DNA from: Porphyrobacter sp. AAP60
Lineage (GTDB): Bacteria > Pseudomonadota > Alphaproteobacteria > Sphingomonadales > Sphingomonadaceae
DNA: 64,000 bases
Direction: 5' to 3'
Assembly (NCBI RefSeq): GCF_001296025.1
Contig: NZ_LJHV01000009.1
Location: 1-64,000 of the forward strand
Shown here: positions 1-64,000 of the stretch, piece by piece
Position numbering within the stretch: position 1 is the stretch's first letter
Layout: each line of letters opens with the position of its first letter
Translations under genes and position numbers: made by a program
The notes under the pieces: generated by a model
What the model saw: only the letters and a program-made list of their open reading frames with translations
What the model was told of the DNA's origin: nothing
Database searches by the model: none

Positions 1-21
1 GGGGGGGGGGGGGGGGGGGGG
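1..21. other. Poly-G run at contig edge, probable artefact
   Basis: The window opens with 21 consecutive G residues before ordinary sequence begins. Nothing similar occurs elsewhere in the window. A pure G run at the very end of a sequence is typical of two-colour sequencing chemistry reading no signal as G, so I read it as an assembly artefact and not as biology. Confidence 0.8.
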
Positions 22-61
22 CCCTGTCCGCAGCGGTGTTTTATGCCTCTTGCCCACCCCT

Positions 62-88
62 AACCCCTCCCGCAAGCGGGAGGGGGAT
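62..88. repeat. Dispersed palindromic repeat, family C, copy 1
   Basis: A perfect hairpin formed by CCCCTCCCGC, a two-base loop and GCGGGAGGGG lies directly downstream of the cysS stop codon. The same hairpin occurs twice in the atpD-atpC gap near 22.33-22.45 kb, so this is a copy of a dispersed element. It could act as a weak terminator for cysS, although no T tract follows the stem on the cysS transcript. Confidence 0.7.
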
Positions 89-90
89 TT

Positions 91-1539
91 TCAGCCCAGC
101 TTCCACTCCCAGCCGAGCGGGTCACCGTCCATCACCTCGACGCCTTGCGCGGCAAGTTCATCGCGGATCGCATCGGAGGCGGCGAAGTCCTTGGCAGCGC
201 GCGCTTCCTTGCGGCGGGCGAGCGCGGCGGTGATTTCGGCTTCGGTGATGCGCGCGGATTTGGGGCGGATGCGAAGATCAGCGCGGGCTAATGCAAACAG
301 CCCAAGGCCAAGGACGGCGTCCATATCCTCGATCACCGCGCGCTTGATCCCGGCATCGACCTTCTTGACCGCGAGTGCCTCCTCCAGCGCGGTAAGGGCG
401 ATGGGGGTATTGAGATCGTCGGCCATCGCTGCATCGAACTTCGCCAGCACCGGCGCAAACTTCGGGTGCTCGGCCTCGGGTTGAGACGGCACATCGGCCA
501 AAGACCCTGCCGCCATCACCATCCGCTTCAACCGCGTCAGCGCCGCGCCGAGGCCCTCCCACGAGAACTCCAGCTCCGAACGATAATGCGCCTGCAGGCA
601 CATCAGCCGGTAGGCAAGCGGGTGATACCCCCGGTCGACCAGCAATTGCAGCCGCAGGAATTCGCCCGACGACTTCGACATCTTCCCCGACCGTTCGACG
701 AGAAAGTTGTTGTGCATCCAGATCTTCGCGCCAGAATTCTTCGGATCATCCAACCCGTTCGTGCAGCAGAACGCCTGGTTCTGCGCAATTTCGTTGGGGT
801 GGTGGATTTCGCGGTGGTCGATCCCGCCGGTGTGGATATCGAACGGGAAGCCCAAGAGCGCCTCGCCCATCACCGAGCATTCCAGATGCCAGCCCGGCGC
901 GCCCCGGCCCCACGGCGAATCCCACTCCATCTGCCGCGTCTCGCCCGACGGAGTCTTGCGCCAGATCGCAAAATCGGCCGCGTTGCGCTTGCCTTCGACG
1001 CTTTCGATCCGGCCCTCTCCGTCCTCGGTGACGGCGCGCGCCAGCCGCCCGTAATCGGCGACGGTGGACACATCGAAATAGAGCCCGCTCTCCAATTTGT
1101 AGCAGTGCTTGTCAGCAATCGACTTGCCCCAGTCGATCATCGCATCGACATATTCGGTCGCGCGCGGGTGCTGTTTGGGCTGGACATTCAGCCGCGCCAG
1201 ATCGCGCTCGAAATCCTCCTGATAGAACTTCGCAATGTCCCACGCGCTCTTGCCCTCGCGCTGCGCCATGCGCTCCATCTTGTCCTCGCCCTCATCGGCG
1301 TCGGACGTCAGGTGGCCGACATCGGTGATGTTGACGACGTGGGTGAGCTTATACCCCTTCCACTGCAACGTCCGCCCCAGCGTGTCGGCAAACACATAGG
1401 CGCGCATATTGCCGATATGCTGGTAGTTATAGACCGTCGGCCCGCAGGTGTAGACGCGCGCCTCGCCAGGGTGGACGGGCGCGAACACCTCGGTTTGCCG
1501 GGTGAGCGAGTTGAACAGCTTGAGGGGCACGTCGGTCAT
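91..1539 (-). CDS. cysS: Cysteinyl-tRNA synthetase
   Basis: This cytoplasmic enzyme activates cysteine with ATP and charges tRNA-Cys. The 482-residue protein is the usual class I length. The HIGH motif appears as HIGN at residues 41-44 and the KMSKS motif at 286-290. C32, C221 and the His/Glu cluster near 246-250 are the expected zinc ligands that recognise the cysteine thiol. The ATG at 1539 gives the canonical N-terminus MTDVPLKLFNSL. The gene stands alone, with a hairpin repeat after its stop and a different repeat upstream. The assignment is secure. Confidence 0.97.
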   Translation of the reverse strand: MTDVPLKLFNSLTRQTEVFAPVHPGEARVYTCGPTVYNYQHIGNMRAYVFADTLGRTLQWKGYKLTHVVNITDVGHLTSDADEGEDKMERMAQREGKSAWDIAKFYQEDFERDLARLNVQPKQHPRATEYVDAMIDWGKSIADKHCYKLESGLYFDVSTVADYGRLARAVTEDGEGRIESVEGKRNAADFAIWRKTPSGETRQMEWDSPWGRGAPGWHLECSVMGEALLGFPFDIHTGGIDHREIHHPNEIAQNQAFCCTNGLDDPKNSGAKIWMHNNFLVERSGKMSKSSGEFLRLQLLVDRGYHPLAYRLMCLQAHYRSELEFSWEGLGAALTRLKRMVMAAGSLADVPSQPEAEHPKFAPVLAKFDAAMADDLNTPIALTALEEALAVKKVDAGIKRAVIEDMDAVLGLGLFALARADLRIRPKSARITEAEITAALARRKEARAAKDFAASDAIRDELAAQGVEVMDGDPLGWEWKLG

Positions 1540-1560
1540 GGGCGGGCCTTTGCCCTATTC

Positions 1561-1641
1561 CGTCATCCCGGCGCAAGCCGGGATCGTTTGCGGCAAGCCC
1601 GGCACATGCGGCCAGCGACCCCGGCCTGCGCCGGGGTGACG
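1561..1641. repeat. Dispersed palindromic repeat, family D, copy 1
   Basis: This intergenic element begins CGTCATCCCGGCGCAAGCCGG and ends with CGCCGGGGTGACGG. It has an outer inverted repeat (CGTCA.CCCGG with CCGGGGTGACG) and inner short hairpins. It fills the gap between nitroreductase and cysS. A shorter relative lies at 12682-12706. Elements of this type are common between genes in proteobacterial genomes. Confidence 0.65.
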
Positions 1642-1645
1642 GATG

Positions 1646-2308
1646 TCACTCGAACCCGATGAACTTCACATGCTCGTCGAGAGGCACACGCTCGCGCTCG
1701 AAATTGTTGAGCGGCGCGTCCGGATCGCGGTAGCCGATCGCCATGCCGCAGAAGAACATATAGCGTTCGTGATCGAGGCCAAGGAACTCGCGGATCGTAT
1801 TGGCATAAAGCGCCATGTATTCCTGCCAGCAGGAATCCAGCCCCTCTTCGCGCAGCAACAGCGCGACGGTTTGCAGCCACATGCCGACATCCGACCACTG
1901 CGGCTCCTTCATCAGGCGCGGGAAATAGACGAACATCACCGCAGGCGCATCGAAGCTGGTGGCATTGCGCATCATCGCCGCCATGCGGCCAGCGCCATCA
2001 TCACGCGCAATCCCCATCGCGCCGAACATGCCCGCAGAAACCCGGTTGAGGCGTTCCTTGTAGGTATCTTCCGTACCGGGCGCGGCCCAGTCGTACTCGG
2101 CGGCCTGCGGGCCGTCGGCGATGATCTTAGCCTGCAAGTCCTTCAAGGGCTGGCCGGTGAGGATGCTGGCTTCCCACGGCTGGTAATTGCAGCCCGAAGC
2201 CGCCCAACGCGCTGTGTCCATGACGCGGGTGAGCGTTTCGAGATCGACCGGCTTATCGAGATAATTGCGGATTGAGCGGCGGGTGGTAACGGCTTCGGTG
2301 ACGTTCAT
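1646..2308 (-). CDS. Nitroreductase family FMN oxidoreductase
   Basis: The 220-residue protein belongs to the nitroreductase fold, which uses FMN and NAD(P)H to reduce nitroaromatics, quinones or related substrates. The N-terminal RRSIRNY (residues 10-16) is the phosphate-binding motif, followed by the SGCNYQPWE segment that lines the flavin. Its ATG overlaps the cobT TGA as ATGA, so the two genes are translationally coupled. I considered BluB because of the cobT neighbour, but the sequence looks like the general NfnB/PnbA type. The substrate is unknown. Confidence 0.85.
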
Positions 2309-4143
2309 TTGCGTTTAGTACCCTTCTCATCCTCGAACAGTTCCGCCAACTGCTCCATGATCGTGCCGCCCAGTTGCTCTACGTCCATGATCGTCACCGC
2401 GCGGCGATAATAGCGCGTCACGTCATGCCCGATCCCGATCGCCACCAACTGCACGGGCGAAACCTTCTCGATCCATTCGATCACGCTGCGCAGGTGCGCC
2501 TCAAGATACCCAGCCGAGTTCACCGACAGCGTCGAATCGTCCACCGGCGCACCGTCGCTGATGACCATCAGGATGCGGCGTTCTTCGGGGCGGTAGAGCA
2601 GACGGCTGTGCGCCCAGATCAGCGCCTCGCCGTCGATGTTCTCCTTCAGCAAACCTTCGCGCATCATCAGGCCGAGATTGCGACGCGCGCGGCGCCACGG
2701 CTCGTCGGCCTGTTTGTAGATGATGTGGCGCAGATCGTTGAGGCGGCCCGGATTCTGCGGCTTGCCATCGGCGAGCCATGCTTCGCGCCCCTGCCCGCCC
2801 TTCCATGCGCGGGTGGTGAAGCCGAGGATTTCAGTCTTGACCCCGCAGCGTTCCAGCGTGCGCGCCAGAATATCGGCGCTGATCGCCGCGATGCTGATCG
2901 GGCGGCCCCGCATTGATCCCGAGTTATCGATCAGCAGGGTGACAATCGTGTCCTTGAACTCGACATCGCGTTCGACCTTGTAGGACAGCGCCGTGCCGGG
3001 CGAGATGATCACGCGGGCGAGGCGGGCTGCATCGAGCACGCCTTCCTCCATGTCGAAATCCCAGCTGCGGTTCTGCTGCGCCATCAAGCGGCGCTGCAAG
3101 CGGTTGGCGAGGCGCGTGACCACGCCTTGCAGTCCGGTCAGCTGGCTATCGAGATAGGCGCGCAGCCGGTCGAGTTCTTCGGCATCGCACAGGTCGGGCG
3201 CAGCGACTTCCTCGTCGAAACGGGTGGTGAAGGCCTTGTAATCCACGCTCGGCGGGATGTCGGCCTGCGGGCGATTGGGGCGGACGGGCGCGTTGGAGGC
3301 ATCGCCTTCTTCGCCCGGCTCCCCTTCGGACATTTCGCTTTCGGACGACATATCGGACGAATCGTCGCCCTCGCCTTCGCCCTCGGCCATGTCGCCCGCC
3401 ATTTCGGCGGCCTGCGGATCGCCTTCGCCCTGATTGTCGTCCTCGCCCTGGCTTTCATCCTCGGGGCCGTCTTCGTCATCGGGCGAATCGCTGTCGCTTT
3501 CATCCGGCGCATCGGTGGAACGGGTCAGGTCGAGTTCGCGCAGCATGTCGAGCGCGAGTTTCTGGAACGCTTCCTGATCGGAGAGCTTCTCGGCCAGCGC
3601 GCCGAAATCCTTGCCGACTTTCTCTTCGAGGAAATCGCGCACCAGTTCGATCCCGCCCTGCGCCTTGGCAGGCACGGCTTCTCCCGTCAGTGCCTCGCGC
3701 ACGAGCAGGGCCAGCGCGGTTTGCAAGGGCACTTCGGAGGAGTTCTGCGCCCGCACGATCTTGTCGCCTGACGTGCGCATTTCGGTCGCCGCGTCGAGAT
3801 TGGCCTTGATTCCGCCGAAGCGGTTCGCGCCCAGCGCCTCGTAACGCACCTGCTCGATCGCGTCGTAACAGGCGCGGGCGATGGGTTCGGGCGGGGCGGC
3901 TTTGGCGTGGAGCGCGGCGTTGTGGTGGCGCAGTTTGAGCGCAAAGCTATCGGCAAAGCCGCGCGCTTCGGTCACCTGATCGGCTGGCAGATCGCGCCCC
4001 GGCAAGGGCACGCGGAAACGGTTGCCCGCGGCCCCCGGCACATCGGCGCTCCACGCCACCTCCACCTCGGCATCGCGCGCAATCGCACGGCTTGCGCCGG
4101 TCAGCGCCTGTTTGAACAGATCAAGCGGGGACTGGTCAGCCAT
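2305..4143 (-). CDS. cobT: Cobaltochelatase subunit CobT
   Basis: CobT is a subunit of the aerobic cobaltochelatase (with CobN and CobS) that inserts cobalt into hydrogenobyrinic acid diamide in B12 synthesis. The 612-residue protein has the family layout: an N-terminal domain, a strongly acidic linker at about 209-283, and a C-terminal von Willebrand A domain whose MIDAS motif DNSGSM lies at 406-411. I chose the ATG at 4143 because it overlaps the transaldolase stop (TAATG), implying coupling. No cobS or cobN is in this window, so its partners are elsewhere. The same fold also occurs in magnesium chelatases, but the length and acidic linker favour CobT. Confidence 0.92.
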
Positions 4144-4799
4144 TACTTGAGAATCGTCTGACCCGTCTTGGCCCAATCGGCCATGAAGCCTTCGATGCCC
4201 TTGTCGGTCAGCACGTGCTTGAACAAGTCGTGGATCACCTTGGGCGGCGCGGTCATCACGTCCGCGCCGATCTTGGCGGCTTGCAGCACGTGGGTGGTGT
4301 GGCGAACGCTGGCGACAAGGATTTCGGTGGCGAAATTGTAGTTGTCGTAAATCAGGCGGATGTCCTCAATCAGGTCCATCCCGTCAAAGCCGTTATCGTC
4401 ATGCCGACCGACGAAGGGGGAGATGAAGCTCGCCCCGGCCTTGGCCGCCAGCAGCGCCTGATTGGCCGAAAAGCACAGGGTCACATTGACCATCGTGCCT
4501 TCGCCGGTCAGCGCCTTGCAGGTCTTCAGCCCGTCCACCGTCAGCGGCACCTTGATGCAGACATTGTCCGCAATCTTGCGCAGCACTTCGGCCTCTTTCA
4601 TCATCGTCGCGTGATCCAGCGCCACCACTTCGGCCGAGACCGGGCCATCGACGATGCCGCAAATTTCGCGGGTCACTTCCATGAAATCCCGCCCCGATTT
4701 GGCGATCAGCGAGGGGTTGGTGGTCACGCCATCGAGCAGGCCGGTGGCGGCCAGTTCGCGGATCGGTTCGATCTCGGCGGTGTCGACGAAGAATTTCAT
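4143..4799 (-). CDS. fsa: Transaldolase, short FSA/TalC type
   Basis: The 218-residue protein matches the small transaldolase/fructose-6-phosphate aldolase subfamily that transfers or cleaves dihydroxyacetone units in the pentose phosphate pathway. Key features are the start MKFFVDTA, the [11 protein letters not shown] segment at 26-36, and the Schiff-base lysine K83 in CIKVPLT. An upstream in-frame extension exists but runs into the divergent gene and has no family similarity, so I placed the start at 4799. It is first in the overlapping chain with cobT and nitroreductase. Whether it acts as transaldolase or aldolase cannot be told from sequence. Confidence 0.93.
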
Positions 4800-4857
4800 G
4801 AGATAGCTCCAGCTTTTGCGATTGGCTGCGGTTTGGGTCGCGGCGTAATGGAGGGAC

Positions 4858-5514
4858 ATGAACCGAACCATCACCCACTTTGCGATGCTGCTTGCCGCCC
4901 TCGCCGCCGCTTGGCAACCATCGAAAGCACGCGCGGCCGATGAAGATGTGCAATTGTGGCAGTTCGTCTTCCTCACGGGCGATATTGGCGAGGATACCCG
5001 GCTGACGGTCGATGCCACGCAGCGCTGGCGCGAGGCCGCACGGGGGGATGATCAACAAACCTTGCGCGTAACCATCGAACAGCAGGTGGCCGAGGGCGTG
5101 CGCATCGGCGGCGGGGGCGCGCTGTTCGACGCCGGCGGCGCGACTGAGATTCGCCCGCATCAGCAGGTTACCCTTGTATCGGGCCGGATCGAAGCGCGCA
5201 CGCGGCTGGAACAGCGGTTTTTCGATGGCGCTGACAGGGTCGAAGTGCGCCTGCGCCAGCGCATCCAGTACAATCAGCCGCTGGGTAACGGCTGGCGCGC
5301 CAGTATCGGCGGGGAATGGCTTGGGCTGTTGCAATCACGCAATGAAGGCGAAGGCGCTTCGACCGAACAATGGCGGGCGCAAACGGGCGTGGCCTACAGG
5401 GTCAGCGAAAAGCTGGAAATCGGCGCGAATTACTGGCTCCTCGCCTTTCCCCGCGGCGACCGCCCGGCGCGCTACAGCCATGTGCCGCAGACTGTACTGA
5501 TCTACCGCTTCTGA
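4858..5514 (+). CDS. DUF2490 family outer-membrane beta-barrel-like protein
   Basis: This 218-residue protein has a cleavable signal peptide ending near residue 26 (KARAADED) and then alternating amphipathic strands typical of the DUF2490 family, which are predicted beta-barrel or periplasmic proteins. It ends in IYRF, the C-terminal aromatic expected of an outer-membrane barrel. A purine-rich GGAGGG precedes the ATG. It is divergent from the transaldolase (58-bp gap) and convergent with DUF4197. No enzymatic function can be assigned. Confidence 0.8.
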
Positions 5515-5518
5515 GGCG

Positions 5519-6214
5519 TCAGATGCGGCTGCCCAGCCCGAAGGTGCCGATCAGCAGCGGATCGCGGGTGGCCTGCGGATTGGCGCGGATCGCGGCTTCC
5601 TCGCGTGCGATTTCGCCCCAGATCGCATTATCCACCTCGGTCCCGATGCGCTGCGCCACCGCGCCGACATTGACACCGGTCAGCGCACTCAACGCCTCGC
5701 CCAGCAGCGGATCGCGCGAAACGCGGATGGCTTGGCCCAGTTCGGGCACCACTGCATCGATCAGCGCGGTGCCGACCTCTGCGCGCAAATAGCTGCTGGC
5801 CGCTGTCGGCCCGCCGCGCACCAGATCGATCGCGTTTTCAAACCCGATCACGCTGATCGCATCGGTCACTACCGGAGCGGCGCGGAAGCTGGCTTCGATG
5901 GCGAAATCGGCAAAGCGTTCCTCCAGCCGATCCTTGACCAGCGCCGAGGTGAGGATGCGCGACAAAACGTCGCCGCGCGTACCCATCAACTCATTGAGGC
6001 CGACACGCGCCACTTGCTCGTCCCAGAAGCCGCCCGGCGCAGTCAGCCGCGCAAAGGCATTTTCCGATGCCAGCAGCAGCATCCGGCGCACGGCTTCGAC
6101 CATGCTGAACCCACCGGTGCTGGCGCATCCGGGCAGCAGGATCAGCGCCGCCCCGCCAGCGGCTCCGGCCAGCAGGGCGCGGCGGGTCGGGGTCGATTGA
6201 TGAATTGCGGTCAT
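5519..6214 (-). CDS. DUF4197 family exported protein
   Basis: The 231-residue product contains the DUF4197 domain over nearly its whole mature length. The N-terminus reads TRRALLAGAAGGAALILLPGC, which could serve as a twin-arginine-like signal with a lipobox cysteine, so it is probably exported and perhaps lipidated. The ATG at 6214 follows a GGAG at good spacing; a start five codons upstream (6229) is possible. Its 5' end lies close to priA on the other strand. Function is unknown. Confidence 0.8.
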   Translation of the reverse strand: MTAIHQSTPTRRALLAGAAGGAALILLPGCASTGGFSMVEAVRRMLLLASENAFARLTAPGGFWDEQVARVGLNELMGTRGDVLSRILTSALVKDRLEERFADFAIEASFRAAPVVTDAISVIGFENAIDLVRGGPTAASSYLRAEVGTALIDAVVPELGQAIRVSRDPLLGEALSALTGVNVGAVAQRIGTEVDNAIWGEIAREEAAIRANPQATRDPLLIGTFGLGSRI

Positions 6215-6269
6215 TTTCGGGGTCTCCATGCTTGCCCCAACCTACTGCCAGTGCCCATATGGCGGCAAG

Positions 6270-8438
6270 ATGAACCGTATCCGCCTGTTAGTTTTGAACG
6301 CCGCGCTCGGCCCGCTGGATTACCGGCTGCCCGATGGGGTGAATGCGCCAGCGGGCAGTGTGGTGATCGCGCCGCTTGGCCCGCGCAAGGTGACAGGCAT
6401 CGTGTGGGACGAAGGGCGGTTGCCTGGCGATGAAATCGCTTTCGAGCGGCTGCGCCCGATCCTTGAGGTGCTGCCTGTCCCGCCCCTGCCCGAACCACTG
6501 CGGCGGCTGATCGAATGGACAGCGGATTATTACTGCGCGCCGCTGGCCAGCGTGGCGCGCATGGCGCTGGCGAGCGGCGGGGCGCTGGGCGGGCCTGCGA
6601 CCATGACCGAATACCGGCTGACGGGCGCGGATGGCTCCGGGCGACTCACAGCACAGCGCAAGACCGCTCTGGAAAAACTGACCGGCGAACAGGGCACCAT
6701 GCGCGAGTTGGCGGCAATCGCCGGTGTTTCCGAGGGCGTGCTGCGCGGCATGGCAGGCGCGGGGCTGATCGAGCCGGTGACAGTGAATATCGACCGCCCC
6801 TACCCCCCGGCCGATCCCGATTTCGATCAACCGGACTTGTCGCCCGTTCAGGCCGAGGTCGCGGGCAAGCTGACAGCGGCGGTGCAGGCCCGCAGCTTTG
6901 CCCCCTTCCTGCTCGACGGGGTGACCGGATCGGGCAAGACCGAAACCTATTTCGAACCCGTGGCCGAAGCGATCCGCAGCGGTAAGCAGGTCCTGGTGCT
7001 GCTGCCCGAAATCGCGCTGACCGAGAACTTCCTCAGCCGCTTTGCCGCCCGCTTCGGCGCGGCGCCGGTGCTGTGGCATTCCTCATTGAAATCCACCGAG
7101 CGGCGGCGCGCGTGGCGGGCGATTGCCGGTGGAAGCGCGCAGGTCGTGGTCGGCGCACGTTCGGCGCTGTTCCTGCCCTATGCCAATCTTGGCCTGATCG
7201 TGGTCGATGAAGCGCACGAAATCAGCTTCAAGCAGGATGACGGGGTGCGATACAACGCCCGCGATGTCTCGGTAATGCGCGCGCGGTTCGAAGGCGTGCC
7301 GGTGATCCTCGCCAGCGCCACCCCGGCGCTGGAAAGCCTGCACATGGCGACGCAAGGCGTTTACGAAAAACTCGATCTGCCCAGCCGGTTTGGCGGGGCA
7401 AGCCTGCCGACAGTGCGGCTGATCAACCTCACGGAAGAAAAGCCCGGCAGCCAGCGCTGGCTTGCCGGGCCGCTGATCGATGCCTTGCGTGACCGGCTGG
7501 ACAAGGGCGAACAATCGCTGCTGTTCCTCAACCGCCGCGGCTATGCCCCGCTGACTTTGTGCCGCAATTGCGGGCACCGTTTCAAATGCCCCAGTTGCAG
7601 CGCATGGCTGGTCGAACACCGCCTGTCCGCCCGGCTCGCCTGCCACCATTGCGGATTCGAAACGCGGGTGCCCGATGCCTGCCCCGAATGCGGCGAGAGC
7701 GATTGTCTGGTCGCCTGCGGCCCCGGCGTGGAGCGGATCGCAGCCGAAGTCGCCGAACTGTTCCCGCAGGCGCGGGTGGTGGTGGCGACATCAGACACCC
7801 TCAATACCCCTGACCGCGCCGCCGAATTCATTGCGCAGGCGGAAGGCCGGGCGATCGACATCATCATCGGCACGCAGCTGGTCACCAAGGGGTTCCACTT
7901 CCCCGATCTCACGCTGGTGGGCGTGGTCGATGCCGATCTCGGGCTTGAAGGCGGAGACTTGCGGGCGGGCGAGCGCACCTTCAGCCAGATTGCGCAGGTT
8001 GCCGGGCGCGCAGGGCGCGGGGCCAAGCCGGGCGAAGTGCTGATCCAGACGCGCCACCCCGATGCGCCCGTGATCGCCGCACTGGCAAACGGCGACCGCG
8101 ACGGGTTCTACGCCGCCGAAACCGATGCGCGGCGCGATGCCGGCGCCCCGCCATTCGGGCGCTGGGCGGCAATCATCCTGTCATCAGAGGATGAGAAAGA
8201 AGCGCGCCAAGCTGCCGCCCGGCTGGGCGATGCGCGGCCGCGGCTGGCGGATGTCCAGATCCTGGGCCCTGCACCTGCACCGCTGGCGCTGCTGCGCGGG
8301 CGCTATCGTTACCGATTTCTGGTCAACGCCAAGCGAAGCGCCAACCTGCAAGCTGCCTTGCGCGACTGGATCGGCGCCGTGCAATTCGCGCCCGGTGTGC
8401 GGGTCGGCGTGGATATTGATCCTTACTCGTTCGTGTAA
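6270..8438 (+). CDS. priA: Primosomal protein N', replication restart helicase PriA
   Basis: PriA recognises abandoned replication forks and reloads the replisome. The 722-residue protein shows the N-terminal DNA-binding domain, Walker A GVTGSGKTE near residues 218-226, the DEAH box near 313-316, and the zinc region of four CxxC pairs at about 431-476 that is diagnostic for PriA. The frame is open 14 codons further upstream, but MNRIRLLVLNAALG is the typical start. A dispersed repeat follows immediately and the photolyase lies beyond it. Confidence 0.97.
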   Translation: MNRIRLLVLNAALGPLDYRLPDGVNAPAGSVVIAPLGPRKVTGIVWDEGRLPGDEIAFERLRPILEVLPVPPLPEPLRRLIEWTADYYCAPLASVARMALASGGALGGPATMTEYRLTGADGSGRLTAQRKTALEKLTGEQGTMRELAAIAGVSEGVLRGMAGAGLIEPVTVNIDRPYPPADPDFDQPDLSPVQAEVAGKLTAAVQARSFAPFLLDGVTGSGKTETYFEPVAEAIRSGKQVLVLLPEIALTENFLSRFAARFGAAPVLWHSSLKSTERRRAWRAIAGGSAQVVVGARSALFLPYANLGLIVVDEAHEISFKQDDGVRYNARDVSVMRARFEGVPVILASATPALESLHMATQGVYEKLDLPSRFGGASLPTVRLINLTEEKPGSQRWLAGPLIDALRDRLDKGEQSLLFLNRRGYAPLTLCRNCGHRFKCPSCSAWLVEHRLSARLACHHCGFETRVPDACPECGESDCLVACGPGVERIAAEVAELFPQARVVVATSDTLNTPDRAAEFIAQAEGRAIDIIIGTQLVTKGFHFPDLTLVGVVDADLGLEGGDLRAGERTFSQIAQVAGRAGRGAKPGEVLIQTRHPDAPVIAALANGDRDGFYAAETDARRDAGAPPFGRWAAIILSSEDEKEARQAAARLGDARPRLADVQILGPAPAPLALLRGRYRYRFLVNAKRSANLQAALRDWIGAVQFAPGVRVGVDIDPYSFV

Positions 8439-8440
8439 CT

Positions 8441-8544
8441 CGTCATTGCAAGGCGACGCAGTCGCCGCGGCAATCCATGACCGGGCATAGCTCCAATCAC
8501 GGCTGGCGGGTCATGGATTGCCGCGCCTTCGGCTCGCAATGACG
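8441..8544. repeat. Dispersed palindromic repeat, family A, copy 1
   Basis: A roughly 104-bp imperfect palindrome bounded by CGTCATTGC and GCAATGACG, with inner arms GCAATCCATGAC and GTCATGGATTGC. Very similar copies are at 10821-10923 and 52438-52534. The outer and inner arms are conserved while the central loop sequence differs, which is what a folded mobile repeat (REP/MITE-like) would show. It fills the priA-photolyase gap. Confidence 0.8.
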
Positions 8545-8577
8545 AAACTAAAGGCCTCGCGCAGCATTACCCCCCGC

Positions 8578-10164
8578 ATGACCAACCCGATCCTTGTGCC
8601 GATTCTCGGCGACCAGCTCTCGCGCAACATCTCAAGTCTTGATGGCCTGACGCCCTCCGATGCCACCATCCTGATGATGGAGGTGTGGGACGAGGCGACC
8701 TATGTGAAGCACCACAAGCAGAAGATCGTGCTGATCTTTTCGGCCATGCGCCACTTCGCGGAAGAACTGCGCGCCGATGGCTGGCAGGTCGATTACGTGG
8801 CGCTGGATGATCCCGGCAACACCGGCAGCTTCACCGGCGAAGTCGCCCGCGCAGTGGCGCGTCATGACGCCAGCGAAGTGCGCATCACCGAGGCGAGCGA
8901 ATGGCGCGTAAGCCAAGCGATTGCGGAATGGGAAGACCGCCTGCCCTGCCCGGTCAGCATCCTGCCCGACACCCGCTTCATCGCCACCCACGCCGACTTC
9001 CGTGCCTTCGCGGAAGACCGCAAGCATCTGACGATGGAGTATTTTTACCGCGAAATGCGCCGCAAGACCGGGCTGTTGATGCGCGATGACGGCCAAGGGA
9101 AAATGGGGCCGGAAGGCGACCAGTGGAACCTCGACGCGGAGAACCGCGAACCGCCCAAGGGCGACATGAAATCGCCACCAGTGCCGAAGTTCGAACCCGA
9201 TGCGATAACGCAGGAAGTCATCGCCCTCGTCGGGACACGGTTTGCCGATCACTTCGGCGATCTTGAACCTTTCGGCTGGCCCGTCACCCGCGATGAGGCA
9301 CTGGACGCCGCAGATGCCTTCTTTGCCAGGCGGCTGGAAAAATTCGGCCCCTATCAGGACGCGATGGTGCACGGACAGGATGACCTTTATCATTCCATGC
9401 TCTCGACCAGCCTGAATATCGGGCTGCTCGATCCGCTGGAGCTATGCCAGCGCGCCGAGGCCGAATATCGCAAGGGCCGCGCGCCATTGAATTCGGTCGA
9501 AGGCTTCATCCGCCAGATCATCGGCTGGCGCGAATATGTACGCGGGTTCTACTGGCACCAGATGCCGGGGCTGGCCGAAGCCAACGAACTCGGCGCCCAC
9601 CGCCCGCTGCCGGAATTTTTCTGGACGGGCAAAACCGACATGCGCTGCCTTGCCGATTGCGTCCGCACCACGCGGGAAGATGCCCACGCGCACCATATCC
9701 AGCGGCTGATGGTGCTCGGCAATTTCTGCCTGATCGCGGGTATCGAGCCGAAAGCGGTGCAGGACTGGTATCTCGCGGTCTATGCCGATGCCTTCGACTG
9801 GGTCGAACTGCCGAACGTATCCGGCATGGTCCTTTATGCCGATGGCGGCAGGCTGGCGACCAAGCCCTATGCAGCGTCGGGCAATTATATCAACAAGATG
9901 TCCGATTACTGCGGCAAATGCCGGTACAAAGTCAGCCAGAAAACCGGCGACGGCGCCTGCCCGTTCAATCCGCTTTACTGGCATTTCATGGACGCGAACC
10001 GGGCGCGGCTGGAAAGCAACCACCGCATCGGCCGCATCTTTGCCACGTGGGACAGGATGGGCGAGGCCAAGCAGGGCGAATATCTGCAAAGCGCCCAAAA
10101 ATTCCTCGACAGCCTTGAACCAGCCCGCAAGGGTTGGGCGCGAGCCGAAGAACCCACCGAATAA
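8578..10164 (+). CDS. Iron-sulfur bacterial photolyase/cryptochrome, PhrB (6-4) type
   Basis: The 528-residue protein belongs to the deoxyribodipyrimidine photolyase-related class (FeS-BCP/CryPro), light-driven flavoproteins that repair (6-4) photoproducts and carry a [4Fe-4S] cluster. Cysteines at 357, 445, 448 and 461 match the spacing of the four cluster ligands of Agrobacterium PhrB (350, 438, 441, 454) with a constant offset of seven. I chose the ATG at 8578 (MTNPILVPILGDQLS); earlier in-frame codons fall inside the repeat. GST follows 12 bp downstream. Confidence 0.93.
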   Translation: MTNPILVPILGDQLSRNISSLDGLTPSDATILMMEVWDEATYVKHHKQKIVLIFSAMRHFAEELRADGWQVDYVALDDPGNTGSFTGEVARAVARHDASEVRITEASEWRVSQAIAEWEDRLPCPVSILPDTRFIATHADFRAFAEDRKHLTMEYFYREMRRKTGLLMRDDGQGKMGPEGDQWNLDAENREPPKGDMKSPPVPKFEPDAITQEVIALVGTRFADHFGDLEPFGWPVTRDEALDAADAFFARRLEKFGPYQDAMVHGQDDLYHSMLSTSLNIGLLDPLELCQRAEAEYRKGRAPLNSVEGFIRQIIGWREYVRGFYWHQMPGLAEANELGAHRPLPEFFWTGKTDMRCLADCVRTTREDAHAHHIQRLMVLGNFCLIAGIEPKAVQDWYLAVYADAFDWVELPNVSGMVLYADGGRLATKPYAASGNYINKMSDYCGKCRYKVSQKTGDGACPFNPLYWHFMDANRARLESNHRIGRIFATWDRMGEAKQGEYLQSAQKFLDSLEPARKGWARAEEPTE

Positions 10165-10175
10165 GGGAGCCCATT

Positions 10176-10811
10176 ATGCTGACCATCCACCACCTGCGCC
10201 TGTCGCAATCCGAACGCATCGTCTGGCTGGCCGAGGAGCTGGCGCTGGATTACGAATGCAAGCTCTACACCCGCCGCGCCGATAATCGTCTAGCTCCTGA
10301 TGAATACAAGGCGCTGCACCCGATGGGCATTGCGCCGGTGATCACAGACGATGATCTTGTGCTGGGCGAAAGCGGCGCGATCATGGATTACATCATCGCC
10401 AAATATGCCCCCGGCACCCCGCTGATGCCGCACCCCGGCCACCGCGATTACACCGATCACCTGTTCTATTATCACTGGGCCAATGCCACCTTCATGACCA
10501 ACGGCATGATGGCGCTGGTGGCGCAGTTCATGGGCGCAAAGGAACTGCCGCCCTTCGTGGCAGACCGGGTGCAGAAAGGCTGGGCCATTGTCGAGAAACG
10601 GCTGGGCGAGGCGGAGTATTTCGGCGGATCGCAACTGACCACTGCCGACATCATGATGGGTTTCCAGCTCACCACCAGCCGCGCGATGAGCGGCATGGGG
10701 ATCGACGGGATGCCCAACCTGCAAGCCTATCTGAAGCGCATCGGCGAACGGCCCGCCTATCAGGCGGCTATGGCCAAGTGCGAACCGGGGATGCCGCCCA
10801 AGCTGGATTGA
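10176..10811 (+). CDS. Glutathione S-transferase family protein
   Basis: The 211-residue cytosolic protein has the N-terminal thioredoxin-like glutathione-binding domain (MLTIHHLRLSQSERIVWL, with GIAPVITDDDLVLGESGAI as the cis-proline and SNAIL-like region) and a helical C-terminal domain with the TTADIMMGF helix-capping motif. It could conjugate glutathione to electrophiles; the substrate is unknown. An AAGGGAG ribosome site precedes the ATG and the gap from the photolyase is only 12 bp, so the two are likely co-transcribed. Confidence 0.88.
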   Translation: MLTIHHLRLSQSERIVWLAEELALDYECKLYTRRADNRLAPDEYKALHPMGIAPVITDDDLVLGESGAIMDYIIAKYAPGTPLMPHPGHRDYTDHLFYYHWANATFMTNGMMALVAQFMGAKELPPFVADRVQKGWAIVEKRLGEAEYFGGSQLTTADIMMGFQLTTSRAMSGMGIDGMPNLQAYLKRIGERPAYQAAMAKCEPGMPPKLD

Positions 10812-10820
10812 GGCATTCTG

Positions 10821-10923
10821 CGTCATTGCGAGGAGCGCAGCGACGATGCAATCCATGACCGGGCCATGCCGCAATGCGGACACTTCAGGTCATGGATTGC
10901 CGCGCCTTCGGCTCGCAATGACG
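10821..10923. repeat. Dispersed palindromic repeat, family A, copy 2
   Basis: The second copy of the imperfect palindrome begins CGTCATTGCGAGGAGCGCAG and ends GGCTCGCAATGACG, with the inner arms GCAATCCATGACC and GGTCATGGATTGC. It lies downstream of the GST gene. About 160 bp of further sequence up to 11083 holds nothing I can recognise. Confidence 0.8.
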
Positions 10924-11083
10924 AGGGTGAAGCGCTGGCGTGAACCACGGCCCGTCGCACCAGCGGCGCGGTCAGTCTCGGATCACGGAACACCGCGCGG
11001 CCGGGTTAGCTTTCGCTGCCCAGACGCAGACGGGCAGGCCTGATGCTTGTCCGTTGCCGTAACCAGCCGAAGGAGCCTTCGTC

Positions 11084-11326
11084 ATGCCAGCCAATCCCAC
11101 CCCGCCGCAGCAGACCCGCCCCAAATGGTTCTGGGTGGCCCTGATCGCGGTTTTCGCCGTTATTCTGGTCACGATCCTGTTCAACCCTTCGGGCGATCGC
11201 GATGGCACAGTATCCGATCCGATCGTGATGCCGGAAACCGGTGAAGGAAGCGGCGTGGGCCAGACGCCCGAAAGCGAAGGCCCTGCACCGGAACCCTTTG
11301 CGCCCGGCGGCGACCCCGAAAACTGA
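11084..11326 (+). CDS. Small single-pass membrane protein
   Basis: I do not recognise this 80-residue protein. It has a short proline-rich N-terminus, one hydrophobic segment at about residues 15-33 (WFWVALIAVFAVILVTIL) and an acidic Pro/Gly/Glu-rich tail. That pattern suggests a membrane-anchored protein with a disordered acidic tail. A strong AAGGAG lies 8-9 bases before the ATG, which supports translation. It precedes the two secreted proteins at 11.4-12.6 kb but is separated from them by 87 bp. Confidence 0.65.
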   Translation: MPANPTPPQQTRPKWFWVALIAVFAVILVTILFNPSGDRDGTVSDPIVMPETGEGSGVGQTPESEGPAPEPFAPGGDPEN

Positions 11327-11413
11327 GGCAGCAAACCTAACAGCACTTGTCACGCACAAGCGCCCGGAAACGCGATAGACCCACGGAATTATTCACGTTC
11401 CGGGGGCATTGCC

Positions 11414-11755
11414 ATGATCCGTTCCATTCTGTTCACCGCCATCTCTGCCAGCCTCTGCATCGCAGTGCCATCGGCTAGTCACGCCGCCGGCAAGGAAGAA
11501 CAGAAGATCATGCAGATGGTATCCGAATGCGCCTATGTCGTGCGGATCGCCGAAGGCAATGGTGTGAGCCTGAACAATCCTTCATCGACTTGGGATCAGG
11601 CCAAGGCCGCCACCGCCGTCAAACTGCAAATCGACCCGGCCCGCTATGATGCGGAAGCGCGCGCCAAGTACAAGAAGCGTGAACGGGTCATGGGTGCAGC
11701 TGAAACCATGCAGAAAGTGATCCAGCGCGCCCGCGATTGCGATGCACAGCTTTGA
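11414..11755 (+). CDS. Secreted protein with Cys-70-Cys domain, member 1
   Basis: The 113-residue product has a clear signal peptide (cleavage near SHAAG, residue 24) and a small mature domain. The mature part has a cysteine in SECAY, an NG pair ten residues later and a second cysteine exactly 70 residues after the first, near the C-terminus. The downstream gene at 11742 carries the same pattern, so they look like tandem paralogs of a periplasmic domain probably closed by one disulfide. The reading frame overlaps the next gene by 14 bases. Function is unknown. Confidence 0.75.
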   Translation: MIRSILFTAISASLCIAVPSASHAAGKEEQKIMQMVSECAYVVRIAEGNGVSLNNPSSTWDQAKAATAVKLQIDPARYDAEARAKYKKRERVMGAAETMQKVIQRARDCDAQL

Positions 11756-12644
11756 TCTGATGCGCGGTTGGCGCAGCGCCGTGCCTGTGGCCGCAGCCCT
11801 GTTGGTGGGCGCAGCTTATCCTGCTGGTGCCGCCAATAGCGACGAGATTTCACCGCAGGATCTGGCCAACACCACGCTGGAATGCGCCAGCGCCATGAAG
11901 TTTTCAGAAGACAACGGCGAACCCCTGCGGTTCAGCAGCGCCGTGCTGTTCGAGGAATTTCTAGAACTGGAGCGCAAACACGGCGTCTCGCGCGAAATCG
12001 CCGCGAAATGGGCCCAGCAACAATTCGACACGCTGACGGCGGGGAAAACCGAGTCCGCCGCCGAGGATTACGTCTTCGATCTGGCCGTAATGTGCGAAGA
12101 ACTGACGATCGAGCGCGAAGATCGCCGGATCGCCGCCGAACGCCAGCAGGCCCATGAACAGGGCGGCGAGATCAACGTCCCCTTCCTGCGCCAGCACATG
12201 GCCGCCAACCGCAACCCGCGCCTGATCGCGGATTACATCGTCGATCGTCACCCGGGCGGCAAAGGCCGGATGGGCGATCCCATCCCCGAAGGCGAATATC
12301 TGGGCGAGTTGGTGGTGGAAATCGGGAAACTGGGCGTGCAGGCCTTGAGCGATGCGGCCATCGTGGCAATGATCACCGATCCGTTCTGGCAATACAATCC
12401 GCCCGCCACACGGCTGGTGACCGAGGAATATCAGCGACGGCTGCGAGTGATGAAATTCAACGCGCGTGATGCCCAGGCCTGGGCCGGACGCGTGCAGGCC
12501 GAACGGCGCAGCGAAATGGAAAGCATGGCAGCGCGATCGGCAGAACGCTGGGGCAGCAGCGTCAAATGCACCAATGTTGCGCCCAACGGACTGGAGGGCA
12601 AAAGCTACACCTCGTGCCGCGTGCTGGACAGATACGGGCAATAG
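11742..12644 (+). CDS. Secreted protein with Cys-70-Cys domain plus C-terminal extension, member 2
   Basis: This 300-residue protein begins with a signal sequence (cleavage near GAANSDE, about residue 31). Its N-terminal part repeats the pattern of the upstream gene: LECAS, NG ten residues on, and a second cysteine 70 residues after the first. It then continues with about 200 unfamiliar, mostly helical residues and two more cysteines near the end (KCTNV and SCRVL). The start overlaps the upstream gene by 14 bases, implying coupled translation. No known family was recognised. Confidence 0.72.
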   Translation: MHSFDLMRGWRSAVPVAAALLVGAAYPAGAANSDEISPQDLANTTLECASAMKFSEDNGEPLRFSSAVLFEEFLELERKHGVSREIAAKWAQQQFDTLTAGKTESAAEDYVFDLAVMCEELTIEREDRRIAAERQQAHEQGGEINVPFLRQHMAANRNPRLIADYIVDRHPGGKGRMGDPIPEGEYLGELVVEIGKLGVQALSDAAIVAMITDPFWQYNPPATRLVTEEYQRRLRVMKFNARDAQAWAGRVQAERRSEMESMAARSAERWGSSVKCTNVAPNGLEGKSYTSCRVLDRYGQ

Positions 12645-12681
12645 CGCCGCCATGAGGGAGGTAGGCAAAGCTTCCCGTCCA

Positions 12682-12706
12682 CGTCGCCCCGGACTTGATC
12701 CGGGGC
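12682..12706. repeat. Short palindrome related to repeat family D
   Basis: The sequence CGTCGCCCCGGACTTGATCC followed by GGGGC forms a hairpin (CCCCGGA with TCCGGGG). It resembles half of the family D element at 1561-1641 and lies between converging genes, where it could help termination. Confidence 0.45.
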
Positions 12707-12715
12707 TTGGCTGCG

Positions 12716-13288
12716 CTATTCGCGCACTTTATCGTTGCCGATGAAGCCCATCGAGAAGCCGTTACGTGCCGAGGCAAATACCAGCACCGCAAGCAGCGCC
12801 CCCACACGTTCAAAATCTATGGCGGCAAACTGCTGATTGTCATACGGATCGAAGGCCACGCGCTCGCTGTCTTCAGCCCGCAGCATCGTTCCGGGCGCGA
12901 AGCCCGCATGGGCCTCCAGCGCGCGGGCATAATCCGCCAGGGTGGGATAGCCATCGCGGGCCGGAAAATTGTCCCACAAGCCGCGCTTCTTCAGTTCGGC
13001 TTCGGCATCGGCGAGCATCTGCGGCCGAAACAGCGCGTCGACATAAGCCATGTAGCGCCGATACATTTCGGCATCGGCAAAGGACACAACTTCGGGAAAT
13101 GCTGCTTCGTGGATGCAGCCGAAGTGTTCGGGCGTGGCCCCGGCTTCAGGGGTGATGATTATCTCGATGCTCTGGAGATAATCCTCGTATTTTACCGAGA
13201 AACCACCGGCTTTGAGGCCGCACTCAAGCAGCTTCTGCTCGATAATATGTTCCTGAACAGCCGGTGGTTCGGACGGAGTATCAATCAT
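12716..13288 (-). CDS. Conserved hypothetical protein coupled to ada
   Basis: I do not recognise this 190-residue soluble protein. It has no signal peptide or membrane segment before its C-terminal part, where a short moderately hydrophobic stretch (VGALLAVLVFASA) occurs. The ATG overlaps the ada stop as ATGA, so it is the last gene of the DUF1203-ada-12716 run and is probably translated with ada. A role linked to alkylation repair would be a guess from position only. Confidence 0.7.
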   Translation of the reverse strand: MIDTPSEPPAVQEHIIEQKLLECGLKAGGFSVKYEDYLQSIEIIITPEAGATPEHFGCIHEAAFPEVVSFADAEMYRRYMAYVDALFRPQMLADAEAELKKRGLWDNFPARDGYPTLADYARALEAHAGFAPGTMLRAEDSERVAFDPYDNQQFAAIDFERVGALLAVLVFASARNGFSMGFIGNDKVRE

Positions 13289-14382
13289 TCATTGGTTTGT
13301 AGGGCAGTCCCGGCATCTGGCCAATCCCTCCAAACCCCCTCCCGCCGCAGCAACTCCGCCTTGATGTCCAGCCCGTAGGCATAGCCCCCCAGCGTCCCCT
13401 CGCTGGCGATGACGCGGTGGCAGGGGATCAGCACCGCGACATTGTTCGCGCCGTTCGCTCCGCCCACTGCGCGGCTGGCTTTGGGGTTGCCGAGGGCTGC
13501 TGCCAGCTCGCCATAGCTGCGCGTTTCGCCGTGGGGGATGCGGCGCAGTTCTTCCCAGACGCGCTGCTGGAAGGCGGTGCCCTTCACATCGAGCGGGATC
13601 GCGGCGCTGCCCGAAATATTCGCGCCAGGCTGTTCGACCGCCGCCAGCACAGCAGCAAACAGATCGCGGAAATCCTCCCCCGCTGCGACCAGTTCAGCGC
13701 GGGGGAAACGGGCGCGCAATTCCGCCTCGCCCTCTCCGAATGCCAGACAGCACACGCCCTTGTCGGTCGCCGCCACCAGCATCGGCCCCAGCGATGTTTC
13801 CAACACCGCCCAATGAACCACACGGCCCGCGCCGCCCTTGCTCCATTCACTTGGCGCCATGCCCAGTCTGCCTTTCGTCTCTGCGTAGAACTGTTTAGAC
13901 CCCGCGTAGCCCGCGCCAGACAGGGCCTTGGTGACGGTTAGACCCCCCGACAGCGCCTCGCGCACCCGCTCATCGCGCAATGCTCTGGCAAAGGCGGCGG
14001 GTGACAATCCGACGCTGCGTTTGAACAATCGCTGGAAATGGGTGGGGGTGTATCCGGTCAGGTCGGCCAGCGCCTCCAGCGTCATGGCGCCGCCTTCGCG
14101 GATCGCGGCGATGGCGGCAAGCACGCAGGCCTCCTCGGCGCTCTGCGCGTCAGGAGAACAGCGTTTACAAGGCCTTAGACCAGCCGCTACGGCATCCGCA
14201 GGCGTGGCGTAGAACCGCACATTCTTGCGCAAGGGCGCCCTCGCCGGGCAGGAAGGGCGGCAATAGATGCCAGTTGAATGCACGCCGGTAACGAACGCGC
14301 CGTCGAACCGCCGGTCCTTGGCCAGCACCGATTGCCAGCGATCATCGTCAGAAATGTTCTCAAAATGTTTCACGTGAAACAT
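13285..14382 (-). CDS. ada: Bifunctional Ada: DNA methylphosphotriester/O6-methylguanine methyltransferase and regulator
   Basis: The 365-residue protein has the full Ada layout: a zinc domain with cysteines 41, 45, 72 and 75 (YCRPSC and PCKRC) that accepts methyl groups from phosphotriesters, an AraC-type DNA-binding domain (about 90-170, with GYTPTHFQRLFKRSVG), and an O6-alkylguanine transferase domain with the PCHRV acceptor (C321). It repairs alkylated DNA and, once methylated, probably activates its own regulon. The first six codons (MFHVKH) are exactly the palindromic parS sequence, and the start overlaps the end of the upstream DUF1203 pseudogene by 13 bases. Confidence 0.95.
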   Translation of the reverse strand: MFHVKHFENISDDDRWQSVLAKDRRFDGAFVTGVHSTGIYCRPSCPARAPLRKNVRFYATPADAVAAGLRPCKRCSPDAQSAEEACVLAAIAAIREGGAMTLEALADLTGYTPTHFQRLFKRSVGLSPAAFARALRDERVREALSGGLTVTKALSGAGYAGSKQFYAETKGRLGMAPSEWSKGGAGRVVHWAVLETSLGPMLVAATDKGVCCLAFGEGEAELRARFPRAELVAAGEDFRDLFAAVLAAVEQPGANISGSAAIPLDVKGTAFQQRVWEELRRIPHGETRSYGELAAALGNPKASRAVGGANGANNVAVLIPCHRVIASEGTLGGYAYGLDIKAELLRREGVWRDWPDAGTALQTNE

Positions 14383-14383
14383 T
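14364..14383. promoter_or_regulatory. parS site overlapping the ada start codon
   Basis: The core TGTTTCACGTGAAACA at 14366-14381 is a perfect match to the chromosomal parS consensus bound by ParB, and the palindrome extends to 20 bp. It forms the first codons of ada and contains the stop codon of the DUF1203 reading frame. An identical core occurs at 55266-55281. Bound ParB here would sit on the translation start region of a DNA repair gene. Confidence 0.88.
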
Positions 14384-14866
14384 CCTCCGCACTGGCTGCA
14401 TCGTGGCGCTCGATCCGCGCAGCAAAACAGCCATGCATCGCGTTGTGCGCATCAATATAGGTCACCGCGGGATCATCAAGCAATGCCCGCACCTGCGTAT
14501 CGGCATCGTCCGCCAGCGCCAGCGCAGCGCGGTGAAGATTGCCGTTCGCGTCATAGCCCCGCAGCGCAATCGGACGGCGGCGCAGGATCGGGGGGAGCGC
14601 ATCGACATACTCGGCGGCGGCATCTGCTGCCTCGCGCACGTAGATCGCAAAGGCGTGGCGATAGGGAGGGGCACGTCGTGGTTGGTAAAATGGGCCAGCA
14701 CCAGCGCCTCGCCCGGCGCAGCGTCTTCGAGACTAACGCGGCACGGGTAATACCCCGCCGCGTCAGCCACTTCGCGCCGTGCAAGATTGGCGTCCAGTTC
14801 GCCCTCACTCGCCGAAAAAAGTGGGGCAAATACTGCTGGGTCAAGGCCGCAAATTCGGTAAGTCAT
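14370..14866 (-). pseudogene. DUF1203 family protein, frameshifted
   Basis: The N-terminal half starts with MTYRICGLDPAVFAPLF at 14866 and matches DUF1203 up to about FTNHDVPLP. The rest of the family pattern (YRHAFAIYVRE, RGYDANGN, TYIDAHNAMHGCFAARIER) is present but in another frame, ending at 14370. The frames switch in the G-rich stretch around 14662-14675 and are joined by a one-base deletion (or two-base insertion). It may be a true pseudogene or a sequencing error in the G run. DUF1203 function is unknown. Confidence 0.85.
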
Positions 14867-14987
14867 GGCAGGCTCCTAGAACTGGAATGATTTCTCGCCC
14901 CCCTTTTGCGGCAGGCCGTGCGAGGCCGCACCCCCTACCCTTGCGTTCAATGTCGCGCGGGGTGCAAAAAGCGGTATAAGCCGCGCC

Positions 14988-16553
14988 ATGAACTGCCTTC
15001 GCCTCCTGTTCGCCCTGCTGTTGACCCTGCTGGCCGCCCCCGCGCTGGCCGATCCCGCCGATGTCGATGCGGCAGCGCGCGGCGTGGTGCGGGTTATCAT
15101 CATCGGAGAGGACAGGGGCGAACCCGCGCCGGTCAGCCACGGCACCGGCTTTGCGGTCAGCCCCACGCGGATCGTCACCAACGCCCATGTCGTGGCGGAA
15201 GCAATGCAGGATGATACCCTGCGCGTCGGCATCGTGCCGTCCGAAGGCGAAGGCGGGGCTTTTGCACGGGTGATCGCGGTATCCCCGCGCAACGACTTGG
15301 CGCTGCTCGAAATCGCCAAGGGCAGCCTGCGCCTGCCCCAGCTGGCATTGGCGGCCAGCGCCGGAGGTAATCTGGGCGAGGTGACGGCAGTCGGCTATCC
15401 GATGAATGTCGATCTGGCACAGGGCCTTGATATGGCTGATATATTCCGCGCCCAGCCGCCGGTAAAAAGCCGCGGGTTCCTTTCGGGTGAGCGCCCTGCG
15501 CGCCAGTTCGACACGATCCTCCACACCGCGCCGATCGCCCGCGGCAATTCGGGCGGGCCGCTGCTCGATCCGTGCGGTCGGGTGATCGGGGTCAACAGTT
15601 TCAGCGCGGATTCGGCGAGCGGGGACGGGGAATTCTACTTCGCGGTATCCTTGCGCGAATTGCTGCCGTTCCTGCGGGATAACGGGGTGGAGCCGGTGAC
15701 CAATGCGCTCCCCTGCCGCTCAATCGAAGACCTGAATGCCGAGGAACGCCAACGGCTTGAAGCCGACCAGTCGCGGGCGCGCGAACGCCTGGCGCAGCGG
15801 GCCGAAACCATGCGCGAAGTGCGCGAAACGGCACGGCTGACCGCGCAGATGGAAGTGCTCGCCGCGCGGGAAGACCGCATGGCGCTTGCCCTGATCGCCC
15901 TGCTGGCGGCGATCGGCGCAGGCTATGCCGCGATGGTGTGGAGCAAGGATAGTGCAAGGCGCAAACACGCGGGAATCGCGGGCGCTGTGGCAGGCGCAGC
16001 GCTGATCGCGGCGGGACTGCTGTGGGTCACCCGCCCCGGCCTCACCGAGATCGAAGACCGCGTCGAAGCGGCTGTGGCCGAGGCGGAGGGCGGGCCCGCG
16101 CCCGGCTCGGCCACCCAACCCTCGCTCGCGGCGGAAGGTTCGCTGATCTGCACTCTGGTGCCCGATCGCAGCCGCGTGACGTCGGCCCGTACCGATGATG
16201 TGGCGTTTGATTGGTCAGCCGATGGCTGCGTGAACGAGCGCACCCAATACGGGCTCGGACAAGGGGGCGAATGGCGGCGTGTCTTTGCCGCGCAGGAAGA
16301 TGATGCGATTGCGGTGAACACCTACGATCCGGAAACGCGCACCCTGCGAACCGATCGCTATTTATTGGGGCAGCAGGCGCTGGCAGCCGCACGTTCTGCC
16401 CGCGCCGCTTATACCCCGCCGGCCTGCGGGGTCAGCGATGCCGCCCGCACAGTCGGCGAACAGCAATCGGCGCTGATTGCCTTGCTGCCCGAACGGCCGA
16501 ATGAACGGCTGGTCTATTCTTGCACGGCCAGAGCGGCCAGTGCCGCCCCTTAA
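14988..16553 (+). CDS. Membrane-anchored trypsin-like serine protease
   Basis: The 521-residue protein has a signal peptide (cleavage near ALADPAD, residue 21), then a trypsin-like domain with a complete triad: H67 in TNAHVV, D103 in RNDLALLE and S188 in GNSGGPLL. A charged, probably coiled-coil stretch (about 247-290) leads to two hydrophobic segments at about 298-318 and 329-348, and the protein ends in a further 160-residue domain with several cysteines. It resembles DegP/HtrA in the protease part but has no PDZ domain. It may process envelope proteins; the substrate is unknown. Confidence 0.85.
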   Translation: MNCLRLLFALLLTLLAAPALADPADVDAAARGVVRVIIIGEDRGEPAPVSHGTGFAVSPTRIVTNAHVVAEAMQDDTLRVGIVPSEGEGGAFARVIAVSPRNDLALLEIAKGSLRLPQLALAASAGGNLGEVTAVGYPMNVDLAQGLDMADIFRAQPPVKSRGFLSGERPARQFDTILHTAPIARGNSGGPLLDPCGRVIGVNSFSADSASGDGEFYFAVSLRELLPFLRDNGVEPVTNALPCRSIEDLNAEERQRLEADQSRARERLAQRAETMREVRETARLTAQMEVLAAREDRMALALIALLAAIGAGYAAMVWSKDSARRKHAGIAGAVAGAALIAAGLLWVTRPGLTEIEDRVEAAVAEAEGGPAPGSATQPSLAAEGSLICTLVPDRSRVTSARTDDVAFDWSADGCVNERTQYGLGQGGEWRRVFAAQEDDAIAVNTYDPETRTLRTDRYLLGQQALAAARSARAAYTPPACGVSDAARTVGEQQSALIALLPERPNERLVYSCTARAASAAP

Positions 16554-16625
16554 TCCTGCGTTCAGCATCATTTATGCATCTTTTGCTGCAAGAACAGAGA
16601 GTTCTTCGCTATCAGGAGCAGTGGG

Positions 16626-17666
16626 ATGCAACGGGTCGCAGCAAGCGGTGTGGCAACATTCAGGCGCGGCGCGATCATTGCCGCAGTGATGCTGGCATCC
16701 ATGCTCCCTTTCGCAGCCGCCAATGCCCAGACCAGCCCGGCCGGCACCGATGAAGCCGACGAGGAACCCACGATCATCGTGCAGGGCGAGCAGGAACTGG
16801 AGATCGATGAACTGCGCGATGCGGTAAGGGATGTGGCTATGCGCGGGCGTGGCTATGGCAGGCCTCTGTCGCGCTATCAGGCGCCGCTGTGCCCGGTGGT
16901 CGTCGGCATGGGCGAACGGATGGGCGCTTACGTTTCCGAACGCATCCGCAGCAATGCCATTGCCGTGGGCGTTGAGGTAGCGGACGAAGGGTGTGATGCC
17001 AATGCCGTGCTGATCGTGACCGATGATCAGGACCTGCTGATCGAAGGGATGAGAAAGTCTCACCCGGATTTTTTCGACATATTCGCCAGCCGCGCAATCA
17101 GGGCCGCGCAAAGCCGCGGCGATGCCGCAATCGTGTGGTCGCGTTTTGCTACGCAAGGGCCGCTCGGCCGCAACGGCGGAGCGTCGGGCGTCGTGGTTGG
17201 CAATTTGCTTGAAGGTGCCTTTGCCAATGCCGGCGGCGCAGCGCGGGAGCTTCAACTTACCCGTCCTTCAAGTTTCGAAATCAATTACAGCGTCGAAAAG
17301 GTCTTCACCACAATGGTGTTCGATGTTGACCGGCTCAATGGCGTCCACCTCGACCAGCTTTCAGACTTCGCGACCTTGCGCATTCTCGGCATGCCCCAAC
17401 CAACTGTCGACATCGAACAGGAAGGGGCCCTTTCTATCCTCAACCTGTTCGATGCCGAACCTTCTGCCGCGCCCATGCGCATGACCGCGCTCGATATGGC
17501 GTATCTGAAAGGCCTCTATGCCATGCGGCCCAATGAATCATCGAGCCGGCTCGAACATTTCGTCAAGCTGGCCTATGGGAAAATGGATATCGCCAAGCCA
17601 TGCAGCGCGCCCACACCATGCGAAGCGGAAATGCGCGATGTGAGGCAATCTGCCGGTCAGCCCTGA
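16626..17666 (+). CDS. Conserved secreted protein of unknown function
   Basis: The 346-residue protein has a signal peptide (cleavage near ANAQTSP, residue 34) and no membrane segment afterwards. An early motif EPTIIVQGE resembles conserved exported proteins of sphingomonads. Two cysteines (LCPV and EGCDAN) and a C-terminal CSAPTPCE pair could form disulfides. I recognise no catalytic motif. It lies 72 bp after the protease, in the same direction, and may be co-expressed with it. Confidence 0.72.
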   Translation: MQRVAASGVATFRRGAIIAAVMLASMLPFAAANAQTSPAGTDEADEEPTIIVQGEQELEIDELRDAVRDVAMRGRGYGRPLSRYQAPLCPVVVGMGERMGAYVSERIRSNAIAVGVEVADEGCDANAVLIVTDDQDLLIEGMRKSHPDFFDIFASRAIRAAQSRGDAAIVWSRFATQGPLGRNGGASGVVVGNLLEGAFANAGGAARELQLTRPSSFEINYSVEKVFTTMVFDVDRLNGVHLDQLSDFATLRILGMPQPTVDIEQEGALSILNLFDAEPSAAPMRMTALDMAYLKGLYAMRPNESSSRLEHFVKLAYGKMDIAKPCSAPTPCEAEMRDVRQSAGQP

Positions 17667-17868
17667 TCGACCGACAGCCCCGGCCACCAAAATGAAGCCT
17701 TCGGCAAGGCTGGCGACCTTCGCACCTGCACAAATCCTGCCCCTGCGGCTTGCACCATCGGGAATCAATTGCTAGGCGCGCGCCAACCTTGAGGCGGTGC
17801 CTTTGTGCATCCCCCATACCCAAGGCCCAAGCATTACCCTTCTTAGCTTCCGAGAGGACTGCAAGCGC

Positions 17869-19964
<2,096 letters not shown>

Positions 19965-19976
19965 GGACACCGCCCA

Positions 19977-20846
19977 GTGCCCTCACTCAAGGAACTGAAA
20001 GGTCGGATCAACTCGGTCAAATCGACCCAGAAGATCACCAAGGCCAAGCAGATGGTTGCAGCCGCCAAGCTGCGCCGTGCCCAGGCTGCGGCCGAAGCTG
20101 GCCGGCCCTATGCCACACGGCTTGCTGCGGTGATGGCATCGCTGGCGGGCAAGGTTGCGGGCGATAGCGCTCCCAAGCTGCTGGCTGGCACCGGATCGGA
20201 TCAGCGCCACCTGCTGGTTGTGGTGAACACCGACAAGGGCCTGTGCGGCGGTCTGAACTCGAACCTGGTCAAGGCAGCCAAGATCAAGGCCAAGGAATTG
20301 ATCGCGGCTGGCAAGACGGTCGAATTCTACCTTGTCGGCAAGAAGGGTCGCGCTCCGCTGAAGCGTGAATTTCCGACCCTGATCGGCGCGGGCTTTGACA
20401 CCAGCACGGTCAAGACCCCCGGTTTTGCCGAAGCCGAAGCGATTGCCAACGAATTGATCGCGATGTTCGACGCGGGCCAGTTCGATGTCGCCCACCTCGT
20501 CTACCCGACCTTCAAATCGGCGCTGGCGCAGGATCCGACAATCAATCAGCTGATCCCCGTCCCCGCCCCGTCCACTGCGGTCGAAGCGGACTCGGTTGTC
20601 GAATACGAGCCGAGCGAAGAGGAAATCCTTGAAGAGCTGCTGCCGCGTTATGTGCGCACCCAGCTGTTCGGCGCGCTGCTGGAACGCGAGGCTTCCGAAC
20701 AGGGCGCCTCGATGACCGCGATGGACAACGCCACGCGCAACGCGGGCGACCTGATCAGCAAGCTGACCATTGTCTACAACCGCCAGCGTCAGGCGGCGAT
20801 CACCACCGAACTCATCGAAATTATCGCGGGCGCAGAAGCGCTCTAA
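19977..20846 (+). CDS. atpG: ATP synthase F1 subunit gamma
   Basis: Gamma is the central rotor shaft. The 289-residue protein starts at a GTG (19977) and reads [20 protein letters not shown], and it ends with [15 protein letters not shown], both family hallmarks. These long N- and C-terminal helices form the coiled coil inside the alpha/beta ring. Spacing to atpA is 12 bases, so it is in the operon. Confidence 0.97.
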
Positions 20847-22325
<1,479 letters not shown>

Positions 22326-22330
22326 TCAAG

Positions 22331-22449
22331 CTCCCCTCCCGCTTGCGGGAGGGGTCGGGTGTGGGAATGGGCCGAAAAGGCCCACCCCGCTGCGACTAGC
22401 GAGCAAGCTCGCAAGTCTCACTGCCCCTCCCGCAGGCGGGAGGGGGATT
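22331..22449. repeat. Dispersed palindromic repeat, family C, inside atp operon
   Basis: The atpD-atpC gap is filled by a bipartite element: a hairpin CCCCTCCCGCTTGCGGGAGGGG at its left end, a middle part with GAGCAAGCTCGCAAG, and a second hairpin CCCCTCCCGCAGGCGGGAGGGG at its right end. The hairpin also occurs at 62-88. The right arm ends 11-14 bases before the atpC start and provides its only good Shine-Dalgarno-like sequence. The hairpins may also tune atpC expression relative to atpD. Confidence 0.8.
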
Positions 22450-22459
22450 GGAACACAAA

Positions 22460-22717
22460 ATGGCACTGCACTTCGAACTCGTCACCCCCGCCAAGCTCGT
22501 CCGGTCGGAAGACGTCCACATGGTGGTCGTCCCCGGCACCGAGGGCGAATTCGGCGTGCTGGAGGGTCACGCGCCCTTCATGAGCACCATCCGCGACGGG
22601 GCCGTTCAGGTCTTCGCCACAGCGAACGCAGCGCCGGAAATCATCCAGGTGCGCGGCGGCTTTGCCGAGGTCAATGAAAAGGGCCTCACCGTGCTGGCGG
22701 AGCACGTCGAGGGGTAA
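22460..22717 (+). CDS. atpC: ATP synthase F1 subunit epsilon
   Basis: Epsilon is the rotor-foot and regulatory subunit. The 85-residue protein is at the short end of the family, as in many alphaproteobacteria: it has the N-terminal beta domain ([33 protein letters not shown]) and lacks the usual two-helix C-terminal inhibitory domain. The ATG at 22460 follows the G-rich arm of the upstream repeat; a TTG four codons earlier is possible. A terminator follows. Confidence 0.95.
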
Positions 22718-22746
22718 CCTTGGCATCAATCGACCAACGAGAAACA

Positions 22747-22773
22747 GGGGCGGGCCAATGGCTCGCCCTTTTT
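22747..22773 (+). terminator. Rho-independent terminator of the atp operon
   Basis: A nine-pair stem (GGGCGGGCC with GGCTCGCCC, one G-T wobble), a three-base AAT loop and a run of five T follow the atpC stop by about 30 bases. Confidence 0.85.
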
Positions 22774-22847
22774 GTTTCTGCCCCCTTCCCTTTGCGCCTC
22801 ACCCTCGGCACAACACCGTCCAGCACATTCCCTTGAGGAGAGGACGC

Positions 22848-24995
22848 TTGAAACTTGTCTCCACTTTCGCACTGGCACTCGCAATGACCGTAACCGCAAC
22901 CACTGGCGCAGCCGCTCAGGAACCTGCGGCCGAAGCCCCCATCCCCGGCCCCGAACAGGATCCCTATATCTGGCTGGAGGAAGCCCGCTCGCCCGAGGCA
23001 CTCGAATGGGTCGCCAAGGAGAACGAGCGCACGCTGGCCGCCTTTGAAGCCGATCCGCGCTATGCCCAGTTGAAGACCGAAGCGCTGGCGATTTTCGACA
23101 GCGAAGACCGCATCCCATTCGTCAGCTTCCGCCCCGATGGCCTGTACAATTTCTGGCAGGACAAGGCGAACCCGAAGGGCGTTCTGCGCCGCACTACGCT
23201 GGAAAGCTATCGCACCGACAAGCCGGAATGGGAAGTGGTGCTGGATATCGACGCACTCGCCAAGGCCGAGGGCAAGGAATGGGTCTATCAGGGCTCGACC
23301 TGCCTGCCGCCCGCCAACACCAAGTGCATGATCGCGCTGTCTGACGGTGGTGAAGATGCCACCATCATGCGTGAATTCGACACGTCGACCAAGCAGTTCG
23401 TCGAAGGCGGCTTTGTGCTCGATGCCAAAAGCCAAGGCGGCATCAGCTGGATCGATGAAGACACGCTGCTGGTTGGGCGCGGCTTTGGCGAAGGCACGCT
23501 GACCGCCAGCGAATACCCCTTCACCAGCCGCGTGTGGATGCGCGGCACATCGATTGCCGAGGCGCCTGAAATCTTCCGCGGCGAACCGACCGACGTGTGG
23601 GCGGGCGCCAGCCTGCTGCGCGACAACACCGGCACCATCCACGCACGCACCGCCTTCCGCGGTGTCAGCTTCCACGAAAGCCTCTACTTCGTCGAGAAAG
23701 ATGGCGAGTGGCTTGCGCTCGATATTCCCAAGAAGGCATCGCCTTACGGGATCGTCGATGGCCACCTGCTCTATTCCACCGATGAAGACTGGACGGTGGA
23801 CGGCCAGACTTTCCCCGCCGACAGCCTGATCGCGGTCGATCTGGAGGAATGGAAAGCCAACCCGAACGGCGCGAAGAAAACGCTGGTCTGGGCGCCGGGC
23901 GAGCGGCAGACCAAGCAGGGCGGATCGATCACAGGCAGCGCGCTGTTCGTGACGCTGCTCGACAACGTCGTCGGCAAGGTGCTGCAGTTCAATTTCGAAG
24001 ACGGCAAGTGGGTCAGCAAGCAGGTGCCGCTGCCCGATAATGCCACACTGGGCATTGCTGCGTCTTCGAACGAGACCGACCAGATCATGTATACGGTCAG
24101 CGATTTCCTCAATCCCACGACGTTGTATTACGACGATGGGGCGGGCAATCCACAGGTGCTGAAGACCAGCCCGGCCTATTTCGTGCCCGAAGGCATGGAG
24201 GTTGAACAGCATCAGGCGACCAGCAAGGACGGGACGCAAATCCCCTACTTCATCGTCAAGCCCAAGGGGATGACACTGGATGGCTCCACCGCCACGCTGC
24301 TGACCGGTTACGGGGGCTTCCAGATTGCACGCCTGCCGGGCTACCTCGGCTCGACCGGCAAGCTGTGGGTGGAAAAGGGCGGCGCCTATGTGCTCGCCAA
24401 CCTGCGCGGCGGCGGCGAGTTCGGGCCGAACTGGCACCAGACCGCGATCCGCGAAAACAAGCAGCGCACCTGGGACGATTTCATCGCGGTGGGCGAGGAT
24501 CTGGTGAAGCGCGGCTTCACCAGCCCCAAGCATCTCGGCATTCAGGGCGGCTCGCAAGGCGGTCTGCTGGTGGGCACCTTCTTCACCCAGCGCCCCGACC
24601 TGCTGAACGCGGCGATCGTGCAGATCCCGCTGTTCGATATGGTGCGCTATCACCTGATCGGACGCGGGGCTTCGTGGATCGGTGAATATGGCGATCCGCG
24701 CATTCCCGAACAGCGCGCATGGATCGATGGCTATTCGCCCTACCAGAAGATCGTGGCCGGGGTGGATTACCCCTCGCCCTTCCTGTGGGCATCGACCGCG
24801 GATGATCGCACCCACCCCGCCCACGCGCGTAAGGGAGCTGCCAAGCTGAAGGAACTGGGCCAGCCCTATTATTACTTCGAAGATACCACCGGCGGCCATT
24901 CCGGCGGGGTCGATAACGAACAGCGCGCCAAGCTGCAGGCGCTGCAATATGTCTACCTGATGCAGCGCCTGATGGGGCCTGCGACCGGCGGGTAA
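22848..24995 (+). CDS. Prolyl oligopeptidase family (S9) exported serine peptidase
   Basis: The mature protein is a prolyl oligopeptidase: an N-terminal beta-propeller and a C-terminal alpha/beta hydrolase domain with S569 (GGSQGG), an aspartate at 652-653 (TADDRTHP) and H684 (GGHSGG). I chose the TTG at 22848, which follows GAGGAGAGGA and begins a signal peptide (KLVSTFALALAMTVTATTGAAAQE); the frame is open further upstream but overlaps atpC. That gives 715 residues. It probably degrades short proline-containing peptides in the periplasm. A strong terminator follows. Confidence 0.92.
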   Translation: MKLVSTFALALAMTVTATTGAAAQEPAAEAPIPGPEQDPYIWLEEARSPEALEWVAKENERTLAAFEADPRYAQLKTEALAIFDSEDRIPFVSFRPDGLYNFWQDKANPKGVLRRTTLESYRTDKPEWEVVLDIDALAKAEGKEWVYQGSTCLPPANTKCMIALSDGGEDATIMREFDTSTKQFVEGGFVLDAKSQGGISWIDEDTLLVGRGFGEGTLTASEYPFTSRVWMRGTSIAEAPEIFRGEPTDVWAGASLLRDNTGTIHARTAFRGVSFHESLYFVEKDGEWLALDIPKKASPYGIVDGHLLYSTDEDWTVDGQTFPADSLIAVDLEEWKANPNGAKKTLVWAPGERQTKQGGSITGSALFVTLLDNVVGKVLQFNFEDGKWVSKQVPLPDNATLGIAASSNETDQIMYTVSDFLNPTTLYYDDGAGNPQVLKTSPAYFVPEGMEVEQHQATSKDGTQIPYFIVKPKGMTLDGSTATLLTGYGGFQIARLPGYLGSTGKLWVEKGGAYVLANLRGGGEFGPNWHQTAIRENKQRTWDDFIAVGEDLVKRGFTSPKHLGIQGGSQGGLLVGTFFTQRPDLLNAAIVQIPLFDMVRYHLIGRGASWIGEYGDPRIPEQRAWIDGYSPYQKIVAGVDYPSPFLWASTADDRTHPAHARKGAAKLKELGQPYYYFEDTTGGHSGGVDNEQRAKLQALQYVYLMQRLMGPATGG

Positions 24996-25019
24996 ACACC
25001 TTTCGGCCAAGGACTTTCA

Positions 25020-25053
25020 AAGGGGCGGTTCCACCACGGAACCGCCCCTTTTT
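25020..25053 (+). terminator. Rho-independent terminator after S9 peptidase
   Basis: A 13-pair stem (AAGGGGCGGTTCC with GGAACCGCCCCTT), a five-base loop and a T run follow the peptidase stop by about 25 bases. Confidence 0.92.
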
Positions 25054-25153
25054 GCGTTAGTCGCGGAAGGCAACGCAACTGCCTGTAAAACAACCCGACA
25101 CTTTGCCCTCGGTTCATCGCACCAGCGGAACGGGAGGGATCATCAACGCCAGT

Positions 25154-25161
25154 TTAACCAT
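25154..25161 (+). promoter_or_regulatory. Possible CtrA half-site upstream of sciP-like gene
   Basis: The octamer TTAACCAT matches the CtrA half-site described for alphaproteobacteria, and a second TTAA lies at 25178-25181. It is about 85 bp upstream of a SciP-like gene, whose Caulobacter counterpart is CtrA-controlled. A single octamer is expected once or twice by chance in this window, so the evidence is weak. Nothing else is recognisable in the 25056-25245 gap. Confidence 0.3.
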
Positions 25162-25245
25162 CTTTCGCAGCCACTCGTTAAGTCTGCCCGTCAACATTGG
25201 GTCCATCGGGGGCGATGACGAGCACATGCGAAGAGGAACAGACCG

Positions 25246-25500
25246 ATGGCCTACCCCAACAACGTTTCGATCGCCGATGCGATCAAGAGCTATTACGCAC
25301 TGCCGCGCAATCACCGCGTCCACTGGTCCAAGGCGCGCAAGGATGAAGTGGTGCGGGCCGTGCGCGATGAAGCGATCAGCTTTGCCGAAGCGCGCAACCG
25401 CTACCTGCTGAGCCGCAGCGAGTTTGCCCAGTGGGAACGCGATTATATCGCTACGGGTGGCGATGCCGCCAGCGACAAGACACGCATGCAGGACGCCTGA
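25246..25500 (+). CDS. DUF1153 helix-turn-helix protein, SciP-like
   Basis: The 84-residue protein belongs to DUF1153, the family of Caulobacter SciP, a small DNA-binding protein that restrains CtrA-dependent promoters in the cell cycle. The core VHWSKARKDEVVRAVRDEAISFAEARNRYLLSRSEFAQWERD matches the SciP helix-turn-helix (RKAEVVAAVR, YTLTVEEFLSWQ). An AAGAGGA site precedes the ATG. The N-terminus differs from SciP, so it may be a paralog and not the orthologue. Confidence 0.8.
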   Translation: MAYPNNVSIADAIKSYYALPRNHRVHWSKARKDEVVRAVRDEAISFAEARNRYLLSRSEFAQWERDYIATGGDAASDKTRMQDA

Positions 25501-25517
25501 CGCGTGATCAGACCGTG

Positions 25518-26114
25518 CTATTGCGCCGCGACGGGGATCAGAACCTCGTTGCGGCGCAGCGGGCCGGGCACCATCGGGGCATCGTAAAAGGCATACTCCG
25601 CCTCGCCCGCTGGCATCAGGCCCTGCCCCATCAGCCAGTCGCGCAGACGGGCTTCCATCAGGGCCAGATCGCGGCCCGATCCGTTGCCGGAAAACCGGAT
25701 CGCAGCCATACGCCGCGCCGGAACCTGCGTCAGACCGATATTGGCAGGCGCGGGCGGCAAGGTTTCCAGCGAGTACTTAGCCGGCATCACAAAGCGCATC
25801 CGCCATTCATTGGGCGCAGTTTCTTCCTGCAATACTGGCGCGGTCATGGCGATGCTTTCTCCGCCTTCGGGCCGATCCTGCCCGAAGATATAGGCAGCCA
25901 GCCTGCGGAAGCTGGCCCCGCTGGCGCGCTGGCGTTCGCCTGACGAGGTGACTTCGGCCACGACCAGCTGCGGGTAATCGCGCAGCGCAAAATCGCCCTC
26001 CGCAGCGACAAGAGCGAATTCGGGTTCTTCTGTCGTGCGAGCTTGCGCATACACGGCGGCGGCTCCTACTGCGGCGAGCGCGACCCCGGCGGCGATCCAG
26101 CGTCCGGTTTTCAT
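25518..26114 (-). CDS. SOUL family heme-binding-like exported protein
   Basis: The 198-residue protein has an N-terminal signal or anchor segment (residues 6-24) and a SOUL domain (PEFALVAAEGDFALRDYPQLVVAEV, IAMTAPV, RMRFVMPAKYSLETLPPP-like, and RMAAIRFSG). SOUL proteins bind heme or related tetrapyrroles weakly. It probably acts in the periplasm. It converges with the SciP-like gene and stands 55 bp downstream of its minus-strand neighbour's end, so it has its own start region. Confidence 0.88.
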   Translation of the reverse strand: MKTGRWIAAGVALAAVGAAAVYAQARTTEEPEFALVAAEGDFALRDYPQLVVAEVTSSGERQRASGASFRRLAAYIFGQDRPEGGESIAMTAPVLQEETAPNEWRMRFVMPAKYSLETLPPAPANIGLTQVPARRMAAIRFSGNGSGRDLALMEARLRDWLMGQGLMPAGEAEYAFYDAPMVPGPLRRNEVLIPVAAQ

Positions 26115-26169
26115 GGCGTGTCTCCTTGGTTACGACTTTCCAAGTCGGCGGAGCATTCGAAAGTTCCCG

Positions 26170-26436
26170 TTACCGCGTCGGCGCGTCGAAATCGGCGGGC
26201 TTGTTCGCCACCCAGGCGACGAATTTTGCGATCGCCGGATTGTCGCGGATCGCTTCTGCATTATCGCCAATGCGGGCGAGTTCGTTGTTGGTGAAGTTGG
26301 CGTGGATGGTCTTGTGGCAGATCGGGTGGATCGGCACCTTGATCTTGCCCTTCTTGGCCTTGGGAACAGGGTGATGCCATTGCACGATATCGCCCAGCGG
26401 GCGGGTGCAGAGCCAGCAGTTGTGTGAGTTACTCAA
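26170..26436 (-). CDS. Small HNH endonuclease-like protein
   Basis: The protein has an HNH/zinc motif: CWLC, then QWHHPVPKAKKGK, then HPICHKTIHANFTNNEL. This is the beta-beta-alpha metal finger of small HNH nucleases, with paired CxxC and H..CxxxxH ligands. No other domain is present, so the natural role may be nicking, repair or simple nucleic-acid binding. I place the start at a TTG (26436, LSNSHNCWLC) that overlaps the upstream gene stop; a longer start at 26487 is possible but lacks a ribosome site. Last gene of the glmU run. Confidence 0.75.
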   Translation of the reverse strand: MSNSHNCWLCTRPLGDIVQWHHPVPKAKKGKIKVPIHPICHKTIHANFTNNELARIGDNAEAIRDNPAIAKFVAWVANKPADFDAPTR

Positions 26437-27133
26437 TGGTGTCCGCCTCTGCTGTCTGGCCTGTATAGAGATCATCGGGTTCGCCAAACACCCGCTGTGC
26501 CGCGCTGTAATTTACCGGAATATCCGCCTGCTTGCCTTCGCACAGACGCAATCGTCCCGGCCGACCGTTGCGCTCGATAATAACGCCGTCGCTGATTGCC
26601 GGCCCGCTGCCGTTTTCTTCAACGCTGGTGGCGACCATGCGGCTGAACACGATGTAGCTGGTGTCACCGTTCACGAAACGGATCTGCGATTCGCCGCCCC
26701 GTGCCCAGGATGTGTCGGCAGACCACGACCCGTCCTGCAGAACCAGTTCCGGGTTTTCGCCGCCATAACGATATTCACCTTCGCCCTGCCTGGTTGCGCA
26801 AATGGAGAGCGGTTTTCCGTTTCTGATCTTGCAGTGGAAAATGGCCTCTTCACCCTGCCTGCATGCCGCCGCCGCGATCCGCCGTGTTTCGCCATCCAGC
26901 GCCGCAATCAGGCGCGCTTCATCATCGGGCAGCCCAATATCGGACGGCACTTGGGCCTTCGGTTCGGAGCCAATGACGGTTTTATTGGCATCATCAGGGG
27001 AAAACGGCTGTGCAGCTGCGGGCTCCGCCGATTTGGAGTCTGCGCGCTCCCGCTCCTGACAGCCTGCCAACACCGCCACGAACGCCAGCAAGCTTGCTGT
27101 AAAACAGGCGGGATTGCGCAGCGGTACCCTCAC
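26429..27133 (-). CDS. Putative lipoprotein coupled to glmU
   Basis: The 234-residue product has a signal peptide with a lipobox (LAGC, Cys at residue 25), so it is probably a lipoprotein. The mature part contains four cysteines (AACRQ, FHCKI, SICATR, RLCEG) that could pair. The start is a GTG overlapping the glmU stop as GTGA, so translation is coupled. I recognise no family. Its link to cell-wall precursor synthesis is positional only. Confidence 0.7.
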   Translation of the reverse strand: MRVPLRNPACFTASLLAFVAVLAGCQERERADSKSAEPAAAQPFSPDDANKTVIGSEPKAQVPSDIGLPDDEARLIAALDGETRRIAAAACRQGEEAIFHCKIRNGKPLSICATRQGEGEYRYGGENPELVLQDGSWSADTSWARGGESQIRFVNGDTSYIVFSRMVATSVEENGSGPAISDGVIIERNGRPGRLRLCEGKQADIPVNYSAAQRVFGEPDDLYTGQTAEADTIE

Positions 27134-28509
27134 TTCTTCTCCGCCGCTTTCTTCTTCTTCATCGCATCGTGGAAGCGGTCAGCCCAGCCGTCTTTTACCA
27201 GTTGTTCGGCGCGCACCATCCGCAATTCGCCCGGCGCGACATCGCGGCTGACGGTGCTGCCCGCCGCGACGATGGCATCGGCGCCGATGGTAACAGGGGC
27301 GACCAGCGCCGAGTTGGAACCGATGAAGGCGCGCTCGCCAATCACGGTCCTGTATTTGAAATAGCCATCGTAATTGCAGGTGATCGTGCCCGCGCCGATA
27401 TTTGCGCCCGCGCCGATGGTGGCATCGCCCAAATAGGTGAGGTGGCTGGCTTTCGCGCCCTCGCCCAGCACCGCGTTCTTCACCTCCACGAAATTGCCGA
27501 CGAAACTGCCTGCCTCCAGCACCGTTCCGGGGCGCAGGCGGGCAAACGGGCCGACCTTGACCCCGCTGGCCAGCTTCGCGCCTTCGATGTGGCTGTTGGC
27601 GCGGACCAACACGTTGTCAGCGATGGTCACACCGGTGCCGAAGAACACATTGGGTTCGATGGTGACATCGCGGCCCAGTACTGTGTCGTGCGCAAAGAAC
27701 ACGGTATCCGGCGCAATCAGTGTCGCACCTTCGTCCATCGCCTGCACCCGGCGGGCCGCCTGCCAGCGCGCTTCCGCAGCCGCAAGTTCGGCGCGGCTGT
27801 TGATGCCTGCAACTTCGTCCGCTGTCTCGGCGACAATCACCGCACAAGGTTTGCCATCAGCAATCGCAATGTTGACGATGTCTGGCAGGTAATATTCGCC
27901 CTGCGCATTGTCGTTTCCGACCCGTGCGAGCAGCGCGAACAGATCGGCAGCGCGCGCGGCAATCAGGCCGGAATTGCACAAGTGGCAGGCCCGCTCGCCT
28001 TCGTCCGCGTCCTTGTATTCGACCATCTTGACGATCCGGCCATCATCATCCGCGATCACCCTGCCATAAGCGAGCGGATCTTCCGGCTCGAACCCCAGCA
28101 CAACCGCGGCAGGCGTATCATCCGCGTGCAGCCGTTCGAGCATCGCCTGCATGGTCGCAGCCTTGACGAAGGGCACGTCGCCATAAAGCACCAGCACATC
28201 GCCGGCGAAGCCTGCCAGCGCACCCTCGGCCTGCTGCACGGCATGGCCGGTGCCAAGCTGAGGTTCCTGCAGGCAGGTCGTCGCCCGCGTGCCCACGGCC
28301 TTCTCGATCTGCTCGCGCCCTGCGCCGACAACTACCGCCAGCCGTTCCGGCCCCAGTTCCGCCACGCTCGCCATAAGATGGTCCAGCATCGGCCGCCCGG
28401 CGATCTTGTGCAGCACCTTGTGCGTATCGCTTCTCATGCGGGTGCCCTTGCCCGCAGCAAGGATGATAGCGGCGAAGGCCAGATCGGGTGAATGTGTCGT
28501 GGTCGTCAT
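27130..28509 (-). CDS. glmU: Bifunctional UDP-GlcNAc pyrophosphorylase/GlcN-1-P acetyltransferase
   Basis: GlmU makes UDP-N-acetylglucosamine for peptidoglycan and LPS. The 459-residue protein has the uridyltransferase motif LAAGKGTRM at 17-25 and a C-terminal left-handed beta-helix of hexapeptide repeats from about 260, ending in the lysine-rich tail MKKKKAAEKK. The long upstream extension of the frame overlaps gph and is not used; MTTTTHSPDLAFAAIIL is the right start. It is divergent from gph and is followed by two overlapping small genes. Confidence 0.97.
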   Translation of the reverse strand: MTTTTHSPDLAFAAIILAAGKGTRMRSDTHKVLHKIAGRPMLDHLMASVAELGPERLAVVVGAGREQIEKAVGTRATTCLQEPQLGTGHAVQQAEGALAGFAGDVLVLYGDVPFVKAATMQAMLERLHADDTPAAVVLGFEPEDPLAYGRVIADDDGRIVKMVEYKDADEGERACHLCNSGLIAARAADLFALLARVGNDNAQGEYYLPDIVNIAIADGKPCAVIVAETADEVAGINSRAELAAAEARWQAARRVQAMDEGATLIAPDTVFFAHDTVLGRDVTIEPNVFFGTGVTIADNVLVRANSHIEGAKLASGVKVGPFARLRPGTVLEAGSFVGNFVEVKNAVLGEGAKASHLTYLGDATIGAGANIGAGTITCNYDGYFKYRTVIGERAFIGSNSALVAPVTIGADAIVAAGSTVSRDVAPGELRMVRAEQLVKDGWADRFHDAMKKKKAAEKK

Positions 28510-28585
28510 GATAGCCCCTGTAAGCAAACCTGCGCTTGCCAGCAAATGCTTGCGGTTTGATGTAGCTTGCGGCACCCGCCCCGGC

Positions 28586-29281
28586 ATGACGGATATTCCT
28601 TTCGACGCGATCGGTTTCGATCTTGATGGCACCTTGCTCGATACCTTCCGCGATCTGGGCGCGGCGGTGAACCATGCGCTGGTGCTGGGCGGGTTAGACG
28701 CGGTGCCGCTGGAAACCAGCAAGGATCTGATCGGCGGCGGAGCCAAGATCATGCTGGCGCGCGCGGTCGAAGCGCAAGGCGGGCTGCCCGATGACGAATT
28801 CAAGCGGCTCTACAAGGCGATGCTGGCCTATTACGAAGGCCATAATGCAGTCCACACCGCGCCCTATCCCGGCGTGCGCGAGGTGCTGGCGGAACTGGCG
28901 GCGCAGGACGTCAAGATGGCGGTGGTGACCAACAAGTTTGAAGCCTTCGCCCGCTCTGTCCTGACCCAACTGGATCTGATCGACACCTTCGAAACCGTGA
29001 TCGGCGGGGACAGCATGGGCAAAGGCCCCGACGGGCAGTACCTCGCCAAGCCGCACCCTGCCCCTGTGATCGCTGCACGCGCGGCGACGGGAGGGGGCCG
29101 CTTTGTGTTCATCGGCGATTCCACCTATGATGTGCGCAGCGCGAAAGCGGCGGGCGTTCCGGTGATCGCGGCGGCCTATGGCTATTGCGACAAGCCGCCG
29201 CATGATCTGGGCGCAGACGCGGTAATCGATTCGTTTGACGCGCTGATTCCCGCGTTGAAGGGTCTCACCCCGGCAATCTGA
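28586..29281 (+). CDS. gph: Phosphoglycolate phosphatase, HAD family
   Basis: The 231-residue protein is a HAD phosphatase of the Gph type: DLDGT nucleophile motif at 12-16, a cap domain, TNK at about 113-115, a lysine in KPHPAP and the terminal GDSTYDVRSAKAAG motif. It would dephosphorylate 2-phosphoglycolate formed in DNA repair. The ATG at 28586 lies in the 76-bp divergent gap with glmU. Related PGMB or phosphonatase activities cannot be ruled out. Confidence 0.88.
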   Translation: MTDIPFDAIGFDLDGTLLDTFRDLGAAVNHALVLGGLDAVPLETSKDLIGGGAKIMLARAVEAQGGLPDDEFKRLYKAMLAYYEGHNAVHTAPYPGVREVLAELAAQDVKMAVVTNKFEAFARSVLTQLDLIDTFETVIGGDSMGKGPDGQYLAKPHPAPVIAARAATGGGRFVFIGDSTYDVRSAKAAGVPVIAAAYGYCDKPPHDLGADAVIDSFDALIPALKGLTPAI

Positions 29282-29358
29282 CCCTACGGCATCGCACTCT
29301 GTCAGTTCGGCGGTTGCAAGCCACGCGTGAAAGTGCCACGCAGCGCCCGCAAATCAGC

Positions 29359-29374
29359 TTTACGCAGGCGTAAA
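29359..29374. promoter_or_regulatory. Palindromic operator candidate upstream of SDR gene
   Basis: TTTACGC, a two-base AG spacer and GCGTAAA form a perfect 7-bp inverted repeat, 45 bp before the start of the SDR at 29419. Such TTTACG..CGTAAA palindromes resemble operators of TetR- or MerR-type regulators of fatty-acid and branched-chain catabolism in proteobacteria. No regulator gene is adjacent. Confidence 0.45.
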
Positions 29375-29418
29375 CCGCGCCGCCCGAAGCCGCAAAGATC
29401 AAGGACAGGAGAAACATC

Positions 29419-30348
29419 ATGACCATCAGCTTCAAGGACAAGGTCGCCATCGTTACCGGTGCAGGCGGCGGGCTCGGCAAGGCCTATGCGCTCGAACTCG
29501 CCCGGCGCGGCGCGAAGGTTGTCGTCAACGATCTGGGCGGATCGCGCGATGGCACCGGCACGTCGGATGCCGCAGCGCAGGTCGTCGCCGAAATCGAAGC
29601 GATGGGCGGCGAAGCCATCGCCAACGGCGGATCGGTGACCGAATTCGAACAGATGGAAATGATGGTCGCCGACGCCAAGCAGAAGTGGGGCGGCGTCCAT
29701 GTGCTGATCAACAACGCCGGCGTACTACGCGACAAGACCTTCATCAAGATGGAGCCAGCCGACTTCGAATTCGTGGTAAAGGTGCACCTCACCGGATCGG
29801 CTTTCGCCACCAAGGCGTGCTGGGAAACCATGCGCGAACAGGGCTATGGCCGCGTGCTGATGACCGCGTCTTCGACCGGTCTGTTCGGCAATTTCGGCCA
29901 GGCCAACTACGGCGCGGCCAAGCTTGGCCTTGCCGGCCTGACCAAGACGCTGCAGCTTGAAGGTGCGAAGTACAACATTCGCTGCAACACCCTGTCGCCG
30001 GTCGCAGGCACCCGCATGACCGAAGACCTGTTCCCCGAAGAAGCGTTCAAGCTGTTCGCACCCGAGAATGTCGTGCCCGCCGCGCTGTTCCTCGTCAGCG
30101 AAGACGCGCCGACCAACGCCATCGTCGGCGCAGGGGCTGGCGGGTTCCACTCCTCGTGGACTGTCATGAACGATGCCGTGTGGCTGCCGGAAGCAGATCG
30201 TACCGTCGAAGGCTTTGCCGCGCATTGGGAAGAGATCAACGCCTTCACCAACCTTGCCGCCCCGCAATCGGGCAGCGAGCAATCGGGCAATATCCTGAAA
30301 GCGATGCAGAAGGTCACCGGCACCGGCCCGGGCAGCGCGCGGGGCTGA
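29419..30348 (+). CDS. Short-chain dehydrogenase, MFE-2/HSD17B4-like
   Basis: The 309-residue SDR has the cofactor motif [12 protein letters not shown], the NNAG motif and the catalytic Ser-Tyr-Lys ([20 protein letters not shown]). The inserts [13 protein letters not shown] and [13 protein letters not shown] and the extended C-terminus are typical of the dehydrogenase unit of peroxisomal multifunctional enzyme 2, so it may oxidise 3-hydroxyacyl-CoA in beta-oxidation. There is no fused hydratase domain. A palindromic operator candidate lies upstream. Confidence 0.85.
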
Positions 30349-30413
30349 GCCAAGCTGTATTGACAAGCTAAGACACCGGCGTCATCCTTCCGGCAATTTC
30401 AGGGGGATGACCG

Positions 30414-31601
30414 GTGTATAGCGACGAAGATCTTAATTCCGCCGTCGCCGCAGGTGCATTGAGCGCCGAGGCGGCGGCGAATTTCCGGACGCATATGAGC
30501 CGGATGCGCCATCTGCCGCACGCTTCGGAAGAAGATTTCCGGCTGCTCAACAGCTTCAACGATATTTTCGTCAGCATCGGGATCGTGATCCTGCTGGTCG
30601 CGCTTGGCGCGATCGGGCAGGCACTGGCGGATGCCATCGTGCCTAGGCCGGATTGGTCTGACTTCAATGCCAACATGACATCTCAGGCGATGGATGATTG
30701 GAGCCGCGGCCGTGCGCTCAATGATGCGCTTGGCGTGTCGTTTCCAGCTGTCCTGATTGCCGCCGCAGCATGGCCTTTGGCCGAATTTTTCACCCGCAAG
30801 CGGCGCATGGCGCTGCCTTCGATCCTCCTACTCCTCGCCTTTGTTGGCGGCACCTTTGCAATGGCGGTGGGCGGCGTGATGCTGATGGTCAGCGGCCCCG
30901 ATCGCGTAAGCGACACGCTCGGCGCAGTTCTGGTGGCAGGCGCCGCCTTGTTTGCGGCGGGTGCGGCGTGGCTGCACTGGCGGCGCTTCATGGTGCCAAT
31001 CACCGTTGCCGCAGGCACGGCAGCGATTGCAGGCACAGTGCTTGCGCTTCTCGCCGCAGCAATCGGGCCCGACAATCTTGGCGAGAAGGTGATGCTTGCG
31101 CTTATTTTGGTCGCAGGAATCGCGGTCTTCGCCTTCGCGATGCGCTGGGACACGTCTGATCGCGCGCGCACCACCCGCCGCTCCGATGTCGCCTTCTGGC
31201 TCCACCTCACCGCCGCGCCCATGATCGCGCATCCGATCTTCGCGCTGCTGGGCGTGACCGAAGGGGATAACCCCGGCATGGGCGCAGCTCTGGGCGTCAT
31301 CGGCGTTTACATCGCCTTCGGCCTCGTCGCGTTGGCGACCGACCGGCGGGCGCTGCTGGTTTCGGCGCTGGTCTATGTGCTGTTTGCGCTCACGTTCCTG
31401 TTTCAGGAATTCGGCGCGGTTGAGCTGAACTTCGCGCTGACCGCGCTGGTGATCGGTTCAGCCCTGCTCAGTCTGTCGGCCTTCTGGCAGCCGATCCGGC
31501 GTGCGGTGGTGACCCTGCTTCCGCCGGCCCTGCAAGCGATGCTGCCCGCGACCGAGGAGCCTACCTTTGTGCCGGTGGCGGACGCCAGCCCGGCGGCTTA
31601 G
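30414..31601 (+). CDS. Multi-pass inner-membrane protein, DUF2157-like
   Basis: The 395-residue protein starts at a GTG (30414) preceded by AGGGGGA at ideal spacing. Its N-terminal 40 residues (SDEDLNSAVAAGALSAEAAANFR) form a soluble helical domain like the start of DUF2157-type proteins. About ten hydrophobic segments follow between residues 48 and 365, then a short tail. No transport or catalytic motif is seen. Function is unknown. Confidence 0.72.
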   Translation: MYSDEDLNSAVAAGALSAEAAANFRTHMSRMRHLPHASEEDFRLLNSFNDIFVSIGIVILLVALGAIGQALADAIVPRPDWSDFNANMTSQAMDDWSRGRALNDALGVSFPAVLIAAAAWPLAEFFTRKRRMALPSILLLLAFVGGTFAMAVGGVMLMVSGPDRVSDTLGAVLVAGAALFAAGAAWLHWRRFMVPITVAAGTAAIAGTVLALLAAAIGPDNLGEKVMLALILVAGIAVFAFAMRWDTSDRARTTRRSDVAFWLHLTAAPMIAHPIFALLGVTEGDNPGMGAALGVIGVYIAFGLVALATDRRALLVSALVYVLFALTFLFQEFGAVELNFALTALVIGSALLSLSAFWQPIRRAVVTLLPPALQAMLPATEEPTFVPVADASPAA

Positions 31602-31605
31602 GCAC

Positions 31606-31944
31606 CTAATCCACCGCTTTCATCAGCCGCCGTTCCATCGGCGCGAGCACATTCGCCAGATCGTGCCCGCGTTTCAGCACCTGCCCGTGTTCGCCGAACA
31701 GCGTCCACATGCCTTGTTTTGATCGCAGCGCCGGGCGCTTTTCCACCCGCGCCTGGGGCTTTTCTGCCGTGCGGCGGAATGCAGCGAAGGTGGCGGCGTG
31801 GCGATCGAAATCCATCGCGTAATCGCGCCATTCCCCGGCGGCGACCATCCGGCCATAAAGATCAAGGATGCGCTGCAATTCGGCGCGCTCGAAGCCGACC
31901 TGCTCTGGATTTCGGGCGGGGAAGGCCACCACCTGCCCTGCCAT
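31606..31944 (-). CDS. DUF2794 family protein
   Basis: The protein of about 112 residues matches DUF2794: GFERAELQRILDLYGRMVAAGEWRDYAMDF, then AFRRTAEKPQARVEK and LKRGHDLANVLAPMERRL. It is soluble and small. I use the ATG at 31944; a TTG at 31971 that overlaps the cysE stop would add nine residues. Both options keep it coupled to cysE. Function is unknown; the family is restricted mostly to alphaproteobacteria. Confidence 0.85.
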   Translation of the reverse strand: MAGQVVAFPARNPEQVGFERAELQRILDLYGRMVAAGEWRDYAMDFDRHAATFAAFRRTAEKPQARVEKRPALRSKQGMWTLFGEHGQVLKRGHDLANVLAPMERRLMKAVD

Positions 31945-31967
31945 GCCCGGCCCCTGAGCGCCCGCCT

Positions 31968-32696
31968 TCAATCCGCTGTCCCGTTTTTACGCTGCAATTC
32001 GGTCTCCACCGGCGCGCGTTCGGCCAGCATCGCTTTCATCACCGCCAGTTCCTCGCGCAGCGCGGCGACTTCGGATTCGAGTTTTTCCACGCAATCGCGG
32101 CGCGGGCGGCCCTGATCGTCGCACGGGGGATCATCGCAGGGCGTGCCATAGGGGATGAATTCCTTGATCCAGTCCTCGGCCGGAACCAGCGTGGAACGCG
32201 CCTTCAATCCGATCATGGTTGCGCCCGCGGGCACATCATCGGTGACGACCGCATTGGCACCCACGCGCCCGCGTTCACCAATGGTAATCGGCCCGATGAT
32301 CTGCGCGCCCGATCCGATGATGACATTGTCGCAAATGGTGGGGTGGCGCTTGCCGCCTTTGCCATTGGTGGGGTTCGTCCCGCCCAAGGTCACGCATTGG
32401 TAGATCGTGACATTGTCACCGATCTCCGCCGTTTCCCCGATCACCGTAAACCCATGGTCGATAAACAGGTTTCTGCCGATGGTGGCTCCCGGATGGATAT
32501 CGATCGCGGTCATCAGGCGCGAAAAATGATTCACAAACCGCGCCAGAAAATACAGCTTCGCTTCGAACAACCAATGCGCAATGCGATGGAAGCCCAGCGC
32601 CAACACGCCCGGATAAAGCAGGATCTCCCAGCGCGAACGCGGCGCAGGGTCACGTGCGCGCACGGATTCCAGATAGCTGATCAGCCGTTCAAACAT
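31968..32696 (-). CDS. cysE: Serine O-acetyltransferase
   Basis: CysE acetylates serine with acetyl-CoA, the first committed step in cysteine synthesis. The 242-residue protein has the left-handed beta-helix with the signature [18 protein letters not shown] and the active-site [17 protein letters not shown] segment. An unusual cysteine-rich patch ([10 protein letters not shown], then RRDCVE) and a predicted coiled coil end the protein, extending it beyond the beta-helix. DUF2794 overlaps or abuts its end. Confidence 0.93.
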
Positions 32697-32740
32697 GGCC
32701 CCTCACAATTCCCACCAAAAGACGATCATTGCAATCGTCG

Positions 32741-33412
32741 CTAGATCAGGCGCTGCTGTTCGGGGCCGTGAAGGGCTTCGAGCGCCGCGCGCCACACAGA
32801 CATGGTAGCGGGCGCCTGGCGTTCAAGAGAGATGCGATCAATCACTGCCACCAGCGCTTCGATCGCGGCAAAGCTGCGGGTGGTGCGCGGCACCAGATAT
32901 TCGGCCGCGCCTTCAGGCAGGGAAAGACCGCGCTGCTGCGCATGGGCAAGGATCAGCGCGCCCGCCATCGCATCATCCGGCGCGGCGATTTCCAGCAGCA
33001 GCGATCCGCCGATGCGCGAGGCCAAATCGGGCAAACCAATGCGCCAGCCGCCGCCTGCATGATCGCCTTCCTCATCAACATTCGCAACCAGAAGCAAAGC
33101 CGCCCCTTCGCGCGCGCCGCCCTGCTGCACCGCATTCCAGCGGTGGAACAGATCGGTTTCATCGGCGCTTTCGGCATCATCGATTACATCTAGCCGATCA
33201 GGCCCGGCGAGGCCCTGCGCCCAGCGCGCCAGCAGCGATTTGCCCGAACGCGGCGGCCCGCTGAGCACGGCAACGTGAAACGGCCAGCGCTCGGGCGTTT
33301 GCAGGGCTTCGATCACCTGTGCGTTGGCATTGCCGATCACGATCCGCTGCGCGGCGCTATCCTTGCGGGTGGCAAGCGGCAGGGCAATCTGTGAGGGAGG
33401 GGGGGCATTCAT
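32741..33412 (-). CDS. hdaA: HdaA, DnaA-related regulatory inactivator
   Basis: HdaA is a short DnaA-like AAA protein that, with the sliding clamp, promotes hydrolysis of DnaA-bound ATP and so limits re-initiation. The 223-residue protein has the clamp-binding motif QIALPL at residues 8-13, a P-loop GPPRSGKSLLARW, a degenerate Walker B region (LDVIDDAE) and the sensor segment. It lacks the DnaA DNA-binding domain. The ATG at 33412 gives the expected short N-terminus; it follows the DUF2066-like gene by 13 bp. Confidence 0.9.
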   Translation of the reverse strand: MNAPPPSQIALPLATRKDSAAQRIVIGNANAQVIEALQTPERWPFHVAVLSGPPRSGKSLLARWAQGLAGPDRLDVIDDAESADETDLFHRWNAVQQGGAREGAALLLVANVDEEGDHAGGGWRIGLPDLASRIGGSLLLEIAAPDDAMAGALILAHAQQRGLSLPEGAAEYLVPRTTRSFAAIEALVAVIDRISLERQAPATMSVWRAALEALHGPEQQRLI

Positions 33413-33425
33413 CGCCGCGCGCTGA

Positions 33426-34727
33426 TCAGCGGCTGATGGCGAGCGCGTTGGCTCCGCGCCGCACGGCAAAACCGCGTGCTTCGAGCGCCGCAGCGAGTTC
33501 TTCCAGCGATCCGGCATAAGTTACCGCCATCACCGAAGTGCCGCCGATGGCCGTGCTGGTCACGCCGACAGCGCGCACACCCGAAGCCCCGCGCACCGCG
33601 CCCAGCGCGCCATCAAACGCGCCGGCATCAGGGGTGGCAAACTGAACTGTGACAACCCGCACCTGCGCCTCGCCCGGTTCGACGCCCGTCACAGGCTGCG
33701 AATCGATCCGCGGGGCATTGCCCGATGCTGCTGCCGCCGCTTGCGCCGCCGCTGCGGCATCGCGGGCGCGGATCGCGCGGCCGATCTCGATCAACCGCTG
33801 GATCGCGGGGTCAGCTTCTCCGCCCGAACCCATTCGCAAAGTCGGATCAGGCCGCAACTTGCCCGCTGCCAGCGCGCTGGCAAATACCGAATCCATCCGC
33901 TCGACCGCCTGTGCCAGCATCGCGGGCACCCCGTCCGGCTCTTCGGCCTTCAGCGTGAAGCTCTCCAGCGGCAAGCTGTCAGGGCCATAGCGCGCCGTAA
34001 ACGTGCCGCTGACCGGCCCGCCGGGAAACTGGTGATCGATCCGCGCGAACGCCATCAGCACATCGGTTGCGCCATATTGGTCAAGCGTTGATCGCCACCA
34101 TGCCCGGCTGCGGCGGCCCGCCTGCCCGAAATTGACCAGCAGCGAATCGCCCCCTGCCCCGCTCAGGCGCACATAATCGATGCGGCTGGTGCCGGGGTTG
34201 AACTCGGCCCAGGCGCGCTGCCACGGGGTGCGCTGTTCGAAAGTAACAAAGGTGCCGCCGCTTTCCATTGCCGGGATCAGCAACAAAGGCGCCGATCGGC
34301 TCGCCTGCGTCTTCCCGCCGAGATAGCCGCCCGCACGCTGGCGATCGAAAATGACGCCCAGCGTGGCGATGTAGCGCCGGGGGCCGAGTCGTTCCCGTTC
34401 GATCACGATGGCTGATACCATCCCGTCCAGCTGCCCGTCGGACAGTTTCGGCCCCTTGAGCTTGGCCCAACCCTGCCGCACCGCCTCGCGCCAGCCATTG
34501 GCGCGCGCGTCCTCGGCACTTTTGCCCTGCACATCGACGCTGATTCCGCGCACTTCGATATCGGAACTGGCGGCAGTGGGCGCGATCCCGCGCTCGCCTG
34601 CAACCTGTGCCACCAGAGCGTAGCCGCCGCCCAGCAGCGCCAGCGCCAGCATAGCGCCGCCGAGGCCGCGCAGCACGGGCCGGGAATGGGCGGCACCATG
34701 GCCGGGAAGGGAAAGCGACGCTCTCAT
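33426..34727 (-). CDS. Membrane-anchored DUF2066-like protein next to hdaA
   Basis: The 433-residue protein begins with a hydrophobic segment ([23 protein letters not shown], about 24-46) that anchors or exports it. Residues about 60-140 ([25 protein letters not shown] and [10 protein letters not shown]) resemble DUF2066. A Gln/Ala-rich linker leads to a C-terminal domain of about 80 residues that looks like a ferredoxin-like/HMA fold but lacks a CxxC metal site. It is divergent from purM with a 69-bp gap and is probably co-transcribed with hdaA. Function is unknown. Confidence 0.75.
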
Positions 34728-34796
34728 GGGGAAAATCGCTTGTCCTTTGCCCAAACGCGAGTGGAATTCCAAGCGCGAAAGGCTAAAGCGGCGTGC

Positions 34797-35894
34797 ATGA
34801 CCACCAAGAACTCTTCTTACACCTACGCCGATGCCGGTGTTTCGATCGCTGCGGGCAATGCGCTGGTGAAGGCCATCGCCCCGCTGGCCAAGGCCACCGC
34901 ACGCCCCGGCGCGACGAGTGAACTCGGCGGGTTTGGCGGGTTTTTCGATCCCAAGGCGGCCGGATACAGCGATCCGTTGCTGGTGGCCGCCAATGATGGC
35001 GTGGGCACCAAGCTGAAGCTGGCAATCGAACATGACCGGCACGATACGGTGGGCATCGATCTGGTGGCCATGTGCGTCAACGATCTGATCGTGCAGGGCG
35101 CGGAGCCATTGTTCTTCCTCGACTATTTCGCCACCGGCAAGCTGGAGAACGGCGTGGCCGAGCGGGTGATTGCGGGCATTGCAGAAGGCTGCAAAATCGC
35201 CGGATGCGCGCTGATCGGCGGCGAGACGGCGGAAATGCCGGGGATGTATGCCGCGGGCGATTATGACCTTGCCGGCTTCTGCGTCGGCGCGGTGGAGCGC
35301 GGCGAGCAGCTGACCGGCGACAAGGTTGCCCCCGGCGACGTGCTGCTGGGCCTTGCCTCATCCGGCGTCCATTCCAACGGCTATTCGCTGGTGCGCAGGC
35401 TGGCGGCGGACAAGGGCTGGAAACTGAACCGCCCCGCCCTGTTCGATCAGGATCAATTGCTGATCGACGCGCTGATCGCACCAACGCGCATTTACGTGTC
35501 GAGCCTGCTACCGCTGATCCGCGCCGGCAAGATCAACGCGCTGGCCCACATCACCGGCGGCGGCCTGCTGGAGAACATCCCGCGCATCTTGCCCGATGGC
35601 GCGCACGCGGTGGTCGATGCCGATCTGTGGGAACAGCCGCGGCTGATGGCTTTCCTGCAAGCTCAGGGCCATATCGAACCCGAAGAAATGGCGCGCACCT
35701 TCAACTGCGGGGTCGGCATGGTGCTGGCCGTTGCCGCCGATCAAGTGGCCGATGTTACCGCAGCGCTGGAGGCGGCAGGCGAGACTGTCGTCACCGTCGG
35801 CACGATCGAATCGGGCGACAAGGGCTGCACCGTGCGCGGCAGCGTGGAAACGTGGGCTGCGAAGGCTGATTGGGAAGCGACTCACCTCGCCTAA
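34797..35894 (+). CDS. purM: Phosphoribosylformylglycinamidine cyclo-ligase
   Basis: PurM makes aminoimidazole ribonucleotide in purine synthesis, using ATP to close the ring. The 365-residue protein has the AIRS-type N-terminal pattern ([15 protein letters not shown], then [30 protein letters not shown]) and C-terminal [13 protein letters not shown] chose the ATG at 34797. A dispersed repeat lies between it and purN, its natural partner. Confidence 0.97.
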
Positions 35895-35900
35895 TCACTT

Positions 35901-35988
35901 CCGTTCGCCCTGAGCTTGTCGAAGGGCCGTCTTTACTTTCTATCTCGCGAGAGAAGAGCAGTGCTTCGACAAGCTCAGCACGAACGGC
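35901..35988. repeat. Dispersed inverted repeat, family B, copy 1
   Basis: The element begins CCGTTCGCCCTGAGCTTGTC, continues GAAGG, and ends with CTTCGACAAGCTCAGCACGA then ACGG, a long inverted repeat with a variable 45-base centre. Copies lie at 46456-46520 and 58073-58162. This family is widespread between genes in proteobacteria. Here it separates purM from purN. Confidence 0.82.
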
Positions 35989-36004
35989 AGGAGGGGACGG
36001 CGCA

Positions 36005-36970
36005 ATGACAGACAAAGCCAAAATCGCCGTCCTGATTTCCGGTGCGGGCACCAATATGGCCGCGCTGCTCTATGCCAGCCGCCTCGGCGATGCGCCTTAC
36101 GAGGTCGTGCTGGTCGCCAGCAATGATCCCGCCGCACCCGGTCTCGCACTGGCCGCGCTGGAAGGCGTGCCGACCTTCGCCCACCCCCACAAGGGCATGA
36201 CCCGCGAGGTGCACGATACCGCGATGGAAGCCGCCGTACTGGCGGCAGGGGCGGAATATATCGTGCTGGCCGGATATATGCGCATCCTGTCTGACGGGTT
36301 TGTCGAGCGCTGGGCGGGCCGGATGCTCAACATTCACCCCTCGCTGCTGCCAAAATACAAGGGGCTCGACACCTTCGCCCGCGCCATTGCAGCGGGAGAC
36401 AGTCACGCGGGCGCGAGCGTGCATCTGGTCACGCCCGATCTCGATTCAGGCGAAGTGCTGGCGCAGGCCCGTGTTGCCATCGCGCCCGGTGACACGCCCG
36501 CCAGCCTTGCCGAACGGGTGCGCTTTGCCGAACATCAGCTCTACCCGCGCGCCGTGGCCGATTACGTGTCGCGCTGGCGCAATCCGGCGTGGCTGCTGGA
36601 ACAGGTGCGCGCGCGTGCCCTTGCCCTGCCCGAAACCTGCGAGCAGGACAGCTTCGGGTCGGCCGGTTTCCGTGCCGGCACAGGCAAATCGGGCAAGTAT
36701 TTCGCCTATTTCTCCGATCGTCCCCATGGCCATGATCGCATCGCGCTGTTGGTGAAGGCTGGCGGGATGGATGAACTTAACGCTCTCGTTGAAGATCAGC
36801 CGGACATCTATTTCAAGCCCGCCTTCTACGGCGCGAGCGGCTGGGTTGGCATCGTGCTCGACCGGCCTGACCTCGACTGGGGCGATATCGACGCATGGCT
36901 GGAACGCAGCTGGCGCGCCGTCGCGCCCAAGCGGCTGACGCGCTTCTTGGCCATCGCGGACGAATTCTGA
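36005..36970 (+). CDS. purN: Phosphoribosylglycinamide formyltransferase fused to MmcQ/YjbR-like domain
   Basis: Residues 1 to about 190 are PurN, which formylates GAR with 10-formyl-THF in purine synthesis: N109, H111 and D147 match E. coli N106, H108 and D144, and HPSLLPKYKG is intact. The 321-residue protein then carries an extra domain (about 195-321: WLLEQVRARALALPETCEQDSFG, YFAYFSDRPHGHDRIALLVK, YFKPAFYGASGWVGIVLD) that fits the MmcQ/YjbR family. This makes it over 100 residues longer than normal. Its stop overlaps the start of the sulfotransferase gene (TGATG). Confidence 0.9.
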   Translation: MTDKAKIAVLISGAGTNMAALLYASRLGDAPYEVVLVASNDPAAPGLALAALEGVPTFAHPHKGMTREVHDTAMEAAVLAAGAEYIVLAGYMRILSDGFVERWAGRMLNIHPSLLPKYKGLDTFARAIAAGDSHAGASVHLVTPDLDSGEVLAQARVAIAPGDTPASLAERVRFAEHQLYPRAVADYVSRWRNPAWLLEQVRARALALPETCEQDSFGSAGFRAGTGKSGKYFAYFSDRPHGHDRIALLVKAGGMDELNALVEDQPDIYFKPAFYGASGWVGIVLDRPDLDWGDIDAWLERSWRAVAPKRLTRFLAIADEF

Positions 36971-38211
36971 TGGCAACCCGCGTTATCCCGCCCCGCGATC
37001 ATCCGCTGGCGCGCGGGCCGATGGCGCAGCGGGCCAATGATTTTCTGGGCAAGGCATGGCAGCGCGGCTGGTTGTCCCCGCCAGATCTTGATCCGGATGC
37101 CCTGTGGGCACTGGCCACCAAGCCCTATGGCGCGCGCGCCGCAGCAGCAGAGCATGGCGGGCGCAGCGGCGATGACGTCGCCGATTTCCGCGAGCGGCTG
37201 GAACGGCTGTGCGCCAGCATTGCGGCAGAGGCGAACCTGAACTCGCTGGGCCGGGCAATGGCCTTCGGGCAGCTTTCGCGGGTGGTGAAAAACCGGCTGG
37301 CGTTCGGCGCTTTGTGGAGCGATCGGCCCGAACTGCTGGAAACGCCGCTGGCCGCGCCGATCATCGTCATCGGCCACATGCGCAGCGGGACGACGCGGAT
37401 TCACACTCTGCTCGCCGCAGATCCGGGCCATTCGCACACCCGTTATTGCGATGCCTATCACCCGGTGCCCCCGCGTTACGGGGCGCGGCTGGGGATGAAC
37501 CGGGTAAAGGCGGCGCTGGAACTGGCGATGCTGGGGATGCTCAACCCCTGGCTGCAATCGATCCACCCGATGGCGCCTGCTGCCGTCGAGGAGGAACTGG
37601 CGTGGATATCCGCCGCGCTGCACCATTCGATTTACGAATCGCAGTGGCACATCCCGGCCTATTCGGCCTGGAGCGAGGGGCGCGATCCCGCCCCGATCTA
37701 CCACGAAATGACGCGCATTCTGCGCACCGATGCCGCCTCGCGCGCGGTGGCAGACAGGCCCCGCGTGATGAAGGTGCCCGCCTTTGCCGAAGACCTCGCC
37801 ACGCTGCTTGACGCCTTCCCCGATGCCCGGCTGGTGATCGCCCACCGCGAACATGGCGCCGTGCTGCGCAGCGCCGTATCACTCGCCGCGAACCAGATGG
37901 CGATGCAATCGGACGCCTGCGATCTGGGGGCGATCACGGCGCGCTGGGAACACAAGATCGCGCTGAGGGAGGCGCGGATGGCGGATGCGCTTGCGGGATG
38001 GAAGGGGCCGGTGGCGCGGCTGGATTTCGAAGAACTGGGCGACGACTGGGAGGGCGCGATCACACGCTGCTATGCCGATCTCGGCCTAACCCTGACGCCC
38101 ACAGCCTTGGCGGCCATGCGCAAGCAGATGGCGGCGAGCGAAACCGGCCACCACCTCGCCCATTCGGCGCAATTGGCGCGCTTTGCCGGAGCGGGCCAAG
38201 GGCATCCATAG
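36970..38211 (+). CDS. Sulfotransferase family protein
   Basis: The 413-residue protein has the PAPS-binding P-loop-like motif IVIGHMRSGTTRIHTLL near residues 132-148 and a second region LVIAHREHGAVLRSAVSLA matching the 3'-phosphate-binding part of the Sulfotransfer_3 family. It would transfer sulfate from PAPS to a small molecule or lipid; the acceptor is unknown. The ATG overlaps the purN stop. A terminator shared with ndk follows. Confidence 0.85.
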   Translation: MATRVIPPRDHPLARGPMAQRANDFLGKAWQRGWLSPPDLDPDALWALATKPYGARAAAAEHGGRSGDDVADFRERLERLCASIAAEANLNSLGRAMAFGQLSRVVKNRLAFGALWSDRPELLETPLAAPIIVIGHMRSGTTRIHTLLAADPGHSHTRYCDAYHPVPPRYGARLGMNRVKAALELAMLGMLNPWLQSIHPMAPAAVEEELAWISAALHHSIYESQWHIPAYSAWSEGRDPAPIYHEMTRILRTDAASRAVADRPRVMKVPAFAEDLATLLDAFPDARLVIAHREHGAVLRSAVSLAANQMAMQSDACDLGAITARWEHKIALREARMADALAGWKGPVARLDFEELGDDWEGAITRCYADLGLTLTPTALAAMRKQMAASETGHHLAHSAQLARFAGAGQGHP

Positions 38212-38212
38212 C

Positions 38213-38242
38213 AAAAGGGCCGCCCCAAACGGGACGGCCCTT
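38213..38242 (-). terminator. Terminator between sulfotransferase and ndk
   Basis: An AAGGGCCGCCCC stem pairs with GGGACGGCCCTT (one mismatch) around an AAAC loop. On the minus strand the stem is followed by TTTT, so it serves mainly ndk; on the plus strand it may work more weakly for the sulfotransferase. Confidence 0.75.
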
Positions 38243-38264
38243 CGCATTTCATCAGGCGACAAAA

Positions 38265-38687
38265 TCAGCCGACGATTTCTTCCGGCTTGAAGAAGAACGC
38301 GATTTCGATCGCGGCGTTTTCTTCGCTGTCCGAGCCGTGGACGGTGTTTTCACCGATCGACAGCGCCAGTTCCTTGCGGATCGTGCCCGAAGCGGCATCG
38401 GCCGGGTTGGTCGCGCCCATCACTTCGCGGTTCTTGGCAACAGCGTCTTCGCCTTCCAGAACCTGCACAACCACCGGCTCGCTCATCATGAAATCGACCA
38501 GTTCGCCGAAGAACGGACGTTCGCGGTGCACGCCGTAGAAACCTTCGGCCTGTTCGCGGGTCATGTGGATGCGCTTCGACGCGACAACGCGCAGGCCGGC
38601 GTCTTCCAGCATCTTGGTGACCGCACCGGTCAGGTTGCGGCGCGTGGCATCGGGCTTGATGATCGAAAAGGTGCGGGTAACCGCCAT
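38265..38687 (-). CDS. ndk: Nucleoside diphosphate kinase
   Basis: Ndk equilibrates nucleoside triphosphate pools through a phosphohistidine. The 140-residue protein is the standard length, starting [17 protein letters not shown] with the ATP-binding pattern and containing the catalytic histidine in ENTVHGSDS. An AGGAGCT-type ribosome site precedes the ATG. The 139-bp gap to the lipoprotein behind it holds no gene and presumably the promoter. Confidence 0.97.
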
Positions 38688-38826
38688 GATAAGCTCCTGT
38701 GAACGTCTTTTTAGGGAAGAGGTATTGGCCGCGCCCGTAGATGTTGCGCTGCAAAATGGCAAGCGCCCGCGCACAGGCGCAGCGCGCGGGGCGCTGGCAT
38801 CGCAAAAACGGCGTCCCGAAGCGGGA

Positions 38827-39333
38827 TCAGCGCTTTGTCTGGCTGCCGATGATGATCTGGCCGGAGGTCGGCTCACCACTGGTAGCGGTGACTGACAGGC
38901 TCGATCCGTCGCTTTCGCGCTTGCCCGCGATCATTGTGGTGCCGTTGGTGTTCATTTCCAATTCGATGTCGAACCCTGCCGATTTGGCCTGTTCGCGGTA
39001 ATGCGCGATAACCGCGTCCGGTTTGGCATCGGTTTCGAACATCACCATCGTGCCTTGCCCGTCGGGCTGGTTGACCACGGTGCTGGTGACCACCTTAGTG
39101 CCCGCAAGCAGGCTGAAGCCGCCGGGCAGATTGACCGGCACATCGCTGCCCGATCGCAAGGTGGCGGTGCCATCCTCGCCCCTGATCGTCATACTGGTTT
39201 CGCCAGTATCCTTGTCGATGGTGTACTCGGCCTTGTCGCCCTCTTCGGTGGTGAATTCGCCCGAGGTTTCCGACCCGCAGGCGGAAAGCGCCATGGCGGC
39301 CACGCTTGCCAGCGCCAATCCCGAATTACGCAT
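38827..39333 (-). CDS. Putative lipoprotein
   Basis: The 168-residue product starts [20 protein letters not shown], a signal peptide with the lipobox SAC. The mature part is rich in Thr, Gly and charged residues and reads like a small beta protein ([50 protein letters not shown]). The second segment resembles sequences in periplasmic proteins that bind no obvious ligand. The family was not recognised. A TTG/ATG five codons upstream is less likely since GGGG is better placed for 39333. Confidence 0.72.
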
Positions 39334-39395
39334 TTGCTTGTCCCCCAATCACAAGGTCACGCAGCATCACCGATCACGCGGAAGGGTGCAAGCCC

Positions 39396-39830
39396 CTAAC
39401 CCTTCTTCATCCAACGCCCGTCCTGCTGTTCGAAATAGGCGCGCTCCACATCCGCGCGGCCATCCTGCGCGCGCCATGCCTGCCGGGCGGCGGGGGCAGC
39501 ATCGGGCGGGAATAACAGGAACACGCGGCCAAAAGCGTCGGTATCGCGGAACGCGCCATCGGCCAGGATCAGGTGGGTCGCACCATTGCGCGCGTTGATT
39601 TCGGCAGACAGCAGGATCGGCTGGGCTTCGCCCCCCGGCGCATCTGCCTCGCCATTGGCAAGGAAGCTTTCCGGCCCGGCCTGCCACAATGCGCGGGATA
39701 TGGCAGCGCGCTGATCGGGATCGCCTGACACGACCAGCAGCCGCGCGCCCTCCCCCAGCACCCGCTTGGCGATCAGCGCGACGACCTTTTCGACCGGATC
39801 ATCAGTATATTGCCAGAAATCAAGTTTCAT
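39396..39830 (-). CDS. holC: DNA polymerase III subunit chi
   Basis: Chi links the polymerase III clamp loader to SSB. The 144-residue protein matches HolC: it starts [25 protein letters not shown], has [20 protein letters not shown] and the conserved [10 protein letters not shown] and [21 protein letters not shown] segments. The ATG overlaps the stop of the upstream 49-codon DUF2256 gene. It is last in the pepA-DUF2256-holC run. Confidence 0.93.
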
Positions 39831-39976
39831 GAGGCGGACTTAGAACGTCGGCAGCGGTCGGAACAATACTTCACATTGTCCCAATCCCGCTCCCACTTCT
39901 TGCGCCACGCAAATGGCAAACCGCAGGCGAGGCAGGTCTTGGTCGGCAGGTCGGATTTGCGCCTCATCTTGGGCAT
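39827..39976 (-). CDS. DUF2256 small zinc-finger-like protein
   Basis: A 49-codon gene hidden between pepA and holC encodes [15 protein letters not shown]...[14 protein letters not shown]...YCSDRCRR, the DUF2256 pattern with two Cys pairs (CLAC and CSDRC) that would bind one zinc. It starts 13 bp after the pepA stop and its TGA overlaps the holC ATG as ATGA, which supports it being real and translated. DUF2256 genes are often found beside photolyase genes; here the neighbour is the clamp-loader chi. Function is unknown. Confidence 0.85.
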
Positions 39977-39988
39977 GAGGCGCGCTCC

Positions 39989-41449
39989 TTACTTTTCGAC
40001 CACATCCCGCACGAACTGGTCGAGCAGGCGCGCGCCGTATCCCGTCGCGCCCTTGTCCCAGGTGTGGCCCGGCTTGTTCGACCAGACCATGCCCGCGATG
40101 TCGAGGTGCGCCCACGGGGTGCCGTTCTTGATGAAGCGTTGCAGGAACTGCGCCGCGGTGATCGATCCGGCTTCGCGCGGGCCGACATTCTTGATGTCTG
40201 CAATCGGCGAATCGATCAGCTTGTCGTAATTCGCGCCCAGCGGCATCCGCCACAGCTTGTCGCCGGTGGCCTTGCCCGCTGCGGTCAGCTGCTCGGCCAG
40301 CGTATCGTCATTGGCGAACATGCCGCCATGTTCATTGCCCAGCGCAATGATCATCGCGCCGGTCAGCGTGGCGAGATCGACGATCCGCGCTGCATCATAC
40401 TGTTCCTGCGCCCAATGCAGCGCGTCACACAGCACCAGCCGCCCTTCGGCATCGGTGTTGAGCACTTCGACCGTCTGCCCGCTCATGGTGGTGACGACAT
40501 CGCCGGGGCGCTGCGCCATGCCATCGGGCATGTTCTCAACCAGCCCCATCACGCCGATCACGTTGGCCTTGGCCTTGCGGCTGACGAGTGCGAGCATTGC
40601 GCCGGCGACTGCCCCTGCACCGCCCATGTCCCACTTCATATCTTCCATGCCCGGCGGCGGCTTCAGGGAAATGCCGCCGGTATCGAAGGTGACACCCTTG
40701 CCGACAAACACAGTCGGCTTGTCACCCGCTGCGCCGCCATTCCAGCGGATCGCGATCAGTTTCGATTCACGTTCAGACCCGCGCCCCACGCCGACCAGCG
40801 CGCCCATGCCGAGCGATTCCATCTCGGCTTCGCCCAGCACGGTGATTTCCGCCCCGGTGCCTTCAAAGGCTTTCTGGCAGGCGACAACGAAGGTTTCGGG
40901 ATAGATGATGTTGGCCGGCTCGGTCACCAGCGTGCGGGTGAATTCCACGCCCTTGGCCAATGCGGCTTCGCGTTCCCATGCGGCTTCGGTGCCTTCGGGA
41001 GCGCCGGTTACGTGGACTGTTTCAAGGCTCGGCTTCTTGTCGGCGGCCAGCTTGGTGCGGTAGGCATCATGGCGCCAGCCGCGCAGGCGCACGCCCAGCA
41101 GCACGGCAGCCGCTTCATCGGCAGACAGGCCCGCCTGCCCCAGATCGAGCACCATCGCCTTTTCGGTCGATACCAGAAACTTCGCTGTCAGCGCCGCGCC
41201 CGCACGCTCGCAATCCATCCGCCGGTCAGCACCGTCAGCCTCGCCCGCCCCTGCCAGCGCGATCCGCTTGACCGCGCCATCAACGCTGGCAAAGCCTTCG
41301 AACACCTGCCCGGCGCGTCCGGTAAAGCGCGATGCCGCCGCGCCTTCGACCAGTGCCGGTTCCAACCCGGCAAGGGCAGCGCCCTGATTGACCACACGTG
41401 CGATCAGACGGACAGCGGCAGGCGGGGTGGAGGTGAAGAGGATCTGCAT
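39989..41449 (-). CDS. pepA: Leucyl aminopeptidase, M17 family
   Basis: PepA removes N-terminal residues from peptides using two metal ions. The 486-residue protein has the signature NTDAEGRLVLCDAL and the metal-binding region VFVGKGVTFDTGGISLKP, with D and E ligands in the DMGGAGAVAG area. It is cytoplasmic, with no signal. In some bacteria PepA also binds DNA at recombination sites, but nothing here indicates that. It is divergent from lptD. Confidence 0.96.
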   Translation of the reverse strand: MQILFTSTPPAAVRLIARVVNQGAALAGLEPALVEGAAASRFTGRAGQVFEGFASVDGAVKRIALAGAGEADGADRRMDCERAGAALTAKFLVSTEKAMVLDLGQAGLSADEAAAVLLGVRLRGWRHDAYRTKLAADKKPSLETVHVTGAPEGTEAAWEREAALAKGVEFTRTLVTEPANIIYPETFVVACQKAFEGTGAEITVLGEAEMESLGMGALVGVGRGSERESKLIAIRWNGGAAGDKPTVFVGKGVTFDTGGISLKPPPGMEDMKWDMGGAGAVAGAMLALVSRKAKANVIGVMGLVENMPDGMAQRPGDVVTTMSGQTVEVLNTDAEGRLVLCDALHWAQEQYDAARIVDLATLTGAMIIALGNEHGGMFANDDTLAEQLTAAGKATGDKLWRMPLGANYDKLIDSPIADIKNVGPREAGSITAAQFLQRFIKNGTPWAHLDIAGMVWSNKPGHTWDKGATGYGARLLDQFVRDVVEK

Positions 41450-41600
41450 GGGTTCTCCGCAAGAATGGGGTCACAACGCCAAAACCGATGCGCACGCCAG
41501 CCTGATGCGCGGACCGCCTGTTCGGCAGCCGCGACAAGCCGCGCGCACGGGGGCGCAAACGCGATTGCGATTAGGCGCGAGCGGTGCAATAGGCAAGGCC

Positions 41601-43895
41601 ATGTCGGGAAGCTCGTCGATCGCATCGCGGATGCATGTCACCGCAGGCTCGCGCTTCCCGGCTCGGGCGGCGGTGTCGTGTGCTGTGCTTGCGCTGCTGG
41701 GCTTGGCCGCGCCGCTGGCCGCGCAGGAACAAGCAACCGCCCCCCAAATCTTGGGCGAAACCGCTGCTGCGCCCGCACCCGCCGATCAGCCACGCGCAAT
41801 CGATTTCGAGGCGAGCGAGCTTTCCTACAACAACGAAACCGAAACCGTCACCGCCAGCGGCAATGTGATCCTGCGATCCGAAGACCGGTCAGTACGGGCG
41901 GACGCGGTGACGTGGGATCGCCGCAGCGGGCAGATCCTCGCAACCGGTAATGTGCGGCTGGTGGACGAGGCGGGCAACCAGCTTTTCACCGATCAGGTCG
42001 AGCTGACCGAAGAATTCGACACAGGCGCGATGAGCGAGCTGCTGATCGCCCTGCGCGCAGGCGGCCGCCTAGCCGCAAGATCGGCGCAGCGCGGGGCCGA
42101 TGGCGTCGCCGTGCTGAACGACGCTGCCTATACCGCCTGCCCGGTCGTCGATGCCGAAGGCTGCGCCGCCGATCCCAGCTGGCGCATCACCGCCAAGCGG
42201 GTGACCTATGACCAGAACACCAGCATCGTCAGTTTTTCTGGCGCAATGCTGGAATTGTTCGGTGCGCGCATCCTGCCGCTGCCGGGTCTCGGCTTTCGCA
42301 CCGATGGCAAAGGCACGTCCGGCTTCCTGATCCCCGACGTGCGCGTCACACAGGTCAACGGGCTGGAGCTGACCGGCGAATATTACTGGCGCCTTGATGA
42401 TAACAAGGATCTGACGCTGGGCGCCTATGTGTTTTCCAACGTCGCCCCGATGGCGAGCGCAAAATGGCGGCACCTGACCGAAAAGGGTGCCTACCAGATC
42501 ACCGGCTATGCCACAGCCAGTGACCGGTCGACCGACTTTACCGGCGCGGACAGTTTTCAAAGCGACCCGCGCGGCTATCTGGATGCCAACGGCCGTTTCC
42601 AGTTCTCGCCCGACTGGAGCCTGACCGGATCGATCCGCCTGGCCAGTGATCGCACCTTCCTGCGCCGCTATGATATCAGCCGCGATGACCGGCTGCGTTC
42701 GACCATCGATCTGGAACGCATCACCGATAATTCCTACCTCTCGATCGCGGGCTGGGCGACGCAGACGTTGCGGCTGAATGCCGATCAGGGGCAGGTGCCA
42801 CTGGCGCTCCCCGCGATCGATTTCCGCCAGAAGCTTGCCGATCCGGTGCTGGGCGGGAATGTGATGTTCCAGGCCAACAGCCTGGCCCTGCTGCGCAAGG
42901 ACGGGCAGGATACCCAGCGTGCCTTTGCCGGGGTGCAGTGGGATATGAAGCGGCTGACCGGCATGGGTCAGGTCGTCACGCTGACAGCGCTGGCCCGCGG
43001 CGATGTTTACAACACCGACAATGTGCTTGCGACCAGCACCGCCATTTATCGCGGCAATGAAGGCTGGACCACCCGCGGCATCGCCACCGCCGCGCTCGAT
43101 ATCGAATGGCCGTTCGTGGGCGAGGCATTCGGCGGCACGCAGGTGTTCAAACCGCGCCTGCAACTGGTTGCCAGCCCCAAGATCCGCAATCTGGCTGTGC
43201 CCAACGAAGATGCGCGCGCGATCGATCTTGAAGATTCCAACCTGTTCGCGCTCAACCGTTTCCCCGGTTATGACCGGGTGGAAGATGGCACCCGCGTCAC
43301 CTGGGGCGTGGATTGGGAATTGCAGCGCCCCGGCTGGCGCGTCAAATCGACCATCGGCCAATCCTTCCGCATCGAAGCCCCGCGCGATGATATCTTCCCC
43401 GAAGGCACGGGCCTGTCCGAACGGGTGTCGGATTTTGTCGGACGCACCGAAATCCGGTTCCGCAATCTGGTAAGCCTCACCCACCGGTTCCGGCTGGACA
43501 AGGACAATTTCACGGTCCGCCGCAACGAAATCGATGCTGCCATCGGTTCGCGCCGCACCTATCTCGAAGTCGGCTATCTGCGGCTGGATCGCAACATCGC
43601 CACGGTCGAGGATCTGCGCGACCGCGAAGAAGTGCGCGCTGCGGCCCGCATTGCCATCGGGCGCAAATGGTCGGTGTTCGGATCGGGCGTAGTCAACCTG
43701 ACCGATGCCGATGATGACCCGGTGTTCCTGCCCGACGGGTTCGAACCGATCCGCACCCGGCTTGGCGTGGCCTATCAGGATGACTGCATCGAATTCGGCG
43801 CAACCTGGCGGCGCGATTTCATCGATGCGGGCGATGCGCGGCGCGGCAATGCGTTTCAGGTGTTCTTCGCACTGCGTAATCTGGGGTTCCGTTAA
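41601..43895 (+). CDS. lptD: LPS assembly outer-membrane protein LptD
   Basis: LptD forms the outer-membrane barrel that inserts LPS, with LptE. The 764-residue protein has a signal peptide (ending near LAAPLAAQEQ), an OstA/LptA-like N-terminal jellyroll (IDFEASELSYNNETETVTASGNVILRS) and a large beta-barrel domain ending in the aromatic residue of FFALRNLGFR. I use the ATG at 41601 (MSGSSSIASRM); an ATG ten codons later is possible. It leads the lptD-surA-pdxA-rsmA cluster conserved in proteobacteria. Confidence 0.94.
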   Translation: MSGSSSIASRMHVTAGSRFPARAAVSCAVLALLGLAAPLAAQEQATAPQILGETAAAPAPADQPRAIDFEASELSYNNETETVTASGNVILRSEDRSVRADAVTWDRRSGQILATGNVRLVDEAGNQLFTDQVELTEEFDTGAMSELLIALRAGGRLAARSAQRGADGVAVLNDAAYTACPVVDAEGCAADPSWRITAKRVTYDQNTSIVSFSGAMLELFGARILPLPGLGFRTDGKGTSGFLIPDVRVTQVNGLELTGEYYWRLDDNKDLTLGAYVFSNVAPMASAKWRHLTEKGAYQITGYATASDRSTDFTGADSFQSDPRGYLDANGRFQFSPDWSLTGSIRLASDRTFLRRYDISRDDRLRSTIDLERITDNSYLSIAGWATQTLRLNADQGQVPLALPAIDFRQKLADPVLGGNVMFQANSLALLRKDGQDTQRAFAGVQWDMKRLTGMGQVVTLTALARGDVYNTDNVLATSTAIYRGNEGWTTRGIATAALDIEWPFVGEAFGGTQVFKPRLQLVASPKIRNLAVPNEDARAIDLEDSNLFALNRFPGYDRVEDGTRVTWGVDWELQRPGWRVKSTIGQSFRIEAPRDDIFPEGTGLSERVSDFVGRTEIRFRNLVSLTHRFRLDKDNFTVRRNEIDAAIGSRRTYLEVGYLRLDRNIATVEDLRDREEVRAAARIAIGRKWSVFGSGVVNLTDADDDPVFLPDGFEPIRTRLGVAYQDDCIEFGATWRRDFIDAGDARRGNAFQVFFALRNLGFR

Positions 43896-44069
43896 ACAGC
43901 ACGAATTGGCAGCGCCGGGAAATCGGGCTAAGGGCTGCGCAAGTGGCGGGGGGCCACGCCTTGGGGGATCGGGCGGAACTCAGCTTCCGTTCAGCCGATG
44001 CAGGGCAACGGCAAGGGGGCCCGCACCACTTGTAGGGCGGGATTTTACCGTAAGACGGGATTGAAACGA

Positions 44070-45443
44070 GTGAGTGTAAAGCTGTTGACCAAGACGCTGT
44101 TTACCAGAACCGGAACCGCGCTGGCCGCGATCGGGATGATCGGCCTTTCTGTCGCACCGGTTGCTTCCTCGGCGCAGACCGTGGCCGTTCCGACTGCGGA
44201 GAATCCTTTCGGTCTGCCCGAAGATATCACCTTGTTCGGCAAGGCCGATCCCGATCGCCGCACCGCCACCGCGGTGGTCAACGGCTATGTGATCACCGGC
44301 ACCGATATCGATCAGCGGGTTGCGCTGGTCACCGCCGCTTCCGACGCCGAAATCTCCGAGGAAGAAATGCTGCGCCTGCGCGTGCAGGTGCTGCGCAACC
44401 TGATCGACGAAACACTCAAGATCCAGGCCGCGGCCGCGGATGAGATGGCGGTGAAGCCCGAGGAGGTCCAACAGACCTACATCCAGCTGGCCGGCCAGAA
44501 CTTTGCAGGCGAACCCAAGAAGATGGACGAATACCTCGTTTCCATCGGATCCTCGCCCGCTTCGCTCAAGCGCCAGATCGAAGGCGAAGTGGCGTGGGAA
44601 AACCTGCTGCGCCGCAAGATCATGCCCTTCGTGAATGTGTCGGCGGAAGAAGTGAACGATTCGCTCAAGCGCATGAACGAAGCGCGCGGGACGGATGAAT
44701 ACCGTCTCGGCGAAATCTACCTTTCGGCCACCACCGAAAACCGCGCCGCCGTGCTCGCCAATGCACAGGCAATCGTCCAGCAATTGCAGCAGGGCGGCAG
44801 CTTTGTCGCCTATGCCCGCCAGTTTTCCGAAGCGACCACAGCGGTGGTCGGCGGCGACCTGGGCTGGGTGCGGCTGGGCCAATTGCCGTCGCAGCTTGGC
44901 GAAGCGGCCCGCACGATGCAGACGGGGCAATTGGTAGGCCCGATCGAAATTCCCGGCGGTTTTTCGATCCTTTACCTGATCAATAAGCGCCAGGTGCTGA
45001 TGGCCGACCCGGCCGAAGCCTTGCTCAGCCTCAAGCAGATCTCGATCAACTTTGCCCCCGGCATCACGCAGGATCAGGCCGAAGTACGGGTGAATGAATT
45101 CGCCGACTTCATCGAGGGCCTGCGCGGTTGCAGCGACGTGGAAGCGGGCGCGGCGAAGATCAACGCCGAAGTCGTCTCGAACGATAATATCAAGGCGGCC
45201 AACCTGCCCGCGCAGTTGCGCGACATCATTCTGGGCCTGCAAATCGGGCAGGCGACGCCGCCCTTTGGCGGAGTGCAGGAAGGCGTGCGCGTGCTGATGT
45301 TGTGCGGACGCGATGATCCGGCTGATACCGGCGGGCCGACCTTTGCCGCTGTGATGGACCAGATCGAGGAAGAGCGCGTCAACAAGCGCGCCCAGCGTTA
45401 CCTCCGAGATCTGCGCAACGACGCCTACATCGAATACAACTGA
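44070..45443 (+). CDS. surA: Periplasmic peptidyl-prolyl isomerase, SurA-like chaperone
   Basis: The 457-residue protein has a signal peptide (cleavage near SSAQTVA) and the SurA N-terminal domain (TATAVVNGYVITGTDIDQRV), one clear parvulin domain (YRLGEIYLS through FSEATTAVVGGDLGWVRLGQLP to GGFSILYLI) and a C-terminal part that is less clear. It would fold outer-membrane proteins including LptD. I place the start at a GTG (44070). The gap from lptD is 174 bp; the pdxA GTG follows its stop by two bases. Confidence 0.9.
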   Translation: MSVKLLTKTLFTRTGTALAAIGMIGLSVAPVASSAQTVAVPTAENPFGLPEDITLFGKADPDRRTATAVVNGYVITGTDIDQRVALVTAASDAEISEEEMLRLRVQVLRNLIDETLKIQAAAADEMAVKPEEVQQTYIQLAGQNFAGEPKKMDEYLVSIGSSPASLKRQIEGEVAWENLLRRKIMPFVNVSAEEVNDSLKRMNEARGTDEYRLGEIYLSATTENRAAVLANAQAIVQQLQQGGSFVAYARQFSEATTAVVGGDLGWVRLGQLPSQLGEAARTMQTGQLVGPIEIPGGFSILYLINKRQVLMADPAEALLSLKQISINFAPGITQDQAEVRVNEFADFIEGLRGCSDVEAGAAKINAEVVSNDNIKAANLPAQLRDIILGLQIGQATPPFGGVQEGVRVLMLCGRDDPADTGGPTFAAVMDQIEEERVNKRAQRYLRDLRNDAYIEYN

Positions 45444-45445
45444 CC

Positions 45446-46453
45446 GTGGCTGGCGCCCCGCTGGCGATATCGCTCGGCGATCCGGCGGGGATCGGGCCGG
45501 AGGTCATTCTGGGGGCGTGGGCGCGGCTGCGGGCTGAACGGCGCGCGCCGCCGGCCTTTGTGGTGGGCGGACCGGAGCTGCTGCGCAGCCTTGCCGAACG
45601 GATGGGGATCGACTGCACGATCGTGCCGATTGCCGATCCGGCGGAAGCGGTTTTCGCTGCGGCTGCAGGACTGCCGGTTCTGGCCGGTCTTGATGGCGCT
45701 TTGACCCCCGGCAAACCCTCTCCCGATGGCGCCAGGCTGGCCTTGGCGTCGCTCCAATGGGCGACAAAATTTGCCCTCTCCGAGGTCGCTGTAGGGCTGG
45801 TCACCGCGCCGGTGGCCAAGGGCGCGCTGGCCGCTATCGGCTGGGATTACCCCGGCCAGACCGAATTTCTCGCCGATGCTTGCGGCCAGCCATACCGCGA
45901 TGCGGTGATGATGCTGGCGGGGCCGAGTTTGCGCACTGTGCCGCTGACTGTCCACGTGCCTTTGGCCGAGGTGCCCGCGCTGCTTTCAGCCGAATTGATC
46001 ATCCACAAAGCGCGTATAGTTGCCGCCGGATTGCGGCGTGATTTCGGTGTGTTATCACCCAGACTTGCGATTGCCGCGTTGAACCCGCACGCCGGTGAAG
46101 GCGGCCAGTTCGGAGACGAGGAAGCGCGGCTGATCACCCCTGCCATCGCTGCCTTGCAGGCCGAAGGGATCGACGCCTTCGGCCCTGTTCCGGGCGACGC
46201 GCTGTTCACGCCGCGGGCACGGGCGGGCTATGACGCGGCCCTGTGCATGTATCACGATCAGGCGCTTATCCCCCTGAAAGCGCTGGAAGTTGATGATGGC
46301 GTGAACGTCACGCTGGGTCTGCCGATCATCCGCACATCACCCGATCATGGCACTGCCTTCGACATCGCCGGACAAGGCGTGGCCGATCCCGGCGCGATGG
46401 CGGCGGCGATTGTGATGGCGGCAGACATGGCAGCGGCGCGGGTAAACTCTTGA
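45446..46453 (+). CDS. pdxA: 4-hydroxythreonine-4-phosphate dehydrogenase
   Basis: PdxA oxidises 4-phosphohydroxy-L-threonine in pyridoxal phosphate synthesis. The 335-residue protein starts at a GTG and reads AGAPLAISLGDPAGIGPEVI, with the metal-binding YHDQALIPLK segment and the ending HGTAFDIAGQGVADP. The order surA-pdxA-rsmA is the classical one. Assignment is secure. Confidence 0.96.
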   Translation: MAGAPLAISLGDPAGIGPEVILGAWARLRAERRAPPAFVVGGPELLRSLAERMGIDCTIVPIADPAEAVFAAAAGLPVLAGLDGALTPGKPSPDGARLALASLQWATKFALSEVAVGLVTAPVAKGALAAIGWDYPGQTEFLADACGQPYRDAVMMLAGPSLRTVPLTVHVPLAEVPALLSAELIIHKARIVAAGLRRDFGVLSPRLAIAALNPHAGEGGQFGDEEARLITPAIAALQAEGIDAFGPVPGDALFTPRARAGYDAALCMYHDQALIPLKALEVDDGVNVTLGLPIIRTSPDHGTAFDIAGQGVADPGAMAAAIVMAADMAAARVNS

Positions 46454-46455
46454 GT

Positions 46456-46520
46456 CCGTTCGCCCCGAGCGTAGTCGAGAGGCCTGGCACTGGTGTCTCG
46501 ACTTCGCTCGACACGAACGG
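46456..46520. repeat. Dispersed inverted repeat, family B, copy 2
   Basis: A short copy with ends CCGTTCGCCCCGAGCGTAGT then CGAG, and CTCGACTTCGCTCGACACGA then ACGG. The outer sequence matches the other two copies and the inner arms differ by compensating changes, so pairing is kept. It separates pdxA from rsmA. Confidence 0.78.
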
Positions 46521-46533
46521 ATAAGGGAGTCTG

Positions 46534-47370
46534 ATGAGCATTATACTCCCCCCGATCCGTGACGTGATTCAACGCTACGGCCTTGCAGCCAGCAAGGCGC
46601 TGGGGCAGAATTTCCTGCTCGATGAACAGCTTCTGGCGCGCATCGCCGCGCTGCCTGGGGATTTGGCGGGGCAAGCCGTACTCGAAGTCGGACCCGGCCC
46701 CGGCGGGCTGACCCGCGCCTTGCTGCGCGCCGGAGCGCGGGTCACCGCGATCGAAATGGACCGCCGCTGCCTGCCAGCGCTGGCCGAGTTGAGCGAGAGC
46801 TTCCCCGGCCAACTCACTGTTATCGAAGGCGATGCGCTCAAGCTCGATCACAATGCGCTGATGAATGGAGAGCCATTCCACGTTTTGTCGAACCTGCCCT
46901 ACAACGTCGGCACCGCGCTGTTCGTGCGCTGGCTGGGCGGAGAAAGCTGGCCCCCGCTCTGGCAATCGCTCACCTTGATGTTCCAGCGCGAAGTGGCCGA
47001 CCGGATCGTGGCAAGCGCGGGGGAGGATGCCTATGGCCGTCTTGCTGTGCTCGCGCAGTGGCGCGCCGAGGCCCGCCTCGCGATGAAGGTCCACCGCAGC
47101 GCCTTTACCCCGCCGCCCAAGGTAATGAGCGCCATCGTCCACGTGACCCCTGCGCCCATGCCCGAAGGCGTGTCAGCCCGAATGCTCGAACGCCTGACCG
47201 AAGCCGCCTTCGGCCAGCGCCGCAAGATGCTGCGCCAGAGTTTGAAGGGCGTGCCAGGGGCACTGGAAGCCTTGGCATCGCTGGGAATCGACGAAACGCG
47301 GCGGGCGGAGACAGTCAGCGTTGATGAGTTCGTCAGCGTGGCGCGGGCACTTGGCGTTCGCAGTTCTTAG
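46534..47370 (+). CDS. rsmA: 16S rRNA (A1518/A1519) dimethyltransferase KsgA
   Basis: RsmA dimethylates two adenines in the 3' helix of 16S rRNA, a late step in small-subunit assembly. The 278-residue protein has the motif [11 protein letters not shown], the SAM site [12 protein letters not shown] and the catalytic NLPYNVGT. Its 3' end overlaps the convergent membrane protein gene by 38 bases. Confidence 0.97.
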
Positions 47371-47887
47371 ACAATTCGCGCACCAGTTCTGCGCGTTGCA
47401 GCATCAGATCCAGGATTTCCGACCTTTCCGCCGCCCATTCCATGATGGTGGAAAACATCAGGATTTCAATGCCATCAACGCCTTCCATCTGTATGCCATA
47501 TTCCTTGTGGAGCATGTCCCAATTGGCAGGCTCGACCGTCATCTTGTCGAACGGCAGGAACAGATCACGGCAACCATATTTGAACGGCGGCACGATCGAG
47601 AGGGTCAGCCCGTCAGAGTGCACGCCCACCGTCACCGGGGGGTGGCGGTGCGATTTGAGATCGCCCGACAGATGCCCCCAGCGAAAACCGGGCTGCGAGA
47701 TGCGCACCATGCCCGCCAGCTTTTTGGCCAGCGGCTGGCGCGGTTCGATAGCCGCATAAAGCAGTTCATACTCGCGCCAGCGCGAATTGCTGGCGTGAAT
47801 GATGTAAAACATCAGCCCGCCGAAGAAGGCGAGGCTGAGCATGCTGACAATCGCCATGTAAAGCTGTTCGAAAATCTCGCCCATCAT
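47333..47887 (-). CDS. Membrane-anchored protein of unknown function
   Basis: The 184-residue protein has an N-terminal hydrophobic segment (about residues 9-30: [22 protein letters not shown]) and then a soluble domain without recognised motifs ([51 protein letters not shown]). The second part resembles a PH-like beta domain at a loose level. It ends with two cysteines (CERQ and YGC). The stop lies inside rsmA, opposite strand. Confidence 0.7.
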
Positions 47888-47949
47888 CCATTGCTCCGCC
47901 AGGGTCCGGCCTTTCGGCCAACCCTATGCGGAATCTATGGAAAAAGCGT

Positions 47950-50049
47950 TTACCCCGCCTTTTGGCGCAATCTCCAGGCGTGCAGCAGCGGCTCCGTATA
48001 GCCGCTGGGCTGCTCCACCCCCTTGAAGATCAGGTCTTTCGCCGCGCGATACGCTGCACCATCTTCGTTATCGGTAAGCGGCTGATAAAGCGGATCGCCT
48101 GCGTTCTGCGCATCAACCTTGGCGGCCATGCGGCGCAGCGAATCCATCACCTGATCTTCGGTGATCACGCCGTGGAGCAACCAGTTGGCGATGTGCTGCG
48201 AGGAAATGCGCAAGGTCGCGCGGTCTTCCATCAGGCCCACATCATTTATGTCCGGCACCTTGGAACAGCCCACGCCCGCATCGATCCAGCGCACGACATA
48301 GCCGAGCAATCCCTGACAATTATTGTCGAGTTCCTCGCGGATTTCCTCCGCCGACCAGTTGACCCCGTCCGCCAGCGGAATGCTGAGCAGCGCGTCAAGG
48401 CCCATCGGTTCGGGCAGGCTCTGCTGGATAGCGAACACATCTTCTGCATGGTAATGCAGCGCGTGGAGCGTCGCCGCCGTGGGTGAAGGCACCCATGCGG
48501 TGTTGGCGCCTGCACGCAGGTGACCGATTTTCTCGACCATCATCTGCCCCATCAGGTCAGGCGCGGCCCACATGCCCTTGCCGATCTGCGCCTTGCCCGA
48601 AAGGCCGTGCGTAAGGCCGATGGCGACATTGCGCGCCTCGTAGGATTTGAGCCAGTCAGACCCCTTCATCGCGCCCTTGCGCAGCATTGGCCCCGCGCGC
48701 ATCGAGGTGTGGATTTCATCGCCCGTCCGATCGAGGAAGCCGGTGTTGATGAACACGATCCGGCCCTGCACAGCATGGATGCAGGCGGCAAGGTTGGCGC
48801 TGGTGCGGCGTTCTTCGTCCATCACGCCGACCTTGATCGTGTGGCGCGGCAGGCCGAGCAGGTCTTCCACCGCATCGAACAGGTCGTTGGTGAAGGCGCA
48901 TTCTTCCGGCCCGTGCATCTTGGGCTTCACGATGTAGATGCTGCCGCAGCGGGAATTGCCGAACTTGGCGTGGCCCTCGACATCCAGCGTGCTGATTGCG
49001 CTTGTGAAGACCGCGTCCATGATGCCTTCGGGGATCTCGCTGCCATCGGGCAGACGGATCGCGGGGTTGGTCATCAGGTGGCCGACATTGCGCACGAACA
49101 TCAGGCTGCGGCCCGATAGGGTATGCGCGGTGCCATCGGTTGCGGTGAAACTCTTGTCGCCCGCCAGCGTGCGGGTCAGCGTCTTGCCGCCCTTGTCGAA
49201 GCTTTCGGCCAGATCGCCGCGGATGATGCCGAGCCAGTTGGTATAGGCCAGCAGCTTGTCCTCGGCATCGACCGCAGCGACCGAATCCTCGCAATCGGCG
49301 ATGGTGGTGAGTGCGGCTTCGGCGATGATATCGGCGATGCCTGCCTTGTCGGTCGCGCCCACCGGAGTGCTCGCATCGAACACCACTTCGATGTGCAAGC
49401 CGTTGTTTTTCAGCAGCAGTCCCTTGTCGGTGGTGCCGACATGCTGCGCCGGATCGGCAAGTGCGAGAGCTTCGCGCCCTGCAAGATCGGCCCAGCTCGC
49501 CCCATCTGCCAGCGGAAAGGCGCTATCCAGAAACTCCCGCCCGCGCGCGATCACCGCCGCGCCGCGTGCTTCGTCATACCCGCCGGGCTTGGCCGGGGCC
49601 GCATCCAGCGCGTCGGTGCCGTAGAAGGCGTCATACAGGCTTCCCCAGCGCGCGTTGGCGGCGTTGAGCAAGAAGCGGGCGTTGAGGATCGGCACCACCA
49701 GCTGCGGCCCGGCCATGGTCGCGATTTCGGGATCGACGTTCTGTGTGCCGATCTGGAAGTTGCCCGGTTCCGGAACGAGGTAGCCGATGTCCGTCAGGAA
49801 GGCTTTGTAGGCCGCCGCATCGTGCGGCTTTCCGGCGCGCCCGGTATGCCAAGCGTCGATCTGTGCCTGCAAATCCTCGCGCTTTGCCAACAGGGCGGCG
49901 TTACGCGGCGCGAAATCGGCCAGGAGCGCGGCGAAACCCTCCCAGAACGCTCCGGCGTCGCGCCCCAACGGCGCCAGCACCTGCGTTTCAAGGAAGCTCG
50001 CCAACCGGGAGTCGATGCTCAAACCGGCGCGGGTGGTCGTGTCAGTCAT
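47950..50049 (-). CDS. glcB: Malate synthase G
   Basis: GlcB condenses glyoxylate with acetyl-CoA to malate, in the glyoxylate bypass. The 699-residue length, the domain order and segments such as [55 protein letters not shown] and [19 protein letters not shown] are those of isoform G. No isocitrate lyase gene is in the window, so the shunt cannot be confirmed from this sequence. It is divergent from the M20 hydrolase. A small hairpin with a TTTC loop lies beyond its stop near 47902-47924. Confidence 0.97.
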
Positions 50050-50192
50050 GGTAGTCCTCGTATGGTAAGCGTGAAGCCGAACCCGGGGAGGAGAGGACGG
50101 CTGGCCCTATGGCGCAGGGCCAGAGGCTTTGCAACGGTCTGGCGGCCCGCAACGGGTTGGACTGGCGCGCACAGGCGGCTAGAGGTGCAAGG

Positions 50193-51404
50193 ATGAAAGC
50201 GCCCGTCACCCCCGCAGATTTCGATGCCGCAACCATGCTGGCGCAGGTTGAGGCGTGGGGCGCGATCAACACCGGCACAGCCAACCTTGCAGGGCTCGCC
50301 CGGCAGGCTGCTATGCTGGCGGAGGCGTTTGGCGCATTGCCCGGCACGGTGGAACTGGTCGATCCCGCCCCTGTCACCGCTGTGGCCGCCGATGGTTCGG
50401 CGTTCGAAAAGCCCCACGGCCAGCATCTGGTCGTGCGGGTGCGCCCGCAGGCCAATCGCCGCATCTTGCTGACAGGGCACATGGACACCGTGTTCCCCGC
50501 CGATCACAGCTTTCAAAACCAGCGCTGGCTGGACGGGGAGGTTCTCAACGGCCCCGGCGTGGCCGACATGAAGGGCGGGATCGCGGTGATGCTCCACGCC
50601 CTGCTGGCGTTCGAACAGGCCGCCAGTGCATCGAGCCTTGGCTATGACGTGCTGATCAATTCTGACGAGGAAACCGGATCGCTGGCCAGCAGCGCGCTGA
50701 TTGCCGAGTTGGCGGCGGGAAAGCTGGCCGCGCTGACCTATGAGCCCGCCGCCCTGCCCGATGGCACGCTGGCGCATGAACGGGGCGGCACGGGCAATTA
50801 TTCTATCACCTTCACCGGGCGCAGCGCTCATGCCGGGCGCAACCCGCACGAAGGGCGCAATGCGGTTGTCGCTGCTGCTGATCTGATCCTGCGGCTGAAG
50901 GCGCTGGAAAGCGACGATCTGACGATCAACCCCGCCAAGCTGGAAGGTGGCGCCGCGAATAATGTCGTGCCCGACCATGCCGTGCTGCGCTTCAACATCC
51001 GCCCGAAATCCACTGCGGCGATGGAGGGGTTTGACAACAACCTCAACGCTTTGCTGCGAAGCATTGATGCGGTGCACGAAGTTTCCACCCACCGCCACGG
51101 CGGCGTTACTCGCCCGCCGAAAAAGGTTGATGCCAATGCGCAGCGTCTGTTCGATCTGGTGCGGGCATGCGGCGCCGAACTGGGGCAGGACATCCGCTGG
51201 CAATCGACTGGCGGAGTGTGCGATGGCAACAACATCGCAGCCTGCGGCGTGCCGGTAGTGGACACCATGGGCGTGCGCGGCGGCGCGATCCATTCACCCG
51301 ACGAATATCTGATCGTCCCCAGCCTTACCGAGCGTGCAGCCTTGTCAGCCCGCGTGATTGAACGCCTTGCCAGCGGCGCACTCAACCAAGGAACATCCAC
51401 ATGA
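50193..51404 (+). CDS. M20 family metallohydrolase, possible desuccinylase of the arginine pathway
   Basis: The 403-residue protein is an M20 zinc hydrolase: GHMDTVF with the first metal histidine, GPGVADMKGGI with the bridging aspartate, and NSDEETGS with the catalytic glutamate, plus a lid domain (GRSAHAGRNPHEGRNA). M20 enzymes remove acyl groups from amino acids (ArgE, DapE) or cleave C-terminal glutamate. It is directly upstream of astA and overlaps it by four bases, so it may stand in for AstE. That role is inferred. ATG at 50193 chosen; an earlier ATG at 50109 is possible. Confidence 0.85.
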   Translation: MKAPVTPADFDAATMLAQVEAWGAINTGTANLAGLARQAAMLAEAFGALPGTVELVDPAPVTAVAADGSAFEKPHGQHLVVRVRPQANRRILLTGHMDTVFPADHSFQNQRWLDGEVLNGPGVADMKGGIAVMLHALLAFEQAASASSLGYDVLINSDEETGSLASSALIAELAAGKLAALTYEPAALPDGTLAHERGGTGNYSITFTGRSAHAGRNPHEGRNAVVAAADLILRLKALESDDLTINPAKLEGGAANNVVPDHAVLRFNIRPKSTAAMEGFDNNLNALLRSIDAVHEVSTHRHGGVTRPPKKVDANAQRLFDLVRACGAELGQDIRWQSTGGVCDGNNIAACGVPVVDTMGVRGGAIHSPDEYLIVPSLTERAALSARVIERLASGALNQGTST

Positions 51405-52417
51405 CTTTCCGCCTGCGCGCCGCGCGTGCCGCCGATCTTGAGGCGCTGTATGAAATGGCCAAGCTGACCGGCGGAGGCTTTACCAATCTGCCGCCCGATC
51501 GCTCCGCGCTGCAAACCAAGCTGGAACGTACCGAAGCCGCCTTTGCCAGCGACAGCGATACACTGGGCGATGAATTGTTCGTACTGGTACTGGAAAACGC
51601 CCGCACCGGCGCGGTGCGCGGCACCTGCCAGTTGATGACGAAGGTGGGGCAACGCTGGCCGTTCTATTCCTACCGCCTCAACACCCTCACCCAGTATTCG
51701 CAGGAACTGGATCGCACTGTGCGCGCCGAACTGCTCAGCCTTGTCACCGATCTCGAAGGATCAAGCGAGGTCGGCGGGCTGTTCCTGCACCCGAACGAGC
51801 GCGCAGGCGGGCTTGGCCTGCTGCTCGCCCGGTCGCGTTACATGTTCGTGGCGATGCACCGCAAACGCTTTGCCGACCGTATCCTGGCCGAATTGCGCGG
51901 GATCATCGATGAACGCGGCGGATCGCCGTTCTGGGACGGGGTCGCCGGACGCTTCTTCGGGATGAGCTTTCAGGACGCGGACTATTTCAACGCGATCAAC
52001 GGCAACCAGTTCATCGCCGATCTGATGCCCAAGCACCCGGTGTACATCGCCATGCTGGATGACGATGCGCGCAGCGTGATCGGCGTGCCCCACCCCACGG
52101 GCCGCGCCGCGATGCGTATGCTGGAAGGCGAGGGTTTCCGCCACGATGGCTATGTCGATATCTTCGACGGCGGCCCGACCATGACAGCGCACACCGATCT
52201 GGTCACCAGCGTCAAGAACAGCAGCGGGGCGACCGTCACCGCGGTCTCGGTAGCCGAGGGCGAGCGCGCGATACTGGCAACCGGGAGCCTCGGCACCTTT
52301 CGCGCCTGTTTCGGTGCGCGAATGATGGACGCGGATGGCGGCATAGCAATCGACAGCGCCAGCGCCGATCTGCTTGATGTCAGCGAAGGCGATACGGTGT
52401 GGAGCGTGGGGCGGTAG
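51401..52417 (+). CDS. astA: Arginine N-succinyltransferase
   Basis: AstA succinylates arginine from succinyl-CoA, the first step of the AST catabolic pathway. The 338-residue protein starts MTFRLRAARAADLEALYEMA and has the family segments EVGGLFLHPNERAGGLGLLLARSRYMF and FWDGVAGRFFGMSFQDADYFNAINGNQFIADLMPKHPVY (GNAT-like fold). The start overlaps the M20 hydrolase stop as ATGA. A dispersed repeat separates it from astB. Confidence 0.95.
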   Translation: MTFRLRAARAADLEALYEMAKLTGGGFTNLPPDRSALQTKLERTEAAFASDSDTLGDELFVLVLENARTGAVRGTCQLMTKVGQRWPFYSYRLNTLTQYSQELDRTVRAELLSLVTDLEGSSEVGGLFLHPNERAGGLGLLLARSRYMFVAMHRKRFADRILAELRGIIDERGGSPFWDGVAGRFFGMSFQDADYFNAINGNQFIADLMPKHPVYIAMLDDDARSVIGVPHPTGRAAMRMLEGEGFRHDGYVDIFDGGPTMTAHTDLVTSVKNSSGATVTAVSVAEGERAILATGSLGTFRACFGARMMDADGGIAIDSASADLLDVSEGDTVWSVGR

Positions 52418-52437
52418 GCGACTCTCCCTCGCCACCC

Positions 52438-52534
52438 GCGAGGAGCGCAGCGACGCGGCGATCCATGGCCCGCCCGCTTGCCGTGAAGTTCGACCATGGA
52501 TTGCCGCACGACCTGACGGTCGCTCGCAATGACG
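52438..52534. repeat. Dispersed palindromic repeat, family A, copy 3
   Basis: A third copy, less conserved than the two near 8.4 and 10.8 kb: CGCGAGGAGCGCAGCGACGC then GGCGATCCATGG on the left and CCATGGATTGC and GGTCGCTCGCAATGACG on the right. It fills the astA-astB gap within what would otherwise be a tight operon. Confidence 0.72.
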
Positions 52535-52550
52535 AAATGGAGTGGGAAAA

Positions 52551-53798
52551 GTGCTCACCGAAATCAATTTCGACGGGATCGTCGGCCCTTCGCACAATTA
52601 CGCGGGGCTCAGCCTCGGCAATATCGCCAGCGCCAGCCATGCGGGCGAACCGTCTTACCCACGCGCCGCAGCATTGCAGGGCATGGCCAAGATGCGCGGC
52701 AATCTGGCACGGCTGGGCGTTCAGGGCTTCCTGCTGCCACTGCCCCGCCCGAATGATTCGTTGGAGCAGGCGCTTGCGCTCGACGGCACCGAGCCGCCGC
52801 AACTGCGCGCCGCGCCGTGGTCGGCCTCAAGCATGTGGACGGCCAATGCCGCCACCGTCAGCCCCGCGCCGGATACTGCCGACGGGCGCTGCCACCTTAC
52901 GCCCGCCAACCTTGTCACCATGCTTCACCGTGCGCAGGAATGGCCCGATACCAAGCGCCAGCTGGAAGTGGCCTTCGGTGACAAGCGCCACTTCACCATC
53001 CACGATGCCGTGCCGCCAACCTTCGGCGATGAAGGCGCGGCCAACCATATGCGCCTGTGCGAAAGCCACGATGCGCCCGGTGTCGAAGTGTTCGTCTATG
53101 GTCGCACCGGCGGGCCCTTCCCGGCACGCCAGCACGAACAGGCCAGCCGCCTTGTCGCCCGCGCCCACGGGCTTGATCCGGCGCGCACGGTTTTCGTGGA
53201 GCAGAACGCGCAAGCCATTGCAGCAGGCGCGTTTCACAATGATGTGGTCGCGGTTGCCAATGGGCGCGTATTGTTCACCCATGCCGAAGCCTTTGCCGAT
53301 CAGGCGGGCGCTTACGAGGCAATCCGCGCCGCTTTCCCCGCGCTGGAGGTGGTCGAAGTGCCGTCAAGTGCGGTGACGCTGCAAGAGGCGATCCGCACCT
53401 ATCTGTTCAACGCGCAGTTGCTGACCCTGCCCGATGGAACCATGGCGCTGATCGTGCCGACCGAATGCCGCGAAAGCGCGGCCGTCTGGGGCTGGGTGCA
53501 GACGATGCTCGCCGGAAACGGCCCGATCCGGCAAGTCATCCCCGTTGATGTGAAACAATCCATGGCCAACGGCGGCGGCCCGGCCTGCCTGCGCCTGCGG
53601 GTGGTGTGCGATCCTGCAACAGTCGATCCGCGCTTCCTGCTCGACGAGGCCAAGGCCGAGCGAATCGAAGCCACCATCGCAGCGCACTGGCCCGAACAGA
53701 TCGATCCGTTCGATCTTGGCACGCCCGCGCTTGCCGAAAAGGTTGTCGGCGCAAGAATGGCACTGCTGGACGCGCTCGATCTGGGACAGCTTGGTTAA
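52551..53798 (+). CDS. astB: N-succinylarginine dihydrolase
   Basis: AstB hydrolyses succinylarginine to succinylornithine, CO2 and two ammonia. The 415-residue protein has the start TEINFDGIVGPSHNYAGLSLGN, the HNDVVAVANGRVLF motif with a catalytic histidine, and GGGPACLRLRV with the nucleophile cysteine. I use the GTG at 52551, nine bases after GGAG; another GTG three codons earlier is possible. astC and astD are not in this window. Confidence 0.95.
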   Translation: MLTEINFDGIVGPSHNYAGLSLGNIASASHAGEPSYPRAAALQGMAKMRGNLARLGVQGFLLPLPRPNDSLEQALALDGTEPPQLRAAPWSASSMWTANAATVSPAPDTADGRCHLTPANLVTMLHRAQEWPDTKRQLEVAFGDKRHFTIHDAVPPTFGDEGAANHMRLCESHDAPGVEVFVYGRTGGPFPARQHEQASRLVARAHGLDPARTVFVEQNAQAIAAGAFHNDVVAVANGRVLFTHAEAFADQAGAYEAIRAAFPALEVVEVPSSAVTLQEAIRTYLFNAQLLTLPDGTMALIVPTECRESAAVWGWVQTMLAGNGPIRQVIPVDVKQSMANGGGPACLRLRVVCDPATVDPRFLLDEAKAERIEATIAAHWPEQIDPFDLGTPALAEKVVGARMALLDALDLGQLG

Positions 53799-53889
53799 CG
53801 CGTTTGCGCCGCCCCGCACGGCAGGCGTAGGGTTGCTCCAATCTTAGAGCGAGTCTCCGAACGGGATTCGCGATCGATCAGGAGACGCC

Positions 53890-54138
53890 ATGCTGGCAAA
53901 GTTCAAACGGCTGTTCGTCATCAAGACGCGCTTTGAAGCGTTCCTGATCATCTATGCGCTCGCGCTCGGTGCGACCGCGCGCGGTTCGGCCTATCTTAAC
54001 GAATATCCCGGCTTTGGCGGCAAGCTGTTGCTGCTGGCGACCACCGGCGCCGTGTTCCTTGGCGGCGCAAAGATCCTTGATGCGATCAGGCTGGAGAAGG
54101 AATTGGCGGCAATCAAGGCCGAGGCGGTTCAGGACTAG
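53890..54138 (+). CDS. Small membrane protein
   Basis: The 82-residue protein has two hydrophobic segments (about 17-31 and 44-60) separated by a short loop (RGSAYLNEYPGFGG) and a charged C-terminal helix (KILDAIRLEKELAAIKAEA). It starts behind a good AGGAG. I do not recognise the family. It precedes the HTH gene but is cut from it by the operator array. Confidence 0.7.
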   Translation: MLAKFKRLFVIKTRFEAFLIIYALALGATARGSAYLNEYPGFGGKLLLLATTGAVFLGGAKILDAIRLEKELAAIKAEAVQD

Positions 54139-54147
54139 CAGCGCTTC

Positions 54148-54213
54148 CGTCAAGCAAACCTTGACGAGAGAACGTCAATAGGGCATTGACGATCCGTCAG
54201 GAACTTGTTGACG
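54148..54213. promoter_or_regulatory. Alternating TTGACG/CGTCAA operator array
   Basis: Six half-sites lie in 66 bp: CGTCAA at 54148, TTGACG at 54161, CGTCAA at 54173, TTGACG at 54186, CGTCAG at 54195 and TTGACG at 54208. They alternate in orientation with start-to-start spacings of 13, 12, 13, 9 and 13 bp. The array ends 11 bp before the start of an HTH regulator. It looks like a multi-site operator, perhaps for autoregulation. Confidence 0.6.
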
Positions 54214-54224
54214 GATGCCGAGCC

Positions 54225-54770
54225 ATGAAAATCACCGAAGAACAGCATCTGCGCGACCAGGTCAGCGCGCTCATGCTGGATTGGGCCAAAGGCCGCGAGC
54301 CCCCTTTCACAGGCGAAAGCCGCGAGGGTTTCGAGGAGGCGATCCTCGCCGCGCACTGTATTGCCGACGAAAGCCGGATCGTGCTTCATCGCTGGATCGA
54401 GGCTGCACGCCGTTCGGGCATGAGCTGGAGCGAGATCGGCGATGTGCTGGGGATTTCGAAGCAGGCTGCCCAGCAGCGGTTTCGCACGCAGGGGCCGGCC
54501 GAGATCGAAGCGGATGACGGCGATGGCGAGGGGGAAAAGGTGGTGCGCTATGGTGCGCATGCATTCAACGAAATGGCCATTTTGCGAGAGGCCGGAACGC
54601 AAGGGCACGAACTCGTCAGCGTAGGCCCCTTGCAGCTGACCTTCCGGCGCACCGATACCCGATGGGAATATCGGCGCGTGATCAGCATAAGCGCCGGGTT
54701 GGAACGCGAAGGCTGGATCCATGCCGCCAGCTGGCTGCCGTTTCTCTATCTGAAACGCGCGGTAGACTGA
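54225..54770 (+). CDS. Helix-turn-helix DNA-binding protein
   Basis: The 181-residue protein contains a helix-turn-helix of the sigma-region-4-like type (SGMSWSEIGDVLGISKQAAQQRFRTQ, about residues 65-90). The N-terminal third is helical and charged, and the C-terminal half (about 110-181) is an uncharacterised mixed domain. The ATG at 54225 is preferred; a TTG at 54186 would start inside the operator array. The stop touches the ssrA terminator. The array immediately upstream suggests autoregulation. Confidence 0.78.
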   Translation: MKITEEQHLRDQVSALMLDWAKGREPPFTGESREGFEEAILAAHCIADESRIVLHRWIEAARRSGMSWSEIGDVLGISKQAAQQRFRTQGPAEIEADDGDGEGEKVVRYGAHAFNEMAILREAGTQGHELVSVGPLQLTFRRTDTRWEYRRVISISAGLEREGWIHAASWLPFLYLKRAVD

Positions 54771-54780
54771 AAAAGGAGGT

Positions 54781-55122
54781 GGGGGATTCTGTTGCTAGGC
54801 TCCCCCGGGCCCCCGGTATCCGATTCTGTTGCCCGGTTCGGTCCAACCGCGCTTTTTAGCCTAATAAAAGAAGGGCGTTAGCCCATCAATTACGCAGCGA
54901 TTGCGAGTGCTTCGTTATCGTTGGCACTTATGGGTTTTGAGCCTTATGCGGGTTACTCAGCCCGGGCAAAAACTACGCTTTTCAACACACGTCGATCCTG
55001 GTTCGGCCCCGTCAGGAGTAGCAGCAAGCTGCCGCTTCTGGTGGAGCCGCCGGGTACTGCCCCCGGGTCCGTTGCATCTATTGCACGCAGCAATTTATCG
55101 CCATATCCGGTCGAAACCGGCA
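54781..55122 (-). ncRNA. ssrA: tmRNA, circularly permuted two-piece ssrA
   Basis: The gene is read on the minus strand in permuted order. The acceptor piece comes first: a T-arm CCGGG/CCCGG and the 3' end CGGCTCCACCA finishing at 55040. An intervening 29-base segment (55039-55011) would be cut out. The coding piece begins GGGGCCGAACCAGGATCGAC at 55010, whose first seven bases pair with CGGCTCC of the acceptor. The tag reading frame at 54925-54890 encodes ANDNEALAIAA followed by TAA. This is the two-piece tmRNA known from alphaproteobacteria. Outer ends are approximate; T-rich sequence follows at about 54774-54770. Confidence 0.93.
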
Positions 55123-55128
55123 ATGACG

Positions 55129-55156
55129 CATATAGCGTGGCAATTCTGAATGTGAA
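55129..55156 (-). promoter_or_regulatory. Putative ssrA promoter
   Basis: On the minus strand TTCACA (55156-55151) and TATATG (55134-55129) are 16 bases apart, in fair agreement with a housekeeping -35/-10 pair. This would place the transcript start near 55122, just before the CCGGTTTCGACCGG hairpin (55120-55107). Confidence 0.45.
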
Positions 55157-55190
55157 GTGGACAGGGCGGGTTGGCGGCAGGTTAGGCCGC

Positions 55191-55244
55191 TCTAGACCCT
55201 GTCCAGACCCCCTCTAGACCCGTCCAGACCCCTTCTAGGCCCTG
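55191..55244. repeat. 21-22 bp tandem repeat, about 2.5 copies
   Basis: Units begin TCTAGACCC at 55191, TCTAGACCC at 55213 and TCTAGGCCC at 55234; the first two continue with GTCCAGACCCC. Each unit itself contains two related halves (TCTAGACCC and GTCCAGACCC). It lies upstream of the ssrA promoter and next to a parS site. No gene overlaps. Confidence 0.8.
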
Positions 55245-55254
55245 TTTTGCACCA

Positions 55255-55292
55255 GCCTGCCCCGATGTTTCACGTGAAACATCGGGGCAGGC
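55255..55292. promoter_or_regulatory. parS site in a 38-bp perfect palindrome
   Basis: The parS core TGTTTCACGTGAAACA at 55266-55281 is the centre of a perfect palindrome that extends 11 bp further on each side (arms GCCTGCCCCGA). It starts 13 bp after the mscL stop, so besides binding ParB it could form a strong hairpin in the mscL transcript. The site at 14366-14381 has the identical 16-bp core. Confidence 0.9.
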
Positions 55293-55304
55293 AGAGCGCC
55301 AATC

Positions 55305-55727
55305 TTACTTCTTCAAAGCATCGCGGATTTCGACCAGCAACTCCACCTCGGTCGGCCCGGCAGGAGCGGCCTCTTCTTCCTTCTTGGCAAATTGCGCGGT
55401 GATCTTGTTCACATAACGCACCATCAGGAAGATGATGAAGGCCAGGATCAGGAAATTGATCACCACCGAAACGAAAGCCCCCAGCCCCAGCACATTGGCA
55501 CCCGCCTCGCGCGCGGCAGCCAGCGTCGTGCCCGGTTCGACTTCGCCCGACAGGACGAGGTAACGGTCCGAAAAATCGATATTGCCGAAAATCGCCCCGA
55601 CTACCGGCATGATGATCTCGTCAGTCAGCGATTTGACGATAGCGCCAAAGGCCGCCCCGATGATCACCCCGACGGCAAGATCCATGACATTGCCCTTGGC
55701 GATAAAGGCTTTGAATTCCGAAAACAT
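55305..55727 (-). CDS. mscL: Large-conductance mechanosensitive channel
   Basis: MscL opens under membrane tension to relieve osmotic shock. The 140-residue protein starts [28 protein letters not shown], with TM1, a periplasmic loop and TM2 ([24 protein letters not shown]), and ends with the conserved cytoplasmic helix [10 protein letters not shown]. Length is typical. The octamer TTAACCAT lies 14 bp upstream of the start, probably by chance. Confidence 0.96.
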
Positions 55728-55895
55728 AATGATCCCCTTGTTAACCATGTTTCGCGCTATCTGGCACTCTCGACCTTCCGTGCCAAGCACCATGAATTTC
55801 AATGTCCACCGCTTGAACGCGGATAGCGGTGTGCTATATCCACAATACAGGAACACGCCGCCGGGCCTGCCCGCGCGATCAGGAGGGATTGTCCG

Positions 55896-56498
55896 ATGAA
55901 TTTCAACACCATGTTGCGCGGTGTCTTGGCCGCCATGGCTGCGCTGAGCCTCGCCGCCTGCGGGATCAATTCTGTCCCCGCGGCAGAAGAAGAAGCCAAG
56001 GCCAAGTGGGCCGATGTGGAAGCGCAGTTCCAGCGCCGCGCCAATCTCGTCCCCAACCTTGCCGAAGTCGCCCGCGGCGCAGCGGAAAGCGAACGCGCCA
56101 TCCTGACCGAAGTGACCGAGGCCCGCGCCCGCGCCACCAGCGTGAATGTTAGTGCTGACAGCCTCGACGACCCGGCCGCGATGGAGCAATTCGCCGCCGC
56201 ACAGGGCCAGTTGAGCCAGGGCATCGGCCGCCTGCTCGCCAGCTTCGAAGCCTATCCGCAAATCCAGTCGAACCAGAACTTCCTTGCGCTGCAAAGCCAG
56301 CTGGAAGGCACGGAAAACCGCATCGCCGTGGCCATCCGCGACTATAACGAAGCGGTGCGTAAATATAACACCACGATCCGCACCTTCCCCGACACGATCG
56401 GCGCGAACATCATCCACGGGGCGGAACCGCTGGTGCCCTATGCCGCCGTAACCGAAGGCGCCGAAGCCGCGCCGACGCTCGACATGACGAGCAACTGA
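55896..56498 (+). CDS. LemA family lipoprotein
   Basis: The 200-residue protein is a LemA family member: [25 protein letters not shown] and [24 protein letters not shown] are diagnostic. It has a signal sequence with lipobox AAC (Cys 22) so it is probably anchored in the envelope. A perfect AGGAGGG precedes the ATG. It leads the lemA-TPM-TPM operon; such LemA/TPM pairs are conserved across bacteria, with an envelope role not defined. Confidence 0.93.
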
Positions 56499-56503
56499 TC
56501 GGC

Positions 56504-57367
56504 GTGATCCGCCATCTGTTCATAATGCTCGCGCTGGCGGGGGTTTGGTTCGCCGCCCCCGCAGCCGCGCAGCCGCAGTTCCCTGAACTTACAGGCCGCT
56601 TGGTAGATAATGCCGATCTGCTGACACCCGAGGCAGAGGCCGCGCTGACCGCCAAGCTGGAGGCGCTGGAGACGCAATCGCAGCGGCAGTTGGTGATCGC
56701 TACGGTTCCTGATCTGCAAGGCTACGACATATCCGATTACGGATATCAACTGGGCCGTGCCTGGGGCCTGGGCGATGAAAGCCGCAATGATGGCGCGCTG
56801 CTGCTTGTCGCGCCCAATGATCGCAAGGTGCGGATCGAGGTCGGCTACGGGCTCGAAGGCTATCTCACTGACGCACTGTCAGCGCTGATCATCCAGAACC
56901 AGATCCTGCCCGCATTCCGAGACGGGGATTTTCCCGGCGGGATCGAAGCAGGCACGAACGCAATCATCACCCAGCTGAAATTGCCACCTGAAGAAGCCGC
57001 CCAGATCGCGGCGCAGGCAGGCAAGGCGCGAGAAAGTGACGGCGGCTTTCCCATCGGCGTGCTGATCTGGCTCGCCTTCATGTTTTTCTTCTTCGTCCTG
57101 CCGATCTTTGCCGGCCGCAAACGGCGGCGCAAGTATCGCTCCAAGGGTGACGGCCCATGGGGCGCTCGCGGGAGTTCAACGGGCCGCGACATGGGCGATA
57201 CCGCGCGCGATATCATCCTTTGGGAAGTGGGCAGCGCGATTTTGCGCGGCGCGCTTTCGGGCGGCGATGGTGACGGCGGCTGGGGTGGCGGCGGCTTTGG
57301 CGGCGGCGGCGGATTTTCGGGCGGCGGCGGCTCATTCGGGGGCGGCGGCGCCTCCGGGGGGTGGTAA
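56504..57367 (+). CDS. TPM domain (YgcG-type) membrane protein with Gly-rich tail
   Basis: The 287-residue protein starts at a GTG six bases after the lemA stop. It has a signal peptide, a TPM domain (about 29-160: [45 protein letters not shown]), a hydrophobic segment near 185-203 ([20 protein letters not shown]) and a basic stretch (GRKRRRKYR), then a Gly/Ser-rich low-complexity tail. TPM domains have been linked to membrane stress and photosystem repair. The tail lets the protein reach or aggregate with partners. Confidence 0.9.
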
Positions 57368-57369
57368 AA

Positions 57370-58044
57370 ATGGCCTATCTTGATGATGCCGGACGCAAGC
57401 TGATCGCTGAAGCTGTAACCGAGGCGGAAAGCGCAACTTCGGGCGAAATCGTGACCGTGCTGGCAGACCGTTCCGACGGCTATACCGATGTCGCCCTGTT
57501 GTGGGCCACGGCTGCGGCATTCACGATGATGAGCGTGTTTGCCGTGCTCCCCTTGCCGTTCCTGCGACTGTGGGACAGTCTGATCGGCGGCTGGGGCCAT
57601 GAATGGACCACCGGCGAACTTGCCAGCATGGTGATCGGACTGGGCCTCGTCACCTTCCTCGTCGTGATGCTGGTGCAGCAGTGGCAACCGTTGAGATTCG
57701 CGCTGATTCCCGGCCCGGCCAAGACCGCGCGCGTTCACAATCAGGCAGTGCGCCAGTTCAAGGTCGGGGCGGAACGGCGCACCACCGGGCACACTGGCGT
57801 GATGATTTACCTTTCCATGCGCGAACACCGTGCAGAGATCGTGGCGGATGAAAGCATCGCCGCTATCGTCCCTGCCGAAGTCTGGGGCGAGGCGATGGGC
57901 GACATGCTCGGCGAAATCCGCAAGGGCTGCATCGCCGAAGGGCTGGCGGTGGGCATCCGCGATGTCGGCTTCGTGCTCGCCCAGCATTTCCCGCGCGGCG
58001 AGGATGATGTGAATGAATTGCCGGATCGGCTGATCGAGGTTTAG
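57370..58044 (+). CDS. Second TPM domain membrane protein
   Basis: The 224-residue protein starts at an ATG three bases after the previous stop. The TPM domain is split: MAYLDDAGRKLIAEAVTEAESATSGEIVTVLADRSDGY at the start and AREH-like YLSMREHRAEIVADESIAAIVPAEVWGEAM with DMLGEIRKGCIAEGLAVGIRDVG at the end, separated by two membrane segments (about 42-65 and 80-101). It forms an operon with lemA and the first TPM gene, suggesting one envelope complex. Confidence 0.88.
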   Translation: MAYLDDAGRKLIAEAVTEAESATSGEIVTVLADRSDGYTDVALLWATAAAFTMMSVFAVLPLPFLRLWDSLIGGWGHEWTTGELASMVIGLGLVTFLVVMLVQQWQPLRFALIPGPAKTARVHNQAVRQFKVGAERRTTGHTGVMIYLSMREHRAEIVADESIAAIVPAEVWGEAMGDMLGEIRKGCIAEGLAVGIRDVGFVLAQHFPRGEDDVNELPDRLIEV

Positions 58045-58072
58045 TAACTCACCCCCGATTATTGCTATTGAC

Positions 58073-58162
58073 CCGTTCGCCCTGAGCCTGTCGAAGGGCC
58101 GCTCTTGTTGAACCATTCCGCGGGGAAGAAGGGCAATCCTTCGACAAGATCGGGATGAACGG
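58073..58162. repeat. Dispersed inverted repeat, family B, copy 3
   Basis: The left end CCGTTCGCCCTGAGCCTGTC then GAAGGGC and the right end TCCTTCGACAAGATCGGGAT then GAACGG match the other copies. The right end contains the ATG proposed as the start of the NUDIX gene, so the repeat appears to have supplied its start codon. Confidence 0.78.
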
Positions 58163-58733
58163 GGTAGCTATTTTGATCAAGGACCGCGATGCCGACCTGC
58201 CCGAACAGGTGATGTGGGAAGGCCGTTTCATAACCGCCAAGCAGCGCGGGCGGTGGGAATATGTCGGGCGCGCACGCGGCATCCGCGCCGCCGCGATCGT
58301 CGCGCTGGATGATGATGCTGACGGCACCCGCCATGTGATCCTTGTCAGCCAGTACCGCGTGCCGCTGGGCCGCTTCTGTCTCGAAATTCCCGCTGGCCTC
58401 GTCGGCGATGATGCGGGCGGCGAAGGCGAGGAAGCGATCACCGCCGCTGCGCGCGAGCTGGAGGAAGAAACCGGATACCGCGCCGCCAAGCTGGAAGTGC
58501 TCGGCGAATTCTACTCGTCGCCCGGCATGATATCGGAATGCTTCACCCTGCTGAAGGCCACAGGGCTTGAACGGGTGAGCGAAGGCGGCGGCACCGAAGG
58601 CGAAAACATTACCGTCCACCGCATTGCCTTGCGTGATCTTTCACGCTTCGTGGCCGAATGGCGGCGCGCAGGCCACGCGGTCGATGTGCGCATCGCGATG
58701 TTGATGACACCGGAATACTTGGGAGAGGATTGA
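58155..58733 (+). CDS. NUDIX hydrolase, ADP-ribose pyrophosphatase-like
   Basis: The 192-residue protein has a NUDIX box ending in RELEEETGY with a glutamate eight residues before the R, so metal-binding residues are present. The N-terminal part (VILVSQYRVPLGRFCLEIPAG) is typical of ADP-ribose pyrophosphatases, which clear ADP-ribose and sugar nucleotides. The first codons (MNGV) come from a dispersed repeat; a TTG at 58173 is an alternative start. It precedes an SDR gene by three bases. Confidence 0.88.
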   Translation: MNGVAILIKDRDADLPEQVMWEGRFITAKQRGRWEYVGRARGIRAAAIVALDDDADGTRHVILVSQYRVPLGRFCLEIPAGLVGDDAGGEGEEAITAAARELEEETGYRAAKLEVLGEFYSSPGMISECFTLLKATGLERVSEGGGTEGENITVHRIALRDLSRFVAEWRRAGHAVDVRIAMLMTPEYLGED

Positions 58734-58736
58734 GTC

Positions 58737-59519
58737 ATGACAGGCAGAGTAGCGGGCAAGCTCGCATTGGTTACAGGCGGCGCGCAAGGTCTGGGTCGCG
58801 CACATTGCATCCGGTTGGCGCAGGAAGGCGCGCGGGTGCTGGCGACAGATATCAACGGCGCAGGTGCAGCGGAAACCGCAGCGATCATCAACGCCGAAAT
58901 GGGCGATGGCACCGCATTCGGCATCGCCCATGACGTGACCGATCCGGCACAATGGGAAGCCGCCGTTGATGCCGCACGCGAACATCTGGGCGGGCTGAAC
59001 GTGCTGGTCAACAATGCCGGGATCGGCGTGCCGGGCAATATCGAGGCTTGCGATTTCGGCGATTGGCAGCGGTGTTTCGACATCAACGTCAATTCGATCT
59101 TCCACGGCTGCCAGAAGGCTCTGCCGCTGATGCGCGAACATGCGCCGGGATCGATCATCAACATCTCCAGCATCGCCGGTCTGATCGCCAGCGATACCAT
59201 GCCCGCCTATAATTCTTCGAAGGCAGCGGTGTGGATGCTGTCAAAGTCGATTGCGCTGCATTGTGCGAAAAAGAACATGAACATCCGCTGCAATTCAGTG
59301 CACCCGACTTTTGTGGATACGCCGATCCTTGATGGCACCGCGAAATCGGCCCAGCTCGAAAAGGGTGTGTTGCTGGAAAAGTTGGCGCGGCAGATTCCGC
59401 TGAAATTCGTGGGTGAGCCCAACGATATCGCCAATGCGGTGCTTTATCTGGCCAGCGATGAAAGCCGCTTCATGACAGGCGCCGAACTGAAACTCGATGG
59501 CGGCATTTCCGCCATGTGA
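58737..59519 (+). CDS. Short-chain dehydrogenase/reductase
   Basis: This classical 260-residue SDR has TGGAQGLGRAH for the cofactor, NNAGIG, and the Ser-Tyr-Lys set (SSIAGL, PAYNSSKAAVW). The sequence resembles 3-beta/20-beta or cyclohexanol-type dehydrogenases, but the substrate is unknown. It is co-directional with the NUDIX gene with a three-base gap. The 127-bp gap after it has a small hairpin (AATCGC TTT GCGATT) and no gene. Confidence 0.86.
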   Translation: MTGRVAGKLALVTGGAQGLGRAHCIRLAQEGARVLATDINGAGAAETAAIINAEMGDGTAFGIAHDVTDPAQWEAAVDAAREHLGGLNVLVNNAGIGVPGNIEACDFGDWQRCFDINVNSIFHGCQKALPLMREHAPGSIINISSIAGLIASDTMPAYNSSKAAVWMLSKSIALHCAKKNMNIRCNSVHPTFVDTPILDGTAKSAQLEKGVLLEKLARQIPLKFVGEPNDIANAVLYLASDESRFMTGAELKLDGGISAM

Positions 59520-59646
59520 TTGCTTTTTTGCTCTCGCGGCAAATCGCTTTGCGATTGTCTGCCGAGGGGGCAGCCTACCGGCCGGCGGGCGGTCGCCCTT
59601 GCGGACTTATCGGGTCCGACTATGGCGCACCGCCCGGCTGGACAGG

Positions 59647-59862
59647 TTAGTCCGCGATCAGTGCGATCGCGAGGTAGATCAGCACCGGGGCGCCGAAACC
59701 GAGCAGCGTCGCGGCGACAAAGCCGATCCGCACCAGCATGGCATCGATCCCGAAGTAGTCGGCAATCCCGGCACATACGCCGAAGACCTTGCCGTTGGTC
59801 TTGTCCAGGCGGAAGCCAGCGCGGGGCGGCTTGCCACCGGAATTGCGGGTTACGTCGTTCAT
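59647..59862 (-). CDS. pspC: Stand-alone PspC domain protein
   Basis: The 71-residue protein is nearly all PspC domain: RLDKTNGKVFGVCAGIADYFGIDAMLVRIGFVAATLLGFGAPVLIYLAIALIAD, with two hydrophobic segments. PspC is the inner-membrane sensor of the phage-shock response in enterobacteria; this version is a minimal form of 71 residues against about 119 in E. coli. A GGAG lies ten bases before the ATG. It follows two small-peptide genes in a likely operon controlled by a sigma-54-like promoter. No pspA, pspB or pspF is nearby. Confidence 0.85.
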   Translation of the reverse strand: MNDVTRNSGGKPPRAGFRLDKTNGKVFGVCAGIADYFGIDAMLVRIGFVAATLLGFGAPVLIYLAIALIAD

Positions 59863-59903
59863 TTCAATCTCACTCCAAAAAGTAGCGGCAGGCGATCAGA
59901 GAA

Positions 59904-60017
59904 TCAGGCGATCATGCTGGGGCTGGCAGGGATGATGGCGTAGGCGAAGCTGGCCACGGTCAGCACGACTGCAAAAGCAGCAGAAGCAAAGCGGGCGGTG
60001 TTTTCATTGTTGAACAT
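59904..60017 (-). CDS. 37-residue membrane peptide, paralog 2
   Basis: The predicted peptide starts MFNNENTARF and ends FAYAIIPASPSMIA, with a hydrophobic segment at about residues 10-29. It shares 21 of 37 positions, without gaps, with the peptide encoded at 60058-60171, including the ten-residue block FAYAIIPASP. Both genes are exactly 114 bp. An AGGA lies ten bases before the ATG. I do not recognise the family. Gap to pspC is 41 bp. Confidence 0.75.
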   Translation of the reverse strand: MFNNENTARFASAAFAVVLTVASFAYAIIPASPSMIA

Positions 60018-60057
60018 GGGAATGTGGTCCTGTGAAAATGGTGTGGCCGGATCAGGC

Positions 60058-60171
60058 TCAGGCGACGAGGCCGGGGCTGGCGGGGATAATCGCGTAGGCG
60101 AAGAACGCGGCTGAAATCACGACCGAGAAAGCGGCGGCGAACAGGCGGTTCGAGGTTTCGATGGCAAACAT
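60058..60171 (-). CDS. 37-residue membrane peptide, paralog 1
   Basis: The predicted peptide starts MFAIETSNRL and ends FAYAIIPASPGLVA, with a hydrophobic segment at about residues 10-29. An AGGAGA ribosome site sits seven bases before the ATG, an ideal spacing. The sequence duplicates the neighbour at 59904-60017. It is the first gene after the candidate sigma-54 promoter, with a leader of about 52 bases. Function is unknown; the single-span shape and pspC neighbour suggest an envelope-stress role. Confidence 0.78.
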   Translation of the reverse strand: MFAIETSNRLFAAAFSVVISAAFFAYAIIPASPGLVA

Positions 60172-60233
60172 TGGTTGGTCTCCTGTAGATTTTGGTTCGT
60201 GTTCCGGGACTGCCCCGGGGACAAAACCTACTC

Positions 60234-60250
60234 TGCACGGGCCGTGCCAA
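60234..60250 (-). promoter_or_regulatory. Sigma-54 (RpoN) type -24/-12 promoter
   Basis: On the minus strand TTGGCACGGCCCGTGCA has the invariant GG (60248-60247) and GC (60236-60235) with ten bases between, as RpoN promoters require. It matches the YTGGCACG half fully and the TTGCW half at four of five positions. It would start transcription near 60223, ahead of the peptide-peptide-pspC genes. Confidence 0.68.
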
Positions 60251-60275
60251 ACTCGAAAAATGGCAGTTTTCCGGC

Positions 60276-60300
60276 GTTTCGATGCTTTCGAATGCGAAAC
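60276..60300. promoter_or_regulatory. Inverted repeat upstream of the sigma-54 site, possible enhancer
   Basis: GTTTCG at 60276-60281 and CGAAAC at 60295-60300 form an inverted repeat around 65 bp upstream of the predicted transcript start. That is the kind of place where a PspF-type activator would bind. A second inverted repeat (GGTTGGGAA at 60322, TTCCCAACC at 60359) lies further on, nearer recF, and could serve either direction. Confidence 0.35.
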
Positions 60301-60411
60301 AACCCATTCAGCAAAGCGAAAGGTTGGGAATTTACGCCAAGGGTTGGGGTGGGAGATTTTCCCAACCACACGCTGGCCAAATCGGTCTCCTGTGCTAACC
60401 GCCAAAAAGCC

Positions 60412-61500
60412 ATGGGCCTCAGCAGGATCAGCCTCGAAAACTTCCGCAATCATGCGGCCACCACCTTAAGCGAAACCGCGCATTTCAACCTGCTGGTGGG
60501 AGAGAATGGCGCAGGCAAAACCAACCTGCTCGAAGCGCTCTCTCTGCTCGGCCCCGGTCGCGGGCTGCGGCGCGCCAATCTTGGCGATCTGGCGCGCAAG
60601 GCGGCTCCCGGTGATGCGCCGTTACCGTTTGCCATCGGCGCCAGCCTGACCGAAGCTGGCACGGTATCTGCGCGGATCGGCACCTTTACCGAAGCAGGCC
60701 AGCCCGCACGGCGGCTGGTGCGGGTCAACGGCGCGGCAGCCAGCGCTTCGAGCCTTGCAGAGTGGCTCGCGCTCAGCTGGCTGACCCCGGCGATGGACGG
60801 GCTGTTTACCGATAGTGCGGGTGCGCGGCGGCGGTTCATGGATCGTATGGCGCTCGCCATAGCGCCTGATCATGCGCGGCGGGTCAATGCGCTGGAAACG
60901 GCGCTGCGAGAACGCGGGCGGTTGCTGGAAAATGGCGGCGATCCGCGCTGGATGGACGCGATCGAGGCGCAGGCAGCCGATCACGGTGCCGCCGTTACGC
61001 GCACCCGCGCTGCGCTGGTGGCGAGACTGGTGGACGAATTATCTGCGCTTCCACCAGAACCCTTTGCCCGTCCCGCCCTCACCTATCGTCCCGGCGGCCC
61101 GTTGGACGAAACTGCCTTACGCGCCGAGCTTGCCCGCAACCGTCCACGCGACCGGGCGGCAGGCCGCGCGCTCACCGGCCCGCAGCGCGACGAACTGGAG
61201 GTGCTGATGGCCACCACCCACCAGCCCGCCGCCGCCTGTTCGACCGGCGAACAGAAGGCGATGCTGATCGCGATCACGTTGGCGCATGGCATATTGGCAT
61301 CGGCCGGGCGGCCCAGCGTGTTGCTGCTTGATGAAGTGGCCGCGCATCTCGACCCCGTGCGCCGCACCGAATTGTTCCGGAGGCTGCGCGAAGGCGCGGC
61401 GCAGGTCTGGATGACGGGCACGGAACTCGCACCCTTCGATGCGATCCGCAATGAAGCCGCAATCTGGCGGGTCAGCGGCGGAAGCGCCGAACGGGTCTGA
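60412..61500 (+). CDS. recF: DNA replication and repair protein RecF
   Basis: RecF loads RecA at gaps with RecO and RecR. The 362-residue protein has the Walker A GENGAGKTN, the ABC-type signature region (LTGPQRDELEV, STGEQKAML) and the Walker B LLLDEVAAHLD. The ATG at 60412 gives MGLSRISLENFRNH, the family start; the frame is open further upstream but runs over the regulatory region. It is divergent from the small-peptide/pspC operon with a 240-bp gap. Confidence 0.96.
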   Translation: MGLSRISLENFRNHAATTLSETAHFNLLVGENGAGKTNLLEALSLLGPGRGLRRANLGDLARKAAPGDAPLPFAIGASLTEAGTVSARIGTFTEAGQPARRLVRVNGAAASASSLAEWLALSWLTPAMDGLFTDSAGARRRFMDRMALAIAPDHARRVNALETALRERGRLLENGGDPRWMDAIEAQAADHGAAVTRTRAALVARLVDELSALPPEPFARPALTYRPGGPLDETALRAELARNRPRDRAAGRALTGPQRDELEVLMATTHQPAAACSTGEQKAMLIAITLAHGILASAGRPSVLLLDEVAAHLDPVRRTELFRRLREGAAQVWMTGTELAPFDAIRNEAAIWRVSGGSAERV

Positions 61501-62232
61501 TTACTTCTTGACCGGCAAGGCCTGTTCGACTTCACCCAGAGTGGAGCCGACCAGCCGCTCGATCCCGTCTGCGGTCGGGTGGATCCTGTCGGCCTGGAAC
61601 AGCTCCGGTTCGCGGTAGATATCTTCCAGCCAGAACGGGATCAGCGCTACGCCATATTCCTGCGCCAGATCGCGGTAGAGCGCATCGAACTGCGCCTGAT
61701 ATTGCGGGCCGTAATTGGGCGGCGCGCGCATTCCCATCAGCAACACCGGCACATTTTGCGTTTTGAGGATCGCCAGCATCTTGCCCAGATTGGCCTTGGT
61801 CTCGTCCGGCGAAAGCCCGCGCAGCAGATCATTGCCGCCCAGTTCAAGGATGAGCAGATCGGGCGCTTTTTCCTGCGCTGCAAGCGTGAATTCGAGCCGG
61901 TTCAGGCCAGCCGCCGTAGTATCACCGGAAACACCCGCATTGATTACATCGGCATTCAAGCCCTTGGCCCGCAGCGCATTTTCCAGCTTTTCAGGGTAGG
62001 AATCGCGCGGATCAAGGCCATAGCCTGCAAACAGACTATCCCCGAAGGCGATGATTTTGCGCTCCGGCCCCATCACCGGGATCGCGGGCAGCGCCGCCTG
62101 CCCATCCTCGGCCACTTCGGTTGTCGTGGCGGCCTCATCAGCCTCCCCGCTGCAGGCTGCAAGCGCCAGCAGCGCCGCTGCCACAACACCAATATTCGAC
62201 CAACCGCGCTTGTGCATCCGCGAGCCCTTCAT
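61501..62232 (-). CDS. GDSL/SGNH esterase lipoprotein, TesA-like
   Basis: The product of about 243 residues has a signal with lipobox (LALAAC) and a Thr/Glu/Asp-rich linker, followed by an SGNH hydrolase domain: GDSLFAGYGL with the catalytic Ser, GVSGDTTAAGLNRL, LGGNDLLRG and DRIHPTADG with the catalytic Asp/His. It matches the TesA/arylesterase family (acyl-CoA thioesterase I). Start choice among 62217, 62232 and 62250 is uncertain. It is divergent from the ABC pair, as in the tesA-ybbA-ybbP arrangement of E. coli. Confidence 0.9.
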   Translation of the reverse strand: MKGSRMHKRGWSNIGVVAAALLALAACSGEADEAATTTEVAEDGQAALPAIPVMGPERKIIAFGDSLFAGYGLDPRDSYPEKLENALRAKGLNADVINAGVSGDTTAAGLNRLEFTLAAQEKAPDLLILELGGNDLLRGLSPDETKANLGKMLAILKTQNVPVLLMGMRAPPNYGPQYQAQFDALYRDLAQEYGVALIPFWLEDIYREPELFQADRIHPTADGIERLVGSTLGEVEQALPVKK

Positions 62233-62276
62233 ACCTGTAGCTTGTTGCATGCCCTCACCTATGCCATCGGAACCCT

Positions 62277-62984
62277 GTGACAAGCCCCTCTCTCGCAATC
62301 AGCGCCCGCAACCTTACCCTCACCCTCGGCAGCAATGCTGCGCCGGTTACGATCCTGCGCGGGATCGATCTGGATATTGCCCGCGGAGAGGTGGTGGCGC
62401 TGCTCGGCCCGTCGGGATCGGGTAAAAGCTCGCTGATGGCGGTGCTTTCTGGCCTTGAACGCGCCAGCGGCGGCAGTCTGACCGTGGCCGGAGCCGATTT
62501 CACGGAGCTTTCAGAAGATGGCCTTGCCGCCGCACGGCGCGGGCGGATCGGGATCGTGCTCCAGGCCTTCCACCTGTTGCCGACCATGACAGCGGCGGAA
62601 AATGTGGCAACGCCGATGGAACTGGCCGGAATGCCGGACGCCGCTCCGCGTGCCATGATCGAGCTTGAGGCGGTCGGCCTCGGCCACCGCACCGGGCATT
62701 ACCCGACCCAGCTTTCCGGTGGAGAGCAACAGCGCGTTGCCATCGCCCGCGCCACTGCACCGCGCCCCGATCTGATCTTTGCCGACGAACCCACCGGCAA
62801 TCTTGATGCCGCCACCGGCGAGGAAATCATCAACCTGCTGTTCGCCCGCCGCGCCGAAACGGGCGCAACGCTGCTGATCATCACCCACGATGCCAGCCTT
62901 GCTGCGCGGTGCGAACGGGTTCTGACCATGGCCGATGGTGTGATCGTGTCCGATACCGCGCCTCAGGCCATCAGCGCGGCATGA
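62277..62984 (+). CDS. ABC transporter ATP-binding protein, YbbA/LolD-like
   Basis: The 235-residue protein is an ABC ATPase: Walker A GPSGSGKSSL, Q-loop, signature LSGGEQQRVAIARA and Walker B LIFADEPTGNLD, with the extra conserved ending typical of the MacB/LolD/YbbA group. It starts at a GTG (62277). Its stop overlaps the ATG of the permease (ATGA), so they form one transporter. By context it is the YbbA type; substrate unknown. Confidence 0.93.
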   Translation: MTSPSLAISARNLTLTLGSNAAPVTILRGIDLDIARGEVVALLGPSGSGKSSLMAVLSGLERASGGSLTVAGADFTELSEDGLAAARRGRIGIVLQAFHLLPTMTAAENVATPMELAGMPDAAPRAMIELEAVGLGHRTGHYPTQLSGGEQQRVAIARATAPRPDLIFADEPTGNLDAATGEEIINLLFARRAETGATLLIITHDASLAARCERVLTMADGVIVSDTAPQAISAA

Positions 62985-64000
62985 GCCTTCCTCTCAAAAC
63001 TGCATGGGACATCGCCCGGCGCGATCTGAATGCCCGTTTCAAGGGCCTGCGCCTGCTGCTGGTGTGTATCTTCCTGGGCACGGCGGCGCTGGCGGCGATC
63101 GGCACCCTGACCGCCGCGATCGAGCAGGAACTTGCCTCGAGCGGGCAGGAATTGCTCGGCGGCGATCTGGAGATCGAAGTCTGGCAGCGCGATCTGCGGC
63201 CTGACGAGCGCGAGGCGCTGGCCGAATATGGCGAAATTTCCAGCGGCTTCCGCTTGCAGGCCATGGCCAGCACGCCTGACGCTGCTGCGCCGATTGAACT
63301 GAAGGCGGTTGACGCAAAGTGGCCGATGTTCGGCACGCTGGTGCTGGCCGACGGGCGCGAGGTTGGCGCACCTTCGGGCATGGACGCATGGATTGCCGAA
63401 ACCGCAATTCAACGGCTCGGGATTGCCGTGGGCGACAATTTCAGTGTTGGAACCGTCACCTTGAGGGCCGCTGGCGTTATCAGGGACGAACCTGATCGCC
63501 TGTCAGAAGGCTTTGCCCTCGGCCCGACGGTGATCGTGGCACAGGATGTGCCTGCAGCCGCCGGATTACTGGAACCGGGCGCGTTGTATCAAAGCAAACA
63601 CCGCATCGCCTTTGCCAACCCCGCGCGCGATGCCAACGCCGCAGAGGAAGCGCTCACCAAAGCCTTCCCCAATGCCGGGTTCGATATCCGCACCCGCGAC
63701 CGTGCCTCTCCCGGAGCAGACCGCTTCGTACGGCAAATGAGCGATTTCCTGACGCTGGTGGGTCTTGCCGCGCTGGTGATCGCCGGGATCGGGATTGCGG
63801 GCGGGGTTTCGTCCTATCTCGATCAGCGGCGCGGCAGCATCGCCACGCTGAAGGTGCTGGGCGCGACATCAGGCGATATTGTCCGCATTTACGCGATGCA
63901 GATCGGCGCGGCGGCGCTGGTGGGCAGCCTTGCGGGACTGGCGGTCGGCGTGCTGGTGACACCGCTGCTCGGGGCAGCGCTGCAAGGCTTGTTGCCGGTG
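62981..64000 (+). CDS. ABC transporter permease, YbbP/FtsX-like, 5' part
   Basis: The gene runs off the window; 340 codons are visible. It starts MSLPLKTAWDIARRDLNARFKGLRLLLVCIFLGTAALAAIGTLT with the first membrane segment, then a periplasmic region (about 45-250), and the FtsX-like core begins with FLTLVGLAALVIAGIGIAGGVSSYL and the SIATLKVLGATSGDIVRIYAMQI segment. The family member YbbP is about 800 residues, so about half is missing. It is coupled to the upstream ATPase. Confidence 0.9.
   Translation, partial: MSLPLKTAWDIARRDLNARFKGLRLLLVCIFLGTAALAAIGTLTAAIEQELASSGQELLGGDLEIEVWQRDLRPDEREALAEYGEISSGFRLQAMASTPDAAAPIELKAVDAKWPMFGTLVLADGREVGAPSGMDAWIAETAIQRLGIAVGDNFSVGTVTLRAAGVIRDEPDRLSEGFALGPTVIVAQDVPAAAGLLEPGALYQSKHRIAFANPARDANAAEEALTKAFPNAGFDIRTRDRASPGADRFVRQMSDFLTLVGLAALVIAGIGIAGGVSSYLDQRRGSIATLKVLGATSGDIVRIYAMQIGAAALVGSLAGLAVGVLVTPLLGAALQGLLPV

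Follow-up and report, generated by a model that had tools for sequence, protein, structure and literature searches.

A recF-linked operon of predicted membrane peptides and a mini-PspC, a probable second phage-shock operon in Porphyrobacter sp. AAP60 and its relatives

Introduction

Most of what is known about the phage-shock response comes from enterobacteria, and the way in which PspC detects damage is, to our knowledge, an open question. According to the part of PMC3709507 consulted, the activator PspF is kept inactive in unstressed Escherichia coli cells by binding of PspA, and it binds two upstream activating sequences (UASs) at pspA and one at pspG. The same part of that paper describes pspG as a separate locus with its own UAS and sigma-54 promoter. 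It forms a second PspF/sigma-54 unit, unlinked to pspABCDE, and encodes a small Psp protein. The operon described here would resemble pspG in all these respects, but it contains one to four paralogous, predicted single-helix peptides, mostly of 34-39 residues, plus a mini-PspC.

Two further comparisons can be drawn. YohP (27 residues) is a very small membrane protein made under stress, and its production raises the levels of membrane-protective proteins (PMC12719787, in the part consulted, where no tie to a psp operon is described); the likeness is one of size and of the proposed stress setting. Variants of the Psp system with an altered PspC or extra partners, including some from Alphaproteobacteria, appear in the consulted part of PMC11237479, but there they involve Toastrack proteins and PspB duplicates rather than these peptides or a recF-linked mini-PspC operon. 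The titles and abstracts listed from one openly licensed literature collection yielded nothing on the peptides, PspC together with Erythrobacter was not found in that collection, and a term search in part of PMC9239133 returned nothing on UASs or sphingomonads.

The operon lies in the first 64,000 nucleotides of contig NZ_LJHV01000009.1 of Porphyrobacter sp. AAP60 (hereafter, the window). On sequence grounds, the best explanation for the whole, which we regard as probable, is a second PspF-controlled phage-shock operon with membrane-packing peptides, so that the phage-shock response of the Erythrobacter group appears to have a second arm. An operon of this type, with tiny peptides and a stripped-down PspC, would constitute a natural minimal system.

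Results and discussion

Organization of the recF-linked psp operon

The locus, which we name the recF-linked psp operon, is encoded on the minus strand and begins with a sigma-54-type -24/-12 promoter (TTTGGCACGGCCCGTGCA, 60251-60234), with TGGCAC at 60249-60244 (-24) and TGCA at 60237-60234 (-12). About 50 bases below the -12 element lies the ribosome-binding site of peptide 1, AGGAGA (60184-60179; of AGGAG type in relatives), followed by the 37-residue peptide 1 (60171-60058), the ribosome-binding site AGGACC (60026..60031), peptide 2, also of 37 residues (60017-59904), and a 71-residue mini-PspC (59862-59647), which is limited to the PspC domain and lacks the C-terminal part that canonical PspC has. 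The intergenic gaps measure 40 bp between the two peptide genes and 41 bp between peptide 2 and the mini-PspC. The elements proposed in an initial annotation of the sequence, namely the promoter, the AGGAGA site, the two 37-codon genes, pspC and the gaps, are all present. The control region extends to 60338, beyond the interval 59647..60250 delimited there, and includes a PspF-type enhancer, or UAS (GGCGTAAATTCCCAA, 60324..60338, minus strand), which starts 89 bases upstream of TGGCAC. The divergent neighbour on the plus strand is recF (60412..61500; RecF/RecN/SMC domain PF02463, 70.1 bits), which served as a marker of the locus in relatives.

Conservation and distribution of the peptides

Peptides 1 and 2 are paralogues that, as had been noted from the sequence, align without gaps with 21 of 37 residues identical (57%) and have FAYAIIPASP in common. 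They form separate orthologous groups: in comparisons of 16 clusters, the best match in the other genome was the peptide at the same position, above the own-genome paralogue, in 32 of 32 cases, indicating that two distinct genes are maintained. The median pairwise omega was 0.28 for peptide 1 (18 sequences, 153 pairs, maximum 1.06) and 0.20 for peptide 2 (17 sequences, 135 pairs, maximum 0.75), and third codon positions hold 55% and 61% of the differences, respectively. Judged by these values, both genes are under purifying selection. The reading frames are thus conserved in related genomes, a point on which the initial annotation had made its proposal depend, and the peptides are almost certainly real, translated genes.

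At E <= 0.1, the peptide 1 query matched 34 of 61 genomes. The matches cover 34 of 37 same-genus genomes, own genome included; the three without a match are G002, G014 and G022, two of which are less than 85% complete. With this single query sequence, no match came from the 24 genomes that belong to the same order but to other families. In a family-wide search with an alignment of 18 members as query (E <= 0.001), the peptides were found in 80 of the 397 family genomes sampled, belonging to 22 of 96 genera. The named records (76 loci) belong to Erythrobacter (including strains listed under Porphyrobacter), Qipengyuania and Altererythrobacter, or are unclassified metagenome bins. For cataloguing, a profile search was chosen so that members without AYA also count; it returned 95 peptides in 45 of 46 regions, mostly of 34-39 residues, with a third member of 48 residues in several clusters. 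The genomes sampled are related, so that counts of sites, here and below, are not independent.

The peptides had been put forward as a new component of a sphingomonad response. The novelty stands, as neither peptide matched any Pfam or NCBIfam family at E <= 1, but the component is not common to all sphingomonads, being found in 22 of the 96 family genera sampled and in none of the other-family genomes searched with the one query. The expectation that genes this short would escape gene callers and be widely missed was not supported, since protein collections contain 1602 relatives at E <= 0.01. Among the 120 of these that were listed, most are unnamed entries, nine are wrongly called ‘enoyl-CoA hydratase’ by their source and three ‘recombination protein F’, the latter name recalling recF, the neighbour of the operon. 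The finding would give a defined family to more than 1000 database entries. One database protein of 71 residues, P0001, reads as a tandem pair of peptides in a single frame, of which the first lacks its IVPASP end; a natural deletion or an error of assembly might account for it.

The mini-PspC and the architecture of the clusters

The mini-PspC scores 62.4 bits against PF04024, whose gathering cut-off is 25, and its PspC domain is therefore real. Against the TIGR02978 equivalog, which defines full-length PspC, it reaches 57.6 bits, below the cut-off of 104, and covers only profile positions 7-59 of 121.

Among the 76 named loci, which overlap the genomes of the 61-genome search, 75 gave peptides; L317, which ends at a contig end, gave none. 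These 75 clusters contain from one to four peptides. In 52 of them a mini-PspC lies no more than 450 bases from the last peptide identified, and in 58 there is a RecF match on the opposite strand. The other 23 showed no mini-PspC just downstream (16 of them also without RecF, 7 with RecF), and one locus has PspC only, with no RecF. Both PspC and RecF are present in 20 of another 22 loci (L095-L116), of which 21 come from five other genera and one from the same genus; neither was found in L108, where the locus is cut, or in L116. In the first set, 8 of 36 scanned clusters (L058, L063, L065, L068, L070, L072, L078 and L084) showed no PspC downstream and carry a promoter of the same type. The clusters without a mini-PspC in these two sets (8/36 and 23/75) indicate that PspC is not an obligatory partner of the peptides. 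They also bear on the idea that the short genes act purely as leader peptides governing translation of the mini-PspC, for which their position directly upstream, with short gaps, would be appropriate: the existence of clusters without PspC, the separate ribosome sites and the conservation of the membrane helix at the amino-acid level all speak against this role, which we consider very improbable.

A conserved sigma-54-type promoter

In the promoter of the operon, GG and GC stand ten bases apart within a TGGCACR-N5-TGC context. Within the window, a -24/-12 match alone constitutes weak evidence, since TGGCACRN5TGC occurs three times against 0.80 expected, and 3 of 100 shuffles reach three. The significance of the locus derives from the conservation of the peptides, the promoter and the upstream enhancer. 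RpoN is encoded in the genome (221.1 bits). Of 45 clusters, 44 have TGGCAC 50-110 bases ahead of the first start codon, and a TGGCACRN5TGC-type promoter precedes the peptides in 72 of the 73 named loci with enough upstream DNA, in agreement with the sigma-54 promoter first proposed from the window. The promoter is absent from the expected place in L064 and L314. In the genome of L064, a recF-type promoter and enhancer (G020:C1:2722206) lie about 35 kb from the peptide/PspC cluster that lacks them, an arrangement that suggests a rearrangement.

The canonical psp operon and the peptide operon share the extended promoter GCCATTYTTCGAGTTTGGCACG. Three places in the genome carry the extended promoter TCRAGTTTGGCACRNCNNNTGCA with 0-1 mismatch, namely the psp operon, the peptide operon and a small RNA described below; two more places appear at three mismatches, and the reversed control gave one.

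The canonical psp locus of the same genome

The genome also encodes PspF (C2:57109-58113; TIGR02974, 477.6 bits, cut-off 443.55). The canonical locus (L003) holds pspF and, in divergent orientation, a 61-residue ORF, pspA, pspB, pspC and three coiled-coil-like small proteins; a PspC of 125 residues is also kept. The two loci have in common the type and offset of the enhancer, the extended promoter, a PspC-domain protein and an opening gene for a small protein with one apolar stretch. They differ in that the canonical locus contains pspA, pspB, the 125-residue pspC and the coiled-coil-like proteins, and no member of the peptide family was seen there. The link to the Psp system drawn in the initial annotation is reinforced by the presence of PspF and a pspF/pspABC locus in the same genome, together with the PspF-type enhancer at the operon.

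Two observations concern the canonical operon itself. Its first gene, ahead of pspA (L003:6744-6929, minus strand; same place in L152-L170), encodes a protein of 55-70 residues with one apolar stretch and an F[WF]xxKxG[HQ]A..AS-like motif in 14 of 14 psp loci inspected; the protein of the own genome has no match in Pfam. The three small coiled-coil-like proteins are encoded after pspC (L003:4078-5056), and two of them match PspB weakly, below the cut-off (E 0.012 and 0.065).

A PspF-type enhancer at a fixed distance from the promoter

In the upstream regions of 12 pspA operons from twelve genomes, AG[TC]GA-N6-CCAA starts exactly 89 bases before TGGCAC in all 12; this 15-mer, at -89, lies in a longer block that begins at -92. 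A matrix was built from these 12 sites, none of which was taken from the peptide operon. Applied to 44 peptide upstream regions, it gave a mean of 12.6, against 0.27 for 100 composition shuffles (sd 0.52, maximum 1.56). The best site was located at -89 in 37 of the 44 and within -88 to -90 in 41, and in the other three it was elsewhere. In another 21 loci, of which 20 belong to five other genera, the mean was 14.9 versus 0.2, with 19 sites at -89, and a loosely defined UAS was present in 68 of 73 named loci. Three pspA upstream regions outside the matrix scored 26.5 (-90), 25.6 (-89) and 9.9 (-90; L162). Over the 127972 positions scanned in the window, the best site was the one at 60338, with 14.1; the second-best match, at 3339 on the minus strand, is nearly as high, with 13.5. 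As controls, 41 small-RNA sigma-54 promoters averaged 1.65 with scattered positions, and the own flgB and glnK scored -9.9 and 6.6. The combination CCCAA-N60..90-TGGCACRN5TGC occurs twice in the genome, at the pspA operon and the peptide operon, and not in the reversed control, and in other genomes it also matches unrelated sites. The matrix scores and the position at -89 indicate that the peptide and pspA operons share both the site and its spacing.

Similar 15-mers are found in E. coli K-12. The pspF-pspA interval contains two of them, GATGAAATTCGCCAC (-99) and AGTGTAATTCGCTAA (-79), which flank position -89 at a distance of one helical turn each, and AGTCAAATTCACCAC lies upstream of pspG; their identities to the own pspA-operon UAS are 11/15, 12/15 and 12/15, respectively, and shuffles of the two E. 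coli intervals reached 12/15 in 15 and 2 of 2000 cases. Their numbers, two at pspA and one at pspG, agree with those of the reported UASs, and we infer that these three 15-mers are the UASs in question.

Control of the peptide operon by PspF and sigma-54 is, from the shared regulatory sequences, highly likely. The genome contains six matches to the PspF model, only one of them over the cut-off, as well as other response regulators, so that a different sigma-54 activator could be envisaged. This is improbable in view of the match in enhancer and offset with the pspA site beside pspF, the likeness to the E. coli sites, and the clearly different box found at another class of sigma-54 promoters in the same genomes.

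Peptide anatomy and possible function

Two scans of partly shared genomes provided 155 peptides, 138 of them distinct, of which 137 could be set in register on A-x-A-I-[IV]-P. Position -16 is R, N or K in 129 of 137 and is followed by about 20 mostly apolar residues. Small residues occupy helix positions -13, -9 and -5 in all 137 and, at 100 degrees per residue, these positions share one helical face with -12 and +2. After residue 14, charge is found in only 3 of 138 peptides. AlphaFold2, applied to 42 sequences, predicts one helix, spanning residues 2-28 as given for peptide 1, and a loose tail (mean pLDDT 78.8; 56 in the last block). This predicted anatomy fits a single-pass helix suited to close packing.

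Under PspF control, inner-membrane stress would free PspF from PspA, as in E. coli, and the freed activator would switch on the canonical pspABC operon and the recF-linked operon together. The peptides would insert N-in/C-out and would pack, through their invariant small-residue faces, against each other, against PspC-domain helices or both. The resulting small assemblies in the inner membrane may stabilise it under stress or modulate PspC signalling. This role in packing and membrane support is proposed tentatively, with chances somewhat short of even. The peptides would be candidate PspC partners or membrane stabilisers, for which the small-residue face and the A-x-A-I-[IV]-P end provide predictions.

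The C-terminal part of the peptides also lends itself to another reading, in which the helix would serve as a signal sequence and signal peptidase would cleave behind the conserved A-x-A. The last ~10 residues (I[IV]PASP...A) would thereby be set free, either to act as a signal in the periplasm or to mark a target for degradation by a periplasmic protease. Alanine is present at -3 in 134 and at -1 in 133 of 137 peptides, with a variable Y, T, A, F, M or S in between; proline follows at +3 in 136 of 137, usually within [AG][ST]P, and 126 of 138 peptides end in alanine. In addition, the predicted helix stops at residue 28, just past A-x-A, and an A-x-A (AHA) likewise follows the apolar stretch in the first small protein of the own psp operon. 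Nevertheless, the N-region lacks basic character (103 of 138 peptides have a net charge of 0, N-terminus not counted), signal peptidase I substrates do not usually have Phe or Met at -4 or lack a polar c-region, and the proline may just as well be where a transmembrane helix stops. Processing of this kind is unlikely on balance, and less likely still is its fuller version, in which a peptide of the PspF regulon is cleaved at A-x-A after insertion, the I[IV]PASP...A segment of ~10 residues is released into the periplasm and there alerts a sensor or protease of the envelope to damage of the inner membrane, and the mini-PspC acts as membrane partner. If true, this fuller version would represent a peptide-signalling arm of the phage-shock response. 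The packed, single-pass arrangement is the reading retained here.

A conserved small RNA with its own sigma-54-type promoter

A conserved RNA of ~105 nt, with its own -24/-12 element, was found at C2:45158-45370 of the own genome (L119/L174), at a distance of ~11-16 kb from the pspA promoter, and homologues occur in L152-L169 and L172-L201. Covariation is strong: in an alignment of 17 sequences, 16 of 24 consensus pairs show compensatory changes, and 98.5% of cells are paired, compared with 88.2% in shuffled and 34-56% in slid alignments. Its exposed motifs are UGGUCUUC and CCUGGUCUCC, and Rfam gave no match on its strand. At E <= 1e-6, the RNA model was found in 63 of 397 family genomes: 52 have both RNA and peptides, 11 only the RNA, 28 only the peptides and 306 neither, a co-occurrence that can be explained by shared ancestry.

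The RNA is preceded by the box TGTCGG-N5-TTTACA; in 34 of 44 rows, two genomes being represented twice, the box lies 80-82 bases ahead of TGGCAC. This different, fixed box probably points to an activator other than PspF, and with it in place and no PspF-type site the RNA was rejected as a member of the PspF regulon. The part of PMC9850573 consulted gives no PrsR box sequence. A PrsR-type protein (PEP-CTERM regulator) is present in the genome and is a candidate activator; of four perfect TGTCGG-N5-TTTACA boxes in the genome, only that of the small RNA has a -24/-12 element within the next 260 bases.

The RNA is relevant to the possibility that the peptides are depolarising, type I toxin-like peptides held back at translation, TisB and Ibs being peptides of this class. 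Their size, hydrophobicity and tandem copies would be compatible with it, and the exposed motifs of the RNA complement GGAGACC/AGGACC ribosome sites, GGAGACC being found at 24 of 95 peptide sites versus 0 of 419 control sites (script-chosen starts). However, duplex energies are no better than those of control genes (medians -13.3, n=48, and -13.6, n=259) and the motifs drift outside the genus, the second being lost in most loci there, so that pairing with the peptide ribosome sites was set aside. The RNA is, moreover, transcribed at another place in the genome, under a promoter whose enhancer differs, and long-term conservation beside a mini-PspC would be unlike that of sporadic toxins. A toxin-like function is therefore quite unlikely, and the small RNA is not part of the peptide-operon finding.

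Another sigma-54-type promoter of the genome, TTTGGCACGCTTCCTGC (C29:709800, L171), precedes a flgB-like flagellar gene, and this 17-mer occurs in seven relatives among the matches listed.
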